Source: a virus. From it: DNA of 64,000 nt. Below, piece by piece: positions 1 to 64,000 of the stretch. Every line of letters starts with the position of its first letter. Within the stretch, counting starts at the first letter, position 1. The notes beneath the pieces are model-generated. The model was not told where the DNA came from. It ran no database searches and worked only from the letters and a program-made list of their open reading frames with translations. Where the stretch lies: the IMG/VR virus record IMGVR_UViG_3300019888_000003, positions 1 through 64,000 of that record. One strand, 5' to 3'. Position numbers and translations under genes: made by a program.

Positions 1-53
1 CTCGGCCCGGCTACGCAAATTCAAACACATTGCTAGAGAAAGGAATTGGCTGA
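1..53 (+). CDS. possible 3' end of an upstream gene
   Basis: The frame ending with TGA at 51-53 is open from the left edge of the window, giving about 16 residues that could be the tail of an upstream gene. A second frame stops at 34-36. Neither is long enough to identify. The TGA overlaps the ATG of the HNH gene at 53, a junction style common in this genome, which slightly favours this frame. Confidence 0.2.
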   Translation, partial: RPGYANSNTLLEKGIG

Positions 54-577
54 TGATGGGGGAGGAGCGGCTGCCTGTAGTGGGATACGAGGACCGCTAC
101 ATCGTCAGCAACTTCGGTGAAGTGTGGTCGCTCGACCATTATGACCGCCGAGGTGTGTTCCATCATGGCCAGCTGCTCAAGCTCAGTACGCATGAGTTCG
201 GGTATCCGGTGGCTAACCTCAAGCGAGACAACGTACAGAGAAGCACTCCGGTACACGTGCTTATTGCCGCAGCGTTCATTGGTCCGAGGCCGGAAGGGCA
301 CCAAGTCCGACACTTGGACGGCATCTCGCAGAACACTTACCTGATGAACTTGGACTATGGCACCCGTAAGCAAAACCAGCAGGACATGGCTCGCCACGGA
401 CGAGCGGGGAGGTATCAGGCAGCAAAGACACACTGTCCACAGGGTCACGAATACACCGAAGAGAACACGTATATCTACCACCGACCTCCACGTCGTGAAG
501 GTGGAATGTGGTCAACGGAGCGCTCTTGTAAAAAGTGCCCCAGAGAAAGGAAATTGAATCGTGGGACAATATTTTAA
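53..577 (+). CDS. HNH homing endonuclease with NUMOD4-like N-terminus
   Basis: This 174-residue protein starts with a NUMOD4-like stretch (residues about 8-27, GYEDRYIVSNFGEVWSL) used by free-standing homing nucleases for DNA recognition. An HNH core follows with His-Leu-Asp-Gly and a downstream Asn. The C-terminus carries a zinc-ribbon-like pattern (CPQGH, then CKKC). It should nick DNA at a specific site and drive its own spread. The start at ATG 53 has an AGAAAGGA ribosome site about 10 bases upstream, but the frame is open to the window edge, so a longer form cannot be excluded. The same architecture recurs in the antisense gene at 63200-63760. The next gene overlaps it by 17 bases. Confidence 0.85.
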   Translation: MMGEERLPVVGYEDRYIVSNFGEVWSLDHYDRRGVFHHGQLLKLSTHEFGYPVANLKRDNVQRSTPVHVLIAAAFIGPRPEGHQVRHLDGISQNTYLMNLDYGTRKQNQQDMARHGRAGRYQAAKTHCPQGHEYTEENTYIYHRPPRREGGMWSTERSCKKCPRERKLNRGTIF

Positions 578-1220
578 GGCTTGCATCATCACCGACGACA
601 AGCCGCCGAAGGTGAAGTGGTTCATGTACAGCCATTTGTACGACAACGGTCTCAAGCTCATGGAGCACAGCTACGTCGGCAACGGGTTCGTGAAGGCCTT
701 CGAGATACTGCTCGCGCTGGACGGACCTCAGCGTGTCGTGTGGGCCGGGGACTACGCCGACCCGGAGCCAGGCACCGAGGACAATCTGTATTCCATGACC
801 AACGGCACGGACGGTGACGAGGATTTTACCATGTTGGCCGTGGTGCTCACCCCGGACCTGTTCAGCGGCGGGATGTTCTCCTCGCAGTTCGGTCAGGAGG
901 AAAAGAAGAAGTACGCGGTCAACTTCTGGCCACCGTTCCTCATCGACGATGCGGTGCATCGCTACATCCTCAACCACGACACCCAGCAGTATGCCGACAA
1001 GGCGCACGCCCCGAGTTCCAGCTGGGACCCCGACGTGCGCATTCATCCGTTGCCGTTGTTGACTTGTGAGGGCAACAACCGTGGTGGTGGTGACTACCGC
1101 AGCAACGATCGGGTTATCGGAAGCTGGGCGCGGGATCGGATCAGCATCGGAGAGAGCGTGCCGGAGGGGTATGCCGAGTTGGACTTCGCGGGGCTGCTCT
1201 CGGAGGAGAGCAACCGGTAA
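561..1220 (+). CDS. conserved phage hypothetical protein (219 aa)
   Basis: This soluble 219-residue protein has no signal peptide, no membrane helix and no catalytic motif that I recognise. It begins GQYFKACII, is rich in aromatic residues, and ends with an acidic tail. The GTG start at 561 has AGAAAGGAAA as ribosome site and lies inside the end of the HNH gene. It is the last gene before the first early promoter module, so it belongs to a preceding transcript. Function unknown. Confidence 0.8.
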   Translation: MGQYFKACIITDDKPPKVKWFMYSHLYDNGLKLMEHSYVGNGFVKAFEILLALDGPQRVVWAGDYADPEPGTEDNLYSMTNGTDGDEDFTMLAVVLTPDLFSGGMFSSQFGQEEKKKYAVNFWPPFLIDDAVHRYILNHDTQQYADKAHAPSSSWDPDVRIHPLPLLTCEGNNRGGGDYRSNDRVIGSWARDRISIGESVPEGYAELDFAGLLSEESNR

Positions 1221-1246
1221 ATCGAATCCAAAAATATTTTTCAGAA

Positions 1247-1326
1247 GGTAACGCGTCACCGTGGCGTCCCTATATACAGTGTGTAAGGGACGCATACGGC
1301 GGACCCGAAGCCCCACGGAGGCCCAA
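1247..1326 (+). promoter_or_regulatory. early promoter-leader module, copy A
   Basis: GGTAACG (1247-1253), a 17-base spacer and TATATA (1271-1276) form a promoter-like pair preceded by an A/T-rich tract. A leader of about 50 bases follows and ends in CCACGGAGG, the ribosome site of the gene at 1327. The same arrangement recurs at 2281, 2802, 50844 and 53957. Copy A lacks a clear copy of the GCTC/GAGC leader hairpin found in the others; only a weak GGGaCGC/GCGgaCCC fold is visible. Confidence 0.65.
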
Positions 1327-2070
1327 ATGACTTACACCATTCGCCACACAGACCAGGTTCGCACCCCAGCAGACATCGACCGCGAGCTGTCCAAGGTCAA
1401 CGCCGAAGAGGCCTTGCTGGAGGCCAAGCTGGCCGAGGTTCGCAAGCGTCAGGACTACCTCAACGAGGTCTTCGCGGCGCGGGGCGGCTGGGAGCGTGCC
1501 TTTCTGGTCAACAACACCGGGGGCCACGTGCACACCAGCACTCGCTGCGGTTCCTGCTTCATTACCACCGAGTACGTGTGGCTCACCGAATTCAGCGGAC
1601 AGAGTCAGGACGAGATCATCGCCGCCGCAGGCGACAAGGCGTGCACTTGGTGCTACCCGGACGCTCCGGTCGAGATCACCAGCCGTCCGGGGACGATCAA
1701 GACCGACGAGGACCGTCGCCTGGAGCAGGTTCGCGCGGAGCGGGCAGCCAAGAACATCGAGAAGAGCGCCAAGCAGCTCAACGATCCGGCGACCGGCGAG
1801 ATGATGTACAAGACCGAGCGTGGCGCGGAGATGGCGGCAGTCCAGGCCCTCGCCGATATCCTGTGGTACGGCGGGACGCACCCCAGTGCTGCCGAGTGGA
1901 TCAATGCGGCAGACCGGGTGGCTCGGGCCGTTGCCGCCAAGCACGGAAGGGACTTCATCGAGGTGCTCAAGGAATTCGAGGCCAAGGCGGAAGCGAAGAA
2001 CAAGCGGGACCTGAAGGCAGCCGAGAAGGATCGTCGGGACCGTCCCGCCTTCTACGCACAGTTCTCCTGA
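1327..2070 (+). CDS. hypothetical protein, coiled-coil N-terminus (247 aa)
   Basis: ATG 1327 is chosen over the in-frame GTG 1261 because it follows a strong CACGGAGG site, and GTG 1261 would lie inside the promoter. Residues about 10-45 form a heptad-rich Glu/Lys/Leu coiled coil. A central Cys/His-containing part (HTSTRCGSCF, then CTWCYP) may bind zinc. The C-terminal third is charged and helical (EAKAEAKNKRDLKAAEKD). Its position directly behind the promoter module suggests an early expressed protein. Function not recognised. Confidence 0.85.
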   Translation: MTYTIRHTDQVRTPADIDRELSKVNAEEALLEAKLAEVRKRQDYLNEVFAARGGWERAFLVNNTGGHVHTSTRCGSCFITTEYVWLTEFSGQSQDEIIAAAGDKACTWCYPDAPVEITSRPGTIKTDEDRRLEQVRAERAAKNIEKSAKQLNDPATGEMMYKTERGAEMAAVQALADILWYGGTHPSAAEWINAADRVARAVAAKHGRDFIEVLKEFEAKAEAKNKRDLKAAEKDRRDRPAFYAQFS

Positions 2071-2078
2071 TCGGACGT

Positions 2079-2098
2079 CGGGGAGGGCAACCTCCCCG
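2079..2098 (+). terminator. GNRA-capped hairpin after the 247-aa gene
   Basis: CGGGGAGG and CCTCCCCG form a perfect 8-bp stem closed by a GCAA tetraloop, nine bases after the stop codon at 2070. There is no U-run, so it may end transcription weakly or protect the 3' end of the mRNA. Confidence 0.45.
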
Positions 2099-2143
2099 GC
2101 CACTTCACGTTCTACTTCACACTCACGAGAGGTCACAAGGACG

Positions 2144-2224
2144 ATGAGCAACGAGGAACTGGAAAGAATTCTGGAGTTCCTGCGGACAACAGGTCAGCTG
2201 GACTCGCACTGGTACGAGATGTAA
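2144..2224 (+). CDS. 26-aa acidic microprotein
   Basis: A short frame from ATG 2144 to TAA 2222-2224 encodes 26 residues beginning MSNEELERIL. AAGG at 2137-2140 is suitably spaced. It lies between the GNRA hairpin and promoter module B. The composition (Glu, Leu, Arg) suits a short amphipathic helix. No function can be assigned. Confidence 0.5.
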   Translation: MSNEELERILEFLRTTGQLDSHWYEM

Positions 2225-2280
2225 GAGGCTGGCCGCTCAGGCGTGCCAGCGACGTGATCAAAAATAAAATTCCCAGAAGC

Positions 2281-2372
2281 GGTAACGCTTCCCTCGGCAT
2301 GACGTATATGTTGGGTGTAGTACAAAAAAAGAGCCGCTCACAGAGCGAAACGCCCCCACGAAGGAGCACCCG
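2281..2372 (+). promoter_or_regulatory. early promoter-leader module, copy B
   Basis: GGTAACG (2281-2287), exactly 17 bases, then TATATG (2305-2310). The leader carries a CGCTC-ACA-GAGCG hairpin (2335-2347) and the block CCCCCACGAAGGAG just before ATG 2373. The closing C-G pair of the stem differs from copies D and E while pairing is kept. Confidence 0.7.
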
Positions 2373-2567
2373 ATGCGAAGCTTGCACACCACCACAGCGG
2401 ACGAGCTGGATTTCTTCCATGGCAAGTGCGGAGGTCATTGCGACAACCTCAAGCAGAGTAACCGTGTCGCTCGCGGCAAGGCCAAGGTCAAGAAGGCTTC
2501 CGTGCGCCGCGATCGTCGCGACTTCCGCTCCAGCCGCAACACCGCACAGTTCATGATCAACGCATGA
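2373..2567 (+). CDS. small basic protein (64 aa)
   Basis: A 64-residue protein with a strongly basic middle and C-terminus (RGKAKVKKASVRRDRRDF) and a His/Cys cluster near residue 17 (HGKCGGHC). It has the ribosome site ACGAAGGAG and sits behind promoter module B. The charge suggests nucleic-acid binding or interaction with a host protein early in infection, which is inference from composition only. It overlaps the next gene by four bases (ATGA). Confidence 0.75.
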   Translation: MRSLHTTTADELDFFHGKCGGHCDNLKQSNRVARGKAKVKKASVRRDRRDFRSSRNTAQFMINA

Positions 2568-2773
2568 TCAGCCAGGTGGAGGTGGCGCTCCTCGCTGTGC
2601 AGGACGGTATGGAGGAATTTCACGCCCTGCTGATCGAGTCGAAGGGCGATTGGACTGATGCCGTTCAGGCGCAGTACGAGCGCAACGAGGCTGCTGAGGT
2701 CGCCGCCATCGAGGCGGGGGCCACCTCGGACGAGATCTGGTTCGCACTTGGTTTCCCCGCCTGTCTCCGCTAG
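2564..2773 (+). CDS. small acidic helical protein (69 aa)
   Basis: A 69-residue acidic protein, mostly predicted helix, coupled to the previous basic protein by an ATGA overlap. The pairing of a basic and an acidic small protein in one two-gene transcript is notable, since they could form a complex. No family recognised. Promoter module C follows about 30 bases after its stop. Confidence 0.75.
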   Translation: MISQVEVALLAVQDGMEEFHALLIESKGDWTDAVQAQYERNEAAEVAAIEAGATSDEIWFALGFPACLR

Positions 2774-2801
2774 TTCGACTGAAATAAAAAATTCTAAAAG
2801 C

Positions 2802-2885
2802 GGTAACGCGCCGCCTGACGTGCCATATATAGTCAGTAAGCAACAAAGCAGCTCACAGAGCCCCAGCCCCCACGAGGAGAATCCA
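2802..2885 (+). promoter_or_regulatory. early promoter-leader module, copy C
   Basis: GGTAACG (2802-2808), a 17-base spacer and TATATAGT (2826-2833). The leader has a GCTC-ACA-GAGC hairpin (2851-2861) and a CCCCCACGAGGAG block before ATG 2886. An A/T-rich tract lies just upstream of the GGTAACG, as in the other copies. Confidence 0.7.
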
Positions 2886-3452
2886 ATGCCTGCCATCACA
2901 GCAATCCAGCAGTTCCGGGTCAACGACGTCATTGTCCAGATCAATCCGCGTAGCTTCGACTACCCCACTTCCTATGGTGAGCAGCGCAACAACCGGATCA
3001 AGTCCACTCGCGTTTACGGTGCGGTGGACACCTTTGCGGCTGTCGAGATGGAGTCCGAGCCGTATGTCGGGCAGTTCTTGTTCACCGAGCGGATTCAGCC
3101 GGGGATGTGGGCCAACATGAGCGAGGCGGATCGCGAGGAGATGACGGTCAAGATCACCGAGTGGAGCACCTGGAAGCGCAATATCGCCAAGCTCGCTCGC
3201 GCCGGAGCGGTAGCTGCCTTGACTCGCCTGGTGGGCGAGCAGCAGTTCGATTACCGCCCGAAGAAGGACTCCGACACCAAGATTCGGATGCGCTTCGATC
3301 AGAAGGCGGGTTGTGGCTGTGGTTGCTCACCGGGCATGGTGCTGGAGGGCCAACTGGTGGACGCCAACGGATCGCCTGTCGACATCTGGATCGAGAAGGC
3401 CCCAGCGATGTTCGAGGTAGTGGCCGAGCTGGCGGTCAGCGTCAACATATAA
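2886..3452 (+). CDS. hypothetical protein with Cys-Gly cluster (188 aa)
   Basis: ATG 2886 follows the CACGAGGAG site of promoter module C. The protein is 188 residues and ends in beta-rich sequence (VVAELAVSVNI). A short CGCGC cluster (around residue 140) may bind metal or form disulfides. No known domain recognised. It is the sole gene directly behind this promoter before a 109-base gap. Confidence 0.85.
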   Translation: MPAITAIQQFRVNDVIVQINPRSFDYPTSYGEQRNNRIKSTRVYGAVDTFAAVEMESEPYVGQFLFTERIQPGMWANMSEADREEMTVKITEWSTWKRNIAKLARAGAVAALTRLVGEQQFDYRPKKDSDTKIRMRFDQKAGCGCGCSPGMVLEGQLVDANGSPVDIWIEKAPAMFEVVAELAVSVNI

Positions 3453-3561
3453 TCCCAATCCTGGCAGCCTGTGTGAGCCTGTCGACTTTCCGCGCGGGAG
3501 CCGACAGTCGGGTGCGAGACCTGAGCCAGGAGCGCATTGTCCCCACGACGAAAGGCGACTT

Positions 3562-3783
3562 ATGACGACGAATACGAGGTCCAAGGGTCGGATGCGGGCC
3601 TACTTTGGGTTGCCACCCAAGGAAGTACTTTCGGACGCCGAGGTGGAGATCGTTCAAGTTTCCCCGGAGTACGTCGATACACCGCTCTATGCTTTCACGT
3701 TGGCCCGCCTGGGGCCCCTGCCCACGTTCGAGGAGTGCACGCCTAAGCAAAAGGTCGCACTAAAGAAGTCAGCAGCAAAATGA
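3562..3783 (+). CDS. hypothetical protein (73 aa)
   Basis: A 73-residue protein with ribosome site GAAAGG and a basic Lys-rich C-terminal tail (KQKVALKKSAAK). The 109-base gap before it holds no clear promoter of the GGTAAC type. It overlaps the next gene by four bases (ATGA), so the two are probably co-translated. Function unknown. Confidence 0.75.
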   Translation: MTTNTRSKGRMRAYFGLPPKEVLSDAEVEIVQVSPEYVDTPLYAFTLARLGPLPTFEECTPKQKVALKKSAAK

Positions 3784-4034
3784 CAGCTCACGACGATGAA
3801 CTCCGTTCAGTCCGCTCGCTTTCGACCATCGCGGAGGATGTCTACACCAACTGGCCGAAGGTGAACTACGCAGCAGAGCCCTACCTCGATGCCATGCGGT
3901 CGCTGGACAGGATTACCGACAGGTACTTCGAGGATTCCGCAGGCAGTATCGTGCGGTATTTTCTCAGCAATGCGACTAGCTGGAGAGGCGAGCACGCTCG
4001 CCGGATCAAGGCCGAACTGAAATCCATGCTCTAA
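3780..4034 (+). CDS. hypothetical helical protein (84 aa)
   Basis: An 84-residue protein translated through ATGA coupling with the previous gene. It is largely helical, with no Cys cluster and no membrane segment. Not recognised. Confidence 0.75.
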   Translation: MTAHDDELRSVRSLSTIAEDVYTNWPKVNYAAEPYLDAMRSLDRITDRYFEDSAGSIVRYFLSNATSWRGEHARRIKAELKSML

Positions 4035-4058
4035 CTCCATCCGACCAAGGAGAACACT

Positions 4059-4529
4059 ATGCAGACCAAGACACTCGTTCAGGCCACCGCCAACATCGTC
4101 ACGATCGTCAATCTCGCCGAGGGTGATGTCTACAAGCGAATCACCAAGAGCGACTACGAGCGCGACTACAAGATGTTCATGGGCGTCGTCACGTCGGTGA
4201 TGCACAACGGTGAGGAAGCGGCCATCACCGCTATCGAGTTCGAGGAGGAGTACTCCAGGGTCAATGTGAAGAACAAAATCTTCGCGGCTGATTCCGAGAT
4301 GCAGCTCTACTCGACCACCCCGGAAGAGGTCTCCGCGCACCTCGGAACGCTCGCCAAGCTCGCCCGCGAGGATGTCAAGCGCAAGGCCACCGAACTAGCA
4401 GATGCCGAAGGTGTCGTGCAGCGCATTGCGCGCATCGACCAGATGGCAGGCGCAGGCCAGCTCAAGGCTGCGACCACCGGAACCCCCAAGACTCTCGACG
4501 CAGCAACCGCCGACGTCGAGACCGAGTAA
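4059..4529 (+). CDS. hypothetical protein (156 aa)
   Basis: A 156-residue acidic protein with ribosome site AAGGAGAA before ATG 4059. Residues 1-80 look like a mixed alpha/beta fold, and residues 85-125 form a charged helix. The C-terminal tail is Thr/Ala-rich and probably disordered. It resembles small conserved actinophage proteins of unknown role. No motif supports a function. Confidence 0.8.
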   Translation: MQTKTLVQATANIVTIVNLAEGDVYKRITKSDYERDYKMFMGVVTSVMHNGEEAAITAIEFEEEYSRVNVKNKIFAADSEMQLYSTTPEEVSAHLGTLAKLAREDVKRKATELADAEGVVQRIARIDQMAGAGQLKAATTGTPKTLDAATADVETE

Positions 4530-4565
4530 TCAACTCCACCACGAAGAAAAGGAAACACGATCCTC

Positions 4566-4991
4566 ATGAGCAATCCCTACGACCCCCAGCAGGGTCACAA
4601 CCAGCCACCACCTCCCGGTTACTACCCGACCGGATTCTCTCCGGGCCGTCCTTACGACACGGTCAATCCCGAGAAGAACGGCTTCGGTTTGGCCGCTGTC
4701 ATCCTTGGCCCGATCGGCTTGTTCTTCTGCATCATGCCGATCACCGGATGGCTAGGCGTCATTCTCGGTTTCGTCGGGCTGATATTCGGTATCGCCGGAC
4801 TGGCCCGCGTCAGCAAGGGCAAGGCGACGAACAAGAAAACCGCAGTGACCGGCCTTGTGTTCTCGCTGCTCGCCATCGTGGCCGGTATCGCGGCAACGGT
4901 GGTGTTCTTCTCCATCGTCAACGACTTCGGCAACGACATGGACTGCATCTCCCGCGCTAATACGTCCGCAGAAATCAACGCCTGCCATTGA
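4566..4991 (+). CDS. DUF4190-like membrane protein
   Basis: This 141-residue protein has a Pro/Gly/Tyr-rich cytoplasmic N-terminus (residues 1-35, with PPPPGYYP). Three hydrophobic segments follow, at about 40-60, 61-78 and 94-117, and a short tail with two Cys. This layout is typical of DUF4190 proteins common in actinobacteria, which suggests acquisition from a host. Possible roles are envelope stress or superinfection exclusion, but this is inference. It ends about 50 bases before the leader hairpin of the DNA-modification operon. Confidence 0.75.
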   Translation: MSNPYDPQQGHNQPPPPGYYPTGFSPGRPYDTVNPEKNGFGLAAVILGPIGLFFCIMPITGWLGVILGFVGLIFGIAGLARVSKGKATNKKTAVTGLVFSLLAIVAGIAATVVFFSIVNDFGNDMDCISRANTSAEINACH

Positions 4992-5030
4992 GGTTCAGGA
5001 TCTTCAGCTCAGTCCGGCTAAGTAGCCCCC

Positions 5031-5108
5031 TATAAACACAGAACTCCTTCGAGGGAGTGGCTGATAGTGTGAGACGAACTATCGGCGCTCGCTCGAAGGA
5101 GTTTTGTC
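5031..5108 (+). promoter_or_regulatory. SD-sequestering leader hairpin of the DNA-modification operon
   Basis: AACTCCTTCGAG (5042-5053) pairs perfectly with CTCGAAGGAGTT (5092-5103), extendable by one G-U and one A-U pair. A second hairpin, GATAGT/ACTATC (5063-5068 and 5078-5083), is nested in the loop. The 3' arm contains AAGGAG (5096-5101), the only ribosome site for the GTG at 5109. A TATAAA at 5031-5036 could be the -10 element, placing the transcript start at the 5' arm. The fold would hide the ribosome site, and TTTT after the stem also makes it terminator-like. It could be a ligand-, protein- or temperature-controlled switch. No known preQ1 riboswitch consensus was recognised. Confidence 0.6.
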
Positions 5109-5738
5109 GTGACCGAGGCCAAACCACAGCACGAAGTACGGCACCCTTCCGAGTTGCATGTATTCCACAAGAACCCGCGCGTGGGCAACGTGGACGCCAT
5201 CGCAGCTAGCCTTCGGGCCAACAGTCAATACCGCCCCATTGTCGTGAACAGGGGTACGCACACCGGACGTCCACTGGAGGTACTGGCGGGCAATCACACG
5301 CTGATGGCGTTTCGTGACCTGGCGGAGAAGCATCCCGAGGACGAGCGTTGGCAAAGCATCGACTGCTGGATGATCGACGTGGACGATGACCGGGCGGCGC
5401 GCATCGTGGCGGCGGATAACAGGACAGCGGAGCTTGGTGGCTTCGATGACCGCCTGCTGCTGGAGCTACTGCAAGACCTCCCCGATTTGAACGGCACCGG
5501 CTACGATGCCAACGACCTGATGGCGCTGGCGGACATCGTCGGGGGCGCGCCTACGTTGGAGGAGCTGGAAAAAGAAATCGGAGAGCCACAGCCCGGAGAC
5601 GATTACACGATGATTCGTCTTGCCGTGACGCCCGACGTGGGCAAGGAGTGGGAGCGGTGGCGCGAGCAGCACGGTAGTGACACTCAGGCGCTGGGGCTGT
5701 TGCTGGAAAGTGTCTCCTCGGACATCCTCAGTTCATGA
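5109..5738 (+). CDS. ParB-like nuclease-domain protein, possible DpdA partner
   Basis: This 209-residue protein carries a ParB/sulfiredoxin-type domain. The HPSELHVFHKNPR opening, RPIVVNRG strand and EVLAGNHTLMAF motif (residues about 57-68) match the family, as does ADNRTAELG (102-110). A GYDANDLMAL segment (131-140) and a charged C-terminal part complete it. It overlaps dpdA by four bases (ATGA). In the bacterial dpd cluster, DpdB, also a ParB-superfamily protein with ATPase activity, is needed with DpdA to insert preQ0 into DNA. I infer a similar partner role here, but the ATP-binding half of DpdB is not evident. Many phage ParB-like proteins have other roles. GTG start, with its ribosome site locked in the leader hairpin. 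Confidence 0.75.
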   Translation: MTEAKPQHEVRHPSELHVFHKNPRVGNVDAIAASLRANSQYRPIVVNRGTHTGRPLEVLAGNHTLMAFRDLAEKHPEDERWQSIDCWMIDVDDDRAARIVAADNRTAELGGFDDRLLLELLQDLPDLNGTGYDANDLMALADIVGGAPTLEELEKEIGEPQPGDDYTMIRLAVTPDVGKEWERWREQHGSDTQALGLLLESVSSDILSS

Positions 5739-6733
5739 TTCCCGCCCCCCGCAATGCTTTGGTGTCCTATCACTACTACGCGAAGGACGACCTGGAAAAG
5801 TATGCCAATCTCCGTCTGATCGGGGACTCCGGTGCCTTCTCTGCGCTGTCGCAAGGGGCCACCATTCCACTGGATGACCTGTGCGCCTGGGCTATTCGAT
5901 GGAAGCATCGTCTGGCATGGATGGCGTCTCTGGATGTGATTGGTGATCCGGTGGGCACGCGTCGAAATTGGCAGATCATGGTGGACCGCTACGGCATCCA
6001 GGCAGTGCCCACGATTCACTTTCCGCATGGTGGCAGGGAAATGGAGCACTACATCGACCAGGGTGTCGACTTCTTCGGCCTCGGTGGCTTGGTGGGAACG
6101 GGTTACGACAAGGCGAAGACCTTTCGTTGGTTGGTGTCCATTTTCCGTTATGCCCAGCAGCGACATCCGCACGTGCGCTTCCACGGCTGGGGTGTCACCT
6201 CTCAGACCCTGTTGCGGTTGCCGTTTTTCTCGGTGGACTCCAGCGCGTGGGGCAGTGGCTATCGCTATGGCATCGTTCGCATTCGCGACCCTCGAACGAA
6301 CAAGAACGTGACCGTGGCGATGGACGGCAAGGACGCCTACACGAGCGCCAAAGCACACCTGCTGGCCCGTCACTACGGTGTCGCTCCGTCGCAGATATCG
6401 CGTTCACACGGCGGGAACGCGGAGTTGATCGTGCGCATGAGCGCACTGTCGGCCAGTGTGCAGGAACAGCACTTTCGTAGTGCGCACGGTCTCATCACCT
6501 CTCCGACGTGGGGCATCAATACCACCTACGCTGCTCCGCGCGTGCACCTGGTGGGTGAGAGCAACGAGGGGGCAACGTCTCCAGTCGATGGGCCCCATCT
6601 GCATCTGGTAGATGGGTCCAAGAGCGCGCTGGAGCGGCTCAACACTCTTGCTGGTCCGCCCGGACACGTGGCAGACTCCACTTTGAGGCGTATCACGTCG
6701 ACAACTGCACAGCTTGCGCAACCTGGCTCCTGA
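5735..6733 (+). CDS. dpdA: DpdA-like DNA 7-deazaguanine transglycosylase
   Basis: This 332-residue TIM-barrel protein belongs to the tRNA-guanine transglycosylase superfamily, in the DNA-acting DpdA branch. LIGDSGAFSAL (residues 28-38) holds the first active-site Asp31, and FGLGGLVGTG (114-123) is the base-binding loop. HGWGV (150-154) and FSVDSSAW (165-172) supply the second Asp168, the likely nucleophile. The zinc-binding Cys cluster of tRNA enzymes is absent. The enzyme would swap guanine in phage DNA for a 7-deazaguanine such as preQ0. It overlaps the ParB-like gene (ATGA), and synthesis genes follow directly. The C-terminal 80 residues look poorly structured and may contact DNA or a partner. 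Confidence 0.88.
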   Translation: MIPAPRNALVSYHYYAKDDLEKYANLRLIGDSGAFSALSQGATIPLDDLCAWAIRWKHRLAWMASLDVIGDPVGTRRNWQIMVDRYGIQAVPTIHFPHGGREMEHYIDQGVDFFGLGGLVGTGYDKAKTFRWLVSIFRYAQQRHPHVRFHGWGVTSQTLLRLPFFSVDSSAWGSGYRYGIVRIRDPRTNKNVTVAMDGKDAYTSAKAHLLARHYGVAPSQISRSHGGNAELIVRMSALSASVQEQHFRSAHGLITSPTWGINTTYAAPRVHLVGESNEGATSPVDGPHLHLVDGSKSALERLNTLAGPPGHVADSTLRRITSTTAQLAQPGS

Positions 6734-6758
6734 GTCAGGAAAACCGGAAGGAAACTCC

Positions 6759-6791
6759 GTGATCATCCATTTCCTCGTCATGGGCTGTTGA
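6759..6791 (+). CDS. 10-aa leader peptide before gat-queC
   Basis: GTG 6759 has a strong GGAAGGA site (6746-6752) and encodes only ten residues (MIIHFLVMGC) before TGA 6789-6791. Seven bases later comes the ATG of gat-queC, which has no ribosome site of its own. The arrangement fits translational coupling: ribosomes ending on the leader re-start on gat-queC. It is not in frame with gat-queC. Confidence 0.4.
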   Translation: MIIHFLVMGC

Positions 6792-6798
6792 GCCCACC

Positions 6799-8157
6799 AT
6801 GTGTTCTATTACTGGCGCGATTGCGTTGGGCCCGGAGTCGGAGATCGACAGTGATCTCTACATGTCCATTCTCACGTTGGCGGGTGAAAGAGGAAGGGAC
6901 GCAGTAGGTTTCGGCACGAATCGAGGAGACGAGTATCGGTTCGTCGGACCCAAGTTCATCAACGAGGACCTCAGTGGTTCGCGCTGGGTGATCGGGAACA
7001 ATCGTGGGGAGCCCACTACCGAGTACGTACCCAATCCGACGCTGGGTGATATTCAGCCCTACCGTAGCGGTCGATTTGCTGTCGTGCACAACGGCACTAT
7101 TGCCAACGACAAGGACCTTGCGCTGGCCCAGGGGTGGAAGACCCCGCGTGTTGATTCGCAGATCATTCCGCTCATCCTCCACCGATTTTGGACGGACGAT
7201 CGTGACACCGATCAGCTTCGATCGGCGCTGGGTATGCTGCACGGTAGCTATGCACTGGCCGCAGCGAACTACGAGACCGGGACTGTGGTGCTGGCGTGCA
7301 ACTACAAGCCCATCTTCACCGCTGTCATCGACGAGGTGCTCTACTTCGCGTCCCTCCCCTCACACTTGCCGGGGCACCAGACGATCCGCTCCACAATCCA
7401 CAAGGTGGAGCCTTACAGCGCGGTTGTCGTGGGACGCGATGGGGCAGTGAAGTACGTAAACCTGCGATCTGAAGAAAAAAATATGAAGGCCCTCGTGATT
7501 CTGTCCGGAGGGCTGGATTCCACCACCGTGGCTGCGTACATGAAGAAGAAGAAGAACTACGACGTGACGCTGCTGCACGTGGAGTACCACTGTCGGGCAC
7601 AGGAGCGCGAGATCGAAGCAGTAGAAGCCATCGCCGCCACTCTCGAACTGCCGTTGATCAGGCTCAATACAGATATTTTTTCCGAAGTGATCAGGGGCAG
7701 CACGCTGACGAGTACCGAGGGCGAGATCGCTCAAGGGGAAGTGGGCAGCGAGTACGCGATGGAGTGGGTGCCTGCGCGCAATCTCATCCTGAGCGCGCTG
7801 GCGGTGGGTATCGCCGAGAGTCGGGGCATCGACACCATTGCCTTGGGCAACAACCTGGAGGAGTCCGGGGCCTATCCCGACAACGAGCAGGAGTTCATTC
7901 GGGCACTCAACTTCGTGATGCCCAACGCGGTCAACGAGGGCCAGCGGGTGGCGTTCATCGAACCGGTGGGCAACCTGATGAAACATGAGATCGTGCGCCT
8001 GGGCCTGGAGATCGCCGCTCCGCTGCATTTGACGTGGAGTTGTTACAAAGGCGGCGAGCACCATTGTGGTGACTGTGGACCCTGCTACATGCGGCGCAAG
8101 GCGTTCACGATGAACGGTGTCGAGGACGCGATGCCCTACGAGAAGGTGGCATCGTGA
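6799..8157 (+). CDS. queC: Gat-QueC fusion: glutamine amidotransferase + preQ0 synthase
   Basis: A 452-residue fusion. Residues 1-225 are a class II glutamine amidotransferase with catalytic Cys2 exposed after Met removal and the glutamine-binding HNGTIAND motif. Residues 229-452 are QueC, with the PP-loop SGGLDST at 236-242 and zinc ligands C415, C423, C426 and C429. QueC turns 7-carboxy-7-deazaguanine plus ammonia and ATP into preQ0. In coliphage 9g a Gat-QueC fusion goes with 2'-deoxyarchaeosine in DNA, so amidation of preQ0 is a reasonable inference here. The start is fixed by the need for Cys2. Its GTGA stop overlaps queD. Confidence 0.92.
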   Translation: MCSITGAIALGPESEIDSDLYMSILTLAGERGRDAVGFGTNRGDEYRFVGPKFINEDLSGSRWVIGNNRGEPTTEYVPNPTLGDIQPYRSGRFAVVHNGTIANDKDLALAQGWKTPRVDSQIIPLILHRFWTDDRDTDQLRSALGMLHGSYALAAANYETGTVVLACNYKPIFTAVIDEVLYFASLPSHLPGHQTIRSTIHKVEPYSAVVVGRDGAVKYVNLRSEEKNMKALVILSGGLDSTTVAAYMKKKKNYDVTLLHVEYHCRAQEREIEAVEAIAATLELPLIRLNTDIFSEVIRGSTLTSTEGEIAQGEVGSEYAMEWVPARNLILSALAVGIAESRGIDTIALGNNLEESGAYPDNEQEFIRALNFVMPNAVNEGQRVAFIEPVGNLMKHEIVRLGLEIAAPLHLTWSCYKGGEHHCGDCGPCYMRRKAFTMNGVEDAMPYEKVAS

Positions 8158-8591
8158 GCGACACCAAGATGGAGATCACCGTCAAGCACCACATGAGCGC
8201 GGGGCACCGCATTCCCGGACTGGCGGGTGAGGGGTCCAAGTGTTCCAACATCCACGGTCACACGTTCGGTATCTCCTGGACGTTCCGGGTCGACAGCGTG
8301 AACGCAGAAGCCATCGAGTTCGCCGAGGTGAAGAAGCGCCTGCGCGGGTGGATCAACGAGCACTTGGATCATGGTTTTATTTGCTACGCGGAGGACATCA
8401 AGACCATCAAGTTCCTCTACGCGAACAAGCACAAGCTCTACGTCGTCGACCATCCGCCGACCACCGAGATGATCGCCACGGAAATTGCGAACGCGGTACT
8501 GAGCATGGAGGGTCTTGGTGAGTATCTCGTCGCCGTGGACGTCACCGAGGGGCCGCACAACTCCGCACGGTGGAGTCGTGAGCTGTCGTGA
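8154..8591 (+). CDS. queD: QueD, 6-carboxytetrahydropterin synthase
   Basis: A 145-residue member of the PTPS/QueD family, converting 7,8-dihydroneopterin triphosphate to 6-carboxy-5,6,7,8-tetrahydropterin. Zinc ligands H18, H34 and H36 are visible (SAGHRI and NIHGHTF), with catalytic Cys30 four residues before H34. The LDHGF motif (71-75), PTTEM (102-106) and VTEGPHNSARW (130-140) complete the active site. Length is normal for the family. The GTG start overlaps the gat-queC stop and the end overlaps queE, so the three are tightly coupled. Confidence 0.92.
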   Translation: MSDTKMEITVKHHMSAGHRIPGLAGEGSKCSNIHGHTFGISWTFRVDSVNAEAIEFAEVKKRLRGWINEHLDHGFICYAEDIKTIKFLYANKHKLYVVDHPPTTEMIATEIANAVLSMEGLGEYLVAVDVTEGPHNSARWSRELS

Positions 8592-9313
8592 CGCCGACCA
8601 TCCCCGTCTCGGAGCAATTCGGAATCACGATTCAGGGTGAGGGACCGTACGCCGGTCGCTCCGTCCAGTTCCTTCGTACGGGTGGCTGCAATCTGTCGTG
8701 CTCGTGGTGCGACACCCCCTACACCTGGAACGGTGAGCTGTTCGATCTACGCAAGGAGTTGACTCCGACCACGGTCGACGACATCGTCGCGCGGACCATC
8801 CCGAATCTGCCCATCATCATCTCGGGCGGGGAACCTCTTCTGCACCAAGGGAACCCGGATTGGGAGCAGATGATGATCGGCCTGTCCGGAAAGGGCTGCG
8901 ACATTCATCTGGAGACCAACGGCACCATCGCACCCAACGGGGTCACGCAGAAGTGGGCCTCCTTCGCCAGCATTTCACCGAAGCTCGATCATGCGGGGCC
9001 TCATCGGGGCAACCAAGACCCGACGATGTCGTGGGAGTGGGTGGACTACATCGAGTCGATGACCGATGACCCCTTGGCTCGCACGTCGATCCTCAAGTTC
9101 GTCGTCACCACCGTCGAGGATGTAGACACGTCGCTTTCCTATGCCAAGAAGTACAGGTGGCCCACGGATCGAGTGTGGGTCATGCCCGAAGGGACGAGCG
9201 CGGAGGCATTACAGGCCAAGTGGCCAGCAGTAGCGAAGCGGGCTGCGGAGTTGCACATCAATGCTTCTCACAGACTCCATGTCCTCGCTTTCGGGAATAC
9301 GAAAGGGACGTGA
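8588..9313 (+). CDS. queE: QueE, 7-carboxy-7-deazaguanine synthase (radical SAM)
   Basis: A 241-residue radical SAM enzyme making the 7-deazaguanine core by ring contraction of the QueD product. The iron-sulfur motif CNLSCSWC gives C34, C38 and C41. TIQGEGPYAG (14-23) is the QueE substrate signature, and ISGGEPLL (78-85) is the SAM-binding GGEP motif. Family-typical length. GTGA overlap with queD. Confidence 0.92.
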   Translation: MTPTIPVSEQFGITIQGEGPYAGRSVQFLRTGGCNLSCSWCDTPYTWNGELFDLRKELTPTTVDDIVARTIPNLPIIISGGEPLLHQGNPDWEQMMIGLSGKGCDIHLETNGTIAPNGVTQKWASFASISPKLDHAGPHRGNQDPTMSWEWVDYIESMTDDPLARTSILKFVVTTVEDVDTSLSYAKKYRWPTDRVWVMPEGTSAEALQAKWPAVAKRAAELHINASHRLHVLAFGNTKGT

Positions 9314-9314
9314 G

Positions 9315-9884
9315 ATGACAGCTGGAATCGACCTCGATGGTGCGGCCAGTGCTATCAAGCTCCTCCTGGAAGCCTTTGGTGTGGACGAGGGCGACCACAC
9401 AGCGAACACTCCAGAACGAGTGGCACGGGCATGGTCGGAGCAACTGATCGGCTACGAGGAGGACCCCGCTGAGCATCTGCGCACCACGTTCAGCGCCCCG
9501 GACGATCCCGGCCTGGTGATCGTGTCGGGTATCCACATGAAATCCACCTGTGCTCACCACTTGTTGCCCTTCTGTGGTTCGGCGACAGTGGCCTATCGTC
9601 CCAATCCCGGTCAGCGAGTGGTGGGGCTGTCCAAGCTCTCGCGCGTGTTGCACGGCTATGCTCGTCGCCTCCAGGTTCAGGAACGCATCGGAGCAGACAC
9701 GGTGGACGCGATCCACCGGATGCTCAACCCCTCGGGTATCGCCGTGATCATCACGGCTACTCACGATTGCATGAGGTTGCGCGGCGTGGGTGATGCCGAT
9801 GCCGTCACCACTACGGTGGCCAAGCATGGTTTGTTGACCGATGATGAGTGGCACGCCATTCGACAAGCACATTTTGGGCGTTGA
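9315..9884 (+). CDS. folE: GTP cyclohydrolase I
   Basis: FolE opens GTP to 7,8-dihydroneopterin triphosphate, the first step of the preQ0 pathway. The 189-residue protein has zinc ligands C79, H82 (STCAHHLLPF) and C152 (THDCMRLRG), plus the signature GYARRLQVQERI (114-125). ATG 9315 is preferred over the in-frame ATG 9261, which lies inside queE, because AAAGGGA sits just upstream. A phage-owned FolE frees the pathway from host pterin supply. It is the last recognisable gene of the modification operon. Confidence 0.92.
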   Translation: MTAGIDLDGAASAIKLLLEAFGVDEGDHTANTPERVARAWSEQLIGYEEDPAEHLRTTFSAPDDPGLVIVSGIHMKSTCAHHLLPFCGSATVAYRPNPGQRVVGLSKLSRVLHGYARRLQVQERIGADTVDAIHRMLNPSGIAVIITATHDCMRLRGVGDADAVTTTVAKHGLLTDDEWHAIRQAHFGR

Positions 9885-9889
9885 CATGA

Positions 9890-9937
9890 ATGCGCGAGAG
9901 GTGTGGCATACGTTTTGCGAAGGGATGATTCGCGCAT
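9890..9937. repeat. 8-bp inverted repeat after folE
   Basis: ATGCGCGA (9890-9897) and TCGCGCAT (9930-9937) are exact inverted copies 32 bases apart, between folE and the next gene. They may be an operator or a weak end-of-operon structure. A short frame from ATG 9886 runs through it but extends out of frame into the next gene and lacks support. Confidence 0.3.
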
Positions 9938-9982
9938 ATGCGTTCCCCCCTCCGGGTGTGGATGTGCCCAGGAAGGAGCATG

Positions 9983-10387
9983 ATGAGCGAGAACGACAAG
10001 GTCGAACTCACCGAAGCGCAGTTCAAGGTCCTCTCCCTGGTGCAGTCCGGAGCGAAGCCCGAGGACATCGCGAAGACCGTGCAGTTGACCAAGGAGCAGG
10101 TGCTCGAAGAACTCGCCACCGCCCTGGCCCTCAAGCACCCAGATAGCGATTCCTTCACAGCGCTGGAGTTGCAACGATTGGACACGCTCAATCGAGCGGC
10201 CTGGACGAAAGCGGTGACGGGCGATCTCGATGCTGTGCGGGTTGCCCTGTCGGTGAGTCAGCGCAGGGTGGCGCTGAAGGATCGAGAGGCAGCGCAGTGT
10301 CGATCCCTTACTCCTGCACAAGAATTGCAGAATTCCATGGATGAGCTACTGCGCCACACGATTGCCAGTAACGTGTCCAACAGCTGA
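9983..10387 (+). CDS. helix-turn-helix protein, possible small terminase
   Basis: A 134-residue protein. Residues 8-45 form a LuxR/sigma-like helix-turn-helix (SGAKPEDIAKTVQLTKEQVLEE). The second half, with ELQRLDTLNRAAWTKAVTGD and the following ALSVSQRRVAL, resembles the helical repeat seen in many actinophage small terminase-like proteins. Such proteins recognise packaging sites and load the large terminase. Alternatively it is a transcription regulator. ATG 9983 is preferred to ATG 9980 because of spacing to GGAAGGA. The large terminase gene is 14 kb away, which weakens the terminase reading. Confidence 0.6.
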   Translation: MSENDKVELTEAQFKVLSLVQSGAKPEDIAKTVQLTKEQVLEELATALALKHPDSDSFTALELQRLDTLNRAAWTKAVTGDLDAVRVALSVSQRRVALKDREAAQCRSLTPAQELQNSMDELLRHTIASNVSNS

Positions 10388-10423
10388 CACTCAGCATCTC
10401 CGACCAAGCCCAAGGAGTTAGTC

Positions 10424-11314
10424 ATTACACATTTCACAGTGCTCGTGCTCGTGGACGACGACACCCCGGAATCCGATCTAGACGATGTCATAGCCGAACT
10501 GATGGCCCCGTACAGCGAGACCCTGGAGGTCGAGTCTCGTGATGACGAGGCCTACGATGCCGAGCGAGTGATCAAGGTACGGCAGCAGTACATCGAGTAC
10601 GCCGAGAAGAATGAGGATGTGCGGGAGACTCGCGAGCAGATTCTCGAAATGGACCCGTCTAAGCTGATCGAGAGCTGGACCGATCAGAAGTTTCGCATCG
10701 ACGAGCAGGGCGTCATTCATACTCAGACGACATACAACCCGCGCTCGAAATGGGACTGGTATCAGACCGGGGGACGGTTCTCCAGTCGCGCCCCGCTGCT
10801 GTTCGGCGGAGAGCAGGACTGTGATGGACGGTTGTCGGATATCGACTGGGACACTATTCGGGAACGGGCCAGGCTCGCTGCCATCGAGGCGTTCGATACC
10901 TACGAAAAGGCCACTAGGCACATCGAGCCCATCGCGACATGGGAATCCGTTCGGGGTAGGCACGAGGCAGACGGCACCGGAATCGACGGGGCGCGGGAGG
11001 AGTACCGGACGCACCCGTGGGTCGTGGCCATCGGAGAGGCGTTCGATCACATGTATTTCTTCGGAACGGATTTGCACGATTATTTTCACGTTGGTCAGGA
11101 GAATGCGCGCGAGGAGTTCATCGCGAACAAGGTAGCCGAGGCCGGAGTCTATTACAGCGTCGTCACGCCGGACGGAGAGTGGCATTCCAAGGGCGACATG
11201 GGGTGGTGGGGTATGGACACCGTGACCGATGCCGATTGGACTACCACCTTCCATAAAGAGCTGCAAGCGTTGCCGCAGACTACCTTCTTTCGGCTACTGG
11301 ATGTCCATATCTGA
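10424..11314 (+). CDS. conserved phage protein with KWDWYQTGGRF motif; possible ATT start
   Basis: A conserved actinophage family of unknown role, recognised by an acidic N-terminal part, a KWDWYQTGGRF motif near residue 105 and an aspartate/tryptophan-rich C-terminus. The best-placed start is ATT 10424, six bases after AAGGAG (10412-10417), giving MTHFTVLVLVDDD, which looks like the usual opening of this family. The next standard start, GTG 10439, is 21 bases from the ribosome site. About 296 residues, soluble, no catalytic motif identified. Confidence 0.75.
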   Translation: MTHFTVLVLVDDDTPESDLDDVIAELMAPYSETLEVESRDDEAYDAERVIKVRQQYIEYAEKNEDVRETREQILEMDPSKLIESWTDQKFRIDEQGVIHTQTTYNPRSKWDWYQTGGRFSSRAPLLFGGEQDCDGRLSDIDWDTIRERARLAAIEAFDTYEKATRHIEPIATWESVRGRHEADGTGIDGAREEYRTHPWVVAIGEAFDHMYFFGTDLHDYFHVGQENAREEFIANKVAEAGVYYSVVTPDGEWHSKGDMGWWGMDTVTDADWTTTFHKELQALPQTTFFRLLDVHI

Positions 11315-11320
11315 AAGAAA

Positions 11321-11356
11321 TAAAAAATCGGACAGGCCCCCTCTCGTCCGTTATTC
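11321..11356 (+). terminator. weak hairpin with A- and T-rich flanks
   Basis: CGGAC (11329-11333) pairs with GTCCG (11346-11350) across a 12-base loop, flanked by AAAAAA on the left and TTATTCTTT on the right. It lies just after the stop at 11314 and could end transcription in either direction. Confidence 0.35.
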
Positions 11357-11394
11357 TTTGAGTGAACCTGCGAGGGCGGGAGGGAGTTACCGTG

Positions 11395-11649
11395 ATGTGT
11401 GAAGCAACGTTTTTCGATGGACCGCTTCGGGGCCAGACTCGGGTGTTCGACCGTGCAGAGCCTCCGCCTCTCGTGTTCCTCAACGAGCCGATCATCGACC
11501 CCGGAGCTTCCCTTGATGCCCCCTTGGGCTTCAGGAAAATAACTTATGTCCGTGACGTGAACCCGTTTGTCGAAGGCTCGGCATGGGCATACATGCTGGA
11601 GACCGTCGATGAAACACAACGTCATAGCTCGGAATCAAAAAAGAAGTGA
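11395..11649 (+). CDS. hypothetical protein (84 aa)
   Basis: ATG 11395 follows AGGGAG with an eight-base spacer, and GTG 11392 is an alternative. The 84-residue protein is beta-rich, starts MCEATFFDGPLRGQTR and ends in a Lys/Ser-rich tail. It resembles short conserved actinophage proteins that begin with a similar FFDGPLxG segment. Function unknown. Its 3' end overlaps the next gene by about 40 bases in another frame. Confidence 0.65.
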   Translation: MCEATFFDGPLRGQTRVFDRAEPPPLVFLNEPIIDPGASLDAPLGFRKITYVRDVNPFVEGSAWAYMLETVDETQRHSSESKKK

Positions 11650-11956
11650 ACTGGCCGTCGAGAGATCAATTCGATGCGCTGAGATCGTTCGTGTTCTTGT
11701 TGCTCTGTCCGAGGAAGTTGTTGCACTGGCAAATGGTGCGCCGACACTCAAGATCAGAGCAGCAGCGCTCGATCTCGAAGTCGATCTGGATCGAACCAGC
11801 GGTGTAGGTGCTGTTCTGGCTCAGTGCTATGCGGAGCGTGCTCTCCAGCTCTATGGCGGCACTCCCTGTCTTGCCACGCGGGCAGCGGTACTCTCGGCAC
11901 AGGCCGCGCGTAGTTTGGCGACTTCTCGATCCAAGAGAATGAATCCAGGAGCATGA
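11609..11956 (+). CDS. hypothetical helical protein (115 aa)
   Basis: The likely start is ATG 11609, with GGAG about nine bases upstream. An in-frame ATG at 11567 would overlap the previous gene further. The 115-residue protein is Ala/Leu/Arg-rich and almost entirely helical. It overlaps the next gene start by four bases (ATGA). No family recognised. Confidence 0.6.
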   Translation: MKHNVIARNQKRSELAVERSIRCAEIVRVLVALSEEVVALANGAPTLKIRAAALDLEVDLDRTSGVGAVLAQCYAERALQLYGGTPCLATRAAVLSAQAARSLATSRSKRMNPGA

Positions 11957-12474
11957 CAATGGTCCATCCGATATTGGCAGACGCTGAGGTCGCAAAATCG
12001 ACAGGCGGAATGATCGCCATTTATCCCTCGCAGGACTCCCTGGACGAGCTGGTGATCCCCGGTGGGGAGCCGCGTGAGGACATGCACATCACGTTGTGTT
12101 ACCTGGGTGAGGATGTCTCCGGGCTGACCAGTTCCTATGCGGCGCAGAATCTTGCCGAGGATATCGCGATGTGGTTGAACCCCTTGGTATGTCGGGTCTT
12201 CGCGCACGCCACGTTCAACCCCGACAACCACGAAGGGCGGGAATCCTGTGCGGTGTATCTAGTGGGCGACTCCGACGAGCTTCCGGTGCTCTACGCCGAC
12301 CTTCAGGCCGGGATCGGTGCGTTGTACGAGATTCCCAGGCAGCACACTCCGTGGTGCCCTCACATCACTGCCGGGTATGGGAAAACGGCTGCCGACCTTA
12401 CCTTCACCGGGGAGATCGTGCTGGACCGCATAGCGTTGAAATGGGCCGGAGAATCCTTCGACTACTCCCTATGA
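11953..12474 (+). CDS. 2H phosphoesterase (LigT/CPDase-like)
   Basis: A 173-residue protein with the two His-x-Thr signatures of the 2H phosphoesterase fold: DMHITLCYLG (H45, T47) and CPHITAGYG (H137, T139). These enzymes cleave cyclic phosphodiester or 2'-5' linked substrates. Phage members include T4 Acb1, which destroys the cyclic nucleotides that signal in CBASS defence. Others act in RNA repair or nucleotide processing. The sequence shows the catalytic pair but not the substrate. It sits among small genes with an ATGA overlap upstream, which fits an accessory or counter-defence role. An AGTGT palindrome follows its stop. Confidence 0.82.
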   Translation: MTMVHPILADAEVAKSTGGMIAIYPSQDSLDELVIPGGEPREDMHITLCYLGEDVSGLTSSYAAQNLAEDIAMWLNPLVCRVFAHATFNPDNHEGRESCAVYLVGDSDELPVLYADLQAGIGALYEIPRQHTPWCPHITAGYGKTAADLTFTGEIVLDRIALKWAGESFDYSL

Positions 12475-12478
12475 ATTT

Positions 12479-12494
12479 TTAGTGTCAACACTAA
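12479..12494. promoter_or_regulatory. TTAGTGT/ACACTAA palindrome
   Basis: TTAGTGT-CA-ACACTAA is a perfect 16-base palindrome between the 2H phosphoesterase and the next gene, just upstream of ATG 12506. The two-base loop makes an RNA hairpin unlikely, so a protein binding site is more probable. A related GTGTTAACAC lies at 27942-27951. Confidence 0.4.
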
Positions 12495-12505
12495 GGTAGG
12501 TAAGT

Positions 12506-12901
12506 ATGGCGTTCTGGGGATTCGACTCCGATGTGTTCAGAGGAGAAGAGAACAACCACCGGCTCACTGTGACCAATGCGGTGGCGACGGGCATCGGTGT
12601 GGGTGGGTTCATCTATCGCTCCGGGGCGATGTTGTTTTCCGAGACCTACGCCACCATCCAGGAGGCGATGGACGACCTTGCGCGTCGGGCTCGTGAACAC
12701 GATTTCGTTCTTCATATGCCACAGCCGGATCTGGGCGATCCGTTCTCTCCCGACGTCGAGGCATTCATCAGGGATGCCGTCGAGCGGGTGGAAACCGGGT
12801 ATCGGCTCGATGACGCGGATACCGAAGCCATCCACGTCATCGTCGCCACCGCGCAGCAGTACGAGGACCTCCATCACGCTGTCATTCAGGAGAGCACATG
12901 A
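12506..12901 (+). CDS. conserved hypothetical protein (131 aa)
   Basis: A 131-residue soluble protein beginning MAFWGFDSDVFRG, with ribosome site AAGG before ATG 12506. Acidic, mixed alpha/beta. The last base-pairs overlap the next gene (ATGA). Function not recognised. Confidence 0.75.
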   Translation: MAFWGFDSDVFRGEENNHRLTVTNAVATGIGVGGFIYRSGAMLFSETYATIQEAMDDLARRAREHDFVLHMPQPDLGDPFSPDVEAFIRDAVERVETGYRLDDADTEAIHVIVATAQQYEDLHHAVIQEST

Positions 12902-13380
12902 CCTATACAGCACCGTTCGCAATCTGGGCATCGGCAAAATCTTTTTCTGAGGGTGAGGACCCTGTTCTTGAATCCGATGGGGCACGCAACGCCACCATTG
13001 CGCTCGCTCGTCAACACATCGTGGCAGGAGAAATTCCCGGCAGTGTGTTGATCTGCTCGACCGATCTCAAGACATCGAACCTCATCGAGCGGTGGGTGCC
13101 GATGGGATACGTCTCCGAGCGCAACTACGAGCCGATGTCGGCCAAGCAACGCCCTAAGTACATCAAGGCACGACTTCGGGCACTGACGCCCACCAACGGG
13201 CAGGCACCCGAGCCACCGGACATCCCGGAACCACTGCCACCCGATCCGCAGGAGTTCGTTCTCAACCTGGACCCCAAGGTTGCCATGCTGTTCCGTGACA
13301 CCTTTACGCTCGTGGCCCAGGGTCATCGGGTGACGGTGCAGCTCCAGCTTCCGGAGACGATGCCACAGCAGCCCAACTAG
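12898..13380 (+). CDS. hypothetical protein with Pro-rich linker (160 aa)
   Basis: A 160-residue protein. Residues 1-95 form an alpha/beta part, residues about 100-118 are a Pro/Glu/Asp linker (PEPPDIPEPLPPDP), and a short C-terminal beta segment follows. It is coupled to the previous gene by ATGA. It is the last small gene before the tail-fibre block. No function assigned. Confidence 0.75.
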   Translation: MTYTAPFAIWASAKSFSEGEDPVLESDGARNATIALARQHIVAGEIPGSVLICSTDLKTSNLIERWVPMGYVSERNYEPMSAKQRPKYIKARLRALTPTNGQAPEPPDIPEPLPPDPQEFVLNLDPKVAMLFRDTFTLVAQGHRVTVQLQLPETMPQQPN

Positions 13381-13442
13381 GCGGTCTACCCTCGCAGATG
13401 CCCTGTTGCTCGACATAAAGAGCAGCAGACGTTGAGGGAGTT

Positions 13443-16400
13443 GTGTCGATGAAAAAGACTCTGAGCATCAAGTTCGGGCGTTCGGTCTCCTCGACGACGA
13501 GTCGACCGGACTCCTTGGAAGTTGTCGTCACCCCACTCAACAGCGCGAACAATCCCACGCTCAATGCCACCTACGTCGCGGAGAAGCAGGTCCAGAAGAC
13601 CTTGTTGGCCAATGCGACCAACATCGTGACGTTCGATTTGACTCCCACCTACGAAGCTGGTCTCACCGAGCCGATCTTCTATCGTCTGGCGTGGCGCAAG
13701 AGTTTCCTTGGGCGCATTTCTGAGACCGACTTTTCGATGCCGGATCACGATGTCGACTTCGAAGATCTCGGAGACCTCGGAAATATTATTCAAGGAACCA
13801 ACTATCTCCGCGAAGACGATCTCGGTGTGGCGGGGCGAGTGGCGCGCCTGGACAGCAACGGCAACCTCGTGGACGGCAACGGCAACATCGTCGGAGCGAC
13901 AGTTCTGGACGGTGTTAATGTCCTGATCGCTCAGGAGATTCGAGATCGACAATCTGCCGATGCCGGTGTCAGCCGAGACCTCACGCTGCGCCTGGAGACG
14001 CAGATCAACTCGGTCCTGAACACCACGGCGGTCAATCTGGCGAGCGAGGTGCAGGGCCGCAATGCCTCTGTCGCCGCAGAGGCATTGGCTCGCTCTCTCG
14101 CGGACAACGTTCTCGGTGCCCAGGTCAATACACTTACGTCCACGACGGCGCAGCGTTTCACCGACACCAATGTCGTTCTCGCCGCACACACCTCGGCATT
14201 GGCGCTCAAGGCCGATCTGGTCAACGGCAAGGTAGCCACGTCACAGATTCCAGCGCTCGCCACCGGTACCGCCGTGGCCGTGGCCGACGAGGCGGCGATG
14301 CTCGCTCTGACCCCGACACAGGTACAGAACGGCGACCTTGCGGTGCGTCCCGAGGGTACCTGGATGCTGGTCGGGGCAGACCCCGCCGTGCTCGCGAACT
14401 GGATTCAGACTTCCAATCCTGCTGGTGGCGTGCAGATGGTCAACGGCCAAGTCGGGATCATCACGCTCTCTGCGGTGGATGTGGGAGCGCGAAGCGCCGA
14501 CGTCGCCGTCCCCATGAACGATGTGAACGGTCTTACTGCCGCGTTGGCACTCAAGGCGACCACTACTGCCTTGGCGACGACGAACACCGGACTCGCGATT
14601 CAGACGGGGCGCATCGACGCGCTCACTACCAGCCTGACGACGTTGGACGGGGTGGCGGTAAAGCTCGTCGGGGGCGTCATTAACACCACTTATCTTGCTG
14701 CGGACGTGCCGCGCGTGGACATCAACAACCAGTTCCTCCGTAAGGATGGCACCGTCATTCCCATCGCGGGTGGTGGTGGCGGCGGTGACGTCACGATGGT
14801 CAACGGCAAGACCGGCAACGTGGTGCTTCAGCCCTCTGATATCGGCGCACGGTCGGCATCGGTGCCTGTTCCACAGGCTGACATCGACAACCTCGCTGCG
14901 ACACTATCGCTCAAGACCGATGTCGCCACCACGCAAGCACTCGCCACTCGTGTTTCGCGTAACGAGGTGGACATCGCCGACCTTCAGGCTGGCGGCGGAG
15001 GGACGGGAGGCGTGTCGTCCAAGACGACGGTGTCGTGGGTGGCCGATGCGGGTACTGCTCCGCAGAACGTTCTCGTCAAGTCGCCGTTCGGTATCGCTGC
15101 GGGTTCTCCGTACTACGATCCCAACGGTGCACTGGAGGGTGAGGCGGCCTATCCCTACATCGATTCGAACGGTCATCTCACGCTGCGCCAGCTCGACCCA
15201 CTGGCCACCCCGGAACCAGCTCCAGTCAATCCGACCGATTTCAACACTCTGACGGGCCGTGTCACGTCTTTGGAGACGGGCAGTGCAAAGCCTGCGGGAG
15301 GATGGCTCAAGGCCGACCTCGTCCAGGCGGTGCAGGACGATCTGACGTCGATCGAGGGCGCTACGTCTTCCTCTACGAACAACTCGATTGTGGTGCGCAA
15401 CGCAGCAGGTACCTTTGCGGTGACGGAGCCTACTGCCACTGGACATCCCTCGACGAAGAATTACGTCGACACCGCGCTCGCCCTCAAGGCCACTACGGCG
15501 AGTGTGACTGCGCTGACGACCACAGTGAACGGCAAGGCACTCGCGAGCGATCTCACCACGCTCACCGGGCGCGTGACCAACGTCGAGAACACCATGCCCA
15601 CCAAGGCCGACTTGGATGTGTCCAGTCACGTTCCCTTGGGGCAGATTCCGACCTTGCCGGGATCACAGGTCACCGGATTTTCTCTCAAGGCCGATCTGGA
15701 CGGTGCGGGTGGCAAGTTGTTGCTCACTCAGGTGCCCACCGGCATTCCACAGGCTTCCATCTCGGGGCTCGTCGCTTCACTTACCGCCAAGGCCGACTTG
15801 GTGGGTGGATTGATACCGACTGCCCAGATTCCGGCGTTGGCGACGCAGGAGGTCTATCCGGTGGCCAACCGTGCGGCCATGCTGGCACTGAGTACGGCAC
15901 AGGTGCAGCGCGGCGACATGTCGGTTATCACCAGTGGTGCAGACCAGGGTTCCTACATCCTCAACTCCTCGGACCCCAGCCAGTTCGCGAACTGGGTGCT
16001 GCTGCAAACTCCGGCTGGCTCGGTGCAGACGGTCAACGGTCAGTCCGGCACTGTGGTGCTGGGGGCCGCTGACGTGGGAGCGCGTCCGAGTGCTACCCCG
16101 ATTCCCGAATCCGACATCACCAACCTGGTCACCGACCTGGCAGCGAAGTCGGCGACGACCTATGTCGACGCCCAGGTGGCGACTCGGACGACCCCGGCTG
16201 CTGTCTCGACGCAGATCGCGGCCCAGGGGCAGTCCAAGTTCGCCGCCGACGTAGTGGCGACAGGAGCGGTGACGCTCTCGGGTGCTCAAAGTATCGACGG
16301 TGCATTGCGTGGCGCGGGTATCAAGGCGCTGCTCACCGCGCAGGCATCCTCGGCACAGAACGGATTGTGGACCATCGCGGCGGGCGCGTGGACACGTGCG

Positions 16401-16892
16401 ACCGATCAGGTGAGTGGGTCGACGTTCATGCCTGCCAGCCTCGTCATGATCAAGAGCGGTACGGCGAACTCGAACTCGATCTGGCAGCTCACCACTGTCA
16501 CGTCAGGTTCGGTCGACACCAACGCGCAGGCATGGTCCAAGATCCTTCAGGGTGGTCCGCCTTCGGTGTACACACCGGGTAACGGCATCGACATCACCGG
16601 CAACGTCGTCAGTGTCAAGAATGGTCCCGGCTTGATCGCGGACGGCACCAACCTTCGCCTCGACACCACGGCGGTGATGCGCGGTATCGCCGTGGACGTT
16701 CCTGCCGGGTCGACCACTCCGACGATCACACACAACCTGAACACCTTGAACATCTGGGGGTTCGTGCGGGAGAAGTCCTCCGGCGACATTCAGTTGGTCG
16801 GCACCACGGCGGTGTCGGTGAACAGTGCGTCGATGGAGTTCGGTGCAGCTCCGGTGGACCAGCAATATTCGGCGATTATTTTTGGCTGGTGA
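13443..16892 (+). CDS. giant tail fibre protein (1149 aa) with repeats
   Basis: A long fibre protein that would bind the host surface. The N-terminal 110 residues form an attachment domain. The shaft is built from short repeats such as LALKATT and LKADLVNGK, and from two copies of a module of about 100 residues. Each copy runs from K(A)DLVxGxxxTxQIPALAT through AAMLAL, QVQxGD, ANW and VNGQxG to ADVGAR, at nt about 14210-14510 and 15785-16085. A glycine run interrupts the middle, and the C-terminus is beta-rich. The GTG start has GAGGGAG upstream. The same module occurs in the fibre gene at 58421. Host-range protein by context. Confidence 0.85.
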   Translation: MSMKKTLSIKFGRSVSSTTSRPDSLEVVVTPLNSANNPTLNATYVAEKQVQKTLLANATNIVTFDLTPTYEAGLTEPIFYRLAWRKSFLGRISETDFSMPDHDVDFEDLGDLGNIIQGTNYLREDDLGVAGRVARLDSNGNLVDGNGNIVGATVLDGVNVLIAQEIRDRQSADAGVSRDLTLRLETQINSVLNTTAVNLASEVQGRNASVAAEALARSLADNVLGAQVNTLTSTTAQRFTDTNVVLAAHTSALALKADLVNGKVATSQIPALATGTAVAVADEAAMLALTPTQVQNGDLAVRPEGTWMLVGADPAVLANWIQTSNPAGGVQMVNGQVGIITLSAVDVGARSADVAVPMNDVNGLTAALALKATTTALATTNTGLAIQTGRIDALTTSLTTLDGVAVKLVGGVINTTYLAADVPRVDINNQFLRKDGTVIPIAGGGGGGDVTMVNGKTGNVVLQPSDIGARSASVPVPQADIDNLAATLSLKTDVATTQALATRVSRNEVDIADLQAGGGGTGGVSSKTTVSWVADAGTAPQNVLVKSPFGIAAGSPYYDPNGALEGEAAYPYIDSNGHLTLRQLDPLATPEPAPVNPTDFNTLTGRVTSLETGSAKPAGGWLKADLVQAVQDDLTSIEGATSSSTNNSIVVRNAAGTFAVTEPTATGHPSTKNYVDTALALKATTASVTALTTTVNGKALASDLTTLTGRVTNVENTMPTKADLDVSSHVPLGQIPTLPGSQVTGFSLKADLDGAGGKLLLTQVPTGIPQASISGLVASLTAKADLVGGLIPTAQIPALATQEVYPVANRAAMLALSTAQVQRGDMSVITSGADQGSYILNSSDPSQFANWVLLQTPAGSVQTVNGQSGTVVLGAADVGARPSATPIPESDITNLVTDLAAKSATTYVDAQVATRTTPAAVSTQIAAQGQSKFAADVVATGAVTLSGAQSIDGALRGAGIKALLTAQASSAQNGLWTIAAGAWTRATDQVSGSTFMPASLVMIKSGTANSNSIWQLTTVTSGSVDTNAQAWSKILQGGPPSVYTPGNGIDITGNVVSVKNGPGLIADGTNLRLDTTAVMRGIAVDVPAGSTTPTITHNLNTLNIWGFVREKSSGDIQLVGTTAVSVNSASMEFGAAPVDQQYSAIIFGW

Positions 16893-16898
16893 TGAGTT

Positions 16899-17618
16899 GT
16901 GTCAAGTTTAAAGTACATCGGTAAGGCCATCGACGTTGCTGCTGCTCTGTCGACGAAGTCCTACGTGGATTCCGTGCAAGCGACGTCGTTGTCGCAAGCG
17001 GCAGTGGACACTTCGGTCAATTCGCAGTTCGCCTCCTACGCGGTCAAGACCTATGTCGACTCTCAGGATGCGCTCAACGCTCTGACGAGTTACGTGGACA
17101 GCCAGGACAATCTTCGACTCAAGCTTGCGCAGAAGAACGTGGCGAACGGAGTTCCGGGGCTCGACGCGAACGGCAAAGTGTTGGCCAGCAAGCTCAACGT
17201 CGCGGTCACGCAGCGCAACAATCGAATGTTCTGGAGTCCCTCGTCCTACCCCGGTTCGAACATCGATGTTTTCAGCGGAACGACAGTCCTCTACACCTGT
17301 GCGGTCAGTGACCCAGGCTATTCGTACAAGATGCTGTGTTTCGCCAGTCACGAGGTGCACTCCGCCGATATTTCCACCTATCCCATTGTCGAGGTTCGGG
17401 TTGGCAGCTCCGGTGGACAATTGATTGCGCAGGGGTGGGGGCCAGCCGATGCGACTTACTGGACCGGTGTGAGCGTCGAACCGTTTGCCGTGAACACTCA
17501 GACGATCAAGACTGGCGCAACGACGCTCTATGTGACGCTGCATCAAGGCGGGAGCAATGGTCAGGTGACTGTCTCGACATACAAGCCGTATTTCTACGTG
17601 ATGGCCATACCTAGCTAG
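16899..17618 (+). CDS. tail fibre/minor tail protein, SLKY family member 1
   Basis: A 239-residue protein starting SSLKYIGKA, followed by a helical region with repeated YVDxQD motifs (residues about 50-72), a GVPGLDANGKV hinge and a beta-rich C-terminal domain. Two neighbours at 18311 and 19052 share the N-terminal half but have different C-termini, suggesting a common attachment stalk with variable receptor-binding heads. GTG start six bases after the stop of the giant fibre gene. Confidence 0.82.
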   Translation: MSSLKYIGKAIDVAAALSTKSYVDSVQATSLSQAAVDTSVNSQFASYAVKTYVDSQDALNALTSYVDSQDNLRLKLAQKNVANGVPGLDANGKVLASKLNVAVTQRNNRMFWSPSSYPGSNIDVFSGTTVLYTCAVSDPGYSYKMLCFASHEVHSADISTYPIVEVRVGSSGGQLIAQGWGPADATYWTGVSVEPFAVNTQTIKTGATTLYVTLHQGGSNGQVTVSTYKPYFYVMAIPS

Positions 17619-17628
17619 GGAGGAAGAT

Positions 17629-18219
17629 TTAAATATGTGTCCAGGTCTTTCTCTTGATCACGTTGTGAATGCATTGGTAGCTGACATCGAATGTTCGGCC
17701 AAGTTCGGCCTGAGTGATTCCTCCGGCGCTGTAGATGCGACGGATTTCGAGCACGTTCTCTTCGGTGAGCCTGGCATGAGGGTGGTCGATCCCTTTGCAC
17801 ATCAAACCGCGTTCGGTGGCCTCGGCGATATTTTCTCGGTGAGTCCCAAGGTGGAGGCATCGAGGGTGAACGCAGATTGGCCTATCACAGTGATGAAGAA
17901 TGTAAAGACCTTGAGGGATGGGGCCGTGGTAAATGCGGTAAGAGGCTCTGATTGCTGTAACTACATGGTTTTCTGCCCAAAAATGTCCATATCCTTTGTC
18001 ATTCGTTCCTCTTGTCCAGTCCCAGCATCCGTTTTCGGGGGGTTCACCGGGCATGAACCAAGCGAATGCTTCAGCCTCGGTCAGTCCCGAAGGTGCACGA
18101 AGTGTACCGGGGTTCATCGGGTCACCTCGGTAGTACCAGCGCTGATAGTGCATACCGCACCAGCTTCGGGCAAGGACCGGCTTGAGGCAATTTGGGATGG
18201 AGCACGTAGAATCAGTCAT
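17629..18219 (-). CDS. HNH homing endonuclease, antisense
   Basis: A 196-residue HNH protein read leftward inside the rightward tail cluster. The N-terminus has a zinc-knuckle-like CSIPNC and CGMHYQRW. The HNH core runs GCWDWTRG, GYGHFW, LHHCDRPICVHPRCLHLGTHREN. A C-terminal helix-turn-helix (TQAELGRTFDVSYQCIHNVIK) reads DNA. ATG 18219 is chosen because AGGTGAG precedes it on the minus strand, although the frame is open to 18408. Left of its stop there is an orphan GGGAGGA followed by TTTAAATATG, resembling the start region of the SLKY genes. It is a paralogue of the gene at 19845. Confidence 0.85.
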   Translation of the reverse strand: MTDSTCSIPNCLKPVLARSWCGMHYQRWYYRGDPMNPGTLRAPSGLTEAEAFAWFMPGEPPENGCWDWTRGTNDKGYGHFWAENHVVTAIRASYRIYHGPIPQGLYILHHCDRPICVHPRCLHLGTHRENIAEATERGLMCKGIDHPHARLTEENVLEIRRIYSAGGITQAELGRTFDVSYQCIHNVIKRKTWTHI

Positions 18220-18310
18220 ATCGACACTCACCTGTCGGTCGTGCCCCGGCCTGTTTCCGCAGGTGCGGGGCGTTCTACTCCCATAGTAGTCGTGAGAGGA
18301 GGGGTGAACC

Positions 18311-19045
18311 TTGTCCTCACTTAAGTACAAGGGGAGGCCAGCTGATACCGACTTCTCTATCCCCAGCAAGCAATTCGTAGACGACCGATTCGCCACGATC
18401 GGGGTCAACCAGGCCTATGTCGATGCTGCCGTGGCGGCGCAGACCGGAGTTCTCGCTCTCAAGACCTATGTGGACACTCAGGATGCCACCAAGGCTAGGA
18501 AAACTACGGTGGACACGGCGGACACCGGGTACATCCTGGCGACCGCACGCGGGGCCGCAAGCGGCATAGCATCCCTCGGCGCGGACAATCTGGTCCCGGC
18601 TGGGCAGGTGCCAACGTCTATACCCGACCGCTCCATAGTCGTTGTTCCTACCGGAACGCAATATCTCAGCGGTACGCAGGGAGTGTCCAGCACGACAGTG
18701 AAGACCTATCGCGCGGCCAGTCTGACCATTACTGATCCCGGTTGGCCGTATGTGATGTTCTCGTTCGCCACGGTGCGGGGGTTCGCTTCGGCGGCAGGCA
18801 ATTGGGGTCAGGGTGTCATTCTCGACCCCTCGAACAACGGCTGGACGGGTGTAGGCGTTACCGGGGACAACACCAATATTCAGAGTTATCAGATCATGCC
18901 GTACGCAGCGGCTTCACAGGCGGCTTATGGATTGAGTGGCGGGAGGACACTGGAGTTGTGGCTTTCGCTGTACTCCGGGAGTGGAACCTTTTATTTCCAG
19001 AGCACAGGTTTCGTCTTTTATGCGCTACTACTGCCATCGCTGTAA
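18311..19045 (+). CDS. tail fibre/minor tail protein, SLKY family member 2
   Basis: A 244-residue paralogue of the proteins at 16899 and 19052. It has the SSLKYKGRPADT opening, a YVDAAVAAQT and KTYVDTQD helical stalk, and an IASLGADNLVPAGQVP hinge, then its own C-terminal beta domain. The start appears to be TTG 18311 after GAGAGGAGGGG. The antisense HNH gene separates it from its upstream paralogue. Confidence 0.8.
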   Translation: MSSLKYKGRPADTDFSIPSKQFVDDRFATIGVNQAYVDAAVAAQTGVLALKTYVDTQDATKARKTTVDTADTGYILATARGAASGIASLGADNLVPAGQVPTSIPDRSIVVVPTGTQYLSGTQGVSSTTVKTYRAASLTITDPGWPYVMFSFATVRGFASAAGNWGQGVILDPSNNGWTGVGVTGDNTNIQSYQIMPYAAASQAAYGLSGGRTLELWLSLYSGSGTFYFQSTGFVFYALLLPSL

Positions 19046-19051
19046 GGGGAG

Positions 19052-19798
19052 GTGAGTAAGACGGGGAGTTTAAAATACGTCGGCAAGGCTCCAGCAGCCG
19101 CCAAAGACATGACCAATCGTCTAGCTATCGACGCGGCGTTCGCAGGAGGAACTCAGCGTTCCTATGTCGACAACAAAGTGGCAACCGTGGTGTCGACACT
19201 GTCGCGCAAGGATTACGTGGACGGACAGGACAACGCTTATGCCACCACTGCCTACTATCAGGCCGGGGATGCGCTGCTGATCCCGAATGCGCAGAAGGCA
19301 GCCGTCAACGGTGTCGCCAGTCTCGACTCCGGTTCCAAGATTCCCATTGCGCAGATTCCCGCATTCGGGGCGGGGAACATTCAGGGTCCGTACGGTACGA
19401 CCTCTCGCACGACAGGCACAGCGAACCAGGGAAGTTCCTTCACCATCGCGAACTGGACTCTCGCAGCTCCCGGATTCTCCTGGCGACCGCTCGTCTTCGC
19501 CTCGGTGATCATCAGTGGGGCGGGTTCGACCAGGCCCTGTCTCGAAGCACGACTCAGCGGTACCCTCATCGGGTTCGGCTGGGGTAATGCCTACAACGGA
19601 TACCAGGCGGTCTCGCTTCACCCAGCCCCGGATATCACATCTCAGTCGGGCAATCCTCCGACTTCGTATTCGGGGGCCAGTACCCCGAGTATCTCGTTGA
19701 ACATCGTGGAACCGTTCAACAATTCGGGGATGTCGGTGACCTTCGGCGCTACCGGGTACCTGGTGACGGCGGTGGTGTATCTCGTGAAGATCGGTTGA
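19052..19798 (+). CDS. tail fibre/minor tail protein, SLKY family member 3
   Basis: A 248-residue third member of the family: GSLKYVGKAPAA, SYVDNKVA, DYVDGQDNAYA, GVASLDSGSKIPIAQIP, then a distinct C-terminal domain rich in Gly, Ser and aromatic residues. GTG 19052 start with AAGGGGAGG upstream. Likely a receptor-binding or baseplate accessory protein. Confidence 0.8.
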   Translation: MSKTGSLKYVGKAPAAAKDMTNRLAIDAAFAGGTQRSYVDNKVATVVSTLSRKDYVDGQDNAYATTAYYQAGDALLIPNAQKAAVNGVASLDSGSKIPIAQIPAFGAGNIQGPYGTTSRTTGTANQGSSFTIANWTLAAPGFSWRPLVFASVIISGAGSTRPCLEARLSGTLIGFGWGNAYNGYQAVSLHPAPDITSQSGNPPTSYSGASTPSISLNIVEPFNNSGMSVTFGATGYLVTAVVYLVKIG

Positions 19799-19803
19799 TG
19801 AAA

Positions 19804-19844
19804 AGGCTGAGGAGCTGAGAAATAAAATGGGTATCATTACGGAG
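19804..19844 (+). other. displaced copy of the endolysin start region
   Basis: A good ribosome site (GAGGAG) is followed by ATG 19827 and the codons for MGIITE, closely matching the true endolysin start at 20480 (MGIVTE). The reading frame then runs into sequence antisense to the HNH gene. This looks like the original or duplicated initiation region left behind by the HNH insertion. Confidence 0.5.
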
Positions 19845-20453
19845 TCAATTGAGGTGACTCCATCTTCTACTGCTGGCTGCGTCGTAACACGTCCACTTGT
19901 TGATCCCAAGTTCCTCGGCGATCTTTTTCACGGTTTCTCCGGCCTCTTTACGAGCACGTATCTGGAGGACGATGGATTCTGTCAAGACAGACCCTCCGTG
20001 ACGTTCACCTATAGCGGATCGCTGATGTTCGACCATGTCTCTGGAGTTGTCGGCTTCGTAACCGATGTCCAGATGTTCTGGGTTGCAGCACGGTGGGTTG
20101 TCGCATACACGATGGCGAACCAACATCCCCTCGGGGATCTCTGCTTCGTGATGAAGCTCCCAAGCCATACGGTGAGCGATGATCCGTTGTCTTCGGTAAC
20201 TGAAGAATCCGTATCCCTCGGATTGGGAGCCAGTCCAGAGCCAACATTCGTTGGGGGCACCTACTCGAACCCGACTCCAGAATCTTTCTTCACGAGTCAT
20301 GGTGGTCGGAACATATGCCGGGGGTCTTGGAACCTCAGGCTTTCCGTCTCGGAGCCATCTCTGATAGCAGGAACGACACATGCCGTTAACGATGGTGGTG
20401 TCTCTCCGATTGCATTCGAAGATGACGCAGGAAACAGGATCGGACAGAATCAC
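19845..20453 (-). CDS. HNH homing endonuclease, antisense
   Basis: A 202-residue paralogue of the HNH protein at 17629. It has an N-terminal zinc-knuckle pattern (CVIFEC and CRSCYQRW) and a core with ECWLWTG, GYGFFSY, AHRMAW, RHRVCDNPPCCNPEHLDIG. A C-terminal helix-turn-helix contains VKKIAEELGINKWT. The GTG start at 20453 has no obvious ribosome site, so a downstream start is possible. It lies antisense between two copies of the endolysin 5' end, as expected for an insertion at codon five or six of that gene. Confidence 0.85.
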   Translation of the reverse strand: MILSDPVSCVIFECNRRDTTIVNGMCRSCYQRWLRDGKPEVPRPPAYVPTTMTREERFWSRVRVGAPNECWLWTGSQSEGYGFFSYRRQRIIAHRMAWELHHEAEIPEGMLVRHRVCDNPPCCNPEHLDIGYEADNSRDMVEHQRSAIGERHGGSVLTESIVLQIRARKEAGETVKKIAEELGINKWTCYDAASSRRWSHLN

Positions 20454-20479
20454 AAACTACATTGTATAGGACAACCCCA

Positions 20480-21988
20480 ATGGGTATCGTGACGGAAAAT
20501 GGATGGCCTCAAGTTGATGCCGATCAGCTTGACAGGGGTTTGATTCCTGGGACTACCGCTGTCTGTGAAACTCTCGAAGGAGATGTCAACACAATCCTTA
20601 AGGGGTTCGCAGCCTGGTATCACAGGAACGTGGCACCGATAGATATCGGTCCAAGAGATGAGTGGAGCTGGAGTCGGACGAACGATGTCTGGAACTCCAA
20701 CCACCTCTCCGGCACCGCGATGGACATCAATTCCAGCCAGTGGCCCTGGCAGGAATACACCATGCCGCAGTGGATGATCGACAAGATTCGCGTCGGACTG
20801 GGACTGTTCGAGGGCACGGTTTTCTGGGGTCGGGACTGGGACCGTCCCGACGAGATGCACTTCCAGATTCAGGGCAACGCGGAACAGATTGCTCCGTTCG
20901 CCGCGAAGCTACAGGGTGGTTACCTCAACATCTGGGCGGCACCGGACCCCAACGACTTTCCGCTACCGCTCGGTTATTACTACGGACCGCAGGACGGTCC
21001 CGACGAGTCCGTCTCGGGTGAGTGGAGCGGCGATTCGCAAGCGGCCAAGGACGGCTTGGGTCGCTGGCAGGAGGCTCTCGGTCTTCCGGTCACGAAGAAG
21101 TGGAACGACGGTGCCACCTCGAAGGCCGCGACCCTGCTTCAGCTCGACAAGGGCTGGGCACCGCACGGTCACGTCGGATCGTGGGAATGGGACGCCGTCA
21201 TCAAGGACGGTTGGCGACTCAAGGCCCCGCTCTCCGTCATCTCGGACCCCGAGCCGGTCGTGGTCAAGTGGGGCGACTACAGCCAGTATCAGGACGCCTT
21301 CCTGGACGACTCCTACCCCTATCCGGTCATCGCCTTCCGGCTGTCCATCGGTGACACTGTGGATGAGCACGCCGTCGAACAGATGCAGAAGGCGCGCGAT
21401 GCCGTAGCGAGCGGGAAGCTCCAGAAGGTCATCGGCTATCACTTCTTCGTTCCGGGAGTCGACAACCTCGGCACGTTCACCGGGGTCATCACGCAAACAG
21501 GTGGGGTGTTCGCCGAATTGTGCGCGATGGTCGACGTCGAGGACGGCGGGGCCAAGTGGGGTATCTCCGGCGATCAGAGCGCGGAGGTCAACGAGCTGAT
21601 CTCGAAGATCAACGATTATTTCAAGAATCCACAGGCCACAGCGGGGTATCTCAACTTCAACTCCAACGCGGAGTTGTGGCAAACAAGGCCCAACGGCATC
21701 AAGCTCGTCGTTCCTGCCTACAACGGGGCCGACAACGAGCCCTACAGCCCGGACCCACTCTTCGTGCACCAATACACCGACTCCGAGGACACTCCGCCGT
21801 TCGGTCCTACCGACATGAACATCTCCAAGATGCCGCTGCACTCGTGGTTGTCGGCCTGGGGTGTCAACGAGGGAGCGCCGAGCCTGGCTCCGCGCGCCTC
21901 GGAAGCGGTGATACCCCCAGCGGTGATATCTTCGGTGTCCGTCACTGAAGACGACTTGGTTGATCTCATCGCGAGGCAATTCGATGCC
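20480..21988 (+). CDS. lysA: endolysin: M15 peptidase + PG-binding + GH25 lysozyme
   Basis: A modular lysin of about 500 residues. Residues 1-130 are an M15 metallopeptidase with zinc ligands H75 and D82 (HLSGTAMD) and H127 (EMHFQI), cutting peptide cross-bridges. Residues about 175-245 look like a peptidoglycan-binding domain. Residues about 255-475 resemble a GH25 muramidase, with GDYSQYQ near its start, MVDVEDG, AGYLNF and HQYTD. ATG 20480 is preferred to the upstream TTG 20462. The ribosome site here is poor (AGGA only), in contrast to the displaced copy at 19827. The frame stops at 21989-21991 and overlaps the next gene. Confidence 0.88.
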
Positions 21989-23354
21989 TAAGATCAGAAA
22001 CCTGAACCCTCTACCCGAGCTTCCCCGACCAATCGGTGGAACGGATCTTGCCATTCCCTTTCGGGCGTTCGGTGTCGTGGGGCTGTGCTACGGCGACAGC
22101 TTCGGAAAGAACGGCAACTCTCTCGTTCCTCAAGTGGGAGGCGATGATTGGCGCTCTCCGATTATCGTATGGACAGAGTCTTCGTCCGATCTCGGCAAGC
22201 CCATTGTCGTCACTGGTGCCGTGAGAGATGGCGCGCAGCTCTGGGATTATCCCCACGACAATGATCAATTCAGTACGGTGCTCCCTACCGATGTGATCGA
22301 GATCGACGGGTCGCTCTACATCTGGGTCATGGTCACCAAGGGACTTGGCCACGAGCAATGGTGTGAGCTGGCGCGCTCCGATGATCATGGGATCACTTGG
22401 AACAACAAAGGCATACGGTGGTCGACGTCGGATTTCGGCTCCAAGCGCGTCATGGTCACCTTCGACCGCAAGCCCGGTTCGAACATCGTGGACATCTTTT
22501 CTACGGGTGGACTCGCGAGGGACAAGGGGATGCTTCGGTGGCGTTGTCACAAGGATTCCCTCCAGGACCCCGCCGCGTGGGATGGGTGGGGTTGGGATGG
22601 TCAGACCTGGGATTGGGGTCGTCCCCCGAGCGAGATTCTGCCGGGGTGGAAGTTCGGCGAGATCGGTTTCCGCTGGATTCAAGGCAATGCTGTGCTCTCG
22701 GGGTTCGATGCCGGTAACTATTCGATTTTCGTCAAGGTCGGCGAGAGCACCGATGTCAATTGGACCAAGATCACGACATACCGTCCCATCACTGGTCTTC
22801 CGCGTGGTGTCGATACGGTGTCCCGGCTCTACGGTGGATATGTACACCCGAACTCGAAGTTCGACGGCACATTCGCGGTGATCGTCTCGGAATGGGCTTC
22901 CTCTGGTAACCCATACCGAGCCATGCAGTTTCAGGTCTTCGGCATCAAGGCCGCAGGTCCGATTGTGGAGGACATACCAAGCGTGAGTGTCGACTCGGCT
23001 GCACTATCGAACGAAGGAATTGACATGTCCGCAGAAGAAGCCCTACAGAAGATCGCTCAAGAGCTGTCGGCGTCGGGGGACGTCAAGCTCACTTTGGCAA
23101 ATGGGCGCAACGTATCTCTCCGTCAAGCGTTGGCAGAGATCCTATGGAAGTGCAACGCCCGATTGGCCGTATCTGGTGACGTCAATATCAAGCGTCCGGT
23201 GGCCGCGACCGAAGGTGATGATCAGTTCGGTCATGTGTTGTCTGCGCGCGGAGAACTGAATATCTTGATTGCGTTGCAACGCAAAGCATCCGAGCTGGGT
23301 CGACTTCTCACCGTCGCTGAACACGACGCCGTCGTCACGGCGATGACGAAATGA
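21984..23354 (+). CDS. DUF4185 protein, putative D-arabinan hydrolase (lysis/host wall)
   Basis: A 456-residue protein. Residues about 20-340 match DUF4185, a five-bladed propeller glycosidase-like domain: GLCYGDSF, DDWRSPIIVW, VLPTDVIEIDGSLYIWVM, ARSDDHGITW. Members of this family have been shown to be endo-D-arabinanases acting on mycobacterial arabinogalactan, so cutting the host wall polymer is the likely role. The C-terminal 110 residues are helical and preceded by their own ribosome site and ATG. It sits between endolysin and holin, with ATGA-type overlaps on both sides. Confidence 0.8.
   Translation: MPKIRNLNPLPELPRPIGGTDLAIPFRAFGVVGLCYGDSFGKNGNSLVPQVGGDDWRSPIIVWTESSSDLGKPIVVTGAVRDGAQLWDYPHDNDQFSTVLPTDVIEIDGSLYIWVMVTKGLGHEQWCELARSDDHGITWNNKGIRWSTSDFGSKRVMVTFDRKPGSNIVDIFSTGGLARDKGMLRWRCHKDSLQDPAAWDGWGWDGQTWDWGRPPSEILPGWKFGEIGFRWIQGNAVLSGFDAGNYSIFVKVGESTDVNWTKITTYRPITGLPRGVDTVSRLYGGYVHPNSKFDGTFAVIVSEWASSGNPYRAMQFQVFGIKAAGPIVEDIPSVSVDSAALSNEGIDMSAEEALQKIAQELSASGDVKLTLANGRNVSLRQALAEILWKCNARLAVSGDVNIKRPVAATEGDDQFGHVLSARGELNILIALQRKASELGRLLTVAEHDAVVTAMTK
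23025..23354 (+). CDS. possible internal translation product of the DUF4185 gene
   Basis: Inside the DUF4185 gene, GAAGGA (23013-23018) lies six bases before the in-frame ATG 23025. This would yield a separate 109-residue helical protein identical to the C-terminal domain. Several Gram-positive phage lysins make extra copies of their wall-binding domain in this way. No direct proof is visible in the sequence. Confidence 0.35.
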   Translation: MSAEEALQKIAQELSASGDVKLTLANGRNVSLRQALAEILWKCNARLAVSGDVNIKRPVAATEGDDQFGHVLSARGELNILIALQRKASELGRLLTVAEHDAVVTAMTK

Positions 23355-23890
23355 GTATGGGCGAAGGGCAGCAGGGCAACGTTCCCGTTCCTCCTGCGGC
23401 TGTGTCTCCTGTCGGTGCACAGGCTGACTTCCTCGACACCGTGCGCAAGGAGGCAGCAGCAGCCGCAGAGGCGGCGTGGAAGCAGAATCAGGCGGCGTTC
23501 CAGGAGCAGATCGTCAATTATGCACAGCAGGCCGCGATGGGGGCGGTGTTGGGCAAGGGTGTCCCGAATGCCATCCCTACAGTCACCGGGAGGACGATCA
23601 CCGGAAAGGATCTCAAGATCGCCTCTGCCAAGAATCGCAGTTTTCGCACATTCGTTCAGGGGTTGGGTATCGACCTAGGGTTCGCATTGGTCACTCTGCT
23701 GGGGCTGGCCTTCATGAACTTCGACTTCTTTTCCAAGACGGCATGGGTCACATTGGCCGCGCTGGTGGTCAAGACCGTTATCCAGACTGCCGTGTCGTAT
23801 GTAGCTCGAATGAAAATTACGCCGACGTACGACCTCGAACCCGAGGGAGTGGGCGTGCAGGAGACAGTCGTCTCCGGTTCCAAGGTCTAG
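23351..23890 (+). CDS. holin-like membrane protein
   Basis: A 179-residue protein with an Ala/Glu/Gln-rich amphipathic N-terminal half and two membrane helices near residues 107-126 and 131-152. A short charged C-terminal tail follows. Its place right after the two lytic enzymes and its topology suit a holin that opens the membrane for endolysin release. ATGA overlap with the DUF4185 gene. The stop codon TAG is the first half of the TAGTCT element before the terminase. Confidence 0.75.
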   Translation: MSMGEGQQGNVPVPPAAVSPVGAQADFLDTVRKEAAAAAEAAWKQNQAAFQEQIVNYAQQAAMGAVLGKGVPNAIPTVTGRTITGKDLKIASAKNRSFRTFVQGLGIDLGFALVTLLGLAFMNFDFFSKTAWVTLAALVVKTVIQTAVSYVARMKITPTYDLEPEGVGVQETVVSGSKV

Positions 23891-23899
23891 TCTCTCGAT

Positions 23900-26767
23900 A
23901 TGCGTGCCAATGGCCAGAAGGATCTGCTGACTGACCTGAAATTCGACCCTGTGCAGGCGTTTCGGAGTGGTTTGGACCCGAAACCCCAGTGGGATTCGAT
24001 CATTGAGTTCGCTACGCACCGATCTTTCTGTGGTCTGCGGCTCTATCCCCGGCAGATCACGCTGCTGCGTCTGATTTACCTCGAAACCGAGACGATGACG
24101 GCCTACGACCTCGACGTGATCGAGCAATGGCGAGAGGGTTTCCTGAATCACGACTCTCCCGAGGGCGTGCAGACCGACATCTGGGACCGGATTCAGTACC
24201 TCAAGGAGCGCGGATACCGGCATTTCCCGCATATCGAGGCGATTATCGGGCGACGTGGGTCCAAGGGCAAGATCGGGGGCGTTCTCGGTGCTGAAAAGAT
24301 GGCATATCTCTACAGTCTGGACGATTGGCAGAGCCATTACGGAGTGAGCCCCGGCAAGGACGGTTTCCTGTCGGTGGTGGCGGTCAACTCCATCCAGGCC
24401 AAGAAGTTTCAGTTCGCGGATATTCGCGAAACGGTCGAGAACTGCAAATATCTTCAGTCCGCCATTGCCACATCGAACGGCTACGAGGTGGCCTTGCGCA
24501 CGCCTGCTGATCTGAGGCGAATCGCGTACTTGCACAAGAACAAAATCCCTATCGAGCACCAAATTGCTTCGCTGCACGCGACGGCGATGTCGTCGAACTC
24601 CGCCTCCGGTCGTGGTGCGACGGGATTTGCGAACATCTACGACGAGTTCGCCCACATGATCACCAACACCGGAAGCCAGCGGTCGAGCGAGGAAATCTAC
24701 GAGGCCTATCAGCCCTCCCTCGACCAGTTCGGCAAGGACTCGCTGACTTACATCCCTTCTTCGCCCTTCTGTCTCAGTCCGGAAACTCCGGTGCTTACCG
24801 ACGATCTGCGCTGGGTACCAGTTGGATCGTTGCAGGTGGGAGACAAGCTGGTCGGCTTCGACGAAGACGCACCAAGCCGAGGTGTAGGCCGACGATGGCA
24901 GCAGGCAGAGGTCACCGAAACCTCGGTGATTCGCGCACCCCGCTACACGATCACGATGTCGAGCGGGCGGCAGATCACCTCGACCAGCGAGCATCGCTGG
25001 CTTACGTCGTGGGCATCGCAGAAGTCGCGCTGGGATTGGCGTAAGACCTCCGAGCTAAAGCCAGGCGACCGCATCAAGTCGATTGGTGTCGATCCGTGGG
25101 GCACCGACAACACCCGAGAGGGCGGCTACCTCGCTGGCATTTTCGACGGCGAGGGGCACCTGTCCGGTCAGGTCGGACGCAACATGACGCTGGGCTTCAC
25201 GCAGAATCGCGGACCAGTGCGAGAGCGCGTCTACGACCTGTTAACCGAGCGCGGCTACAAGGTGCAGGACTACACAGGCGAGTCGTCGCGCATCAGCAAA
25301 ATGCGAATCGGCGGCTCCGTAGGCGACGTGATGCGCTTCCTCGGCTCGGTTCGCCCCGAGCGTTTGCTGCCGAAGTTCGGCGACATGTTCTATGGCTCGC
25401 GCATCTACGGACCAGCCAGTCAGGCAGTCGAGACTGTGGTTTCCGTCGAATACAAGGACGAGGGCGACGTGATTGCACTCGGTACCTCGACGGCCACTCT
25501 GGTAGCCGATGGCTTGCTCAGCCATAACACTCAGGTCGGACATTTCTTTTCCCTCTACAAGGAGGGGAAGGTGCTGATGAGCACCTTCGACAAGGAGACC
25601 GGAGAGACGCGGCTGGAGGAGAAGACCGCCAGGGAGCTAGGGCACAGTGACGGGGATGCGGAGCGCAAGGTCGTTGAACTTGCTGCCAACCCCGAGATGC
25701 TGGTTGTTCAGTTGCCGAGTTGGGGGCTCTACGAGGATTGGCGCAAGTCGCCCACACTTGGTGGGCCTCTGTTCAAGCGCCCCATTCAGGCCTACGACGA
25801 GCGCATGATGCGGCTTGAGCGCAGCAACCCGCAGAAGTTCAACGTCGAGCGTCGCAGTCAGTTCGCTTCCGTGGTCGATGCGTTCATGGACCCGCGCAAG
25901 GTCGAGGCGATGTTCGATCCGGTGCCCTGGCGAGAGAAGCTGGTTCCCCAAGATCGCGGACGTGTCGACCGTCGCTACTACGTTCACATCGACCCTGGTC
26001 TCACCAACGCCAACTTCGCGCTGGCCATCGCTCACTTGGAGTACGCGCCCGTCGACGATTACGGCGACGTGTGGCCACACGTCATTATCGACTTCCTCAA
26101 AGTGTGGAAGCCTGGGGACTACGAGGACCACACCATCGACTACGTTCAGGTGCAGCGCGAGGTCGCTGCGACTCTGCGTAAGTTCCCCTCCACTCACATT
26201 TTCTCCGCAGACCAGTGGAACAGCGCCGGAATGCTGGCGGCGCTACGCGAGGAGTTCGGTGCGTCTATCCAGATCAAGGAAGAGACGTTCACCGACATCT
26301 ACAACCAGGAGCGCATGGACCGCATGAAGTCGGCCATCAACCTGGGTTGGGTGCACAGCTACCGCGACAACTTCTACGGTGACGGTGATTGCCTGTTGGA
26401 GTTGGAAATGAAGTTTCTTCAGAAAAAGGGCAAGAAGGTCGACAAGCAAGAGTTCGGGCCTGTGACGACCAAAGACCTCTTCGACGCGGTGAACGTCGTA
26501 ACAGATCGAATGCTCAAGGACGACTTGGACCGCTGGCAGGCGAAGATGCTGGGCACTGTATCGACGGCCATCGGCAGTTCCAACGTCGCCGGGATTCGCA
26601 GTGGGCGGGATCTGGATCGGCTCAATGCACTCAAGTCCGGGGCTCGAAGACTGCAAGGTCCTATGACTGCTCGGGAGAAGCTGCGTGAACAGACTCGGCA
26701 GCGCTCCACCACACACGGCATCGGCGTAGGAGGGGGCACGTCGCGCCTGCGGGGGATCAGGGGGTAG
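23900..26767 (+). CDS. terL: terminase large subunit with intein
   Basis: A 955-codon gene. The extein (702 residues) is a packaging ATPase-nuclease. GRRGSKGKIGG (117-127) is the Walker A-like motif, NIYDEFAHM (about 244-252) is Walker B, and SSP around 286 is the coupling motif. The nuclease Asp residues lie in YVHIDPGLTN, IFSADQWNSAG and KDLFDAVNVV. An intein interrupts it at residues 291-543, within the ATPase core. There is no ribosome site; TAGTCT lies six bases before ATG 23900, suggesting a leaderless transcript. The neighbour upstream is the holin gene. Confidence 0.9.
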   Translation: MRANGQKDLLTDLKFDPVQAFRSGLDPKPQWDSIIEFATHRSFCGLRLYPRQITLLRLIYLETETMTAYDLDVIEQWREGFLNHDSPEGVQTDIWDRIQYLKERGYRHFPHIEAIIGRRGSKGKIGGVLGAEKMAYLYSLDDWQSHYGVSPGKDGFLSVVAVNSIQAKKFQFADIRETVENCKYLQSAIATSNGYEVALRTPADLRRIAYLHKNKIPIEHQIASLHATAMSSNSASGRGATGFANIYDEFAHMITNTGSQRSSEEIYEAYQPSLDQFGKDSLTYIPSSPFCLSPETPVLTDDLRWVPVGSLQVGDKLVGFDEDAPSRGVGRRWQQAEVTETSVIRAPRYTITMSSGRQITSTSEHRWLTSWASQKSRWDWRKTSELKPGDRIKSIGVDPWGTDNTREGGYLAGIFDGEGHLSGQVGRNMTLGFTQNRGPVRERVYDLLTERGYKVQDYTGESSRISKMRIGGSVGDVMRFLGSVRPERLLPKFGDMFYGSRIYGPASQAVETVVSVEYKDEGDVIALGTSTATLVADGLLSHNTQVGHFFSLYKEGKVLMSTFDKETGETRLEEKTARELGHSDGDAERKVVELAANPEMLVVQLPSWGLYEDWRKSPTLGGPLFKRPIQAYDERMMRLERSNPQKFNVERRSQFASVVDAFMDPRKVEAMFDPVPWREKLVPQDRGRVDRRYYVHIDPGLTNANFALAIAHLEYAPVDDYGDVWPHVIIDFLKVWKPGDYEDHTIDYVQVQREVAATLRKFPSTHIFSADQWNSAGMLAALREEFGASIQIKEETFTDIYNQERMDRMKSAINLGWVHSYRDNFYGDGDCLLELEMKFLQKKGKKVDKQEFGPVTTKDLFDAVNVVTDRMLKDDLDRWQAKMLGTVSTAIGSSNVAGIRSGRDLDRLNALKSGARRLQGPMTAREKLREQTRQRSTTHGIGVGGGTSRLRGIRG
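24770..25528 (+). mobile_element. intein with LAGLIDADG endonuclease in terL
   Basis: The 253-residue intein begins at Cys291 (CLSPETPV, block A) and ends with His542-Asn543 before Thr544, the features of a class 1 intein. TSEHRW supplies the block B His. YLAGIFDGEGHLSG is a LAGLIDADG homing motif about 120 residues in. The insertion site is the conserved C-motif of the terminase ATPase. The intein must splice out for packaging to work. Confidence 0.92.
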
Positions 26768-26774
26768 TCATGGC

Positions 26775-27221
26775 CTAGTTCGGATGATGATGTTCGGTGA
26801 CATTTCCCAATTTTCTTTCCAGTATGTTCAGGCGTTGTAGAAGTCTTTCGGTTTTTCCGTTCCCGACCTGAGCGATAATGTCGCGCAGGGTGGGTAACAG
26901 ATCTTGTAGGGCAGTGCTGCTCTGTTGCAATAGACGCGAGGTCGCAAGCAACTGCTGGCGTGTCTTGGTCAGTTCGGACTCGGTCGCCTCCAGTCTGCCT
27001 TCGGTCTGGGTCAGGCGTTTGTCCTGTCCAGTAGCCTGCTTTTCATATAATTCGATCATGGTGGAGGTGGCATTGGCGATCACTTCTGATGCCTCGGCCC
27101 TGATTGTCTTCTGTTCGTCTTTGATTTTGTTCTTGTTCAGAACACCGAGCACGAGCGCAGAGAAACCACCGCTCCCGAACACAGCAACGACGACGGCGAT
27201 TATTACTTGGGCGGAGTCCAT
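26775..27221 (-). CDS. membrane-anchored coiled-coil protein (leftward)
   Basis: A 148-residue protein with one N-terminal membrane helix (residues 5-28) and a long coiled coil (35-135) with Gln/Leu heptads, ending HHHPN. The topology resembles spanin-like or holin-accessory proteins. It is the last gene of a three-gene leftward run and ends eight bases from the terL stop, so the two operons converge. Confidence 0.75.
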   Translation of the reverse strand: MDSAQVIIAVVVAVFGSGGFSALVLGVLNKNKIKDEQKTIRAEASEVIANATSTMIELYEKQATGQDKRLTQTEGRLEATESELTKTRQQLLATSRLLQQSSTALQDLLPTLRDIIAQVGNGKTERLLQRLNILERKLGNVTEHHHPN

Positions 27222-27224
27222 GAA

Positions 27225-27779
27225 CTACTCCCCCTTTCCGTCTTCGGTTATTTCGATCTCTGGCATTTCGCCGGTCTTGGCCTCTTCCGTGACCATCTGA
27301 CTTCTCTCCTTGGCCTGTTCGACCAGTTGACGCTCTACCTCTTCGGCCAACTTCTGCTCACGTTTTTTTCTTGTGGGCCATAGCTCACGCACAATACGGT
27401 AGCTCCGTCTGAGCATGATGGCACCGATCAGAAACAGGATTGGTACCGTGAGCGATCCAGCGATCTGGGCAGGGGAAAGGATGATTGCCGTGGCATAGGA
27501 GAACAGTAATCCCGCCAGCGTGAGCTGCCCGGACAGCTCCAGCATCATTCCCCACTCGTCGTCTGGGATGAGTGTCCCGATGAGAATCACCGCCGATGCG
27601 ATGACCAGACTCCAGGCCCAAATGGTCTGAAACAGCGGCCCTGTCGTTGCAGCCAGGGTGGGTGGGACGACACCGTAATAGAGCTGCCCGATACCGGACA
27701 GAAAGAACAGGGCGATGAACCCGACTTGCCATTCGTTTCGTGCCGCCTTGTGCACAAGGTTCGTTGTGCTAATGGTCAT
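27225..27779 (-). CDS. four-helix membrane protein (leftward)
   Basis: A 184-residue protein with about four membrane helices (residues 18-36, 48-68, 79-100 and 106-126). A strongly charged cytoplasmic tail follows, with an Arg/Lys cluster then an acidic end (EIEITEDGKGE). It could be a second holin or a membrane protein that excludes other phages. Its stop is four bases before the start of the coiled-coil protein, so the two are co-translated. Confidence 0.75.
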   Translation of the reverse strand: MTISTTNLVHKAARNEWQVGFIALFFLSGIGQLYYGVVPPTLAATTGPLFQTIWAWSLVIASAVILIGTLIPDDEWGMMLELSGQLTLAGLLFSYATAIILSPAQIAGSLTVPILFLIGAIMLRRSYRIVRELWPTRKKREQKLAEEVERQLVEQAKERSQMVTEEAKTGEMPEIEITEDGKGE

Positions 27780-27783
27780 GTCG

Positions 27784-27909
27784 CTACTCCGGTTCTCGGT
27801 GGCTGTGTTCGGGAACTGGGGCCGAAGGGACAGTGAACGGCACGATGGATAACGTGGTGAGCAATGTGGCCTTGACCGCGACGGTGCGGTAGTTCATGGG
27901 ATCCATCAT
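27784..27909 (-). CDS. 41-aa hydrophobic microprotein (leftward)
   Basis: On the minus strand, ATG 27909 (or ATG 27906) follows GGAGGG and encodes 41 residues. A hydrophobic stretch, ATLLTTLSIVPFTV, is followed by a Pro/His/Glu tail. It stops five bases before the ATG of the four-helix membrane protein. It looks like a small single-span membrane protein or a signal-anchored peptide, and is the promoter-proximal gene of the leftward run. Confidence 0.5.
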   Translation of the reverse strand: MMDPMNYRTVAVKATLLTTLSIVPFTVPSAPVPEHSHREPE

Positions 27910-27988
27910 GCGCCCTCCGCGTGGACGCTAGACTTCGGATAGTGTTAACACACTTTCCACCTCCACCAACCTGAGGAGGTTGTTCCAG
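27910..27988. promoter_or_regulatory. divergent control region with GTGTTAACAC palindrome
   Basis: This 79-base gap separates the leftward membrane-protein genes from the rightward thyA group. It contains GTGTTAACAC (27942-27951), a perfect 10-base palindrome. Any leftward and rightward promoters must lie here. The rightward ribosome site is GAGGAGG (27973-27979). Confidence 0.5.
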
Positions 27989-28183
27989 GTGCATCATCGT
28001 TTTCTCGACTCGCCCAGTGCCCAGCTCGAAGAAAATATCGTCATCCCTCTCGACGAGCAGAAACAGGCCTCCAGGATTGTCGCGGACAAGGTGGCGGTAG
28101 TTGTCGACGGACGGGTGAGCAACCCTCAAGAGGTGCTCGGAATACTTCAGATGCTGGGGCTTGCCCCTTCCGATTTCACGTAA
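27989..28183 (+). CDS. hypothetical small protein (64 aa)
   Basis: The GTG at 27989 lies nine bases after GAGGAGG. A TTG at 27980 abuts the ribosome site and is less likely. The 64-residue protein has a possible short helix-beta pattern and no recognisable motif. It is the first gene rightward of the divergent region and ends nine bases before thyA. Confidence 0.65.
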   Translation: MHHRFLDSPSAQLEENIVIPLDEQKQASRIVADKVAVVVDGRVSNPQEVLGILQMLGLAPSDFT

Positions 28184-28192
28184 GGAAATCCT

Positions 28193-28999
28193 TTGACGAT
28201 CAACGCCGATTACGAAGAGCTGCTCGATGAGATACTCACTCACGGTTCGAGCAAGGGTGATCGCACCGGAACCGGAACTTTCTCGTTGTTTGCGCGACAG
28301 CTCCGCTACGACCTTTCCAAGGGATTTCCCCTGATTACCACCAAGAAAATTTTTACGAAGGCAGTCGTTCACGAGCTGATTTGGTTCTTGTCCGGGGCGA
28401 CGAATATTAAATATCTCATCGACAACGATGTTCACATCTGGGACGACTGGGCTGACAATGACGGTGAGCTGGGTCCGGTCTATGGATATCAGTGGCGGCA
28501 CTGGGGTCAGGATGACATGGACTGGGAGGGAATCGACCAGATCGCTGCGCTCATCGAGGGCATTCGCAAGGACCCCGAAGGTCGACGGCACATCGTCACG
28601 GCGTGGAATCCCAGCGATCTCTCCCAACAGGCACTTCCGCCGTGCCATTACGCCTTCCAGTGCTACGTCGCGGACGGCAAGCTGAGTCTGATCATCAATC
28701 AGCGCTCGTGTGACATGTTCCTAGGCGTGCCGTTCAACATCGCCAGCTATGCCCTGCTCACGCACATGATCGCAGCGCAGACCGATCTGGAGGTCGGGGA
28801 GTTTGTGTGGAGCGGAGCGGACTGTCACATCTACCTGAATCATGTCGCACAGGTGGAGCAGCAGCTCTCGCGCGTGCCCTACCCCTTCCCGACACTGAAG
28901 CTAGCGAAGCGAGACAGCATCTTCGACTATCGCTACGAGGACATCGTGATCGAGGACTACACGTGCCACCCGGCCATTCGCGCAGAGGTCGCAGTGTAA
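28193..28999 (+). CDS. thyA: thymidylate synthase
   Basis: A 268-residue classic ThyA that methylates dUMP to dTMP using methylene-tetrahydrofolate. Visible active-site parts are the DRTGTGT phosphate loop (23-29), catalytic Cys151 in [12 protein letters not shown], and the [12 protein letters not shown] motif (171-182) with Asp174 and Asn182. Length is normal. TTG 28193 with AAGGA upstream gives the expected N-terminus. A phage copy secures thymidine supply in infection. The DNA-modification genes also consume folate-like pterin precursors, but no link is shown. Confidence 0.93.
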
Positions 29000-29020
29000 G
29001 AAGCCTGAGGAGGCAACGAC

Positions 29021-29527
29021 ATGACGACGATATTGTCCATAGACCCAGGCAACACTGAGAGCGGGTGGGCGTTGATCGACGCCAATACTCGGGGGGCGCT
29101 CCAGTTCGGCAAGTCCAGCAACAACGACCTGCGTACGTGGTTGCTCGACGGAGAACTGAAGGCCGATTTCTGCGCTATCGAAATGGTGGCGTCCTACGGC
29201 ATGGCGGTCGGCAAGGACGTGTTCGAGACCTGTGTGTGGATCGGTCGGTTTCTCGAATGCGTAGAAGGATGTGTGGAAGGGGGAACGCGGCTCGTCTATC
29301 GTCGCCCGGTCAAGATGCACTTCTGCCACAGTGCCAAGGCCAAGGACTCCAACGTCACTCAGGCCCTGGTAGATCGGTTCGCTCCAGGTCAGCCCAATCA
29401 CGGCAAGGGGACGAAGGTTGCGCCGGGATGGTTCCACGGCTTCAGGTCCGACGTCTGGCAAAGTTATGCATTGGCTGTCTACATGGCTGACTTGCTTGAG
29501 GAGCGCAACGGAGATCCCATCGCATGA
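29021..29527 (+). CDS. RuvC-like Holliday junction resolvase
   Basis: A 168-residue RNase H-fold protein. SIDPGNTESGWAL supplies Asp8, AIEMVASYG supplies Glu54 and FRSDVWQSYALAVY supplies Asp144, the acidic set of RuvC-type resolvases. It would resolve branched DNA from replication or recombination before packaging. It lies just after thyA and overlaps the next gene by ATGA. Confidence 0.85.
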   Translation: MTTILSIDPGNTESGWALIDANTRGALQFGKSSNNDLRTWLLDGELKADFCAIEMVASYGMAVGKDVFETCVWIGRFLECVEGCVEGGTRLVYRRPVKMHFCHSAKAKDSNVTQALVDRFAPGQPNHGKGTKVAPGWFHGFRSDVWQSYALAVYMADLLEERNGDPIA

Positions 29528-29778
29528 ATCCGCTCTGGAGCTACGTCCTGACAGGCATCGGGGTCACCGGGCTGTACGCCGTGACGAACAAGAAGTGGTG
29601 GGGTTTCGCTATCGGTCTGTTCGTTCAGCTCCTGTGGGTTGCGTACGCCGTCACGACGCGGCAGCACGGTTTCATCGGTTCTGCCTGTGTCTATGGGTAC
29701 GTCAACTATCTCGGATGGAAGAGGTTCCGCCGAGCCGACAAGGAGCACGTCGGTGTCGCCGAGACCAGGGCCGCGTAG
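29524..29778 (+). CDS. small membrane protein (84 aa)
   Basis: An 84-residue protein with three hydrophobic segments (residues about 4-21, 25-44 and 48-63) and a basic C-terminal tail. It is translated with the resolvase gene through ATGA overlap. It could be a lysis accessory or exclusion protein; nothing decides between these. Confidence 0.7.
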   Translation: MNPLWSYVLTGIGVTGLYAVTNKKWWGFAIGLFVQLLWVAYAVTTRQHGFIGSACVYGYVNYLGWKRFRRADKEHVGVAETRAA

Positions 29779-29959
29779 GCCCCTGTTCGCCGCTCGGGTG
29801 GATGCCGAGGATGTGACATGGGCTGAACAGCAGGCGAGGAAAGAGGGCATTCCCTACGCTGACTTCGTACGACGGGTGGTGAGTTTCTCGCGAATGAACA
29901 TGCCGCTCGGATGGGAGAAGCCCGACGAGAACGATCATTGCCCCGCTGATCCTTCCTGA
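29753..29959 (+). CDS. ribbon-helix-helix-like protein (68 aa)
   Basis: GTG 29753 lies seven bases after AAGGAG (29740-29745), inside the end of the membrane-protein gene. The 68-residue product has a short strand (PLFAARV) followed by two helices (DVTWAEQQARKEG and PYADFVRRVVSFS). This is the pattern of CopG/Arc-type DNA-binding dimers. A regulator role is inferred from the fold pattern alone. Confidence 0.55.
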   Translation: MSPRPGPRRPLFAARVDAEDVTWAEQQARKEGIPYADFVRRVVSFSRMNMPLGWEKPDENDHCPADPS

Positions 29960-29961
29960 CG

Positions 29962-29972
29962 CAATAGGTAGA
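29962..29972 (+). promoter_or_regulatory. CAATAGGTAGA motif upstream of the 95-aa gene
   Basis: One of three CAATAG(A/G)TAG sites, here 18 bases before ATG 29991. Others are at 30310 and 32295. Probably a late -10 region or similar start-associated site. Confidence 0.35.
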
Positions 29973-29990
29973 GGACGAGGAGGTTTTCGA

Positions 29991-30278
29991 ATGATCTACA
30001 TTCGCCTCTACGGTGGCCAGCAAGATGGTCTGTGTTTGCCGACCAACCATGCACCAGATGTCGTGTGGGTCTCCACTATCGAAGAGGAACGTCGACAGGC
30101 CGCGCTGCGTGAACAGGGCATCGAACCAGAGCCCCTGATTGGCGTGGAAAACGCCAGATCCACTTTGCTCCCCTACACCAAGTATCGGTGTCTACTGGAC
30201 ACCATGGGCAACACTATTTTCGACTACGAGTTCTCGGAGGCGTTGCTGCTCTATCAGGACGAGGAGTCGTCCTCGTGA
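29991..30278 (+). CDS. hypothetical protein (95 aa)
   Basis: A 95-residue acidic soluble protein beginning MIYIRLYGGQQDG, with ribosome site GAGGAGG. It resembles short conserved actinophage proteins near head genes. Function unknown. Confidence 0.75.
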   Translation: MIYIRLYGGQQDGLCLPTNHAPDVVWVSTIEEERRQAALREQGIEPEPLIGVENARSTLLPYTKYRCLLDTMGNTIFDYEFSEALLLYQDEESSS

Positions 30279-30309
30279 CCTCTACTGGTAATCGGCACTT
30301 CCGCCGTAC

Positions 30310-30320
30310 CAATAGATAGA
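30310..30320 (+). promoter_or_regulatory. CAATAGATAGA motif
   Basis: Second copy of the CAATAGRTAG element, 29 bases before GTG 30350. A GTGTTAACA half-palindrome (30326-30334) follows within the same gap. Confidence 0.35.
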
Positions 30321-30349
30321 AGGAAGTGTTAACAGGAGAGGAGAGGCCG

Positions 30350-30925
30350 GTGTTCACCTCCAGGCAGGAAGTTACCGCTCGTGAGGTCGGGTCGGCTCAT
30401 GCTCAGTTGGTTGCGCTTCTCGCGGCGCGTGATCAGTGGTACGACGGAACCATCGCCTCCGTCGACAATCGGATGTCTGCTCTCGCTCGCGCCTTGCCCC
30501 TGGTCAGGCGCGTTTCGATGCAGGATCACGAGATGCTGGCCGAGGCTGAGAAGCTTCGTGTCGAGCACTCCACGTTGATGGCGTTCAAGCGCGAAATGCT
30601 GAACCCGTCTCCACCTACCCGTAATTTTCCGCGTAAGTCTTCGGTCGGCAATCTCACGCCGTGGGGCCGTCGTTTCATCGCCACGGAGATGCGACAGTTC
30701 CTCGCCGACAACGTCGACGCGGTAGGTGATCCCGATGAGTTGGATACTCGCGCCCAGGATCACGCGGAGATCGCTACCATGCAGCTACCCGTCACCGAAG
30801 CACGGAGCGTGGTCGCGCACTTTCGCATGGCGGTGAACTGGAATGTGCGCAACACTTCGCGCCCGGTGCCCCGCCAGGCGGCGGTCGTGAATACCGACTT
30901 TCCGGACGATGCGCTGTTCGACTGA
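30350..30925 (+). CDS. hypothetical helical protein (191 aa)
   Basis: GTG 30350 follows AGAGGAGAGG; an upstream in-frame TTG-type start at 30326 is less well placed. The 191-residue protein is mostly helical, with a central linker rich in Pro (NPSPPTRNFP). It is close to the head module but shows no known domain. Confidence 0.75.
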   Translation: MFTSRQEVTAREVGSAHAQLVALLAARDQWYDGTIASVDNRMSALARALPLVRRVSMQDHEMLAEAEKLRVEHSTLMAFKREMLNPSPPTRNFPRKSSVGNLTPWGRRFIATEMRQFLADNVDAVGDPDELDTRAQDHAEIATMQLPVTEARSVVAHFRMAVNWNVRNTSRPVPRQAAVVNTDFPDDALFD

Positions 30926-30998
30926 GAAAATAAATCGAGGGAAGAGAAGAGGGTAGATTCGATTCCCTGGTACTCATTGAGGGATCGAGGTGGTCCCA

Positions 30999-31685
30999 GT
31001 GTCGTCTGGTAGCGGTGGGGAAACCGCAGACAGTCCTTCTGCTTGGACACCCGACTTGCTGTACCTGTATTTCATCGGACGCCTCAACGCGGTCGAGGAG
31101 ATTGCGCATACTCAGGTTGCGGCGTCCGAGAAGCTCACTGCGCACGAGTTGCTGGCGTTGTCCTCCAAGCTGGACGAACGGTATCAGACGCAAACCAAGG
31201 CCCTCGACGCGGCATTCGTGGCTCAGCAGTTGGCCATGACGACGGCGTTCACTGCTGCTGACAAAGCGGTAGCAGCCGCACTGGCTGCGCAGGAAAAGGC
31301 CGTCGACAAAGCGAATATCGCCAACGAAAAAAGATTTGAGAGCGTGAACGAATTCAGGGCTCAACTCAACGATATGGTGAATACGTTGATGCCACGCCAG
31401 GAGGCAGAGAGCCGATTCCTGGCCATTATCGAGAAATTGGAAATGGCGAACACGGCCATCAGCAACATGGTCCCTCGAACGGAGATGAATGCACGGCTGG
31501 GGGCACTGATCGAGAAACTGGACCTCGTGATCACTCGTTCGGGTGTCACGGAACGGGCGATGTCCTCTCGGCTCGACATGTCCCAGGGACAGAGCGCAGG
31601 AATGCGTGATTTCTGGGGCTGGATCGTTGGCGGTATCGGTGTGCTCGGTGGCATCGTTGCGCTGTACTTCACACTGAAGGGGTGA
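30999..31685 (+). CDS. coiled-coil protein with C-terminal membrane anchor
   Basis: A 228-residue protein: a short ordered N-terminus, a long coiled coil (residues about 30-195, with DKAVAAALAAQEKAVDKANI), and one C-terminal membrane helix (205-225). GTG 30999 is favoured over GTG 30990 by spacing to GAGG. This architecture is frequent in actinophages near structural or lysis genes. Its role, perhaps at the membrane during lysis or injection, is not known. Confidence 0.78.
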   Translation: MSSGSGGETADSPSAWTPDLLYLYFIGRLNAVEEIAHTQVAASEKLTAHELLALSSKLDERYQTQTKALDAAFVAQQLAMTTAFTAADKAVAAALAAQEKAVDKANIANEKRFESVNEFRAQLNDMVNTLMPRQEAESRFLAIIEKLEMANTAISNMVPRTEMNARLGALIEKLDLVITRSGVTERAMSSRLDMSQGQSAGMRDFWGWIVGGIGVLGGIVALYFTLKG

Positions 31686-31695
31686 GGTAATCGCG

Positions 31696-31866
31696 ATGCC
31701 GTTGTTCTTCGGGCGAAGTCGGCGTAGTGCCGATGCAGATGCCGAAATGCTACGAGATACCCGCGAGGCGCTCAGTGATCTTCGGGGGCTGTTGGACACT
31801 TTGAAGATCGAAGCCGCCGCAGAGCAATATCGCAACGACCCCGGCTCGAAGGAGTATTACCTGTGA
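31696..31866 (+). CDS. small charged protein (56 aa)
   Basis: A 56-residue protein from ATG 31696 to TGA 31864-31866, beginning MPLFFGRSRR and otherwise helical and acidic. It overlaps the GTG start of the next gene by four bases. The upstream gap is only ten bases and has GAGGTAA as a weak ribosome site. Unknown function. Confidence 0.6.
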   Translation: MPLFFGRSRRSADADAEMLRDTREALSDLRGLLDTLKIEAAAEQYRNDPGSKEYYL

Positions 31867-32273
31867 ACGCAAAAGATTCCATCGACAGACCTTCGTTGGT
31901 CGAGGCGGTCGACAGACTGGAAGGGGCGATCACCAAGCTGGCCACCCGCTCCGACGTGCAAGAGGAATCGCTTCGACGTAATCGCAACGTGCTTCGTGTC
32001 GCGATCGTCGGATTGGCCCTCGACCTGCTCTTGACGATTTTCGGTGGCTATCTGTTCAACGAGATCCGTGGCAACACGACCGATATCGAGACGGTGCAGA
32101 CACGAACGTCGGTGCAGGTGTTGTGTCCGTTGTATCAGGTGTTTCTCAATTCGATCAAGGCGAATCCACACCCACCTGGTCTGACGCCGGAGCAGCAGAA
32201 GGACCGCGACGATGCGACGATCACCATCCAGGAGGGGTACGACATCCTCCAGTGCACTACCATTCCGCACTAG
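31863..32273 (+). CDS. single-span membrane protein (136 aa)
   Basis: A 136-residue protein with a helical cytoplasmic N-terminus, one membrane segment (residues about 45-65) and an external domain containing two Cys (LCPLYQ and LQCTTIPH) that may form a disulfide. GTG start with GAAGGAG upstream. With the two previous proteins it forms a run of membrane-associated factors. Confidence 0.7.
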   Translation: MNAKDSIDRPSLVEAVDRLEGAITKLATRSDVQEESLRRNRNVLRVAIVGLALDLLLTIFGGYLFNEIRGNTTDIETVQTRTSVQVLCPLYQVFLNSIKANPHPPGLTPEQQKDRDDATITIQEGYDILQCTTIPH

Positions 32274-32294
32274 TTTCGACCTCGGCACGGAACG

Positions 32295-32304
32295 CAATAG
32301 ATAG
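32295..32304 (+). promoter_or_regulatory. CAATAGATAG motif
   Basis: Third copy of the CAATAGRTAG element, in the 75-base gap before the HNH gene at 32349. Confidence 0.35.
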
Positions 32305-32348
32305 GCGGATGTTCAGCCGGATCGTTCGACAGTGGAAGGCATAGCGAC

Positions 32349-32852
32349 ATGTCCTACGGAGTTGCGGGGAAGATGTCAGATTTATTTTATGCTGCTGTAC
32401 GTTCGGATGAGTTCCGGGAAGCGTGCCGTCAGCGAATGTTGGGCTCGGTGCAATCGGAAGCAACTTGCTCCAGGCGCTCGGTCGCGATGACGGGTGTGGG
32501 GGCTGGTACCCGTTCCGATAACCAGACGCCTGCGACTGGTTCATACGTCGTGCGCACGAGCGGCTATCGAATGCTCACGCAACAAGAAGGTCATCCGCTG
32601 GCCAGTAAGAGCGGTTGTGTGTATGAGCACCGCAAGGTTCTCTACGAGCGAATTGGGCCAGGCCCTCATCCATGTCACTGGTGTAGCAGGCTATTGGAGT
32701 GGGGCGGAGTCAAGGGAATCATTTCCGACCACTTGAACGACGACAAGCTGGACAACAGATCTGAGAATCTGGTACCTGCCTGTAACAGATGCAACGTGAG
32801 GCGCTCCCTCGGATTGCCAATCATCGTGATGGAGAGGGAAGTTCATGCCTGA
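32349..32852 (+). CDS. HNH endonuclease (rightward)
   Basis: A 167-residue HNH protein of a type common in actinophages. Residues about 75-160 contain EGHPLASKSGCVYEHRKVLY, PCHWC, the HNH core ISDHLNDDKLDNRSENLVPACNRCN in two parts, and zinc Cys pairs (CHWC and CNRC). The first 60 residues look unstructured, and the true start may be ATG 32373. Its stop lies eight bases inside the next gene. Unlike the antisense copies it runs with the head genes, so it may be a homing nuclease or serve packaging. Confidence 0.82.
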   Translation: MSYGVAGKMSDLFYAAVRSDEFREACRQRMLGSVQSEATCSRRSVAMTGVGAGTRSDNQTPATGSYVVRTSGYRMLTQQEGHPLASKSGCVYEHRKVLYERIGPGPHPCHWCSRLLEWGGVKGIISDHLNDDKLDNRSENLVPACNRCNVRRSLGLPIIVMEREVHA

Positions 32853-34293
32853 TTACGGAATTTTCGAGGCAGCCAGCTCGGACGGTTTGGAGCAGCACAA
32901 CAGTCGTCGGCAGGCGGAACGCGCCCTGGACGAGGCCGTCTTCGCGGCGCGGGAGCAGTTCGGATCGTTTTTGGGTGCGGCGACGAACAAGCAGGATTTC
33001 GAGGACCGACTGGCGCTGGTCAAGCCGGAGTTGATGAGTACGGTCGAGGCGCACCTCCTGCCGGTGACCGGAGTGATGCGGCGCGTGTCGCGGGCGCTGA
33101 GGCCGGATTTTCGTAGCAAGCAGGCTGCTGATTATGACGAAGACTGGGACACTTCGAGTCCTGATTCTCGTGAACCCGATGACGAGGTAGAAGATCCGCG
33201 CGGCGATGACTACATGCCGAACTATCAGCGTGATGGGTCTCGCCGCAAGCAGGCCGACGACCGGGGCACCGATTCCGACACCGGAGCAATTCCTGCACCC
33301 GACGATATGAGTGCCGATCCCGCAGCGGGCGGCGGAGACCCCACGCCTGGTGCAGACGATGGTTCTGCTGATGTGCAGCAGTCAGTGGCGCGCCACAGGG
33401 AATCTGGTGCCGTGGACGACGCTCCCGAGTTGATTCCGAAGGGCGACTTCGATTCGTACCTCGACGACGTATCCGATCCCGATGTCGAGAAGATCAAGAC
33501 TCGCAACTTCGAGCCTGCCGATGTGCCACCACTCAAGGCTGGTAGGGAGAAGACCGCTGTCGACGCCGAGGGCTTGGATGACGCCACGCTGCTGCGGATG
33601 TGGCAGGCCATGCAGGACCTGTTCGGCACCGGAGCCATTCCCGACAGCTCGGTGGGCGATGCAGCAGCAGTGGGCGCGGAGATGACTAGGCGTGGTCTTG
33701 CGTCGAAGAAGTCCGAGTCTCGCCGCAAGCAGGCCGGTGACGATGATGTCTTTATCACACCGGAGAGTGTCGTCGAGGACTTCAAGGGTTGGCTCGAAGG
33801 GCGATCAGCAGATTACGATACGTACGACGAGTGGATGGACACCTATGAATACGCCGATCAGGTAGGCGAATCCGAGGATCGTGCCATTGTCGATTACATC
33901 GACCGCACTGCATCGCGCAAGACGGCTGGCTTCCAGGAATGGTGCGAAGAGAACGATGTCGATCCAGAGGCCTCGGGCTCTTACGACCAGTACGCAATTT
34001 CACAGCAGAAATCTTCCAACAAGAAAATCGCTTCTGGCTTCTCTCCCGAGGAGTTGGATGAGATGAAGGGCTGGGCGTACAGCTTCGGGTTCGTCTCGGA
34101 CTCGATGATCGACAATCTTTCAGCCGAGGACACCATCGCCATCATCAAGCGTGATTACCCCGGTGGATTGATTGCATGGCAACAGGATGCGAGCACATCC
34201 GATGCCGATCTTCCATCGGAGCCGAATGCTGAGCCGAACGACTTGGGTGCTGATTCAGGAGTCCCTGCGGGGGTTCCTTCTGGGGCATTCTGA
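32845..34293 (+). CDS. virion-associated protein with SRRKQA repeats (482 aa)
   Basis: A 482-residue acidic protein upstream of the portal gene. Residues 1-95 are a helical domain, the centre is low-complexity Asp/Pro/Gly, and two folded parts follow. It carries the basic motif SRRKQA(D/G) twice (DNA at 33238-33255 and 33718-33735 is identical), a further RKQAA and ASRKTAG. The same motif recurs in the proteins at 34293, 38457 and 40719. A head-assembly or internal-virion role is inferred from position. A protease cleavage site or docking motif would explain the repeats. Confidence 0.7.
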   Translation: MPDYGIFEAASSDGLEQHNSRRQAERALDEAVFAAREQFGSFLGAATNKQDFEDRLALVKPELMSTVEAHLLPVTGVMRRVSRALRPDFRSKQAADYDEDWDTSSPDSREPDDEVEDPRGDDYMPNYQRDGSRRKQADDRGTDSDTGAIPAPDDMSADPAAGGGDPTPGADDGSADVQQSVARHRESGAVDDAPELIPKGDFDSYLDDVSDPDVEKIKTRNFEPADVPPLKAGREKTAVDAEGLDDATLLRMWQAMQDLFGTGAIPDSSVGDAAAVGAEMTRRGLASKKSESRRKQAGDDDVFITPESVVEDFKGWLEGRSADYDTYDEWMDTYEYADQVGESEDRAIVDYIDRTASRKTAGFQEWCEENDVDPEASGSYDQYAISQQKSSNKKIASGFSPEELDEMKGWAYSFGFVSDSMIDNLSAEDTIAIIKRDYPGGLIAWQQDASTSDADLPSEPNAEPNDLGADSGVPAGVPSGAF

Positions 34294-34997
34294 TGTCTCT
34301 GCATTGGAACACCGATATCGTCCGGCACTCCCTGTTACGGTCGGCGAATCTTCCTGGCGGTATCGAGCGACTGGGAATTTCCTACGAAGGTCGTGAATTG
34401 GCGAAGTTGGTCAGTCGATTCAAAGTCTGGTGCGGGCGAAACGGCATCGACTTCACCACAGTGCGTGAAGACCGGGACGAGACAGTCGTGTATCGCTATT
34501 TTGCAGACGCTGATCTCGATGTGCAGGACGAGCGCGCGATGGAGGAGTGGATCAACGATCCTGAGTACCCCATCACGAGTATGCGCAAGGGTGCGCCCTT
34601 CGCGGATTACGCTGACTTCGATGCGTGCGTCGCTGCCAACCAGGACAAAGATTCGCCCGAGGCATATTGCGGGACCATCCAGCGGAATGTTGAGGGTGCC
34701 GGTATCTCCTCTCGCAAGCGCACCGCCTCGATGTGGGATGAGATGGACGCTTCAGCTCCGCGTCATGTCGTAGCGGGCTGGGATTGGGACGAACGGCTCT
34801 CGGGTTACGTGACCGATGCCACCTCTGCTCACTTTGCGTGTCTCTGCGGGGCTAATGTCGAAGCGCCTGGCTATAACACCTGCGTCTGTGGGAAGGTGTG
34901 GAATAGCTATCCCATTCAAGCCAACGGCACGACGAAGGTCATTTGCCGGGAGATTCCCGTTCGCGACCTCTTGCTCGCCTCTAGGAGTTCGCCATGA
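34293..34997 (+). CDS. zinc-ribbon-like head-region protein (234 aa)
   Basis: A 234-residue protein starting on a TGATG junction with the previous gene. The N-terminal half is alpha/beta, the middle holds SSRKRTAS, a relative of the RKTA motif, and the C-terminal part has CLCG and CVCGKVW, a probable zinc ribbon. Function not recognised. Position suggests head assembly. Confidence 0.7.
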   Translation: MSLHWNTDIVRHSLLRSANLPGGIERLGISYEGRELAKLVSRFKVWCGRNGIDFTTVREDRDETVVYRYFADADLDVQDERAMEEWINDPEYPITSMRKGAPFADYADFDACVAANQDKDSPEAYCGTIQRNVEGAGISSRKRTASMWDEMDASAPRHVVAGWDWDERLSGYVTDATSAHFACLCGANVEAPGYNTCVCGKVWNSYPIQANGTTKVICREIPVRDLLLASRSSP

Positions 34998-35098
34998 TCT
35001 ACGGAATCCCCTTCTCGGATATTATTTCTGGTGGGAAGGCAGTGCTCACCTTGCTCGACATCGCCTATCGGGTTGCTCATTCCTTCGGCATAGTCTGA
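34994..35098 (+). CDS. 34-aa hydrophobic microprotein
   Basis: A short frame from ATG 34994, overlapping the previous stop (ATGA), to TGA 35096-35098. It encodes 34 residues with a hydrophobic amphipathic centre (GKAVLTLLDIAYRVAHSF). Its stop overlaps the TAGTCT element of the next gene. It may be a real peptide or only a coupling device. Confidence 0.4.
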   Translation: MIYGIPFSDIISGGKAVLTLLDIAYRVAHSFGIV

Positions 35099-35103
35099 AC
35101 GCT
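35091..35103 (+). promoter_or_regulatory. TAGTCT element before ATG 35104
   Basis: TAGTCT lies seven bases before ATG 35104, which has no ribosome site. The same hexamer lies six bases before ATG 23900 and ATG 49192. It fits a -10 element of a leaderless promoter. Confidence 0.4.
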
Positions 35104-35454
35104 ATGAGCGAGGTGTGCTGGTGTGGCCACAGACGTGCGGTGATGTATCAGGACTCGATCACTCAGCGCGGTTACTGCACCGTCTGCGCGGCTTCGGAGA
35201 TCACGTCCACCCAGAACGTTCACCTGCAATTTCTCAGTGACCTCATGCAATACGAGGTCGGTGAGCGCGTCGAGTGCTGGACGATGGGTGAGTTCTACGA
35301 GGGCTTCGGTGAGGTAAAAGAAATCTCGACCGAACTGAGGGACGGCGGGACGCCGGTACATCCCGCCTATCTCGTTCAGATAGACGACCGAGAGGGACCG
35401 TTGTGGTTCACTCCTATCTGTCTCAAGAGAGCGAGGAGTGAGGTCAATGGCTGA
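35104..35454 (+). CDS. zinc-binding small protein (116 aa)
   Basis: A 116-residue protein opening MSEVCWCGHRRAV, with a second Cys pair (YCTVCAAS), a likely zinc finger in the first 30 residues. The rest is beta-rich. It has no ribosome site and is probably leaderless. The last bases overlap the next gene. Not recognised beyond the zinc motif. Confidence 0.68.
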   Translation: MSEVCWCGHRRAVMYQDSITQRGYCTVCAASEITSTQNVHLQFLSDLMQYEVGERVECWTMGEFYEGFGEVKEISTELRDGGTPVHPAYLVQIDDREGPLWFTPICLKRARSEVNG

Positions 35455-35881
35455 GACCGTGCGCCAGATTGCCCCCTATCCCTATCCCTTGGCCGATCTC
35501 ATCGCACAACTGACCTACAAGCGGAACTGGACCTTCGCGCTGGATGACATGGACCGTGGACAGGGCAGCAGAGGTTTGACACTCAATGTGCTGATCTACA
35601 CTCCTGACAGCTATCACCCAGATCAGACACGTGGGGTACGGCACTTCTTCATCGTCCCGGCAGCCGCGTACGACATTCGCTCTTGGCGTCGGTGGTTGTT
35701 CGATCGCATCTTGGACATCGAGACGCACGAGGCGATGGAGTTCTTCAAGCTGGACGGTGTGCGCGCTTATGCGCCTTCACACGGTCCGGGAAATGATCCC
35801 TACTTGATTCGAGAAGTGGGCACCGACGAGGACGTGCGAACGTCGTTCCGTGGCGAGCTGAAGGATGAGACGGTTGGCTGA
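35447..35881 (+). CDS. conserved actinophage protein (144 aa)
   Basis: A 144-residue member of a family frequent in actinophages, recognised by DRGQGSRGLTL, WRRWLF, HEAMEFF, YAPSHGPGNDPY and VGTDEDVRTSFRGE. No enzymatic function is known to me. ATG 35447 follows GAGGAGTGAGG. The gene overlaps the portal gene start by 17 bases. Confidence 0.78.
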   Translation: MAETVRQIAPYPYPLADLIAQLTYKRNWTFALDDMDRGQGSRGLTLNVLIYTPDSYHPDQTRGVRHFFIVPAAAYDIRSWRRWLFDRILDIETHEAMEFFKLDGVRAYAPSHGPGNDPYLIREVGTDEDVRTSFRGELKDETVG

Positions 35882-38375
35882 CATCCAGATCACCGACAAG
35901 CGCGGACACCGTGGAGACGTCAGTCTGTCAAAGACCGTCGCGAACCTGCGGGCACGTGGGTTCTCTCTTCCCAATTCCCCGCCGATGGCGCGTCAGGCCG
36001 CCTCCGATGTAAAGACGGCGGTGGCCAATCGCACGCTGACGGATTCCATGCGTCACACCGGCTCCAATGTGCAGATGGCGTTGCCCAAGGTGCGCGAGCC
36101 GATGTCCAGCTTCAAGGACAAGGGCATCCCCTTCGATACGACCAAACCCAAGGAGTTGCGCGAAATTCGCAAGTGGGCGCGGCTGTTCTATTCGACTCAC
36201 GACCTCATTCCACTGATGATCGACATCTACTCCAAGTTTCCTCTGGTCGGCATGGAGTTCACCAGCAAGGACCCCAAGATCAAAGAGTTCTACGAGTCGA
36301 TGTACTTGGACAACTTGGATTACGACACGTTCCTTCAGGATGTGGGGCGTGAGTATTTTATCTCCGGCGAGGTCAACACGTTGGGGCACTTCGACGAGAC
36401 GCTGGGTATCTGGAGCGCCGAGGAGGTGCTCAATCCCGACACCATCTCCGTCAGCAAGTCGATGTTCGTGCAGCGCGAGCGGGTGCAGTTGCTCGTCAAG
36501 GATCTGGTCGAGGTATTGCGCTCCGGGACGGAGACGGGAGGGGAGGACGGGCCCACGCGCTCCGAGCAACTGGAAAAGCGTTGGGAATACGAACAATTGG
36601 TGCAGAACTACCCCGAGATTCTTCAGGCGGCAGCCAACGACGACGGGTTGGACATCGCGGACGCGCTCATCAGCCGCATCGTCAACAAGGTGCAGCCCTG
36701 GGATTTGCGGGGCACGCCACATCTGTTGCGCAGCTTTCGCACGCTGCTCATGGAGGAGTCCCTCAATGCGGCACAGGACGCAGTAGCCGATCGGCTTTAC
36801 AGCCCGTTCATCCTCGCCACCTTGGGCATCGCCAACCTGGGCGACAACGAACCCTGGATTCCTGATCAGGGTGACTTGGATGCGTGCCGTGACGACATGC
36901 AGAATGCTCTCGCCGCCGATTTTCGGCTGATGGTGCACAACTTCGGCCTGGACATCAAATCGGTTTTCGGACGAGAAGCCGTGCCGCGCTTCGACTCCGA
37001 CTACAGCCGTGTGGACAAGAAGCTCATGCAGGCGTGGGGTATCGGTGAAGCGCTCATCTCTGGTGGCACTGGCAACACCTACGCCAGCTCCGCGCTCAAC
37101 CGTGAGTTCGTCACGCAGATCATGGTCACCTTCCAAAAGGCGATCAAGCGTCACATGCGCAAGCGCAGCGAGGTGATCGCGGAGGCACAGGGTCACTACG
37201 ACTACGAGATGAGCGGCAGTATTCGTAAGCCCATCTTCCGCGAGATCGTGGAGACCGATCCAGAGACCGGCGAGGAGTACACCCGCAAGGTACCCAAGCT
37301 GTTGATTCCCGAGGTCAAGTTCCAGTCGCTCAACCTGCGCGACGAGGCGCAGGAGCGCAGCTTCCTCCAGGCGCTCAGGAGCCAGGGCGTGCCGATTTCA
37401 GACATGAGCCTGGCAGTGAACATTCCCATCGAGTTCGAGGACGAGCTGGAAAAGCAATCCGAGGAGAAGGTCAAGAAGCTCATCGCCGAGGCTCAGGCCA
37501 TGCAGGCAGCCTTTCATGCGTGCTCAGCGCAGGGACTTCCGATTCCGCCTGATATCGCCCGCTACTACGCAGCGGGCGCGCAACTCACCAAGGAAGTGGC
37601 CGACGCTGGGATCGAGAAGGACAAGGGCGACGTGCTCAAGGACACCGGCACCATTCCCGGTGAAGAGCCTGCCACCAATATCGTGGCTCCCGGAGTGCCC
37701 GGTGTACCAGGTTCTCCTTCCGGTGGTGGGGCCCCGAGCGGCAACGGCTTCGGTGGTGGGCCTCCCGGCGGTCCCGCTGATAACGGCACCCCCGATTCCA
37801 AGGGCATGGACTCCAAGGGTGGCGATCTCGGCGTCGACCTCGACAACGGTATCGCCAACGATCAACTCGACAACTCCAAGCCCGATGTACCCGGCGCGCC
37901 GCCGATCAACGTTCCAGTGGATGGTGAGGGGAGCAACGACGATAACGTCCTGCCCTTCAAACCCAAACTGCCGCAGCGTAATCGCACCCGTCCGGAGGAG
38001 AGCGACGAGATGCGCAAGCACTCGCCTCGCAAGGGGAGCTTCGGTCAGGGACCCTCCTCCTATGGGTCTTCGGAGCGAGTGTCCGAACGCGAAATCGAAT
38101 CGGCGCTCAAGCGACTGTCTTCTCCTGTGCAGACCGTGCGGGACCTGGTGGAGAACGACGAATTCTTCGTTTCGCTCAATCGGCAGTCCTACACCGATCA
38201 GATCCGTGCCGACATCGACAGCATCTATCCCAACTTGGAAATCAGAGGTGACGGGTCGGCGGTGCTGACCATGACGAAGCGGGCTGCGAGCGATGGGACG
38301 GACGAGTCGTTCACGGTGCTGTGCGAGATGATTGAGCAGCACGAGGAGGTCTACGGTTTCCGTCCCGAGTGGTAA
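35865..38375 (+). CDS. portal protein
   Basis: An 836-residue protein with the layout of a siphophage portal. It has a helical N-terminus, KGIPFDTTKPKELREIRKWARLFY, a clip region with PLMIDIYSKFPLVGMEF, a stem with GEVNTLGHFDETLG, and a long helical wing and crown. The last 240 residues are Pro/Gly-rich and acidic, then a small folded domain. The portal ring is the DNA gateway and nucleates head assembly. It is followed by capsid protease and capsid genes, as expected. Confidence 0.85.
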   Translation: MRRLADIQITDKRGHRGDVSLSKTVANLRARGFSLPNSPPMARQAASDVKTAVANRTLTDSMRHTGSNVQMALPKVREPMSSFKDKGIPFDTTKPKELREIRKWARLFYSTHDLIPLMIDIYSKFPLVGMEFTSKDPKIKEFYESMYLDNLDYDTFLQDVGREYFISGEVNTLGHFDETLGIWSAEEVLNPDTISVSKSMFVQRERVQLLVKDLVEVLRSGTETGGEDGPTRSEQLEKRWEYEQLVQNYPEILQAAANDDGLDIADALISRIVNKVQPWDLRGTPHLLRSFRTLLMEESLNAAQDAVADRLYSPFILATLGIANLGDNEPWIPDQGDLDACRDDMQNALAADFRLMVHNFGLDIKSVFGREAVPRFDSDYSRVDKKLMQAWGIGEALISGGTGNTYASSALNREFVTQIMVTFQKAIKRHMRKRSEVIAEAQGHYDYEMSGSIRKPIFREIVETDPETGEEYTRKVPKLLIPEVKFQSLNLRDEAQERSFLQALRSQGVPISDMSLAVNIPIEFEDELEKQSEEKVKKLIAEAQAMQAAFHACSAQGLPIPPDIARYYAAGAQLTKEVADAGIEKDKGDVLKDTGTIPGEEPATNIVAPGVPGVPGSPSGGGAPSGNGFGGGPPGGPADNGTPDSKGMDSKGGDLGVDLDNGIANDQLDNSKPDVPGAPPINVPVDGEGSNDDNVLPFKPKLPQRNRTRPEESDEMRKHSPRKGSFGQGPSSYGSSERVSEREIESALKRLSSPVQTVRDLVENDEFFVSLNRQSYTDQIRADIDSIYPNLEIRGDGSAVLTMTKRAASDGTDESFTVLCEMIEQHEEVYGFRPEW

Positions 38376-38416
38376 GCGATTGTGCGGGAGTGCTGTATTC
38401 GACCACTGGGAGAGGA

Positions 38417-38430
38417 CATAACAAGTAGAT
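38417..38430 (+). promoter_or_regulatory. CATAACAAGTAGAT late motif
   Basis: First of three matches to CATAAnAnGTAGAT, 27 bases before ATG 38457. The other copies precede the tail spike (45914) and a minor-tail group (57395). Candidate late promoter -10 region. Confidence 0.45.
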
Positions 38431-38456
38431 GCCGATGATGATTCGAGGAGAACCAC

Positions 38457-40667
38457 ATGTCTCAGCGCGTGATGACCGAGTTCGGTCCCGGCGTGGTTGT
38501 GGCGACGGAGACAGTCCGTGGTCGAACTCAACATCGAGTCGAGGGTGAGCATTTCAATATCTGGGTGAGTGCGGCGCAGTACAGCCCTTTCGGGCAGTTG
38601 GAATGGGATCAGGGTCTTCCACAGCTTCAGGACAACTCCACGACGTTGCCCTACAACCCACAGCCACAGTTCTATCCGCACGGTGGCGAGTCGACGATTC
38701 AGCCCAATCAGCATCTCGACACTCAGAAGCGGCTCTCTCCCGCCGACTCGGTGAGCTTCGAGCCAAGGAGCCTTCCCGGTTCTGGCTCGCGCGACTTTGC
38801 CAGTTCTCGACGCACGGCGGGAGACTCCGAAATCGGGTTCGACGACAACGATGTGATCCAATTCGTGTCGCAGACCATAGACCAGTACGGCGATGGTGAC
38901 TCCGGTGACACCCAGAGCGATTGGGAGGAACTGAAGGCAGGGATGGACTACGACGAGTTGAACGGGCTCGTCAAGGACGCCTATCAGAACGGCGTGCTGA
39001 GCCAGATCAATTCGAGCCGGATGCTCTGGGACCTGGAAGCCGACGCGGGTATGGGCAGCTCGTTCTATTCCCATGTCACGGCGACCGACGAGAGTGGCGC
39101 TGCCGATACCCAGGTGGATCAGTCCTATTCCCCGACATCCACGGACGAGGACTACCCCGGAGGGATCAACGTCCCTGACGACCACGAGGTCCCAGAGAAC
39201 TTCGCTCTGGGCAGTGTGGCAGATACCCAGGCACGGCTCGGAGAGAAATATATCGACATTCCGGTCGACGTAGACCGCAGTACGCTCCAGGCCCGTCTCG
39301 ATGACGATCCTGTTCGAGTTGTGTCGGATATAAAAATGCGGAACTTCGAGGTTCGCGCGAACCTCGATCCCCGCATCGGTCAGGCTCTGGACCTGGAGGC
39401 AGCGGACTCCGTTATTCGCACGGCAGCATGGGCCGATGTACGGGCTAAGGCGACACGTCTGCGTCGTTCCGGGGCTGTACAGCTCGAAGCGGCCAATCCG
39501 ACCGCTATCGTGGCGACAGTGACGGGGGATCACGGTGTCTACACAGTCGCAGTCCTGCGTGGCAGTGCATTGACCGGAAATTCCTCGGTATCGGAGTGGA
39601 GCTGCTCCTGCCCCTGGGGGGATTGGGCCTTCGAACGCGAACATACCTACGTCGGGCGGCTGTGCAGCCACGCCTATGCGGCCCTTCAGGAGTTGCGGTC
39701 ATTGACGATGCGCAAGGAGAAGCCTCGCGACTGGTCGCATAAGGCTCAGCGCAAAACTGCTGGTGACTGGGACGACGATTGGTCCGAGCCGGGGGAGGGG
39801 TACTCCGATACCTTCGGTGACCCGTACACGGCGCTGCTGGACTTTCAGGGGTGGGCCTACGCGGTAGGCAAACCTGCCGACGAGGCAACGCTGGCCGAAT
39901 GGGCCGCGCCGAACGGTGCCGCAACCGCGAACCCCAGCGAGGCAGACCTCGCTTACATTCGCAAGGACATCGCGGGCGAGGGCGACAGCACGTGGCAGTA
40001 CAACGGTGCCCGTCATCAGGACCCCGACGCAGACCTGGCGACCAAGCCTGGAACCCTGACACCGGATCTGATGTTCGTGCCGAAGACGCACGAGCGTCGG
40101 CGGGTGGACTTGGGTGCCGACACTGGCAATTGGCGTACCTATGCCCGCGAAGCAGGCTGGGACTTGGGTGAGGTCGAGGCACTGGTCAAGCACGCCATTC
40201 AGCCGGGAGGTCTGAGCTGGGAGGAGGTCGACGAATTGCTTCAGCAGTGCAAGGCCAACGGTACCGATCTCGGTGATGTCTACGACCGGGTGGCGTTTCT
40301 GTCCGAGCCCTTCGAGGGCTCCGGCTCCAATCAGCCGGACGGCTACGAGTCCAGCGAGAGCTACGTCGACAGCCACGAACTCCAGTATCGCGACGATATT
40401 GACGGGCCGGGGCTCAACCCTGCTGCACAGAACGCCGACGATGTGGTGCTATCCAACAGCCACGAGGCCGCTCTTGGCTATTTGCTGGAGAACAACGATT
40501 CTTCTGGTTCCAGTGATATAGCCGATGCCGCTGCTGCGTTCCTTCAGCGCACGGCGGGTCGGAGTTTCACCCTGTCCGAACAGCAGGAGTTGATGGACGA
40601 GGACGCGGTTGGTGGTCCCATCGAGGCGTCGGATCTGGATCTACGCGGAACTCACTACCTGTCGTGA
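38457..40667 (+). CDS. head-region protein with SWIM zinc finger (736 aa)
   Basis: A 736-residue acidic protein between portal and capsid protease. A SWIM-type zinc motif is visible near residues 383-405: CSCPW, then RLCSHAY, giving CxC and CxH. Copies of the RRTAGD/RKTAGD/QRTAGR motif occur at about residues 121, 437 and 698. A small N-terminal beta domain (VMTEFGPGVVV) looks like an SH3-type fold. SWIM proteins with this WSCSC-CSH pattern occur in head regions of several large actinophages. The role is unproven, perhaps nucleic acid or protein binding in the prohead. Confidence 0.72.
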   Translation: MSQRVMTEFGPGVVVATETVRGRTQHRVEGEHFNIWVSAAQYSPFGQLEWDQGLPQLQDNSTTLPYNPQPQFYPHGGESTIQPNQHLDTQKRLSPADSVSFEPRSLPGSGSRDFASSRRTAGDSEIGFDDNDVIQFVSQTIDQYGDGDSGDTQSDWEELKAGMDYDELNGLVKDAYQNGVLSQINSSRMLWDLEADAGMGSSFYSHVTATDESGAADTQVDQSYSPTSTDEDYPGGINVPDDHEVPENFALGSVADTQARLGEKYIDIPVDVDRSTLQARLDDDPVRVVSDIKMRNFEVRANLDPRIGQALDLEAADSVIRTAAWADVRAKATRLRRSGAVQLEAANPTAIVATVTGDHGVYTVAVLRGSALTGNSSVSEWSCSCPWGDWAFEREHTYVGRLCSHAYAALQELRSLTMRKEKPRDWSHKAQRKTAGDWDDDWSEPGEGYSDTFGDPYTALLDFQGWAYAVGKPADEATLAEWAAPNGAATANPSEADLAYIRKDIAGEGDSTWQYNGARHQDPDADLATKPGTLTPDLMFVPKTHERRRVDLGADTGNWRTYAREAGWDLGEVEALVKHAIQPGGLSWEEVDELLQQCKANGTDLGDVYDRVAFLSEPFEGSGSNQPDGYESSESYVDSHELQYRDDIDGPGLNPAAQNADDVVLSNSHEAALGYLLENNDSSGSSDIADAAAAFLQRTAGRSFTLSEQQELMDEDAVGGPIEASDLDLRGTHYLS

Positions 40668-40718
40668 CCTGTGGAAGGTCGTGTGTTGTAGCGACAAGAA
40701 GTGTAGGAAGGGGATCGC

Positions 40719-43700
40719 GTGAGCTTGAACAAGATCGCTGAGCTGTACGACGGCGAAGACGGATCGGTCAAGCAATCTGCCAGCACCATTCAGGGCGCTG
40801 TCGATCTCGTAGCACAGTGGCAGTCGTTCCCAGATACCGCGATCCTGGCCGATTTCACTCCACGCGAGGGCTATATCTACACGGTGACGCGCGCTATCTC
40901 TGCACGTGTCAACCAGAACTTCGACGGGTTTCCCTCCGAGGAGTTGCACAAGAGCTACGCCTCGTTCCTGGGCAAGCCGTGTTTCGTCAACCACGCCAAC
41001 CACGACCCGCAGCGTGCTCGTGGACGAGTGGTGGCTGCCAGATACGTCGAGAACGGTCTGGACAAATACGTCGATGTCATTCAGGAGATCAGTGCCGTCA
41101 AATATCCGAAGCTTGCCAAAGAGCTTCTGGACGGTGGCCTGGATTCGGTGTCGATGGGGTGTGAGGCGCAACGAACGATCTGTTCGTTCTGTGGCAACGA
41201 GGCCACAGGCATGTTCGATATGTGCGCCCACATACTCAACGCCAAGGGACGCTACCTTCGCCGTAAGGCCGCCAACGGTGGCATGGAGGACGTGCTCGTC
41301 TACGAGGAGTGCCGCGATCTCAGTTTCTTCGAGCTGAGCTACGTGTTCGATCCCGCCGACGAGACGGCTGTGGTGTCGACGGTGCTCACGGCTAATCGCA
41401 AGACAGCGTTCCCCAAGACCCAGAAATGTAAATTTTGCGCTGACCATGCCACCCAGCGCGTGATTCATTCCGAGGGTATGGCTTATGTCCCGGCGTGTGA
41501 CAAGCACTTGACGAAGGCCAGGAACGCTGCCGCGAGTTGCACTCCGGACGGCAGTCACGACGAATCCAACATCGACCGTGTGGAAGCAATTGCCAAGCAC
41601 GCCAAGCTTATTCAGCGCGTGTGGTGTGATCTTCCGGGCTGTCGCCGCTGGACCGTCTACAACTCCGACACATACAACGAGTGGGTCAACGGTCACGGTG
41701 AGCTGCGCACCTACGACTACTGCTGTGAGGGACATCGCCAGCAGTACGAGGATCAATACCCCAGTTGGGCGTTCGAGGCGCGCATTCGCAATCCGCACAA
41801 GGCGCAAGCAATGGAGAAGCACGGCTTCGGAGAGGTAGAAGCGCCCACTCCTGTGGATACGTTGCGTGACGAGTCCGAGGACGAGAAGGACGATTTCCAT
41901 CGTTACGTCGAATCCCCTCCCGAGCTGAACGAGCCGGATCTGGATGCCGCCGGGGAGATCGACCGTCGTCAGGAGATGCCCGAGGGATTCGAGAACTTCG
42001 ACGACGAGGTGTTCGACACCGTCGACGAAGGGGTGAGCCCCGATGCCACTGCGCCGGATGCTCCTGGTGAGCTACCCGGTGTCCCTCCGGGGTCCCCTGG
42101 TGGTGTGGGCACCCCTCCGACCATCCCCCGTCCCGGACCAGGAGAAGCACCGCTGGGCGACGTGCCAGGTGAGAATGCTGCACCGCTGCCTGGCGAAGAA
42201 GCATTGCCCAGTGCCGATGCGTTGCCGGGTGTGCCCGAGGACGTGATGGAAGACCCCGGTGACGCCGAGGAGGAGATTCACCCCGAGATTTTGGAGCTGG
42301 ACGGTGTCACTCCCGAGAGCACCCCTCCTGAAGACATTCCCGACGAGGTAGCCCCTGAGGTGGCACCCGTAGGTCCTGCACCTGAGGATGCCGTTCCTGT
42401 CGACGAGGTGATGCAGGACCCCGGTGATCCCTCACCCCCCGTTCCGGGTGTGGATGCCCCGACGCCCAAGGACATCGTGCCCGCCGACGACGTGTCCGAC
42501 GATGTCCCGGTCGCTCCTGTCGAGCCACCTGTACCGCCCGTTGCGGAAGAGGCACCCCAGCCCGACACTGCGGACACCCCAGATGTTCCTGTCGACCCCA
42601 CCGACACGGTGGACCCCAAGACTCCGGCGACTCCGGCTGTGCCACCTACGCCGGATGTCGATGACGATGTGATGAAAGATCCCGGCGATGCCTCTCCCGA
42701 TGCACCCGGCGATGCTCCCCCTGATGTCTCTCCCGAGGTGCCGCCCGAGGACGTGCACCCCGAGATAGAGCAGCTCGAACTTCTGCCGGGGGTAGTGCCT
42801 CCGCCAGAACCCGAGTCCGACGAACAACATCGTTCTGAGGACGACTCCCGAAGTAATGAACAGAGCACGACCCCCACGAAAGGACGACGCAACATGGGAA
42901 CCAACTCTCTGGCAGAGCGCGGGAGGGTTGCTTCCCGTGGCCGCGTAGCCGATCAGAGCCGTAATGACCAGGGTGAGAAGGAAGACACCTTCATCACCCA
43001 GACCCCACCCCCGGAGCCTGTGGTCGCGCCCAACGAGGACGGGCCGATCTCCAACACCGAAGAGAACTTGGTGGCAAGCATTCGTGCTCGCCAACGGGCG
43101 CTCAAGGAATTGCGCGCCAAGAAGGCTCGTCGCAAGCAGGCCGATGAGACCGCTGACGTCGTGAACCCGGAACTCTCGGGCACAGGCGATCAGGATCTCA
43201 AGGGCGACTTCGAATCCGCCGATCCCGATGACGGTGTCGAAGAGACTCAGCCCAAGGACGCTGCTCGTCACGCAGCGCTTGTCAAGCGCTATCGCCATTT
43301 CTCGGCGTGGTGCCGTGCGACGCAGGGCAAGTCCATCCGCGAAGCTCGTCATGCGGGAGAGCTGCGCCGTTGGGCTCGCAGCTATGCCGGAGAGTTCAAG
43401 ATCGACCCGGCGACCATTTATCCGATGCTCAGTCGCGACATGACGGCACTACGCAAGAAGGCAGCCGATGAAGGTGTGTCGGCTCCCGTCAAAGCCGATC
43501 CCGCCGCCGTGAAAGACGAGATCACGTCGTCCACGCGCAAGACTGCCGGGGACGATGATCTGCCGGACTTCCTCAAGGATGACGAGGACAAGAAGGAATC
43601 TCGTCGCAAGCAGTCCGGTGAAGTTCCCGATGCCTTCAAGGATCAGTGGGACAGCGATGATGGAGACGATTCCGGGGACGAGGACGACAAGAAGGAATCG

Positions 43701-44234
43701 GCTCGCAAGACCGCAGACGACAAGCTGGATGTCGCAGCTCCTGACGGTCGCGTCGATGTCGAGGCCCCGACCTCCGACACCACCGACGACGAGGCGCAGG
43801 CCTCTCAGTTCGACACCGGAGACTTCGGTGACAATGCCGGAGACGATCTCGCCGACCCGGATATGAGTACCGATCAAAACTGGGCACCGGGTGAGGGAAA
43901 GAAATCCTCACGTGCCAAGACCGCCACTGGGCTCCAGGCTGTTCGTCTGGCCGAGGCCTACATCGAGGCGGGATTGGAGCCCAAGGAAGCGCGCTGGAAA
44001 CTGGCCACATCGTTCCAAGAGATGAGCCAGCCGATCGTGCTGGACCGTATTGCCCTTCTGGAACGCGTCGCAGCTGTGCGCGTTACGGAGAGGAAGACTG
44101 CCGGAGTTCGCGGGTCTTCACGCATCACCAACGCTGTACCCGCCAATTTGGGACGCCAGACTGCCACCACCATGCCGCGCGAAGCGGCCAACGGTGCTGG
44201 TGTCGGCAATCCCGATTCCGACATGTTCCTCTGA
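40719..44234 (+). CDS. capsid maturation protease with long disordered tail
   Basis: A 1171-residue protein. Residues 1-230 resemble the prohead protease of actinophages: PCFVNHANHDPQRARGRV offers catalytic His92 or His95, and LDSVSMGCEA offers Ser145. A zinc-like CSFCG/DMCAHI pair follows. Residues about 380-720 are a Pro/Asp/Glu-rich low-complexity region with three VM(E/Q/K)DPGD repeats. Residues 726-1171 form a scaffold-like, highly charged part with several SRRKQ and RKTA motifs. GTG 40719 follows AGGAAGGGG. The C-terminal part probably also starts separately at 42894. Confidence 0.8.
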   Translation: MSLNKIAELYDGEDGSVKQSASTIQGAVDLVAQWQSFPDTAILADFTPREGYIYTVTRAISARVNQNFDGFPSEELHKSYASFLGKPCFVNHANHDPQRARGRVVAARYVENGLDKYVDVIQEISAVKYPKLAKELLDGGLDSVSMGCEAQRTICSFCGNEATGMFDMCAHILNAKGRYLRRKAANGGMEDVLVYEECRDLSFFELSYVFDPADETAVVSTVLTANRKTAFPKTQKCKFCADHATQRVIHSEGMAYVPACDKHLTKARNAAASCTPDGSHDESNIDRVEAIAKHAKLIQRVWCDLPGCRRWTVYNSDTYNEWVNGHGELRTYDYCCEGHRQQYEDQYPSWAFEARIRNPHKAQAMEKHGFGEVEAPTPVDTLRDESEDEKDDFHRYVESPPELNEPDLDAAGEIDRRQEMPEGFENFDDEVFDTVDEGVSPDATAPDAPGELPGVPPGSPGGVGTPPTIPRPGPGEAPLGDVPGENAAPLPGEEALPSADALPGVPEDVMEDPGDAEEEIHPEILELDGVTPESTPPEDIPDEVAPEVAPVGPAPEDAVPVDEVMQDPGDPSPPVPGVDAPTPKDIVPADDVSDDVPVAPVEPPVPPVAEEAPQPDTADTPDVPVDPTDTVDPKTPATPAVPPTPDVDDDVMKDPGDASPDAPGDAPPDVSPEVPPEDVHPEIEQLELLPGVVPPPEPESDEQHRSEDDSRSNEQSTTPTKGRRNMGTNSLAERGRVASRGRVADQSRNDQGEKEDTFITQTPPPEPVVAPNEDGPISNTEENLVASIRARQRALKELRAKKARRKQADETADVVNPELSGTGDQDLKGDFESADPDDGVEETQPKDAARHAALVKRYRHFSAWCRATQGKSIREARHAGELRRWARSYAGEFKIDPATIYPMLSRDMTALRKKAADEGVSAPVKADPAAVKDEITSSTRKTAGDDDLPDFLKDDEDKKESRRKQSGEVPDAFKDQWDSDDGDDSGDEDDKKESARKTADDKLDVAAPDGRVDVEAPTSDTTDDEAQASQFDTGDFGDNAGDDLADPDMSTDQNWAPGEGKKSSRAKTATGLQAVRLAEAYIEAGLEPKEARWKLATSFQEMSQPIVLDRIALLERVAAVRVTERKTAGVRGSSRITNAVPANLGRQTATTMPREAANGAGVGNPDSDMFL
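42894..44234 (+). CDS. nested in-frame scaffold-like protein
   Basis: Inside the protease gene, ATG 42894 (residue 726) is preceded by CCCCCACGAAAGGA, the same block that precedes early start codons, with nine bases of spacing. Translation would yield a 446-residue acidic protein with charged helices and RKTA motifs. This echoes lambda, where the scaffold Nu3 is made from an internal start in the protease gene C. No other scaffold gene lies between protease and capsid. Confidence 0.55.
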   Translation: MGTNSLAERGRVASRGRVADQSRNDQGEKEDTFITQTPPPEPVVAPNEDGPISNTEENLVASIRARQRALKELRAKKARRKQADETADVVNPELSGTGDQDLKGDFESADPDDGVEETQPKDAARHAALVKRYRHFSAWCRATQGKSIREARHAGELRRWARSYAGEFKIDPATIYPMLSRDMTALRKKAADEGVSAPVKADPAAVKDEITSSTRKTAGDDDLPDFLKDDEDKKESRRKQSGEVPDAFKDQWDSDDGDDSGDEDDKKESARKTADDKLDVAAPDGRVDVEAPTSDTTDDEAQASQFDTGDFGDNAGDDLADPDMSTDQNWAPGEGKKSSRAKTATGLQAVRLAEAYIEAGLEPKEARWKLATSFQEMSQPIVLDRIALLERVAAVRVTERKTAGVRGSSRITNAVPANLGRQTATTMPREAANGAGVGNPDSDMFL

Positions 44235-44260
44235 TCATCAGAAGGGAAGTGAAATAGACC

Positions 44261-44761
44261 ATGTTCAAAGTCCCCCTAAGTAATCCGTCGCTCAAGCGAA
44301 CCATTCGTCCGCTCTATGCGCAGCATCAGGCAACACCCCAGGGTGCATTCCTCGACCCCAACTGGGATCGCTCCATCGACATCTACCCCGGCTCGGTCAT
44401 GACACGATTGACCAAGGAGGTGTTCGGCCTCTACACCGCAGCGGCGGGACAGAAGCCCTACGGTCTTTCTGCGTTCTTCGTCGCTCCAACGCTTGGCGTG
44501 GACGAAGTCATCGACACCGGCTCCAACCTGTTCGCGGTGTGGGTCGGCAATGCTGACGCACAGTTCGAGATCCTCGCCCCGGCTTTCGACGCCACTGGGG
44601 ATTGGTCTCTGCCGACGAACGGTTCGATCAAGCTGCTCACCGGCAGTGCGACCGGACTCCTGACACCTACGGGTGCCACTGCCGCCAATGCCATCGCGGA
44701 GTTGATCGACGTCCCGTCAACGGACAAGATCGTCATTCGCCCAGTCCGCCCAACGGCCTGA
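44261..44761 (+). CDS. putative capsid decoration/minor head protein (166 aa)
   Basis: A 166-residue protein between protease and major capsid, the usual place for a head decoration protein. It starts with a basic MFKVPLSNPSLKRTIRPLY segment and the rest is beta-rich and Gly/Thr/Ala-rich. No specific family recognised. The assignment rests on position and composition. Confidence 0.65.
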   Translation: MFKVPLSNPSLKRTIRPLYAQHQATPQGAFLDPNWDRSIDIYPGSVMTRLTKEVFGLYTAAAGQKPYGLSAFFVAPTLGVDEVIDTGSNLFAVWVGNADAQFEILAPAFDATGDWSLPTNGSIKLLTGSATGLLTPTGATAANAIAELIDVPSTDKIVIRPVRPTA

Positions 44762-44777
44762 GAGTAGGAGAAATAAC

Positions 44778-45776
44778 ATGACTACTCTGGTTGCACAGGG
44801 CACCGGCCTCGGTCGCTATGCCAAGGCCTCCGACGAGTACGTACAGGAAATTGTCGCGCGCAAGACCGCGATGAAGGGCCGTACGCTCACCGCCAGCGAG
44901 AAGAAGCAGAAGCTCGCCTCGATCCTCGCGGATCGTCAGAACGGCATTCTGCGTCTGGGTCAGTCGATGATCGGCCCGATTCAGCTCCAGCTTCGTTACC
45001 AGGGCATCCTGCGTAACGTGCTGCTGGAGGACGCACTGACCCCCGGCGTACCGATCCAGTACGACGTGCTGGACGACCTGGGACAGGCGTACATCTTGCA
45101 CGGCAACGAGGGTGAAGTGAAGATCACCCCGTTCGAGGGCAAGCGTGTCGAGGTACGGCTGTTCCGTATCGCGTCCTTCCCCTCGATCAAGAAGGAGGAT
45201 CTCTACTACCTCCGTTCCAACTTGGTCGAGTACGCCCAGGACATGACCAAGCAGGCCATCATGCGGCAGGAGGACGGCAGGCTTGTCACTCTGATCGAGG
45301 CTGCTGCTGCTGCTTATCGTCTGGTGGACGCCACTGCCGGATTGGGTGGTTCGCTGCCCAACGAGATCACGATCACCGGCACCACGCTGATGCCCGACGA
45401 TCTCTACACCGCTGTGACTTACACCGATACCCGCCAGTTGGACAGCTCGCGGCTCCTGTGTCACCCACAGGAATACCGCGACTTCTATCGGTGGGACATC
45501 AACACGACTGGTTGGGCCTTCAAGGATTCCATCGTGGCGGGCGAGAAGGTCGTCCAGTTCGGTGAGTTCCAGATCGGCAAGTCGATCATGATTCCGCGTG
45601 GCACCGTCTACCTCACCCCGGAGCCGCAGTTCTTGGGCGTGTTCCCGGTGATGTACAGCCTGGACGTGGAGGAGAACCCCCAGGTCGAGCAGTTCCACAA
45701 GGGCTGGGTGATGGACGAGTTGGTTGGAATGGCGATCCTCAACCCCAGGGGCATCGTCATACTTCGGAAGGCGTGA
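44778..45776 (+). CDS. major capsid protein
   Basis: A 332-residue protein with features of an HK97-fold capsid subunit: a helical N-terminal arm (residues 1-60), a central domain with beta strands, a spine helix around DLYYLRSNLVEYAQDMTKQ, and a C-terminal beta-rich part. GAGAGTAGGAG is the ribosome site. A strong terminator follows it, which fits a highly expressed gene. The identification rests on position, size and composition rather than a single motif. Confidence 0.82.
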   Translation: MTTLVAQGTGLGRYAKASDEYVQEIVARKTAMKGRTLTASEKKQKLASILADRQNGILRLGQSMIGPIQLQLRYQGILRNVLLEDALTPGVPIQYDVLDDLGQAYILHGNEGEVKITPFEGKRVEVRLFRIASFPSIKKEDLYYLRSNLVEYAQDMTKQAIMRQEDGRLVTLIEAAAAAYRLVDATAGLGGSLPNEITITGTTLMPDDLYTAVTYTDTRQLDSSRLLCHPQEYRDFYRWDINTTGWAFKDSIVAGEKVVQFGEFQIGKSIMIPRGTVYLTPEPQFLGVFPVMYSLDVEENPQVEQFHKGWVMDELVGMAILNPRGIVILRKA

Positions 45777-45811
45777 AAAGCCTAAAACCGCAAGTAGAAC
45801 CACTAACAGAG

Positions 45812-45837
45812 CCCCCGTTTTCGGACGGGGGTTTCTG
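45812..45837 (+). terminator. rho-independent terminator after the capsid gene
   Basis: CCCCCGT (45812-45818) and ACGGGGG (45825-45831) form a perfect 7-bp stem with a six-base loop, followed directly by TTTCTGT. It lies 35 bases after the capsid stop codon. Confidence 0.8.
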
Positions 45838-45838
45838 T

Positions 45839-45925
45839 ATGTCTACCTGCGAGAATTGCGGGAGCTGGAGGGGTGTGCGGGGCAGGCAGCCTTTCTCTTC
45901 GCCCTGCAAGCGACATAAGACGTAG
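45839..45925 (+). CDS. possible 28-aa Cys-rich microprotein
   Basis: ATG 45839 to TAG 45923-45925 encodes 28 residues with CENC and CKRH, a zinc-finger-like set. There is no ribosome site, and the frame overlaps the CATAAGACGTAGAT motif. It may be chance. Confidence 0.2.
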   Translation: MSTCENCGSWRGVRGRQPFSSPCKRHKT

Positions 45926-45927
45926 AT
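45914..45927 (+). promoter_or_regulatory. CATAAGACGTAGAT late motif
   Basis: Second CATAAnAnGTAGAT copy, just after the capsid terminator and 20 bases before ATG 45947. Its place between a terminator and a new gene supports a promoter function. Confidence 0.5.
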
Positions 45928-45946
45928 CGCCTGAAAGGAACCGAAC

Positions 45947-48055
45947 ATGGCTCGCGTTCTCGTCACCGACTATTCGTTCGACCCTCACGCGGGGACGGTC
46001 ACGCTGACGGGTGTCGCCACTCCAGTCAAGGAACAGATTCGTTCGGTCTACAAGGGCACCGAGTTGATCTATTCGGCTTCGGATGCGCGCAACGCCTCGC
46101 TTGTCGGCAAGGTGCTCACTCTTCCCAAGGGTGCTGTTGGGTCGAACTTCAGTGCCTCGGACTCTTTGGTCATCATGTATGACTCCGATCCGGGGTGGGC
46201 CAGCAGCGGGACGAAGTACCTGAGGCCCGGTGGTGGCATCCCCGCGACGGACCTCGCGACGGGTGTGCAGACGTCACTCGGCAAGGCAGATGCGTCGAGT
46301 CAGGTCATTGCAGTCGCTACACCGACCGGCGTGGGCGCGACGGACAACGCGAATATTGTTGCCGCGCAGGCGGCTGCTGCTGCATTAGTCGCATCCGGCG
46401 GTAGGCCTGTAGTCCAGTTCCGGTCGGGCACGTACCAATTGACTGCTCCGATTGTTCCCGCTGCGGGAGTGTCGTATCGAGGCATCGCGCCGGTTCAGAC
46501 GCAAGCGATCGTGGCACCGGGCAGCTACTTGGCGGATGGTGAGTTCACCGTAGCGGGCGGCACCGTCCTGAAGGGCGACGGCACCTTCGCGTGCTTCCAG
46601 GCGAACCAGGCCGACCTCTCCTCTCCCGCTTCGACTCTCGGGCAGACCCAGATCAGCACTGTCGACATCAACGGTTTCGCGATCGACACCTTCACTTACG
46701 GTCTGCGCATCGGTGCCAAGAACGTCATGGGCCTGGTGTGGTCCAAGTTGGATCAGCTGTACATCAAGAACTGCTCCGTCTGGGGCGTGTATTTGATCAA
46801 CTTCGTTCATATGGATATTGGAAAAATCGAGACCGTCCTCTGCCAGAACGGCATGTATTTCGCGAATAAGATGGACGCCAACACCTACCAGTCCGGCAAC
46901 TCAAATTTTCAGGAGCTGTACCACCTGATCCCGCAGGACGGACGCGAACGCCGGGGGTGCCGGGGCATCGTGTTCTCGTCGCTTGCGGGCACCGGCAGCG
47001 GCACCACGTCGGCGGCGCTGAACGAACTTGAAGTCGGAAGATTGCAGGTCAACGGCTACAACCGGACACTGCTGTCGGTCGCGGCGACGTTCACCAACGC
47101 CTCCACGTCGGTGGGTGTCCCGGACGGCACCAAGTTCCTGCCGGGAATGCTGGTCAACTTCACCGCGTCGGCGAACGGGTTCACCACCCCGAATATGTAC
47201 GTCGTGAAAACCGTTGCAGGAAACGTGCTTACACTGGCAACCTCGAACACCACCGCGGCCATCGCCTCGACCGGGACCACCGGATTGACTTTGCAGAGCT
47301 ATGGTTTCCCGAACCTGGAGATCACCAGCGAAAACACCAACGCCCGTGTCGCAACCTCTCGTTTCGCGCACATCGACACAGAGGGAGTGGCAAGCGCAGG
47401 GGTCTACCTCGAAAACGTCAACCAGATCGAGATCGGGATTACTTCGAATCCGACTACCACGCTGTGCGATGTCGTGACCCGCAACGCCGCCTACAGCCGG
47501 ATCTATTCGTTGCCTGCGGTATCCACCGACTTCGATGCCAACTCCTCAGGCTCGGCGTTCTTTGGGGCACGTAAGTCCACGGTCGGGTACCCGATGCGCG
47601 GGATCTGGTTGGACACCAGCATCGGCGCGAACGCCATGTCGATCGGCAACGGGTTCAACGCCAACCCCGGTGGTGACATCATGACCAGGGCGCAAGGCTT
47701 CCTGTACCCGATGTGGGGCATGGGCGAACGTATCTTCCCGCGCGACACGTCTCTGACCTTGCAGGGCTACCAGGGTGGGGACGTCATCTTCAACGGTGCA
47801 ACCGGGCAAACGTTCACACTGCCCACCATCGTCACCGACACCACACCGGGCACCTCTCACATAGGTTGCTGGTACGACATCTGGAACGTGTCCGCCAACA
47901 CGCTGACCGTGGTCACTAATGGAACCCAGCTGTTCAACAAGGTAGCCGCGAAAACGTCCCTCACCATCGCCACGTTGACCGGGCTCAAGATCATCGCCTG
48001 CAAGGACAACTCCGGAAACCTGTTCTGGGCTGCGCGAGCGTTCACGCTCGCATGA
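45947..48055 (+). CDS. tail spike/fibre with beta-helix domain (702 aa)
   Basis: A 702-residue protein. Residues 1-150 are a fibre-type attachment domain with YLRPGGGIPATDLATGVQTSLGKAD. Residues about 130-560 show the pectate-lyase-like right-handed beta-helix pattern, opening with NIVAAQAAAAALVASGG and RGIAPVQTQAI and continuing through short repeats ending in Asn/Asp turns. The C-terminal 120 residues form a beta domain (SLTLQGYQGGDVIFNGATGQ). Beta-helix spikes usually cut or bind surface polysaccharide. GAAAGGA is the ribosome site. Its place right after the capsid gene, away from other tail genes, is unusual. Confidence 0.78.
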   Translation: MARVLVTDYSFDPHAGTVTLTGVATPVKEQIRSVYKGTELIYSASDARNASLVGKVLTLPKGAVGSNFSASDSLVIMYDSDPGWASSGTKYLRPGGGIPATDLATGVQTSLGKADASSQVIAVATPTGVGATDNANIVAAQAAAAALVASGGRPVVQFRSGTYQLTAPIVPAAGVSYRGIAPVQTQAIVAPGSYLADGEFTVAGGTVLKGDGTFACFQANQADLSSPASTLGQTQISTVDINGFAIDTFTYGLRIGAKNVMGLVWSKLDQLYIKNCSVWGVYLINFVHMDIGKIETVLCQNGMYFANKMDANTYQSGNSNFQELYHLIPQDGRERRGCRGIVFSSLAGTGSGTTSAALNELEVGRLQVNGYNRTLLSVAATFTNASTSVGVPDGTKFLPGMLVNFTASANGFTTPNMYVVKTVAGNVLTLATSNTTAAIASTGTTGLTLQSYGFPNLEITSENTNARVATSRFAHIDTEGVASAGVYLENVNQIEIGITSNPTTTLCDVVTRNAAYSRIYSLPAVSTDFDANSSGSAFFGARKSTVGYPMRGIWLDTSIGANAMSIGNGFNANPGGDIMTRAQGFLYPMWGMGERIFPRDTSLTLQGYQGGDVIFNGATGQTFTLPTIVTDTTPGTSHIGCWYDIWNVSANTLTVVTNGTQLFNKVAAKTSLTIATLTGLKIIACKDNSGNLFWAARAFTLA

Positions 48056-48106
48056 TGCCGACGACGGACGCGACGTGCTCGTATTCCGCCATGCGTTAGG
48101 GAAGAC

Positions 48107-49012
48107 ATGACCCGTCGTATCGTCACCGCCCGCGAGCAGGTCGAGGCGTGGCAGATCAAGGAGCTGATCCCCTCGGATTTCTTCTGGCTGGAGCCGGAGA
48201 AGCAGGAGGATTGGGAAGGTGACGTCACCTATTCTCCGACCGAGTACGAACGTATCCCTGACCCAGAGCAGGCTAAGAGCAGTCCTCCCTCGGGTAAGTG
48301 GTACCACGTTTCACAGAATCCGATCGACGTAGGGACCCGAATCGTTCCTGCCGGTGGGGAGTCTCCCGACCCCGATTTCTACGACTCCATCGAAGAGGAA
48401 TACGGTCAGCCCTCGAATCGTCAGACATGGGTCTGGATTGCTCAGAATCTCGGAGCGGCGTGTTTCTGGTCCTGGGCGCTCAACTGCCCCTACATCTACA
48501 AGGTGCACCCCAACCCCACTCCTCAGCCGTGGAACTTCGACGGCAGCAACGGGTATGTCTGCGATAGTGCCAAGGTCGAGCAGATGCTCACCAGTTCGGG
48601 TCCGCAAGGCATGGGTATCAAGTGGGACGAGTACGAGGACCACATCAACGCTTCACGAATCGCTGCCGAGCCCGGTGGTCGTCTTCCGTACCAGCCGAGT
48701 GAATTCGGCTACGTGTGGTATCACGACGGCGATGGCTACACCGCTGTGACGCGGGATGGTAAGAGCGACATCACGCTCATCCCCAACGGCAGCCAGATCG
48801 ACTGGGAGGTTTGGGACGACCAGGGTCTGGTGGAGCGGGGCAACTTCTCGGGCATGGTGCAAGACCTGGACGGTATTTTATATCGGGCAGACCACCTTCT
48901 CGCAGAGTTCGACGAGAACCCTGCCATCCCAGCCAAGGGGTTCGGGTACGACAAGGATTATTCGGAGCAATTTCCCAGCTCATTTCCTGCGCTGGACTTC
49001 CGGCAGCCGTAG
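48107..49012 (+). CDS. ADP-ribosyltransferase-like protein (Arr-type fold)
   Basis: A 301-residue protein. Residues 64-160 resemble the Arr/rifampin ADP-ribosyltransferase fold: KWYHVSQNPIDVGTRIVP at 64-81 holds the NAD-binding His, VWIAQNLGAACFWSW (109-123) matches the helix after the second strand, and IYKVHPN (130-136) matches the core strand. The family moves ADP-ribose from NAD to a target. Phage ADP-ribosyltransferases such as T4 Alt and ModA alter host RNA polymerase. The target here is unknown. The C-terminal 130 residues contain a Tyr/Asp/Trp-rich domain. Key acidic residues cannot be checked without a structure. Confidence 0.6.
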   Translation: MTRRIVTAREQVEAWQIKELIPSDFFWLEPEKQEDWEGDVTYSPTEYERIPDPEQAKSSPPSGKWYHVSQNPIDVGTRIVPAGGESPDPDFYDSIEEEYGQPSNRQTWVWIAQNLGAACFWSWALNCPYIYKVHPNPTPQPWNFDGSNGYVCDSAKVEQMLTSSGPQGMGIKWDEYEDHINASRIAAEPGGRLPYQPSEFGYVWYHDGDGYTAVTRDGKSDITLIPNGSQIDWEVWDDQGLVERGNFSGMVQDLDGILYRADHLLAEFDENPAIPAKGFGYDKDYSEQFPSSFPALDFRQP

Positions 49013-49089
49013 GACGGTGTTGTTCTTCGTAGTCAAATGGACATGTCGGGTAGCGTTTCATCGGACTCCGACAGGGTCACTCTGGAGAT

Positions 49090-49182
49090 ATGCACACCGT
49101 TTTGGATGCTATCGACCCGCGTAACGTGCTCTTCCTGATTGCCGCTCTCGTCTCTCTTCTGCGGGGTGGCTGGTTCATCTAG
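49090..49182 (+). CDS. 30-aa hydrophobic microprotein
   Basis: ATG 49090 to TAG 49180-49182 encodes a 30-residue peptide with one clear membrane segment (NVLFLIAALVSLLRGGWF). GGAG is very close upstream. The TAG stop is the first part of the TAGTCT element of the next gene. Confidence 0.4.
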   Translation: MHTVLDAIDPRNVLFLIAALVSLLRGGWFI

Positions 49183-49191
49183 TCTGAATCG
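49180..49191 (+). promoter_or_regulatory. TAGTCT element before ATG 49192
   Basis: TAGTCT is followed by six bases and then ATG 49192, which has no ribosome site. Parallel to 23888 and 35091. Confidence 0.4.
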
Positions 49192-49980
49192 ATGACCTTG
49201 CTTCGGCAGAATGCCGAGCTGAAGCGCGATCACGTCTGGCAGTTCAGCCTTCCGGCGTGGGTGACTCGACTTCCTGATGGCCGAACAATCAACGTCTGTC
49301 CGCAGGCTGGAGCCTGTGTCAAGCTCTGTTACGCCCGCAACGGCACGTTCAACTTCCCCGTCGTCAAGGCCAGCCATCAACGCAATTTATTACTGGCCAT
49401 GGACCACCAAGAAGATTTTATTTCTCAGGTGAACACCGAGCTGGAGCACAGGCGCTTCCACGCCAACGGTGTCCCTCGATTGCCGGATCTTTCCCGTAGT
49501 CACCTGAGTCCCTTCACTGCTGCTCTACTCGACAATGGTGCCGCCTGTATTCGTATCCACGATTCAGGAGATTTCTTTTCTGATGACTACCTGGCCGCGT
49601 GGCTGCGTATCGCTCAGCACAATCCCAGTGTGCTGTTCTACGCCTACACCAAAGAGGTCACGCGCTTCCGGCACGTCATCTCTCTGACGAATTACCCTCG
49701 TAACTTTCTGTGGGTCTACAGCCTGGGTGGCAAGGAGGATCATCTGCTCGACCTCGCAGAGGGCGGAGACCGCCACGCCGACGTGTTCCCGAACGAGGCT
49801 GCCATCGTGGAGGCGGGTTACTACAGCCAGGATGCGAACGACTTGCTGTGCGTCCTCGCTCCCTCAACTCGAATCGGTATCCCAACGAACAACATCCCGC
49901 ACTTCAAGAAGCGCCAGGGCGGCATGACTTTCGGACAACTGGAAGCCGAGACGAAACGCCACCGCAGAGCGAACGCCTAG
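49192..49980 (+). CDS. GP88-like protein with Cys motif
   Basis: A 262-residue protein recognised as the actinophage GP88-like family by NVCPQAGACVKLCYARNG (residues 34-51, Cys36, Cys42, Cys46), IRIHDSGDFFSDDYLAAW and FYAYTKEV. The Cys spacing and barrel-like sequence suggest an iron-sulfur or metal site in a TIM-barrel-like fold, but the reaction is unknown. The gene probably has a leaderless start. Confidence 0.65.
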   Translation: MTLLRQNAELKRDHVWQFSLPAWVTRLPDGRTINVCPQAGACVKLCYARNGTFNFPVVKASHQRNLLLAMDHQEDFISQVNTELEHRRFHANGVPRLPDLSRSHLSPFTAALLDNGAACIRIHDSGDFFSDDYLAAWLRIAQHNPSVLFYAYTKEVTRFRHVISLTNYPRNFLWVYSLGGKEDHLLDLAEGGDRHADVFPNEAAIVEAGYYSQDANDLLCVLAPSTRIGIPTNNIPHFKKRQGGMTFGQLEAETKRHRRANA

Positions 49981-50167
49981 CCATTGCCAAGTTTCGCCAA
50001 GTTTTGACTTTGCAGACAGGCGGCTTCCACTATTATCGGACTTCGGTCCTGAAGGGGAACCAAGCGCAACCCTCTGGAGTGGACATTCCCAGGGGGTTGC
50101 TGCTGTTGAGGGGGTGTGGGCGAGATAAGGAATGTCCCTCCCACGACCTAAACGACCAGGAGACATC

Positions 50168-50518
50168 ATGACCCTCTATGTGCGCAACGATAGTCACTTC
50201 GTCATCACAGCCAATGCAGTCGGAGCCAAGCGTTTCGAGTTGGCAGCGAACGGCAACTCAGGAGATCGTAAGGTGCTCCCGCTCGCGGTGGCACAGCTTC
50301 CCGCTTTCCAGAGAATCTGGGCTGCCGGAGGCAAGGTTACGGTGTCCCAGAACTCGAACTACTCCAGCCCGGTCACATCGATTCCAGCGGGAGAGATCTC
50401 CGGGGATCAACGCAAGGCAGCAGCACAGGTGGACAGTGTCGCCACGACTGCGGCGGGAATAGTGACCGACTTCAATGCCCTGCTCGCAAAATTGCGAGCG
50501 GCGAACTTGATGTCGTAA
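50168..50518 (+). CDS. TLYVRN-domain protein (116 aa)
   Basis: A 116-residue protein whose first 65 residues (TLYVRNDSHFVITANAVG, then FQRIWAAGGKVTVS) align by eye with residues about 20-80 of the protein at 61229 (TLYVRNNTPHAVSC, then FVKIWKRGDLTIS). This is a small beta domain probably shared by virion proteins. The C-terminal part is helical. ATG 50168 follows CAGGAGA. It is the last gene before a non-coding stretch with strong hairpins. Confidence 0.7.
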   Translation: MTLYVRNDSHFVITANAVGAKRFELAANGNSGDRKVLPLAVAQLPAFQRIWAAGGKVTVSQNSNYSSPVTSIPAGEISGDQRKAAAQVDSVATTAAGIVTDFNALLAKLRAANLMS

Positions 50519-50572
50519 CATCGCGGAATCCGTTCTCGGGGTAGTGTTTACCTCAGTTCAGTGCATTCCGCC

Positions 50573-50614
50573 CCGCAGGTCCCTCGATTACCCGCAAGGT
50601 CGAGGGGCCTGCGG
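50573..50614 (+). terminator. 15-bp hairpin after the late gene cluster
   Basis: CCGCAGGTCCCTCGA (50573-50587) pairs with TCGAGGGGCCTGCGG (50600-50614) through 15 positions including one T-G wobble. There is no U-run after it. It may end transcription or protect the mRNA 3' end. Confidence 0.5.
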
Positions 50615-50695
50615 TGGTGTCAGGGCACAATATCTAGGTCGCGATCTTGATGACTGCTACTCTATGTAGTGCCCTTCTTGGTCGGAGAGGCAACG

Positions 50696-50737
50696 CCCCT
50701 CACCGCGTACCCGCCTTCTCCGGTGAGGGGCATTTCC
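50696..50737 (+). terminator. 10-bp hairpin, likely terminator
   Basis: CCCCTCACCG (50696-50705) and CGGTGAGGGG (50721-50730) form a perfect 10-bp stem, followed by CATTTCC. It probably insulates the second early region from late transcription. Confidence 0.6.
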
Positions 50738-50843
50738 GTGGCTGGGAGTTGTACCCGCACGAATGCTTATAAGTACTGTGTCGTCCGCAAACCCTTGAAT
50801 TCTTCGATAACAGTTCTGTCACCATTCTTTGGACTCCGAAGTC

Positions 50844-50924
50844 TGTAACATTTTTTATTTCAAACCTATATAGTAGGTACAGAACGTGCTCGCAGAGCAG
50901 CCGCCCACCACGAGGGAGATTCAA
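50844..50924 (+). promoter_or_regulatory. early promoter-leader module, copy D
   Basis: TGTAACA (50844-50850), a 16-base T-rich spacer, TATATAGT (50867-50874), then the leader hairpin TGCTC-GCA-GAGCA (50887-50899) and ACCACGAGGGAG before ATG 50925. The base of the stem is T-A here, against C-G in copy B and G-C in copy E. Confidence 0.7.
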
Positions 50925-51242
50925 ATGTCCGTACGTTGCGGCAACAAAATCCACCAGCACTTCGCAGTCGAGCTGGAGGGCATGGCCCACCACCACGATT
51001 CCGTCGCTCAGGTTCGTCTGTGCTACTCCCGCGAGGATGGCATTCGTAGCCACGAGGAGATCGGCCAGCTCGAAGAATGGGCCGCTCAGCAGGCCGGGGA
51101 ACTCTGGGCCGAAAGCGCTTGGCTCCGGCACGCGGAGAACGCGGGCTGGGAAGATGCCGAATTCGACCGTCAAATGGAAGACGCGCGGGGTGTCGTGCAG
51201 TTCGAAGATGCGTATGCCGCCGCTCAGGACGACGTCCGATGA
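50925..51242 (+). CDS. hypothetical acidic protein (105 aa)
   Basis: ATG 50925 follows ACGAGGGAG of module D. The 105-residue product is acidic and helical, with a His cluster (MAHHHDS). It ends on ATGA with the next gene. It heads a tightly packed run of about nine small genes. No known domain. Confidence 0.75.
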   Translation: MSVRCGNKIHQHFAVELEGMAHHHDSVAQVRLCYSREDGIRSHEEIGQLEEWAAQQAGELWAESAWLRHAENAGWEDAEFDRQMEDARGVVQFEDAYAAAQDDVR

Positions 51243-51481
51243 TCCTCACCATCACCCACGAGGGAAGCTGGCGCGCGGTCGGCTCGACCGTCACATATGA
51301 CTTTCTCGACATCGGCCCCTACACAGCCGAGGTGTACCTGATTAACGACAACAAGCCCTTCCCCACCTGGAGATGGATAGTCAGGAAGAACGATCAGTAC
51401 CTCGCCAGTGGTGTGGTCACCGACTATTACGGCGCACTCGACGCAGCCGAGACCGCTATCAAGATCGACGCAGGAGTCTGA
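51239..51481 (+). CDS. hypothetical protein (80 aa)
   Basis: An 80-residue beta-rich protein (LTITHEGSWRAVG, FLDIGPYTAEVYL) with a C-terminal helix. ATGA overlap with the previous gene. Not recognised. Confidence 0.65.
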   Translation: MILTITHEGSWRAVGSTVTYDFLDIGPYTAEVYLINDNKPFPTWRWIVRKNDQYLASGVVTDYYGALDAAETAIKIDAGV

Positions 51482-51486
51482 CGAAC

Positions 51487-52161
51487 ATGGGGTATTTCGA
51501 CAAGTACGAGATCGAGGCCTACGGCCACGTGCTGACGGTGACCGGCGTCTACCGGAACATCAATCCTCGGGACAAGCACCACGGCGAGTGGACCGCTTTC
51601 CGCAATACGGACGGCGGCACGACCACCAAAAGCGGTTTCAAGACCGAAGAGGCGGCTCGAAGGCACGTCATCGCGGGACTGCTCAGCGCGGACGAGTTCT
51701 GGTGGGAGAAGTACCGCTGGCGGCTCAACGGCGACAAGTCGACGGGACCGCGTGGGGGCGGTCTGAGCGCGGCACAGCAGGAGATTGTGGGAGCGCTCAA
51801 CGGCTCCATTCACGATCACGAACGCACCCCTCACCCCCAGCGTGACGTGCTCCGCATCGGCGGGCGGCACTACGTGCCCCGCGTGATCGACAAGGAGCCT
51901 TCCGGCCCCAAGAGCTGCCGGGGGTTCGGCGGTACGGTGTTTCGCTGGCGGTGGCTGGACGAGTCGGAGGACACGGTGCACGTCAGCGGGGACGTCTTCA
52001 CCCAGGGCAACATCCCCGAGAAGTTCCGTCACATCCTGCCCGACAACGCGGTGCTGCTGCCGTGGAGCCAGTTCGAGCGCGTGCAACAGGTGGCTCGCGC
52101 AGGTCTGGAGCAGATGGCTCAGGGCAAGCCCTTCGACCCCGATGACGAAAGAGCGTTCTGA
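51487..52161 (+). CDS. hypothetical protein (224 aa)
   Basis: ATG 51487 is the first suitable start after the previous stop. The 224-residue protein has a beta-rich N-terminal region, a helical middle and a C-terminal region rich in Trp/Phe. TGATG junction with the next gene. It may be a conserved early protein, but I do not recognise a family. Confidence 0.72.
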   Translation: MGYFDKYEIEAYGHVLTVTGVYRNINPRDKHHGEWTAFRNTDGGTTTKSGFKTEEAARRHVIAGLLSADEFWWEKYRWRLNGDKSTGPRGGGLSAAQQEIVGALNGSIHDHERTPHPQRDVLRIGGRHYVPRVIDKEPSGPKSCRGFGGTVFRWRWLDESEDTVHVSGDVFTQGNIPEKFRHILPDNAVLLPWSQFERVQQVARAGLEQMAQGKPFDPDDERAF

Positions 52162-52400
52162 TGCAACACGAGGCGCAGGCCGGAGACCTCCAGCCCGGTG
52201 ATCGGATCGTCGGATTCAGTCGGATGGGCAAGTGGAAGAAAGTCGACTTCTCCATCGCGAAGATCGAGGGGGACCGCGACAAGATGTTAGTCATCACTGG
52301 AGCGGGAACGTCGTTTCAGTGTCTACACCTGTTGTGCACTGTTCCAGTGCGCTACGAACGGAAGAATGTGAACACCACGAACCCTGAGGAGGGCTCATGA
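52161..52400 (+). CDS. hypothetical small beta-rich protein (79 aa)
   Basis: A 79-residue protein, beta-rich (AGDLQPGDRIVGFSRMGKWK) in the manner of small hypothetical proteins with an SH3-like barrel. Overlaps the next gene by ATGA. Unknown role. Confidence 0.65.
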   Translation: MQHEAQAGDLQPGDRIVGFSRMGKWKKVDFSIAKIEGDRDKMLVITGAGTSFQCLHLLCTVPVRYERKNVNTTNPEEGS

Positions 52401-52708
52401 TCGCACGGCTGAGTACCAAGTACACGAACGAGGACGTCGAGTTCGTTTTCGGGCGGTACGCAGACGGCTCCACTGCCATTCAGGCGTTCTCCGAGTACGG
52501 GGAGCCGATAGCGAAGGCGACTGTCTGCCTGGCGGCTCAGAACGAGCTGCCACTACCCGGCAACGTGTTCATCAAGGACTGGGAGGAGAACGAGGGGGTG
52601 TTGGAGTCGCTGGTGTCCTCGGGCATCGTGTCGAGTCCGATTCGGGAGATCGCCGTGGGGCCATACGGCTGCACTGCTTACGAGTGCAAGGTACTTCGGG
52701 ACAAGTGA
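52397..52708 (+). CDS. hypothetical protein (103 aa)
   Basis: A 103-residue acidic protein with an alternating beta-alpha pattern (VEFVFGRYADGSTAIQAFS, GNVFIKDWEEN, EIAVGPYGCTAYEC), similar in style to conserved short actinophage early proteins. ATGA overlap at the start, TGATG at the end. No function assigned. Confidence 0.68.
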   Translation: MIARLSTKYTNEDVEFVFGRYADGSTAIQAFSEYGEPIAKATVCLAAQNELPLPGNVFIKDWEENEGVLESLVSSGIVSSPIREIAVGPYGCTAYECKVLRDK

Positions 52709-52851
52709 TGAAAATCCATGTGATAGACGAAGAGTCGGGCAACGGTCGCACCTACGAGATTCCGAACGACACCGAGGAGATCACGATCTATGTGACCGGC
52801 CACGGAACATCAGACTTTGATTTCGGTCCACCGCAGAAGTATTCGCGATGA
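52708..52851 (+). CDS. 47-aa acidic protein
   Basis: ATG 52708 overlaps the previous stop, and TGA 52849-52851 overlaps the next start. The product is 47 residues, rich in Glu/Asp/Thr. The perfect fit in the overlap chain supports translation. Confidence 0.6.
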   Translation: MKIHVIDEESGNGRTYEIPNDTEEITIYVTGHGTSDFDFGPPQKYSR

Positions 52852-53060
52852 AGGTATGGGCAGTGATTCAACACGATGCTGGGTGTGACGACCCCGATTC
52901 GCACGCCGGGGACGACGGGGTGCGGGTGGTGGAGTTGTTCGCCACCGAACAGACCGCAGCGCAGTGGGTGAATGCGCATCGAGACTCATGGCTCGGCGAC
53001 AGCTACCACGTGCGTGAGATGTCGATACACGACAGCCTCAAGATCGCGCGGCAGTACTGA
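52848..53060 (+). CDS. hypothetical protein (70 aa)
   Basis: A 70-residue protein with a ferredoxin-like beta-alpha-beta pattern (MKVWAVIQHDAG, VRVVELFATEQTAAQWV, YHVREMSIHD). Coupled on both sides by overlaps. Unknown function. Confidence 0.62.
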   Translation: MKVWAVIQHDAGCDDPDSHAGDDGVRVVELFATEQTAAQWVNAHRDSWLGDSYHVREMSIHDSLKIARQY

Positions 53061-53548
53061 TGAACTACGGAGTACGGCGCGGGTGGAGTCGGCAGACCGT
53101 TCCTGCGCCGTATTTCGATCTGTCTACCTGGACCCTGGTGCTTTACGACTCCGAGGTGCGGGGCGATCCGGCGACACCGATCATGGACTGGATCATGCCG
53201 CCCTACGGCAGGGACCCCTACGACTCCGCCGAGGTGCTGGCGGTACTCAATGCGACGTGCTATCACCTGAACCGCTACCCCTTGCAGGCCCCGTTCATAC
53301 GGCACGAGGACGCTTGGGAGTGGCTGAATTGTCGGTGTGAGTTCCCCGGATACTTTGCCAACGGCGAGGACGTGCTCATGGTGCACTGTCCACTGTGTCG
53401 GGTGGTATCGGGCAGCGTCTGCACCGTCATGCGCTCGGTGACCCAGGACGGTCTCGCCATCACCTACAAGATGAGCCCGCATACCGAACGAGTGCTGTGG
53501 TATCGGGGGCAGCACAACAGAGGCCTGCTCAATCCACCGAATTTCTGA
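53060..53548 (+). CDS. hypothetical Cys-rich protein (162 aa)
   Basis: A 162-residue protein with several Cys (WLNCRCEF, CPLCRVV, VCTVM), suggesting one zinc site in the second half. The N-terminal half contains Trp/Asp/Pro-rich sequence. A TGATG junction leads into the next short frame. Not recognised. Confidence 0.68.
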   Translation: MNYGVRRGWSRQTVPAPYFDLSTWTLVLYDSEVRGDPATPIMDWIMPPYGRDPYDSAEVLAVLNATCYHLNRYPLQAPFIRHEDAWEWLNCRCEFPGYFANGEDVLMVHCPLCRVVSGSVCTVMRSVTQDGLAITYKMSPHTERVLWYRGQHNRGLLNPPNF

Positions 53549-53628
53549 TGAGAAAAGGAGTGGCACTACACAACTGCACGACACAGTTTCATTCGACCAA
53601 GGAGTTCAGCAATGGGAACCAATCCTGA
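53548..53628 (+). CDS. 26-aa microprotein
   Basis: ATG 53548 overlaps the previous stop and the frame runs to TGA 53626-53628, giving 26 residues. Its sequence includes the AAGGAG that serves the next gene. It may be only a coupling frame. Confidence 0.35.
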   Translation: MRKGVALHNCTTQFHSTKEFSNGNQS

Positions 53629-53905
53629 TTACCCGAAAGACCGAGTGATCCTGCCCAACGATATGTACTTGCTGCTGTACAGACATCGGCCTCTGATCAA
53701 GATCGCATCGAAGTCGCACCGCGTTCTGATCGAGTCGATGCACGGCCAGGACAGGTGGGACAATCCGCGTGGTAGCGATGTCATTTTGCGCTGCGAGGAG
53801 ATCGGTCGGAACAACAGCGATGGCTATGTTCCGACGCCGAATCGCGAACACCCCGACGACTGGGTGTGCGTACGCCGGTCGGAGCTGATGCTGCTGCGCC
53901 GCTAG
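53612..53905 (+). CDS. hypothetical protein (97 aa)
   Basis: A 97-residue basic protein with ribosome site AAGGAG. The sequence is alpha/beta with a Leu/Arg-rich C-terminus (RRSELMLLRR). Last gene of the module D transcript before module E. Unknown. Confidence 0.68.
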   Translation: MGTNPDYPKDRVILPNDMYLLLYRHRPLIKIASKSHRVLIESMHGQDRWDNPRGSDVILRCEEIGRNNSDGYVPTPNREHPDDWVCVRRSELMLLRR

Positions 53906-53956
53906 GACCCATGGCGCTCCGAAGTTGAGTAGATAGCTTCGGGGCGTCATCCCGGC

Positions 53957-54038
53957 GGTAACATTTTTTATATTTGGATGTATATAGTAGGTAGAGAGGC
54001 TCACACGGAGCCACAGGCGCAGCCCACGGAGGCCCATC
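53957..54038 (+). promoter_or_regulatory. early promoter-leader module, copy E
   Basis: GGTAACA (53957-53963), a 17-base T-rich spacer, TATATAGT (53981-53988), hairpin GGCTC-ACACG-GAGCC (53998-54012), then GCCCACGGAGG before ATG 54039. This copy retains every element of the cassette. Confidence 0.75.
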
Positions 54039-55307
54039 ATGTCGGAGATTCCCGCCCAGTTCCTAGCCACACCAGCAGAAGTCGAAGACACCAGCTTCCT
54101 GGTGCACGCCCACAAACTGGCCATCTTCGTAGAGAAGATCGACAAGGCCAACCGGCGCTTGGAGCGCAACGGCCTCGACGGTCGTTTCGCCGCCGTTCAG
54201 GTTGGGGAGAAGACGGCCACGCGCGGCAACGGCATCGTGGATCACTGGTACCGCTTCGAGCTGGAGCGCCCGGAGTTCAACGCCATTGCGGACTGGAAGT
54301 TCGTTGCTACAGTGAAGTTCGAGGAGGGTGGCACGCTGCTCCAGGTCATTCCCGGCGAGACGTTGCACGGCGCGGTGGATCGCGAGGCACTCGATTCGCA
54401 CTGGTGCGATCACTGCCACACCGCTCGCAACCGCAATCGTAGCTACCTGGTTCGCAATACCGAGACCGGAGAGATCAAGCAGATCGGGAGCACGTGCCTG
54501 GAGCTGTTCTTCGGGGTGGAGATCAAGGGCCTCTGGGCGCTGGAATGGACGATGGAGGACTTTTCCGAGGGCGATGACGAGAGCTGGGGTAGCGACAGCT
54601 TCTATCGAGTGCCGTTCACCTACAACGTGCGGTTCGTTCTCGCGCTCGCTCACGTCTTGACCAACGGCGGACAGGGATTCATCAGCCGGGGTGTGGCACG
54701 CGACGATGAGCGCAAGACGGCCACTGCTGACGAGGTACTTCACAACATCCATTTCCGTCCGCGCTCCTGGCGTGACGCCGACGAGGCTGCTCGGGTTGAG
54801 AAGAACATGGCTGCTGCCGCCGCACTGGTCGACACGGACGTCGTAGACTCCGTCCTGGCGGCGGCGGGGACGTTGTCGGAAGGCGATTACAAGGACAACA
54901 TGACGGTCGCGGTGCGTAGCGAAAGCATCACCGGAGCGGCACTGGGTGTCCTGGTCAGCCTGATCACGGTGTGGCACCGCAACAACGAGAAGGCAGCCAA
55001 CGCCGAGCGGGAGGCCAAGGCCACCGACAAGCTCAACGAGTTCGTCGGGGCGAAGAAGGAGCGCCTGCGCGATCTCGCGCTCGTCGTTACTCGGGTGCAT
55101 AGCTGGGAAGGCGACTTCGGGACCACGACGCTGCTGGCCATGGAGGATGCTCAGGGCCGCTCGTTCAAATGGTTCGCATCCAAGTGGCTCCCGATCGAGG
55201 CGGGCGACACACTGAAGCTGACCGGAACAGTCAAGGAGCACTCGGTCTACCAGGGCCGCAAGGAGACAGTTCTCACGCGCTGCACGCTGAACGTAGCTAC
55301 AGCCTGA
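54039..55307 (+). CDS. zinc-finger/OB-fold nucleic-acid-binding protein (422 aa)
   Basis: A 422-residue protein. A zinc-finger-like region around residues 122-150 contains HWCDHCHTARNRNRSYLV and GSTCLELFFG, a pattern seen in actinophage proteins thought to bind single-stranded DNA. The C-terminal part (ALVVTRVHSWEG, LLAMEDAQGRSFKWFA, KLTGTVKEHSVYQGRKET) looks like an OB-fold. It is the only gene behind module E, so it is probably expressed strongly and early. A role in phage DNA replication or recombination is inferred. Confidence 0.72.
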   Translation: MSEIPAQFLATPAEVEDTSFLVHAHKLAIFVEKIDKANRRLERNGLDGRFAAVQVGEKTATRGNGIVDHWYRFELERPEFNAIADWKFVATVKFEEGGTLLQVIPGETLHGAVDREALDSHWCDHCHTARNRNRSYLVRNTETGEIKQIGSTCLELFFGVEIKGLWALEWTMEDFSEGDDESWGSDSFYRVPFTYNVRFVLALAHVLTNGGQGFISRGVARDDERKTATADEVLHNIHFRPRSWRDADEAARVEKNMAAAAALVDTDVVDSVLAAAGTLSEGDYKDNMTVAVRSESITGAALGVLVSLITVWHRNNEKAANAEREAKATDKLNEFVGAKKERLRDLALVVTRVHSWEGDFGTTTLLAMEDAQGRSFKWFASKWLPIEAGDTLKLTGTVKEHSVYQGRKETVLTRCTLNVATA

Positions 55308-55355
55308 TTCTCGCCCCAGGTGCCGGAGCACGGCGTTACCCTAAGACAGACGAAA

Positions 55356-55375
55356 CGCCCCGCTGATACGGGGCG
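55356..55375 (+). terminator. 7-bp hairpin terminator
   Basis: CGCCCCG and CGGGGCG pair around a CTGATA loop, about 50 bases after the OB-fold gene. No U-run, but the stem is GC-perfect and stands between two transcription units. Confidence 0.55.
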
Positions 55376-55456
55376 CTCGCCAATGCGTTAGTAGTTTGCC
55401 GAACCTCTACGCGCCTCTGATCTTATCAGCGGTCGGAGTGCGAGGAAGTAATAATC

Positions 55457-56284
55457 GTGATCACTCCGATCTGCCGAGTGGTGGGATCTACCGCCGCTTG
55501 TGTCTTCAACGAACTCCAGTCGTATGCATCGCTACCTGACGGTGCCAGGCCCTCTATCGGGAGGGTGGCAACAGCGCTCGGGTGTTCTCGTTCCACGGTG
55601 CAGCGTTCGATACGCCGCCTAGTGGATGCTGGCTACTTGACGGTTGAGAATCGCTACGCCACAGAGATGGGTCAACTCCCCTCTCGCTACGGGTTCCCCA
55701 GCTCAGACCCCCAGGTCATCACTGCTACCCCCGTAGCGCATCTATGCCCTACCCCCGTAGCAGAAATGCGCTACGAAACAACTACAACTACTAGTAATAA
55801 TAATTCTTTAGGTATTGTGGCGAAGCCGAAAATGACGACGAAGCGTGAGCTAGGGGAGAGAACAGGAACGAAGACGGGGATGGCAGTGCTTGGGCGAGAG
55901 AAGAAATTCGGTCCTGGACACTCTGACCCTGAGAAAAGAGCGAAGGCTGACCGCATCGTCGCTGTGTTCAAGAGACACCGGGAGAGTAAGAACTGCACGA
56001 TGCCTGGCACGCTGATCGGGTGGAGAAAGACCGCGTTAATTTTTCTCCAGGAGGGAAGGGGCTGCGACGAGGTGCTTCGGGTGCTGAAATACATACTCGC
56101 AGACGAGTTCTGGGAGCCTCAGATAAAAGATTTGTTTCACTTGCATGATCGTTACGACCAGTTTCGGCTGATGGCGGAGCGGGATCTCGGTACACCTGTG
56201 CATCGTGCTGGTTCGGCAGACGCTGACGTTCAGATACCTGATGGACACGACGTGATGGCGAGGATGCGCTCGGCGGCGAGCTGA
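55457..56284 (+). CDS. winged helix-turn-helix protein, possible replication initiator
   Basis: A 275-residue protein. Residues about 10-65 form a helix-turn-helix of the HTH_36/DnaD-associated type (SIGRVATALGCSRSTVQRSIRRLVDAGYL). Residues 105-125 are a Thr/Asn linker encoded by unusually AT-rich DNA (near 55785-55810). The C-terminal 120 residues are helical and resemble the region after the winged helix in phage replication proteins. It could load a helicase or act as a regulator. Confidence 0.65.
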   Translation: MITPICRVVGSTAACVFNELQSYASLPDGARPSIGRVATALGCSRSTVQRSIRRLVDAGYLTVENRYATEMGQLPSRYGFPSSDPQVITATPVAHLCPTPVAEMRYETTTTTSNNNSLGIVAKPKMTTKRELGERTGTKTGMAVLGREKKFGPGHSDPEKRAKADRIVAVFKRHRESKNCTMPGTLIGWRKTALIFLQEGRGCDEVLRVLKYILADEFWEPQIKDLFHLHDRYDQFRLMAERDLGTPVHRAGSADADVQIPDGHDVMARMRSAAS

Positions 56285-56372
56285 GAATAAAAAATCTCCT
56301 TCGGAATTCTGTCTTGGCCTCTGCCTGCGCAAACGAGGTTCTGGGTTATACCCCTACGAGTAGGCTAGGGAG

Positions 56373-57290
56373 TTGGACGACAGCAAGAAGGTGAACGTGA
56401 GCATTAAATCCACAGCTGTGAAAATAATTCTCATCACCGCCGCGCTGACCGCACTGAACCGATACCGACGAAAGATGGTGACAGACATGGGTGTTGTAGC
56501 CGATGCTCTCAACGCTGCCAATGCGCAGCTGGTCAAGATCAAGGGAGAGTTCATCGCCAAGATCGACGACCTCGAAGCTCAGCTTTCTGCCAAGGTCTCC
56601 CTTGATGCTTCGGACACGCAGGCGTTGGCCGACCTCAAGACCGGCCTCGACGACCTGGACAACGTCATCCCCGACGCCGTCACGGTCCCGCTTCCCGATC
56701 CGGCCACTCCGCCGACCGACCCGGTCACCGACCCGGCAGTCATCGACCCGGCTGCTCCCATCGACACGTCCGGTGGCACCGTCGTGACCACCGACCCGGT
56801 CACAGTGGTAGTCGATCCCACGACTGCTCCGGTAGAGGCGAGCACGCTGCCCGCCGACACCACGGTGGTCGAAGTTCCTGCCGACGTCGAGACTCCGGTC
56901 GTGGTTCCGGTGGACGCCACTCCGGTTGCGGCGGGCGAGGTTGCTCCCGACGCCACTGTCGTTCCGGTGGTCGTTGCTCCGGTGGAGGTCACCCCGACCG
57001 ACACCACAGCGGCTCCCGTAGCTGCGGGCGATCTTCCGGCTGACACCAACGTGGTCGAGGTTCCGGCACCGAGCGATCCTGCTGCTCCGGTGGAGGTTCC
57101 CGCCGACGCGGTGCCGGTGACGGCAGGCACACTGGACGCCTCCGCCACAGTCATCCCCGTCGACGTGGCAGTGGCAGCGGATGCCAGTGTCGCCGCAGAC
57201 GGTGCGCCGCTCACTCCCGCAGAAGCCATCGCGGCGGGTGTGCCGATTCCGGACCCCAACCAGTCGGTACCGCCTTCGGCAACCGGCTAG
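56373..57290 (+). CDS. Pro/Val/Thr-rich protein with coiled-coil N-terminus
   Basis: A protein of up to 305 residues. The first 35 may include a membrane-like helix (STAVKIILITAALTAL). Residues 40-100 are a coiled coil (LNAANAQLVKIKGEF) and the rest is a long Pro/Val/Thr/Ala stretch with repeats such as LPADT(T/N)VVEVPA. Start choice is uncertain: TTG 56373 abuts AGGGAG, while ATG 56475 (after CGAAAG) would drop the hydrophobic part and give 271 residues. Similar proteins in actinophages are thought to be head decoration or surface proteins, but proof is lacking. Confidence 0.65.
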   Translation: MDDSKKVNVSIKSTAVKIILITAALTALNRYRRKMVTDMGVVADALNAANAQLVKIKGEFIAKIDDLEAQLSAKVSLDASDTQALADLKTGLDDLDNVIPDAVTVPLPDPATPPTDPVTDPAVIDPAAPIDTSGGTVVTTDPVTVVVDPTTAPVEASTLPADTTVVEVPADVETPVVVPVDATPVAAGEVAPDATVVPVVVAPVEVTPTDTTAAPVAAGDLPADTNVVEVPAPSDPAAPVEVPADAVPVTAGTLDASATVIPVDVAVAADASVAADGAPLTPAEAIAAGVPIPDPNQSVPPSATG

Positions 57291-57298
57291 GAAAACCA

Positions 57299-57375
57299 CC
57301 CCGGCTCTTCGGGCAACGCCGGGGCCACCGACAGGACAGTCATCCTCTTTCGCCTTCGCGGAATGGCTGTCCTGT
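57299..57375 (+). terminator. two adjacent hairpins
   Basis: CCCCGGC/GCCGGGG (57299-57305 and 57318-57324) is followed by a longer hairpin, ACAGGACAG-t-CAT pairing with ATG-g-CTGTCCTGT (57331-57343 and 57363-57375). They follow the stop of the Pro/Val-rich gene and precede the late motif at 57395, so they probably end one transcript. Confidence 0.55.
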
Positions 57376-57394
57376 TGTTGTGTGAGCGGGTCGG

Positions 57395-57408
57395 CATAAG
57401 AGGTAGAT
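57395..57408 (+). promoter_or_regulatory. CATAAGAGGTAGAT late motif
   Basis: Third CATAAnAnGTAGAT copy, right after the double hairpin and 13 bases before ATG 57422. Confidence 0.5.
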
Positions 57409-57421
57409 GAGAGGAGGTCCG

Positions 57422-57583
57422 ATGGCCACACAGCCGATAGCGCCGCACATCATCGCGATCACCGAGGACGACGGTCGTCTTGACGAGCGCTGGATTCCCG
57501 AGCGTTTGGCCGCCGAGAACCTGGAGTCCGACGTCGATCTCGTCCTGCTCTTCGAAAACGGCATCGCGGGCAAGGTGGAGTAG
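57422..57583 (+). CDS. 53-aa acidic protein
   Basis: ATG 57422 after GAGAGGAGG gives 53 residues (MATQPIAPHIIAITEDDGRL and onward). Compact acidic alpha/beta protein, first gene after the late motif. The next gene begins at the base after its stop. Unknown function, probably minor tail by position. Confidence 0.65.
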   Translation: MATQPIAPHIIAITEDDGRLDERWIPERLAAENLESDVDLVLLFENGIAGKVE

Positions 57584-57724
57584 GTGGGTGGCAAGATCGC
57601 ACTGGCACAGGATGTGGACGGTCGTCTCCTGGAAGATCAGATGCCGACATACCTGACCGATTTTCTCGACCCCGTCGTGAACCTGGTCGACTACTTCGAT
57701 GAAAATCTGGGAGTAATACCATGA
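57584..57724 (+). CDS. 46-aa acidic protein
   Basis: GTG 57584 immediately follows the previous TAG, and the stop TGA 57722-57724 overlaps the ATG of the next gene. It encodes 46 residues rich in Asp and Leu. Tight packing supports translation. Confidence 0.55.
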   Translation: MGGKIALAQDVDGRLLEDQMPTYLTDFLDPVVNLVDYFDENLGVIP

Positions 57725-58398
57725 CTCTGGTCGATCAGGTCAAGTCGCTCATCGTCCGCGATACGACCGAATTCAAGTTGGTCTACGCCAAGATCGGGTC
57801 GCTCGGGTCGTTGACCACCAGCGACAAGACGAACCTGGTGGCGGCGATCAACGAGGTCGTGGCTGCCGTCGTGGGCGGTGGCGGTGCCAGCATCAACGAC
57901 ACCACGCCCAGCACCTCGTCGGTCTACAGCTCCAGCAAGACCGAAGCCATCCTGGCGACGGGGCTGGCGCTCAAGCCGGTCATCAACGACTCGACCGCGA
58001 CATCGACGGATGTTTATTCCAGCTCCAAGGTCGTCGCGGTCACCGCCGCAGCGGTGGCCAACAGGCCGATCATCAACGACGTCACCGCAAGCGGTACGGC
58101 GGTCTACTCCAGTACCCACGTCGATGCGCAGATCGCCACGGCGGTCGCCAACCTGGTCAACGGCGCTCCGGGATTGATGGACACTCTCGGTGAAATTGCT
58201 ACCGCACTGGGCAACGACGAAAGCTCCATCACGACCATCACCACAGGACTGACGTTCCGGCTGCGGTTCGATGCCGCGCAGACGTTGTCAGGGCCACAGA
58301 AGACGCAAGGATTGACCAACCTCGGGGCAGTGCCGACGACGGACATCGGTGATGTGACGTTCGATTTCGTGGCCTACTTCGAGGCCAACCTAGTCTGA
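57721..58398 (+). CDS. minor tail/fibre protein (225 aa)
   Basis: A 225-residue protein opening MTLVDQVKSLIVRDTTEFK, almost the same as the next gene (MSLTDQIKALVVRETTEFK), so both share an anchoring N-terminus. The middle has three IND(T/S)T-VYSS(S/T) repeats (ASINDTTPSTSSVYSSSK, VINDSTATSTDVYSSSK, IINDVTASGTAVYSS). A GAPGLMDTLGEIATALGND segment typical of phage fibres follows. Confidence 0.78.
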   Translation: MTLVDQVKSLIVRDTTEFKLVYAKIGSLGSLTTSDKTNLVAAINEVVAAVVGGGGASINDTTPSTSSVYSSSKTEAILATGLALKPVINDSTATSTDVYSSSKVVAVTAAAVANRPIINDVTASGTAVYSSTHVDAQIATAVANLVNGAPGLMDTLGEIATALGNDESSITTITTGLTFRLRFDAAQTLSGPQKTQGLTNLGAVPTTDIGDVTFDFVAYFEANLV

Positions 58399-58420
58399 GG
58401 AATCGGGAGGTAGACAGCCC

Positions 58421-60541
58421 ATGTCTCTGACCGATCAGATCAAGGCGCTCGTTGTTCGGGAGACCACTGAGTTCAAGTCTGTCCGCACAGCTCTGACCGG
58501 TAAGTCCGCTGTGGGTCACAACCATCCCTCCACCGACATCAACGACTCCACTGCGGTGGGTCGTTCGCTCGTGGTGGCTTCCACTCCGCTGGCCGCCCGT
58601 ACCGCTATCGGGGCGGGGACGTCCTCTCTCGTCATCGGCACGGCAGCTGGTACGGCCAAGGACGGTGCCTATGCTCCGGCGTCGACCGATATCTCGGACA
58701 GCACTGCCATAGGGCGTGCGCTTGTCGTGGCTGTGGACGCGACCACGGCACGATCTGCCATCGGTGCGGGCACTTCTTCACTGGTGCTCGGATCGTCGGG
58801 TACAACGGCGGCAGCGGGCGACCATGTGCACGCCTACAGTTCGCTGACTTCCATTCCTTCCACGTTCGCTCCGATCATCGGCTCCGGTGCTGCGCAGGCC
58901 GTGGCGGGTAACGATGCTCGACTGACGGACGCCCGGACTCCGCTCACGCACGTGCACGCGCAGAGCGACATCACCGGCCTGGCGGCGTCTTTGGCGGCCA
59001 AGGCGGACCTCGTCGGCGGACTTGTTCCGACGAGCCAGATGCCTCCGCTTGCACTCACCACGGCAGTGCCGGTGGCGTCCCAGGCGGCGATGTTGGCGTT
59101 GACGACCGGACAGGTGCAGCCAGGCGATCTGGCCATTCGCAGCGACGGTGCGGGCACCTTCATCTTGATGGCAGCAGACCCCTCGGTGTTGGGGAACTGG
59201 ACGCTGTTGAATACGCCCACCAACGTTGTCACGAGTGTCAACGCCATGACCGGAGCGGTCGTGCTCGGGAAGGCGGATGTCGGTCTGGGGAACGCGGACA
59301 ACACGTCCGACATCACCAAGAACGCCGCCGTGGCCACGCTCACCAACAAGACTCTGACCAGCCCGGTCATCAACACCCCGACTGGCATCGTCAAGGGTGA
59401 CGTCGGCCTCGGCAACACCGACAACACCTCCGACACCACCAAGAACGCGGCAGCCGTAGCTCTGACGAACAAAGACCTCACCAGCGGTACGAACACCTTC
59501 CCGACCCTGAATCAGAGCACGACCGGAAATGCTGCCACGGCCACGAAGCTGACAACGGCACGCAACATCAACGGGGTTGCTTTCGATGGCACTGGCAACA
59601 TCACGGTGGCCGATTCGACCAAGGAACCCACGATCACGGTGGGATCGGGGACGCAGTACTGGCGCGGAGACAAGGTCTGGTCGACGCTCAACGCCGCCTC
59701 GGTCGGTCTCGGGAACGTCGACAACACATCGGATGTGACGAAGAATGCCGCTGCTGTCACGCTGACGAACAAGACGCTGACCAGTCCGGTTGTCAACACG
59801 CCGACAGGCATCGTTAAAGGTGACGTCGGTCTCGGGAACGTTGACAACACGAGCGATGTGAACAAGCCGGTCTCCACGGCACAAGCTGCTGCTGATGCGA
59901 CCAAGGAGCCGTCGATCGCGGTCGGTACCACCGGGCAGTACTGGCGTGGTGACAAGTCGTGGCAGACGTTGCCTGCTGGTGGTGGGGACGCGCTGACGAC
60001 CAACCCGCTGTCACAGTTTGCAGCGACCACGTCGTTACAACTGAAAGGCGTCCTATCGGATGAGACTGGTTCCGGCGCACTGGTTTTCGGCACATCCCCC
60101 GCTCTTGTTACGCCGACCGGAATCGTCAAAGGCGATGTAGGACTCGGCAATGTCGACAACACAAGCGATGCGACGAAGCAGACCGCCAACGACGCTCGCT
60201 ACGTCCCTCTCGACCCCAGGGTGAACACGGTGGCATCCTCTGCTACCCCCGCGATCAACACGGATACGACCGATCTCTTCACGATTACCGCTCTCGCTGC
60301 GGCTATCACGTCGATGACCACCAACTTGACCGGAACTCCGGTCAACGGTCAGAAGTTGATGATTCGTATCAAGGACAACGCCACCGCTCGTGCTATCACG
60401 TGGGGCGCTAGCTTCGTCGCCTCCGGCGCGTCTGCGCTTCCGACGACGACGACCATCAGCAAGACGCACACGGTCAGCTTCATCTACGATTCAGTCGCGG
60501 TAAAATGGGTCTGCATGGCTGCTGATTTGGTGGGTTACTGA
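58421..60541 (+). CDS. tail fibre protein with VGLGNVDNTSD repeats (706 aa)
   Basis: A 706-residue fibre. It shares its N-terminal 25 residues with the previous protein. Residues about 190-290 are another copy of the module seen twice in the giant fibre at 13443 (KADLVGGLVPTSQMPPLAL to KADVGLGN). The second half holds five VGLGNxDNTSD repeats alternating with LTNKTLTSPV and NTPTGIVKGD, and two QYWRGDKxW repeats. The C-terminal 120 residues form a beta domain. Long repeat fibres of this kind trimerise and bind receptors. Confidence 0.82.
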   Translation: MSLTDQIKALVVRETTEFKSVRTALTGKSAVGHNHPSTDINDSTAVGRSLVVASTPLAARTAIGAGTSSLVIGTAAGTAKDGAYAPASTDISDSTAIGRALVVAVDATTARSAIGAGTSSLVLGSSGTTAAAGDHVHAYSSLTSIPSTFAPIIGSGAAQAVAGNDARLTDARTPLTHVHAQSDITGLAASLAAKADLVGGLVPTSQMPPLALTTAVPVASQAAMLALTTGQVQPGDLAIRSDGAGTFILMAADPSVLGNWTLLNTPTNVVTSVNAMTGAVVLGKADVGLGNADNTSDITKNAAVATLTNKTLTSPVINTPTGIVKGDVGLGNTDNTSDTTKNAAAVALTNKDLTSGTNTFPTLNQSTTGNAATATKLTTARNINGVAFDGTGNITVADSTKEPTITVGSGTQYWRGDKVWSTLNAASVGLGNVDNTSDVTKNAAAVTLTNKTLTSPVVNTPTGIVKGDVGLGNVDNTSDVNKPVSTAQAAADATKEPSIAVGTTGQYWRGDKSWQTLPAGGGDALTTNPLSQFAATTSLQLKGVLSDETGSGALVFGTSPALVTPTGIVKGDVGLGNVDNTSDATKQTANDARYVPLDPRVNTVASSATPAINTDTTDLFTITALAAAITSMTTNLTGTPVNGQKLMIRIKDNATARAITWGASFVASGASALPTTTTISKTHTVSFIYDSVAVKWVCMAADLVGY
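59278..60180 (+). repeat. VGLGNxDNTSD coding repeats
   Basis: Five copies of a short coding repeat (GLGNADNTSD, GLGNTDNTSD and GLGNVDNTSD three times) are spread over about 900 bases of the fibre gene, with longer flanking units NTPTGIVKGDVGLGN repeated. Such units can recombine and change fibre length. Confidence 0.75.
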
Positions 60542-61167
60542 TGTATCGCGAGGACTGGAACATCGCCAACGTTGCCAACCTGGGACCGAACTTCAGGATG
60601 GACGTCAATACCGCGCGCATCTTTTCCACTGTGGCGCTGGGTCCGACCGGATTGAACTCCGGCGGGTGGAGTACGTATCAGGGCGGCTCGATCAGCGGCA
60701 AGATGAACTCCAACGACATGATCGTCAGCTGTCAGCTGATCACGCCACCGGACGGCACACTGGGGATAACGCAGTCGGAATTCATGTGCCTACGAAAACC
60801 CGATACGTGGTCGACTACCGGCACGGCGGGTACGTTCTTCATGTTCGGTCAGTCCAGCAACGGCGCGTGGTACATATATTCCTCTGTTCAGGCGACCGCG
60901 ACTGTCCGTGCCCAAGGCACAGCATCAGGGTTTGCGACGGGTGACATTATTTCCTTCGGTGCCTTTGGGACTGTGTACGCCGCGTACCAGAACGGTGTGC
61001 TGATCCCTGGCGCGACGTTTACGGATACCGGTAACGCAATCGCGAGCGTTGGGCCGACCAAGCGGCGCTGGGGGCTACTCACTCAGGTCGCCAACAGCAA
61101 CATCCAGGGGTTGTCTCCTGACTGGTGTTCTTCGACGGAGCCCAACCAGTTCTTCATGGCAGCGTGA
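60541..61167 (+). CDS. minor tail/receptor-binding protein (208 aa)
   Basis: A 208-residue beta-rich protein with Gly/Ser/Thr/aromatic composition, beginning MYREDWNIANVANLGPNF. Its TGATG junction with the fibre gene suggests it caps or assists that fibre. The compact single-domain character suits a carbohydrate-binding head domain. No specific family recognised. Confidence 0.72.
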   Translation: MYREDWNIANVANLGPNFRMDVNTARIFSTVALGPTGLNSGGWSTYQGGSISGKMNSNDMIVSCQLITPPDGTLGITQSEFMCLRKPDTWSTTGTAGTFFMFGQSSNGAWYIYSSVQATATVRAQGTASGFATGDIISFGAFGTVYAAYQNGVLIPGATFTDTGNAIASVGPTKRRWGLLTQVANSNIQGLSPDWCSSTEPNQFFMAA

Positions 61168-61228
61168 TATCTCTGGCGATAACGGTAGCGTGAGCAGCAC
61201 GAACGTTCATCGGCCAAGGAGAGGTCCA

Positions 61229-61771
61229 ATGCCACGTGCAGCAGCGATAAAAAATCCCACCACGCTCAAGGAGATGGAGAAGTACGAAGGCACGCTCTAC
61301 GTCCGCAACAACACCCCGCACGCGGTGAGTTGCAACACCAAGGACCAGCAGTTTCTTCTGGAACCCAGTGGGCACGACGGCAGTATCCAGGTGATGCCCA
61401 AGGGATGTCTGACGCAGTCGGGATTCGTGAAGATTTGGAAGCGAGGAGACCTCACCATCTCACCGGATCTGGAGGACGAAGCCTCGGAGGCATCCGAGCG
61501 GGTGGCATTGGCGGAGAAAAAGCGCCTCGATGCCATCTCGGCGATGACCGAGGAGAACGCCTCGAACAAGGACTTGGTGGAGGCCAAGTGTTTGATCAGT
61601 GGTGAGCTGGTCTTTCAGTCTCAGCAGGATGTGAACGACCTAGTGCCACCCCTCGCGGAACGGTATAAGAATCGAGCGTACGAGTTCGTCCCGACGCAGG
61701 TGCAGCAGCCGGACGGGACGGTCAGAACAACGTTCAACCGCACCCAGATCAGTACGGACACGATTACATAG
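61229..61771 (+). CDS. TLYVRN-domain protein (180 aa)
   Basis: A 180-residue protein whose residues 20-80 (GTLYVRNNTPHAVSC, then FVKIWKRGDLTIS) match the protein at 50168 by eye. The rest is an acidic helical stretch and a C-terminal part with RAYEFVPTQVQQPDG. ATG 61229 follows AAGGAGAGG. Related proteins are found among minor tail or structural genes. Function unknown. Confidence 0.75.
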   Translation: MPRAAAIKNPTTLKEMEKYEGTLYVRNNTPHAVSCNTKDQQFLLEPSGHDGSIQVMPKGCLTQSGFVKIWKRGDLTISPDLEDEASEASERVALAEKKRLDAISAMTEENASNKDLVEAKCLISGELVFQSQQDVNDLVPPLAERYKNRAYEFVPTQVQQPDGTVRTTFNRTQISTDTIT

Positions 61772-61782
61772 GGAGGCCAATC

Positions 61783-62211
61783 ATGGCTGACGAGACTACC
61801 AAGTTGCCTGATTCGGTTTCGGACCCGGCAGAGGCACCTCTCAGTGATGCCGATGTCGTAGCCAAGCTCCCCTTCGGAGATTCTCGCCCGGCCAGTGATC
61901 CTCCGCCCTTCGCTGAGGAGCACAACGACTCCGTCCGGAATCTGAACGACGGTGCTGCGGCGAATGCCATGCGAGCGGAGGCCGATCCCGACATCGACAC
62001 CGACGCCGTTCACCGGATGGCGTACCAGGTCGGGCAGTTCGACACGTCGACGGGAGAGAGCGTGTTGGCCTCTCTCGCCTTCCCGCCGCCCGCAGCAGTG
62101 GCATCGGAAAAGGCGGTACTGGATGCCAATGCGGCGCGAGCTGTCGTGGACCCGAAGTCTCCGGTCGTACGTGAGGACGGCGCTCCCGCTGACTTCGACA
62201 CCAGGAAGTGA
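61783..62211 (+). CDS. hypothetical acidic protein (142 aa)
   Basis: A 142-residue Ala/Asp/Pro-rich protein with little predicted order, apart from a helix around RMAYQVGQF. It may be a structural linker or assembly factor. It is placed between tail genes. Confidence 0.7.
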   Translation: MADETTKLPDSVSDPAEAPLSDADVVAKLPFGDSRPASDPPPFAEEHNDSVRNLNDGAAANAMRAEADPDIDTDAVHRMAYQVGQFDTSTGESVLASLAFPPPAAVASEKAVLDANAARAVVDPKSPVVREDGAPADFDTRK

Positions 62212-62276
62212 TTCGGTCGTGACGAGGGCCGCTGCGGTGGCTCTCGTTGCGCGGCTTCCATCGACGGAGGAGAACA

Positions 62277-63215
62277 GTGCCTAGTACGTTCCCGACCACC
62301 AACGATGTGTTCACTGAGCCTTCTGCGCCGGAGACCACACCGTTGTCCTCTGCTGGTACTGGCAGCAAGAACCACCTCGAACACCATCGAGACCTCGGTG
62401 ACGCCATCGAGGCGTTGGAAACCAACGTCGCGCTCAAGACGCACGACCATTCCGGCACTGAGGCTCGTCCCACTTCCAAACTGCTTCAAACCAATACGCA
62501 CCAGAGTCCCGACACCGACATCGGGCCTACTTCTCTGCACCACACGCTTGGTACCGGAGTGAATCAGGCGGCGCGGGGCAACCACACGCACGACTACAAC
62601 AGCGCTTCGATCACCGGACAGCCCTACATCATCTGCACGTCGACGACTCGGCCTGCTGCGCCTTGGTACGGGATGCAGATCTACGAGACCAACACCAATC
62701 GGGTGCGGGTGTGGGCGCAGTGGCCGACCGATGTGGCTCCGCGTTGGGTGCTGTTGCCGGTGGCGGATGTGCCCTCGATTCGACTGCTCCAGGGCACGCG
62801 GCAGCAGATCTATCCGGCGGGAACTCAGATCGAGTTCCGCATCGAAGAAGAGGACAGTTTCGGCAATTTCAACTCCGTGACTTCGATGACCGATATCGTC
62901 ATCAGCGAGCCGGGGCTGTACTCCATCGACGCGGCGGTGGCGTGGAACAACACCGATCTCTTCTCCGACAATGCCATGACCGTCATCACGCTCAACGGGC
63001 AGGAAACCACTCGCAAGAATTGGGAGTTCGTTCGCGGTAACTTCTTCACTCCGGGCTTTCCGCAGAGCGTGCCGGTCTCGGCCAAGCTCAGGTTCGCGAC
63101 GGGGGATCGGTTGGGGTTGAAGGCCAAGCACAATGGCTTTAATTGGCAGTGGAGTTACTCCAACACCAGCGACAAGATGGACACTCGCATGGATGTCCTT
63201 TACCTTAAGCCCTGA
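62277..63215 (+). CDS. minor tail/fibre protein (312 aa)
   Basis: GTG 62277 follows GGAGGAG and gives 312 residues. The N-terminal part includes GSKNHLEHHRDLGDAIEALE and two THDH/THDY motifs (ALKTHDHSGTEARP and NHTHDYNSAS), a pattern seen in fibre shafts that bind metal. The C-terminal half is a jelly-roll-like beta domain (PGLYSIDAAVAWNN, VITLNGQETTR). It ends inside the 3' end of the antisense HNH gene. Confidence 0.78.
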   Translation: MPSTFPTTNDVFTEPSAPETTPLSSAGTGSKNHLEHHRDLGDAIEALETNVALKTHDHSGTEARPTSKLLQTNTHQSPDTDIGPTSLHHTLGTGVNQAARGNHTHDYNSASITGQPYIICTSTTRPAAPWYGMQIYETNTNRVRVWAQWPTDVAPRWVLLPVADVPSIRLLQGTRQQIYPAGTQIEFRIEEEDSFGNFNSVTSMTDIVISEPGLYSIDAAVAWNNTDLFSDNAMTVITLNGQETTRKNWEFVRGNFFTPGFPQSVPVSAKLRFATGDRLGLKAKHNGFNWQWSYSNTSDKMDTRMDVLYLKP

Positions 63216-63760
63216 TTAGAGGAGGAACGTTGCTTAGTTCTCCTGTTCGCCTCTGCTCTTCGCTCCCTATCGCGAAGACAGATATGGCAGGTTTTCGTAG
63301 GGTTGCGACCTACTCCTCTGCTGACAATCACGGTGTTTTCGGTAGTGAGTTCGTGGTTGTTGGTGCATCTTGTGCGTTGTTGTTGCCAGTGGTTGCCGTT
63401 ACGGACGCAATCCTCGTTATTCTGTTTCGGCGTACCCCAGTACAAATTTCCAACTCGGTTGTCGGTCTTGATGTCGTTGTGATGAAGCAACCACAATCCT
63501 TCAGGCCGAGGTTCGAGGTAGGCGAGGGCCACCAGGTCTCCGACTCGCTCGACAGTGGCCGTGGAATCGTCGCCGTAGTAGATCGAGACGCGGGGATATC
63601 CCTTAGCTCCGACGTTTTGCTTGAGAGCACGACCGTGCTTCCAGCGACGATAGGAGATCACCTCTCCCTCAGGGGTGACTGTGTATCCGCTAGTAATGGT
63701 TCGTTCTTCCACAAGCACAATTCTAGTATTGGCAATGGACGGGTGACACAATGACTGCAC
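63200..63760 (-). CDS. HNH homing endonuclease, antisense
   Basis: Up to 186 residues, leftward. A NUMOD-like opening (SGYTVTPEGEVISY), the HNH core (LWLLHHNDIKTDNRVGNLYWGT) and a zinc-ribbon-like C-terminus (RCTNNHELTTENT, CHICLRDRERR) match the gene at 53. The start is uncertain: GTG 63760 overlaps the next gene, and GTG codons nearer the conserved part are possible. It lies between an orphan GAGGAGG ribosome site (63218-63226) and the poorly equipped ATG 63751 of the next tail gene. Confidence 0.82.
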   Translation of the reverse strand: MQSLCHPSIANTRIVLVEERTITSGYTVTPEGEVISYRRWKHGRALKQNVGAKGYPRVSIYYGDDSTATVERVGDLVALAYLEPRPEGLWLLHHNDIKTDNRVGNLYWGTPKQNNEDCVRNGNHWQQQRTRCTNNHELTTENTVIVSRGVGRNPTKTCHICLRDRERRAEANRRTKQRSSSNQGLR

Positions 63761-64000
63761 CGTCTCCTTATCAGGGCTTGGGTGTGTTCTCGCCCAAGGT
63801 CAATTCGTTCTCCATCGCTCGCAAGCAGATCAGCCAGAATGGTGCGGGCGTGCTCGGCCTGCGGATTGTCGGCACTGACGGCACGCTGGTTGATGCGACC
63901 GGGGTGGCAGTAATAATTTATCTCGACCCGGATTTCGACGAGACCAATGCTTTCCCCGACGAGAATCCACTCGGCACGGAGTTGGCCGATTACACCGGGA
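63751..64000 (+). CDS. minor tail/fibre protein, partial (5' end)
   Basis: A rightward frame from ATG 63751 that is open at the window edge, at least 83 residues. It begins MTAPSPYQGLGVFSPKVNS and continues with a beta-rich sequence. Its ribosome site is weak (CGGGTG), while a strong one sits on the far side of the HNH gene. Probably another tail component. Confidence 0.7.
   Translation, partial: MTAPSPYQGLGVFSPKVNSFSIARKQISQNGAGVLGLRIVGTDGTLVDATGVAVIIYLDPDFDETNAFPDENPLGTELADYTG

Follow-up and report, generated by a model that had tools for sequence, protein, structure and literature searches.

A viral operon predicted to place a 7-deazaguanine in DNA: Gat-QueC, DpdA, and a ParB-like protein as putative accessory subunit

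The window analyzed here, the first 64,000 nucleotides of the 78 kb virus record IMGVR_UViG_3300019888_000003, carries a run of six genes on its + strand (5109–9884) that encode, in order, a ParB-like protein, DpdA, Gat-QueC, QueD, QueE, and FolE. This operon probably makes and installs a 7-deazaguanine, most likely archaeosine (dG+), by means of DpdA with the ParB-like protein as an accessory subunit. The modified guanine would very probably take the place of guanine in the DNA of the virus and shield it from enzymes of the host. The virus is an actinobacteriophage of the Finch/Stormageddon type, and the record is probably a partial genome.

Gene content and proposed pathway

The first gene (5109–5738, +; GTG start) encodes the ParB-like protein of 209 amino acids (PHROG ParB, 2e-52), and the second (5735–6733, +) a DpdA-type DNA guanine transglycosylase of 332 amino acids from an actinophage clade (PHROG 7068, 2e-120). 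Pfam and NCBIfam leave both of these proteins unassigned, and their assignments rest on PHROGs and profiles. They are followed by Gat-QueC (6799–8157, +; 452 amino acids), in which, according to Pfam and the gene tree, a class II glutamine amidotransferase domain with Cys2 is fused to QueC; its predicted role is the synthesis of preQ0 and the conversion to the archaeosine base. The remaining genes encode the 6-carboxytetrahydropterin synthase QueD (8154–8591, +; PF01242 1e-16, PHROG 2389 6e-36), the radical SAM 7-carboxy-7-deazaguanine synthase QueE (8588–9313, +; PHROG 2076 6e-64), and the GTP cyclohydrolase I of the first step, FolE (9315–9884, +; PF01227 5e-51). The reading frame of FolE is open from 9261, and the alignment of its relatives begins at the ATG at 9315. 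With 3e-55 for QueC and 7e-10 for the radical SAM domain, all Pfam scores lie well beyond chance, and the preQ0 pathway (FolE, QueD, QueE, QueC) is complete within the operon.

A previous reading made from the sequence only had described this operon, and every gene was recovered at the coordinates and on the strand given there. Its statement that most genes are joined by 4-base overlaps only just holds, as these occur at three of the five junctions (ParB/DpdA, QueC/QueD, and QueD/QueE); QueE and FolE are separated by 1 base, DpdA and Gat-QueC by 65 bases. An HTH-type gene (9938–10387, +) flanks the cassette, a position held by gene 217 of Finch and gene 208 of Stormageddon; it marks the syntenic site and probably lies outside the pathway.

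The active sites, also described as intact, are borne out by alignments. The Gat half, which matches Pfam GATase_6/7 next to the QueC match, retains Cys2, Arg69, Asn98–Gly99, and Asp119; the protein begins with MCSI and contains an HNG motif, both conserved in StAugustine and 9g. The QueC half has SGGLDS and the zinc ligands Cys415/423/426/429. Equally intact are CX3CX2C in QueE, the C/H ligands of QueD, CAHH...HDC in FolE, and, in DpdA, DSG (Asp31) and Asp168 at the nucleophile position; DSG and the second Asp are invariant across an alignment of 25 rows. The active-site roles of these residues are presumably those familiar from the respective families.

The pathway chemistry proposed here follows that of tested homologues. 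FolE, QueD, and QueE would convert GTP to 7-carboxy-7-deazaguanine, from which the QueC half of Gat-QueC would form preQ0. The Gat half would release ammonia from glutamine and turn the nitrile into the amidine of G+, either ahead of insertion into the DNA or following it, and DpdA would swap a guanine of the DNA for the 7-deazaguanine base. The ParB-like protein would be a DNA-bound accessory subunit of DpdA, with an N domain of a family that phages use with many DNA-modifying enzymes and a tail that probably fits DpdA. Searches of the 78 kb record, which is probably incomplete, found no QueF, no YhhQ-type transporter, and no PF03883/DpdC match; QueF and DpdC had already been reported as missing.

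The PHROGs label of the DpdA family is queuine tRNA-ribosyltransferase, which would point to phage or host tRNA as the target and leave the DNA unmodified. Such a role is extremely improbable: the protein is homologous to the DpdA of 9g and CAjan, both proven to act on DNA, and is of the same type as in Rosebush, whose DNA is modified (PMC6884629). Identity amounts to 60% with the DpdA of Finch and 27.5% with that of 9g (tblastn, E 3e-8). An AlphaFold2 model (pLDDT 82) gave Foldseek matches to generic TIM barrels, none of them a TGT, and hhalign found a weak match between phage and bacterial DpdA. Single-sequence phmmer searches of the PDB with DpdA or the ParB-like protein returned no useful match, and the sole DpdA matches in a plasmid search were distant ones in Paenibacillus and Rossellomorea.

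Archaeosine as the predicted base

Five of the six genes are nearest to those of Rhodococcus phage Finch (genes 210–215), which shares the genome family and the syntenic site with the window; identities range from 58 to 73% (ParB 67%, DpdA 60%, QueD 58%, QueE 68%, FolE 73%). The exception is QueC, which in Finch is of the short type and only 33% identical. The nearest relative of the window's Gat-QueC is instead found in mycobacteriophage StAugustine, with 52% identity over the full length. In the QueC tree, the window gene lies inside the Gat-QueC clade, together with the 9g type, and a branch with an SH-aLRT value of 99 separates it from the Rosebush/Finch-type QueC; the Gat state changes once on this tree.

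Two characterized phages frame the prediction. Rosebush (B2), for which Eaglehorse (filed as Rosebushvirus rosebush) stands in throughout the sequence comparisons, has the same ParB–DpdA–QueC–QueD–QueE–FolE order with overlaps, the same DpdA clade, and the same ParB family. Its QueC, however, lacks the Gat domain (235 vs 452 amino acids in the window), and the product measured in its DNA is dPreQ0, at about 28% of G (PMC6884629). The Finch cassette has been predicted to be Rosebush-like (PMC13313380). 9g (Nonagvirus) has QueD, QueE, FolE, DpdA, and a Gat-QueC of the same clade as the window, but its DpdA belongs to a different clade, its gene order differs, and it has no ParB. Expression of 9g DpdA and Gat-QueC in E. 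coli led to dG+ (PMC6884629). Since the Rosebush and Finch cassettes are devoid of Gat, Rosebush produces dPreQ0, and the 9g Gat-QueC leads to dG+, the latter base is, by analogy, the better prediction for this phage. The sequence-only reading had left the choice between dPreQ0 and dG+; its 7-deazaguanine operon with Gat-QueC stands, and the product can be narrowed to dG+ in preference to dPreQ0. From the replacement of a single gene, dG+ is predicted for an actinobacterial phage that has as its nearest relative a phage with a dPreQ0-type cassette.

A functional operon could still yield dPreQ0, as in Rosebush, or a mixture, if preQ0 is the base preferred by the window's DpdA clade or if the Gat half has little activity in this setting. 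The affinity of five of the six genes to the Finch/Rosebush type, with dPreQ0 in the latter (PMC6884629), would suit such an outcome, as would the work on 9g, in which G+ formation before or after insertion are both possible (PMC6884629). It is nevertheless unlikely, given that the Gat catalytic residues are intact, that the entire gene lies within the Gat-QueC clade, and that the pairing of the window's DpdA clade with Gat-QueC is kept in StAugustine and several environmental viruses. StAugustine (genes 2–9) is the closest precedent, with this DpdA clade, ParB, and Gat-QueC; unlike in the window, a DnaQ-like gene separates ParB and DpdA and a small extra gene precedes FolE. A literature search on StAugustine found no paper.

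Linkage of the ParB-like protein to DpdA

By sequence and predicted fold, the ParB-like protein has a ParB N domain and belongs to the ParB/sulfiredoxin superfamily. Its profile matches ParB/Noc/Spo0J entries of the PDB (E 2e-10), and its AlphaFold2 model (pLDDT 93) has 7bm8 as the top Foldseek match (E 3e-6), followed by others such as 6sdk and PadC. The best matches are N-terminal CTPase domains of ParB/Noc, which cover the N domain (residues about 1–140). PF02195 is found in 16 of 26 relatives, while the window protein alone has no match. Box II of segregation ParB (GERRxRA) is absent, with AGNHT in its place; box III Asn104 is kept. CTP use is doubtful because GERR is replaced by GNHT.

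The tail (residues about 141–209) occurs mainly in DpdA-linked relatives and was matched only in other phage ParB-like proteins. Tail profiles built from half of the DpdA-linked set recovered 13–17 of 17 held-out DpdA-linked tails, compared with 5–8 of 48 others. The tail also occurs in some ParB proteins not linked to DpdA.

A ParB gene lies directly upstream of DpdA in 34 of 37 non-redundant loci of the window's DpdA clade and in none of 23 loci of the 9g clade (Fisher p 1e-13, with the relatedness of loci ignored); before dereplication, the counts were 40/43 and 0/54. The loci were retrieved with DpdA or Gat-QueC queries and not with ParB. A first ParB profile missed the gene in about ten loci, most of which were recovered with a broader one. 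At the level of gene neighborhoods, this comparison demonstrates the ParB–DpdA linkage and supports the partnership first suggested from the window alone as real and non-accidental. Physical contact between the two proteins, nucleotide use by the ParB-like protein, and an effect on DpdA may accompany it. As 9g DpdA works without ParB (PMC6884629), the chemistry as such cannot require the latter.

The gene could also be a mere neighbor, i.e., a regulator or a packaging or segregation gene placed upstream by chance; in many phages it stands first in the genome, as gene 1, close to the terminase. Cluster B mycobacteriophages do have the cassette and ParB adjoining the terminase, and older annotations read "transcriptional regulator". 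In this genome, a mere attachment of ParB to the terminase can be dismissed: the terminase lies at 23900–26767, about 14 kb away, and ParB stays with DpdA. Its absence from 9g-type cassettes (0/23) and the fusion of relatives to methyltransferases also make a chance neighbor quite improbable. Moreover, the match to PDB ParB ends at about profile position 115, and the 209 residues are too few for the parS-binding HTH and C-terminal dimer domains of segregation ParB, neither of which was found in the protein.

Relation to DpdB and to other modification enzymes

The operon is a variant of a known cassette type, and a phage ParB–DpdA link was already put forward in 2019, when a mycobacteriophage ParB-like gene (CRB2) was proposed to be a DpdB homologue (PMC6392294). 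The bacterial Dpd system resembles the window in that a TGT-related DpdA adjoins a ParB-superfamily protein, and the sequence-only reading likewise took the ParB-like protein for a phage version of DpdB, which would make it an ATPase needed by DpdA. Beyond the common superfamily and neighborhood, DpdB genes directly flank DpdA on both sides in one actinobacterial genome, and in the sole profile alignment AGNHT stands opposite the DGQQR motif of DpdB. Membership in the DpdB family is nevertheless not supported, and a true phage DpdB is distinctly improbable. The DpdB model NF041060 has no match in the 78 kb record, probably incomplete, and hhalign against bacterial DpdB, with only two DpdB rows, was not significant (probability 0.1%, E 0.41). 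DpdB is a DGQQR protein of 350–400 amino acids, the ParB-like protein little over half as long; the top PDB matches are ParB/Noc, and relatives serve unrelated enzymes. In the record, searched for DpdB and DpdC, no Dpd restriction genes were seen.

ParB-like genes have repeatedly been noted beside phage DNA-modification genes, where their precise function was called unknown (PMC12783734). Tet/JBP is the next gene after ParB relatives in 11 of 34 cases, and PAPS reductase, ATPase-acetyltransferase, and methylase genes are found behind others. Seven of eight long relatives are fused to N6/N4 methyltransferases. As members of the family lie in front of DNA-modifying enzymes unrelated to DpdA, or are joined to them in one protein, the family is not specific to DpdA and looks like a shared helper that also precedes quite different enzymes in other viruses. 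The best reading of these comparisons is that the ParB-like protein represents a general accessory subunit of DNA modification whose tail is in part specific to its partner, which in this operon is DpdA.

More tentatively, and at somewhat less than an even chance, the family could be an exchangeable accessory subunit of actinobacterial-phage DNA-modifying enzymes in general. The N domain would handle DNA and the tail would pick DpdA, a TET/JBP oxygenase, a methyltransferase, or an acetyltransferase; phages would swap the enzyme behind a kept ParB, and one DpdA clade would have become dependent on it, the 9g clade not. Perhaps the family acts as a nucleotide-gated DNA-loading or site-choosing module. 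The role of ParB becomes testable through the two DpdA clades, nearly always and never accompanied by it, and through an enzyme swap at one syntenic site. There, gene 207 of Stormageddon carries the same ParB domain (56% identity) fused to a methyltransferase. The same N domain occurs in cluster B3 mycobacteriophages and, by published description, in Tonitrus; unlike in the window, an N6/N4 methyltransferase or a 2OG oxygenase is attached to it in these phages.

The cassette and its predicted base

The six genes named in the sequence-only reading (ParB-like, DpdA, Gat-QueC, QueD, QueE and FolE) were all found on the plus strand at window 5109-9884, with catalytic motifs intact as it had stated. 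The 4-base overlaps which it saw joining most genes occur at three of the five junctions, and FolE starts at 9315, one base past the end of QueE. FolE, QueD, QueE and QueC form the full set for preQ0 synthesis, while DpdA is the enzyme that inserts 7-deazaguanines into DNA. The host pathway is missing from mycobacteria, and TGT alone is present in Rhodococcus erythropolis (PMC6884629), so that a phage infecting these bacteria has to bring every gene of the set. QueF, a YhhQ-type transporter and PF03883 (DpdC) had no match anywhere in the probably incomplete 78,343-base source record, in line with the reported absence of QueF and DpdC.

Where relatives share this gene order (Finch, Rosebush-type phages, Saguaro, PenguinLover67), QueC is short and devoid of the amidotransferase domain, whereas the window gene encodes a complete Gat-QueC. 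A branch with 99% support separates the two forms in a tree built from 79 QueC domains; a single change suffices for the Gat state, and the Gat half includes the window and StAugustine. Identity to Finch, the nearest relative, is 67% for ParB, 60% for DpdA, 58% for QueD, 68% for QueE and 73% for FolE; QueC shares 33% with Finch and 52% with StAugustine across its full length. From this pattern of nearest relatives, a Gat-QueC appears to have replaced a single gene in a cassette of the Rosebush/Finch type.

In the DNA of Rosebush, dPreQ0 amounts to ~28% of G, and the DpdA of coliphage 9g with Gat-QueC yielded dG+ in E. coli plasmids at 9-18% of G (PMC6884629). Given the latter result, the earlier choice of "dPreQ0 or dG+" can be narrowed: the 7-deazaguanine cassette is complete, and the Gat-QueC identity makes dG+ the best prediction for its product, the pathway and DNA insertion being likewise predicted from tested homologues. 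StAugustine carries the same combination, as do weaker relatives among environmental viruses, and the window is therefore not unique. The cassette is ordinary in kind, informative in detail.

The ParB-like protein and its linkage to DpdA

Viral contigs were fetched with DpdA and Gat-QueC queries, without ParB, and ParB was sought within 1.5 kb upstream of DpdA in non-redundant loci having at least 500 upstream bases. It was present in 34 of 37 loci of the window's DpdA clade and in none of the 23 loci of the 9g clade. The p value (1e-13) is a guide only, because the viruses are related and some of the 26 diverse rows of the scoring profile come from the same DpdA-linked loci; the contrast was already evident with a first profile made from phage isolates. 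In most of the 34, the matched regions lie at most 50 bases apart (in the window the two genes overlap by 4 bases), and the linkage is kept whether QueC is short, is fused to Gat or is missing. Three loci have a tandem pair of DpdA-like genes behind ParB (L019:4303-6047, L192:4129-6008, L194:4498-6008). In the Mycobacterium phages Hilltopfarm and Typha (L008 and L015 among the loci), the order is ParB-DpdA-QueD-QueE-FolE, QueC being replaced in position by an uncharacterised gene; these cassettes may insert a pre-preQ0 base, e.g., the carboxy form.

The 26-row profile matched the N domains of ParB, Noc and Spo0J in the PDB (E 2e-10), and an AlphaFold2 model (pLDDT 93) matched structures of ParB with CTP or CDP and, less strongly, sulfiredoxin. 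Asn104, in box III, is invariant. Unlike segregation ParB, the protein has GNHT in place of the box II GERR and neither the parS-binding nor the dimer domain. The proposal that it is a phage version of DpdB was not supported: a DpdB model had no match in the whole record, and hhalign against two DpdB proteins flanking a bacterial DpdA gave a probability of 0.1%, the lone short alignment placing DpdB DGQQR opposite AGNHT. A common superfamily is plausible; membership of DpdB is not indicated by these comparisons. An actinobacterial genome (L212:1315-3866, L208:218-2598) has two differing DpdB genes around one DpdA.

The ParB-like protein may bind DNA as an accessory of DpdA, loading, targeting or regulating the enzyme and docking to it through the tail. 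The DpdA of 9g needs no ParB (PMC6884629), so any such dependence would be a trait of the window's DpdA clade.

ParB relatives beside other modifying enzymes

A ParB query also fetched relatives with no DpdA nearby. Of 34 genes next to these, 11 encode Tet/JBP oxygenases, about 5 ATPase-acetyltransferase fusions and 4 PAPS reductases; methylases, TET-associated glycosyltransferases and one P-loop nucleotide kinase also follow ParB. Seven of eight long ParB proteins are fused to an N6/N4 methyltransferase. The window and Finch share a syntenic site that holds ParB and the deazaguanine genes, whereas in Stormageddon this site has the ParB domain (56% identical to that of the window) fused to a methyltransferase, with the same HTH gene next and the same ~1,150-residue virion protein further on. 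Profiles trained on half of the DpdA-linked ParB tails matched 13-17 of 17 held-out tails and 5-8 of 48 others, so that the tail is partly linked to the partner enzyme.

Phage base-modification operons have been surveyed computationally before, in work that may also mention ParB. The CRB2 authors proposed the gene-1 ParB as a dpdB homologue in 2019 (PMC6392294), ParB has been reported next to CmoX cytosine modification with its function given as unknown (PMC12783734) and, in Tonitrus, next to a TET-type thymidine system (PMC11955845), and the Finch cassette has been aligned with Rosebush (PMC13313380). Within the reach of the tools used, novelty lies in the contrast between the DpdA clades, the enzyme swap at one site, the comparison of ParB tails and dG+ as the predicted product of a cassette of this type, and a general role of the ParB-like helper is now directly testable.

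An ATPase (ABC/AAA)-GNAT acetyltransferase fusion lies behind ParB at L007:603-2452, L023:878-1978 and L042:6568-7755, followed in Gordonia phage Axumite by a formyltransferase-like gene; these genes may form a so far undescribed DNA-modification cassette. Gene 2 of cluster B3 mycobacteriophages (L010:785-1753 and relatives in alignment A11) is annotated as queuine tRNA-ribosyltransferase (PHROG 6059, RefSeq), probably a misannotation given its HxD...H...R motif and TET/JBP matches in Pfam; its PDB match is a Tet-like dioxygenase (E 0.005).

The virus and other features of the window

The nearest known relatives of the viral record are the Rhodococcus phages Finch and E3 and the Gordonia phages Stormageddon and RedWattleHog; for the capsid, they are large mycobacteriophages, e.g., Napoleon13 and Bonray. 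The record's incompleteness is probable because the Finch and Stormageddon genomes measure 136-139 kb. The terminase large subunit (window 23900-26767, plus strand, 955 aa) carries a predicted intein, an insert of ~251 residues (about 293-543) missing from the Finch terminase, with Cys at its start, HN at its end and Thr next; the PF14890 match is weak. An HNH/NUMOD4 homing-endonuclease-like gene lies at 53-577 (plus strand), and two neighbouring genes at 20462-23354 (plus strand) have endolysin-type matches.
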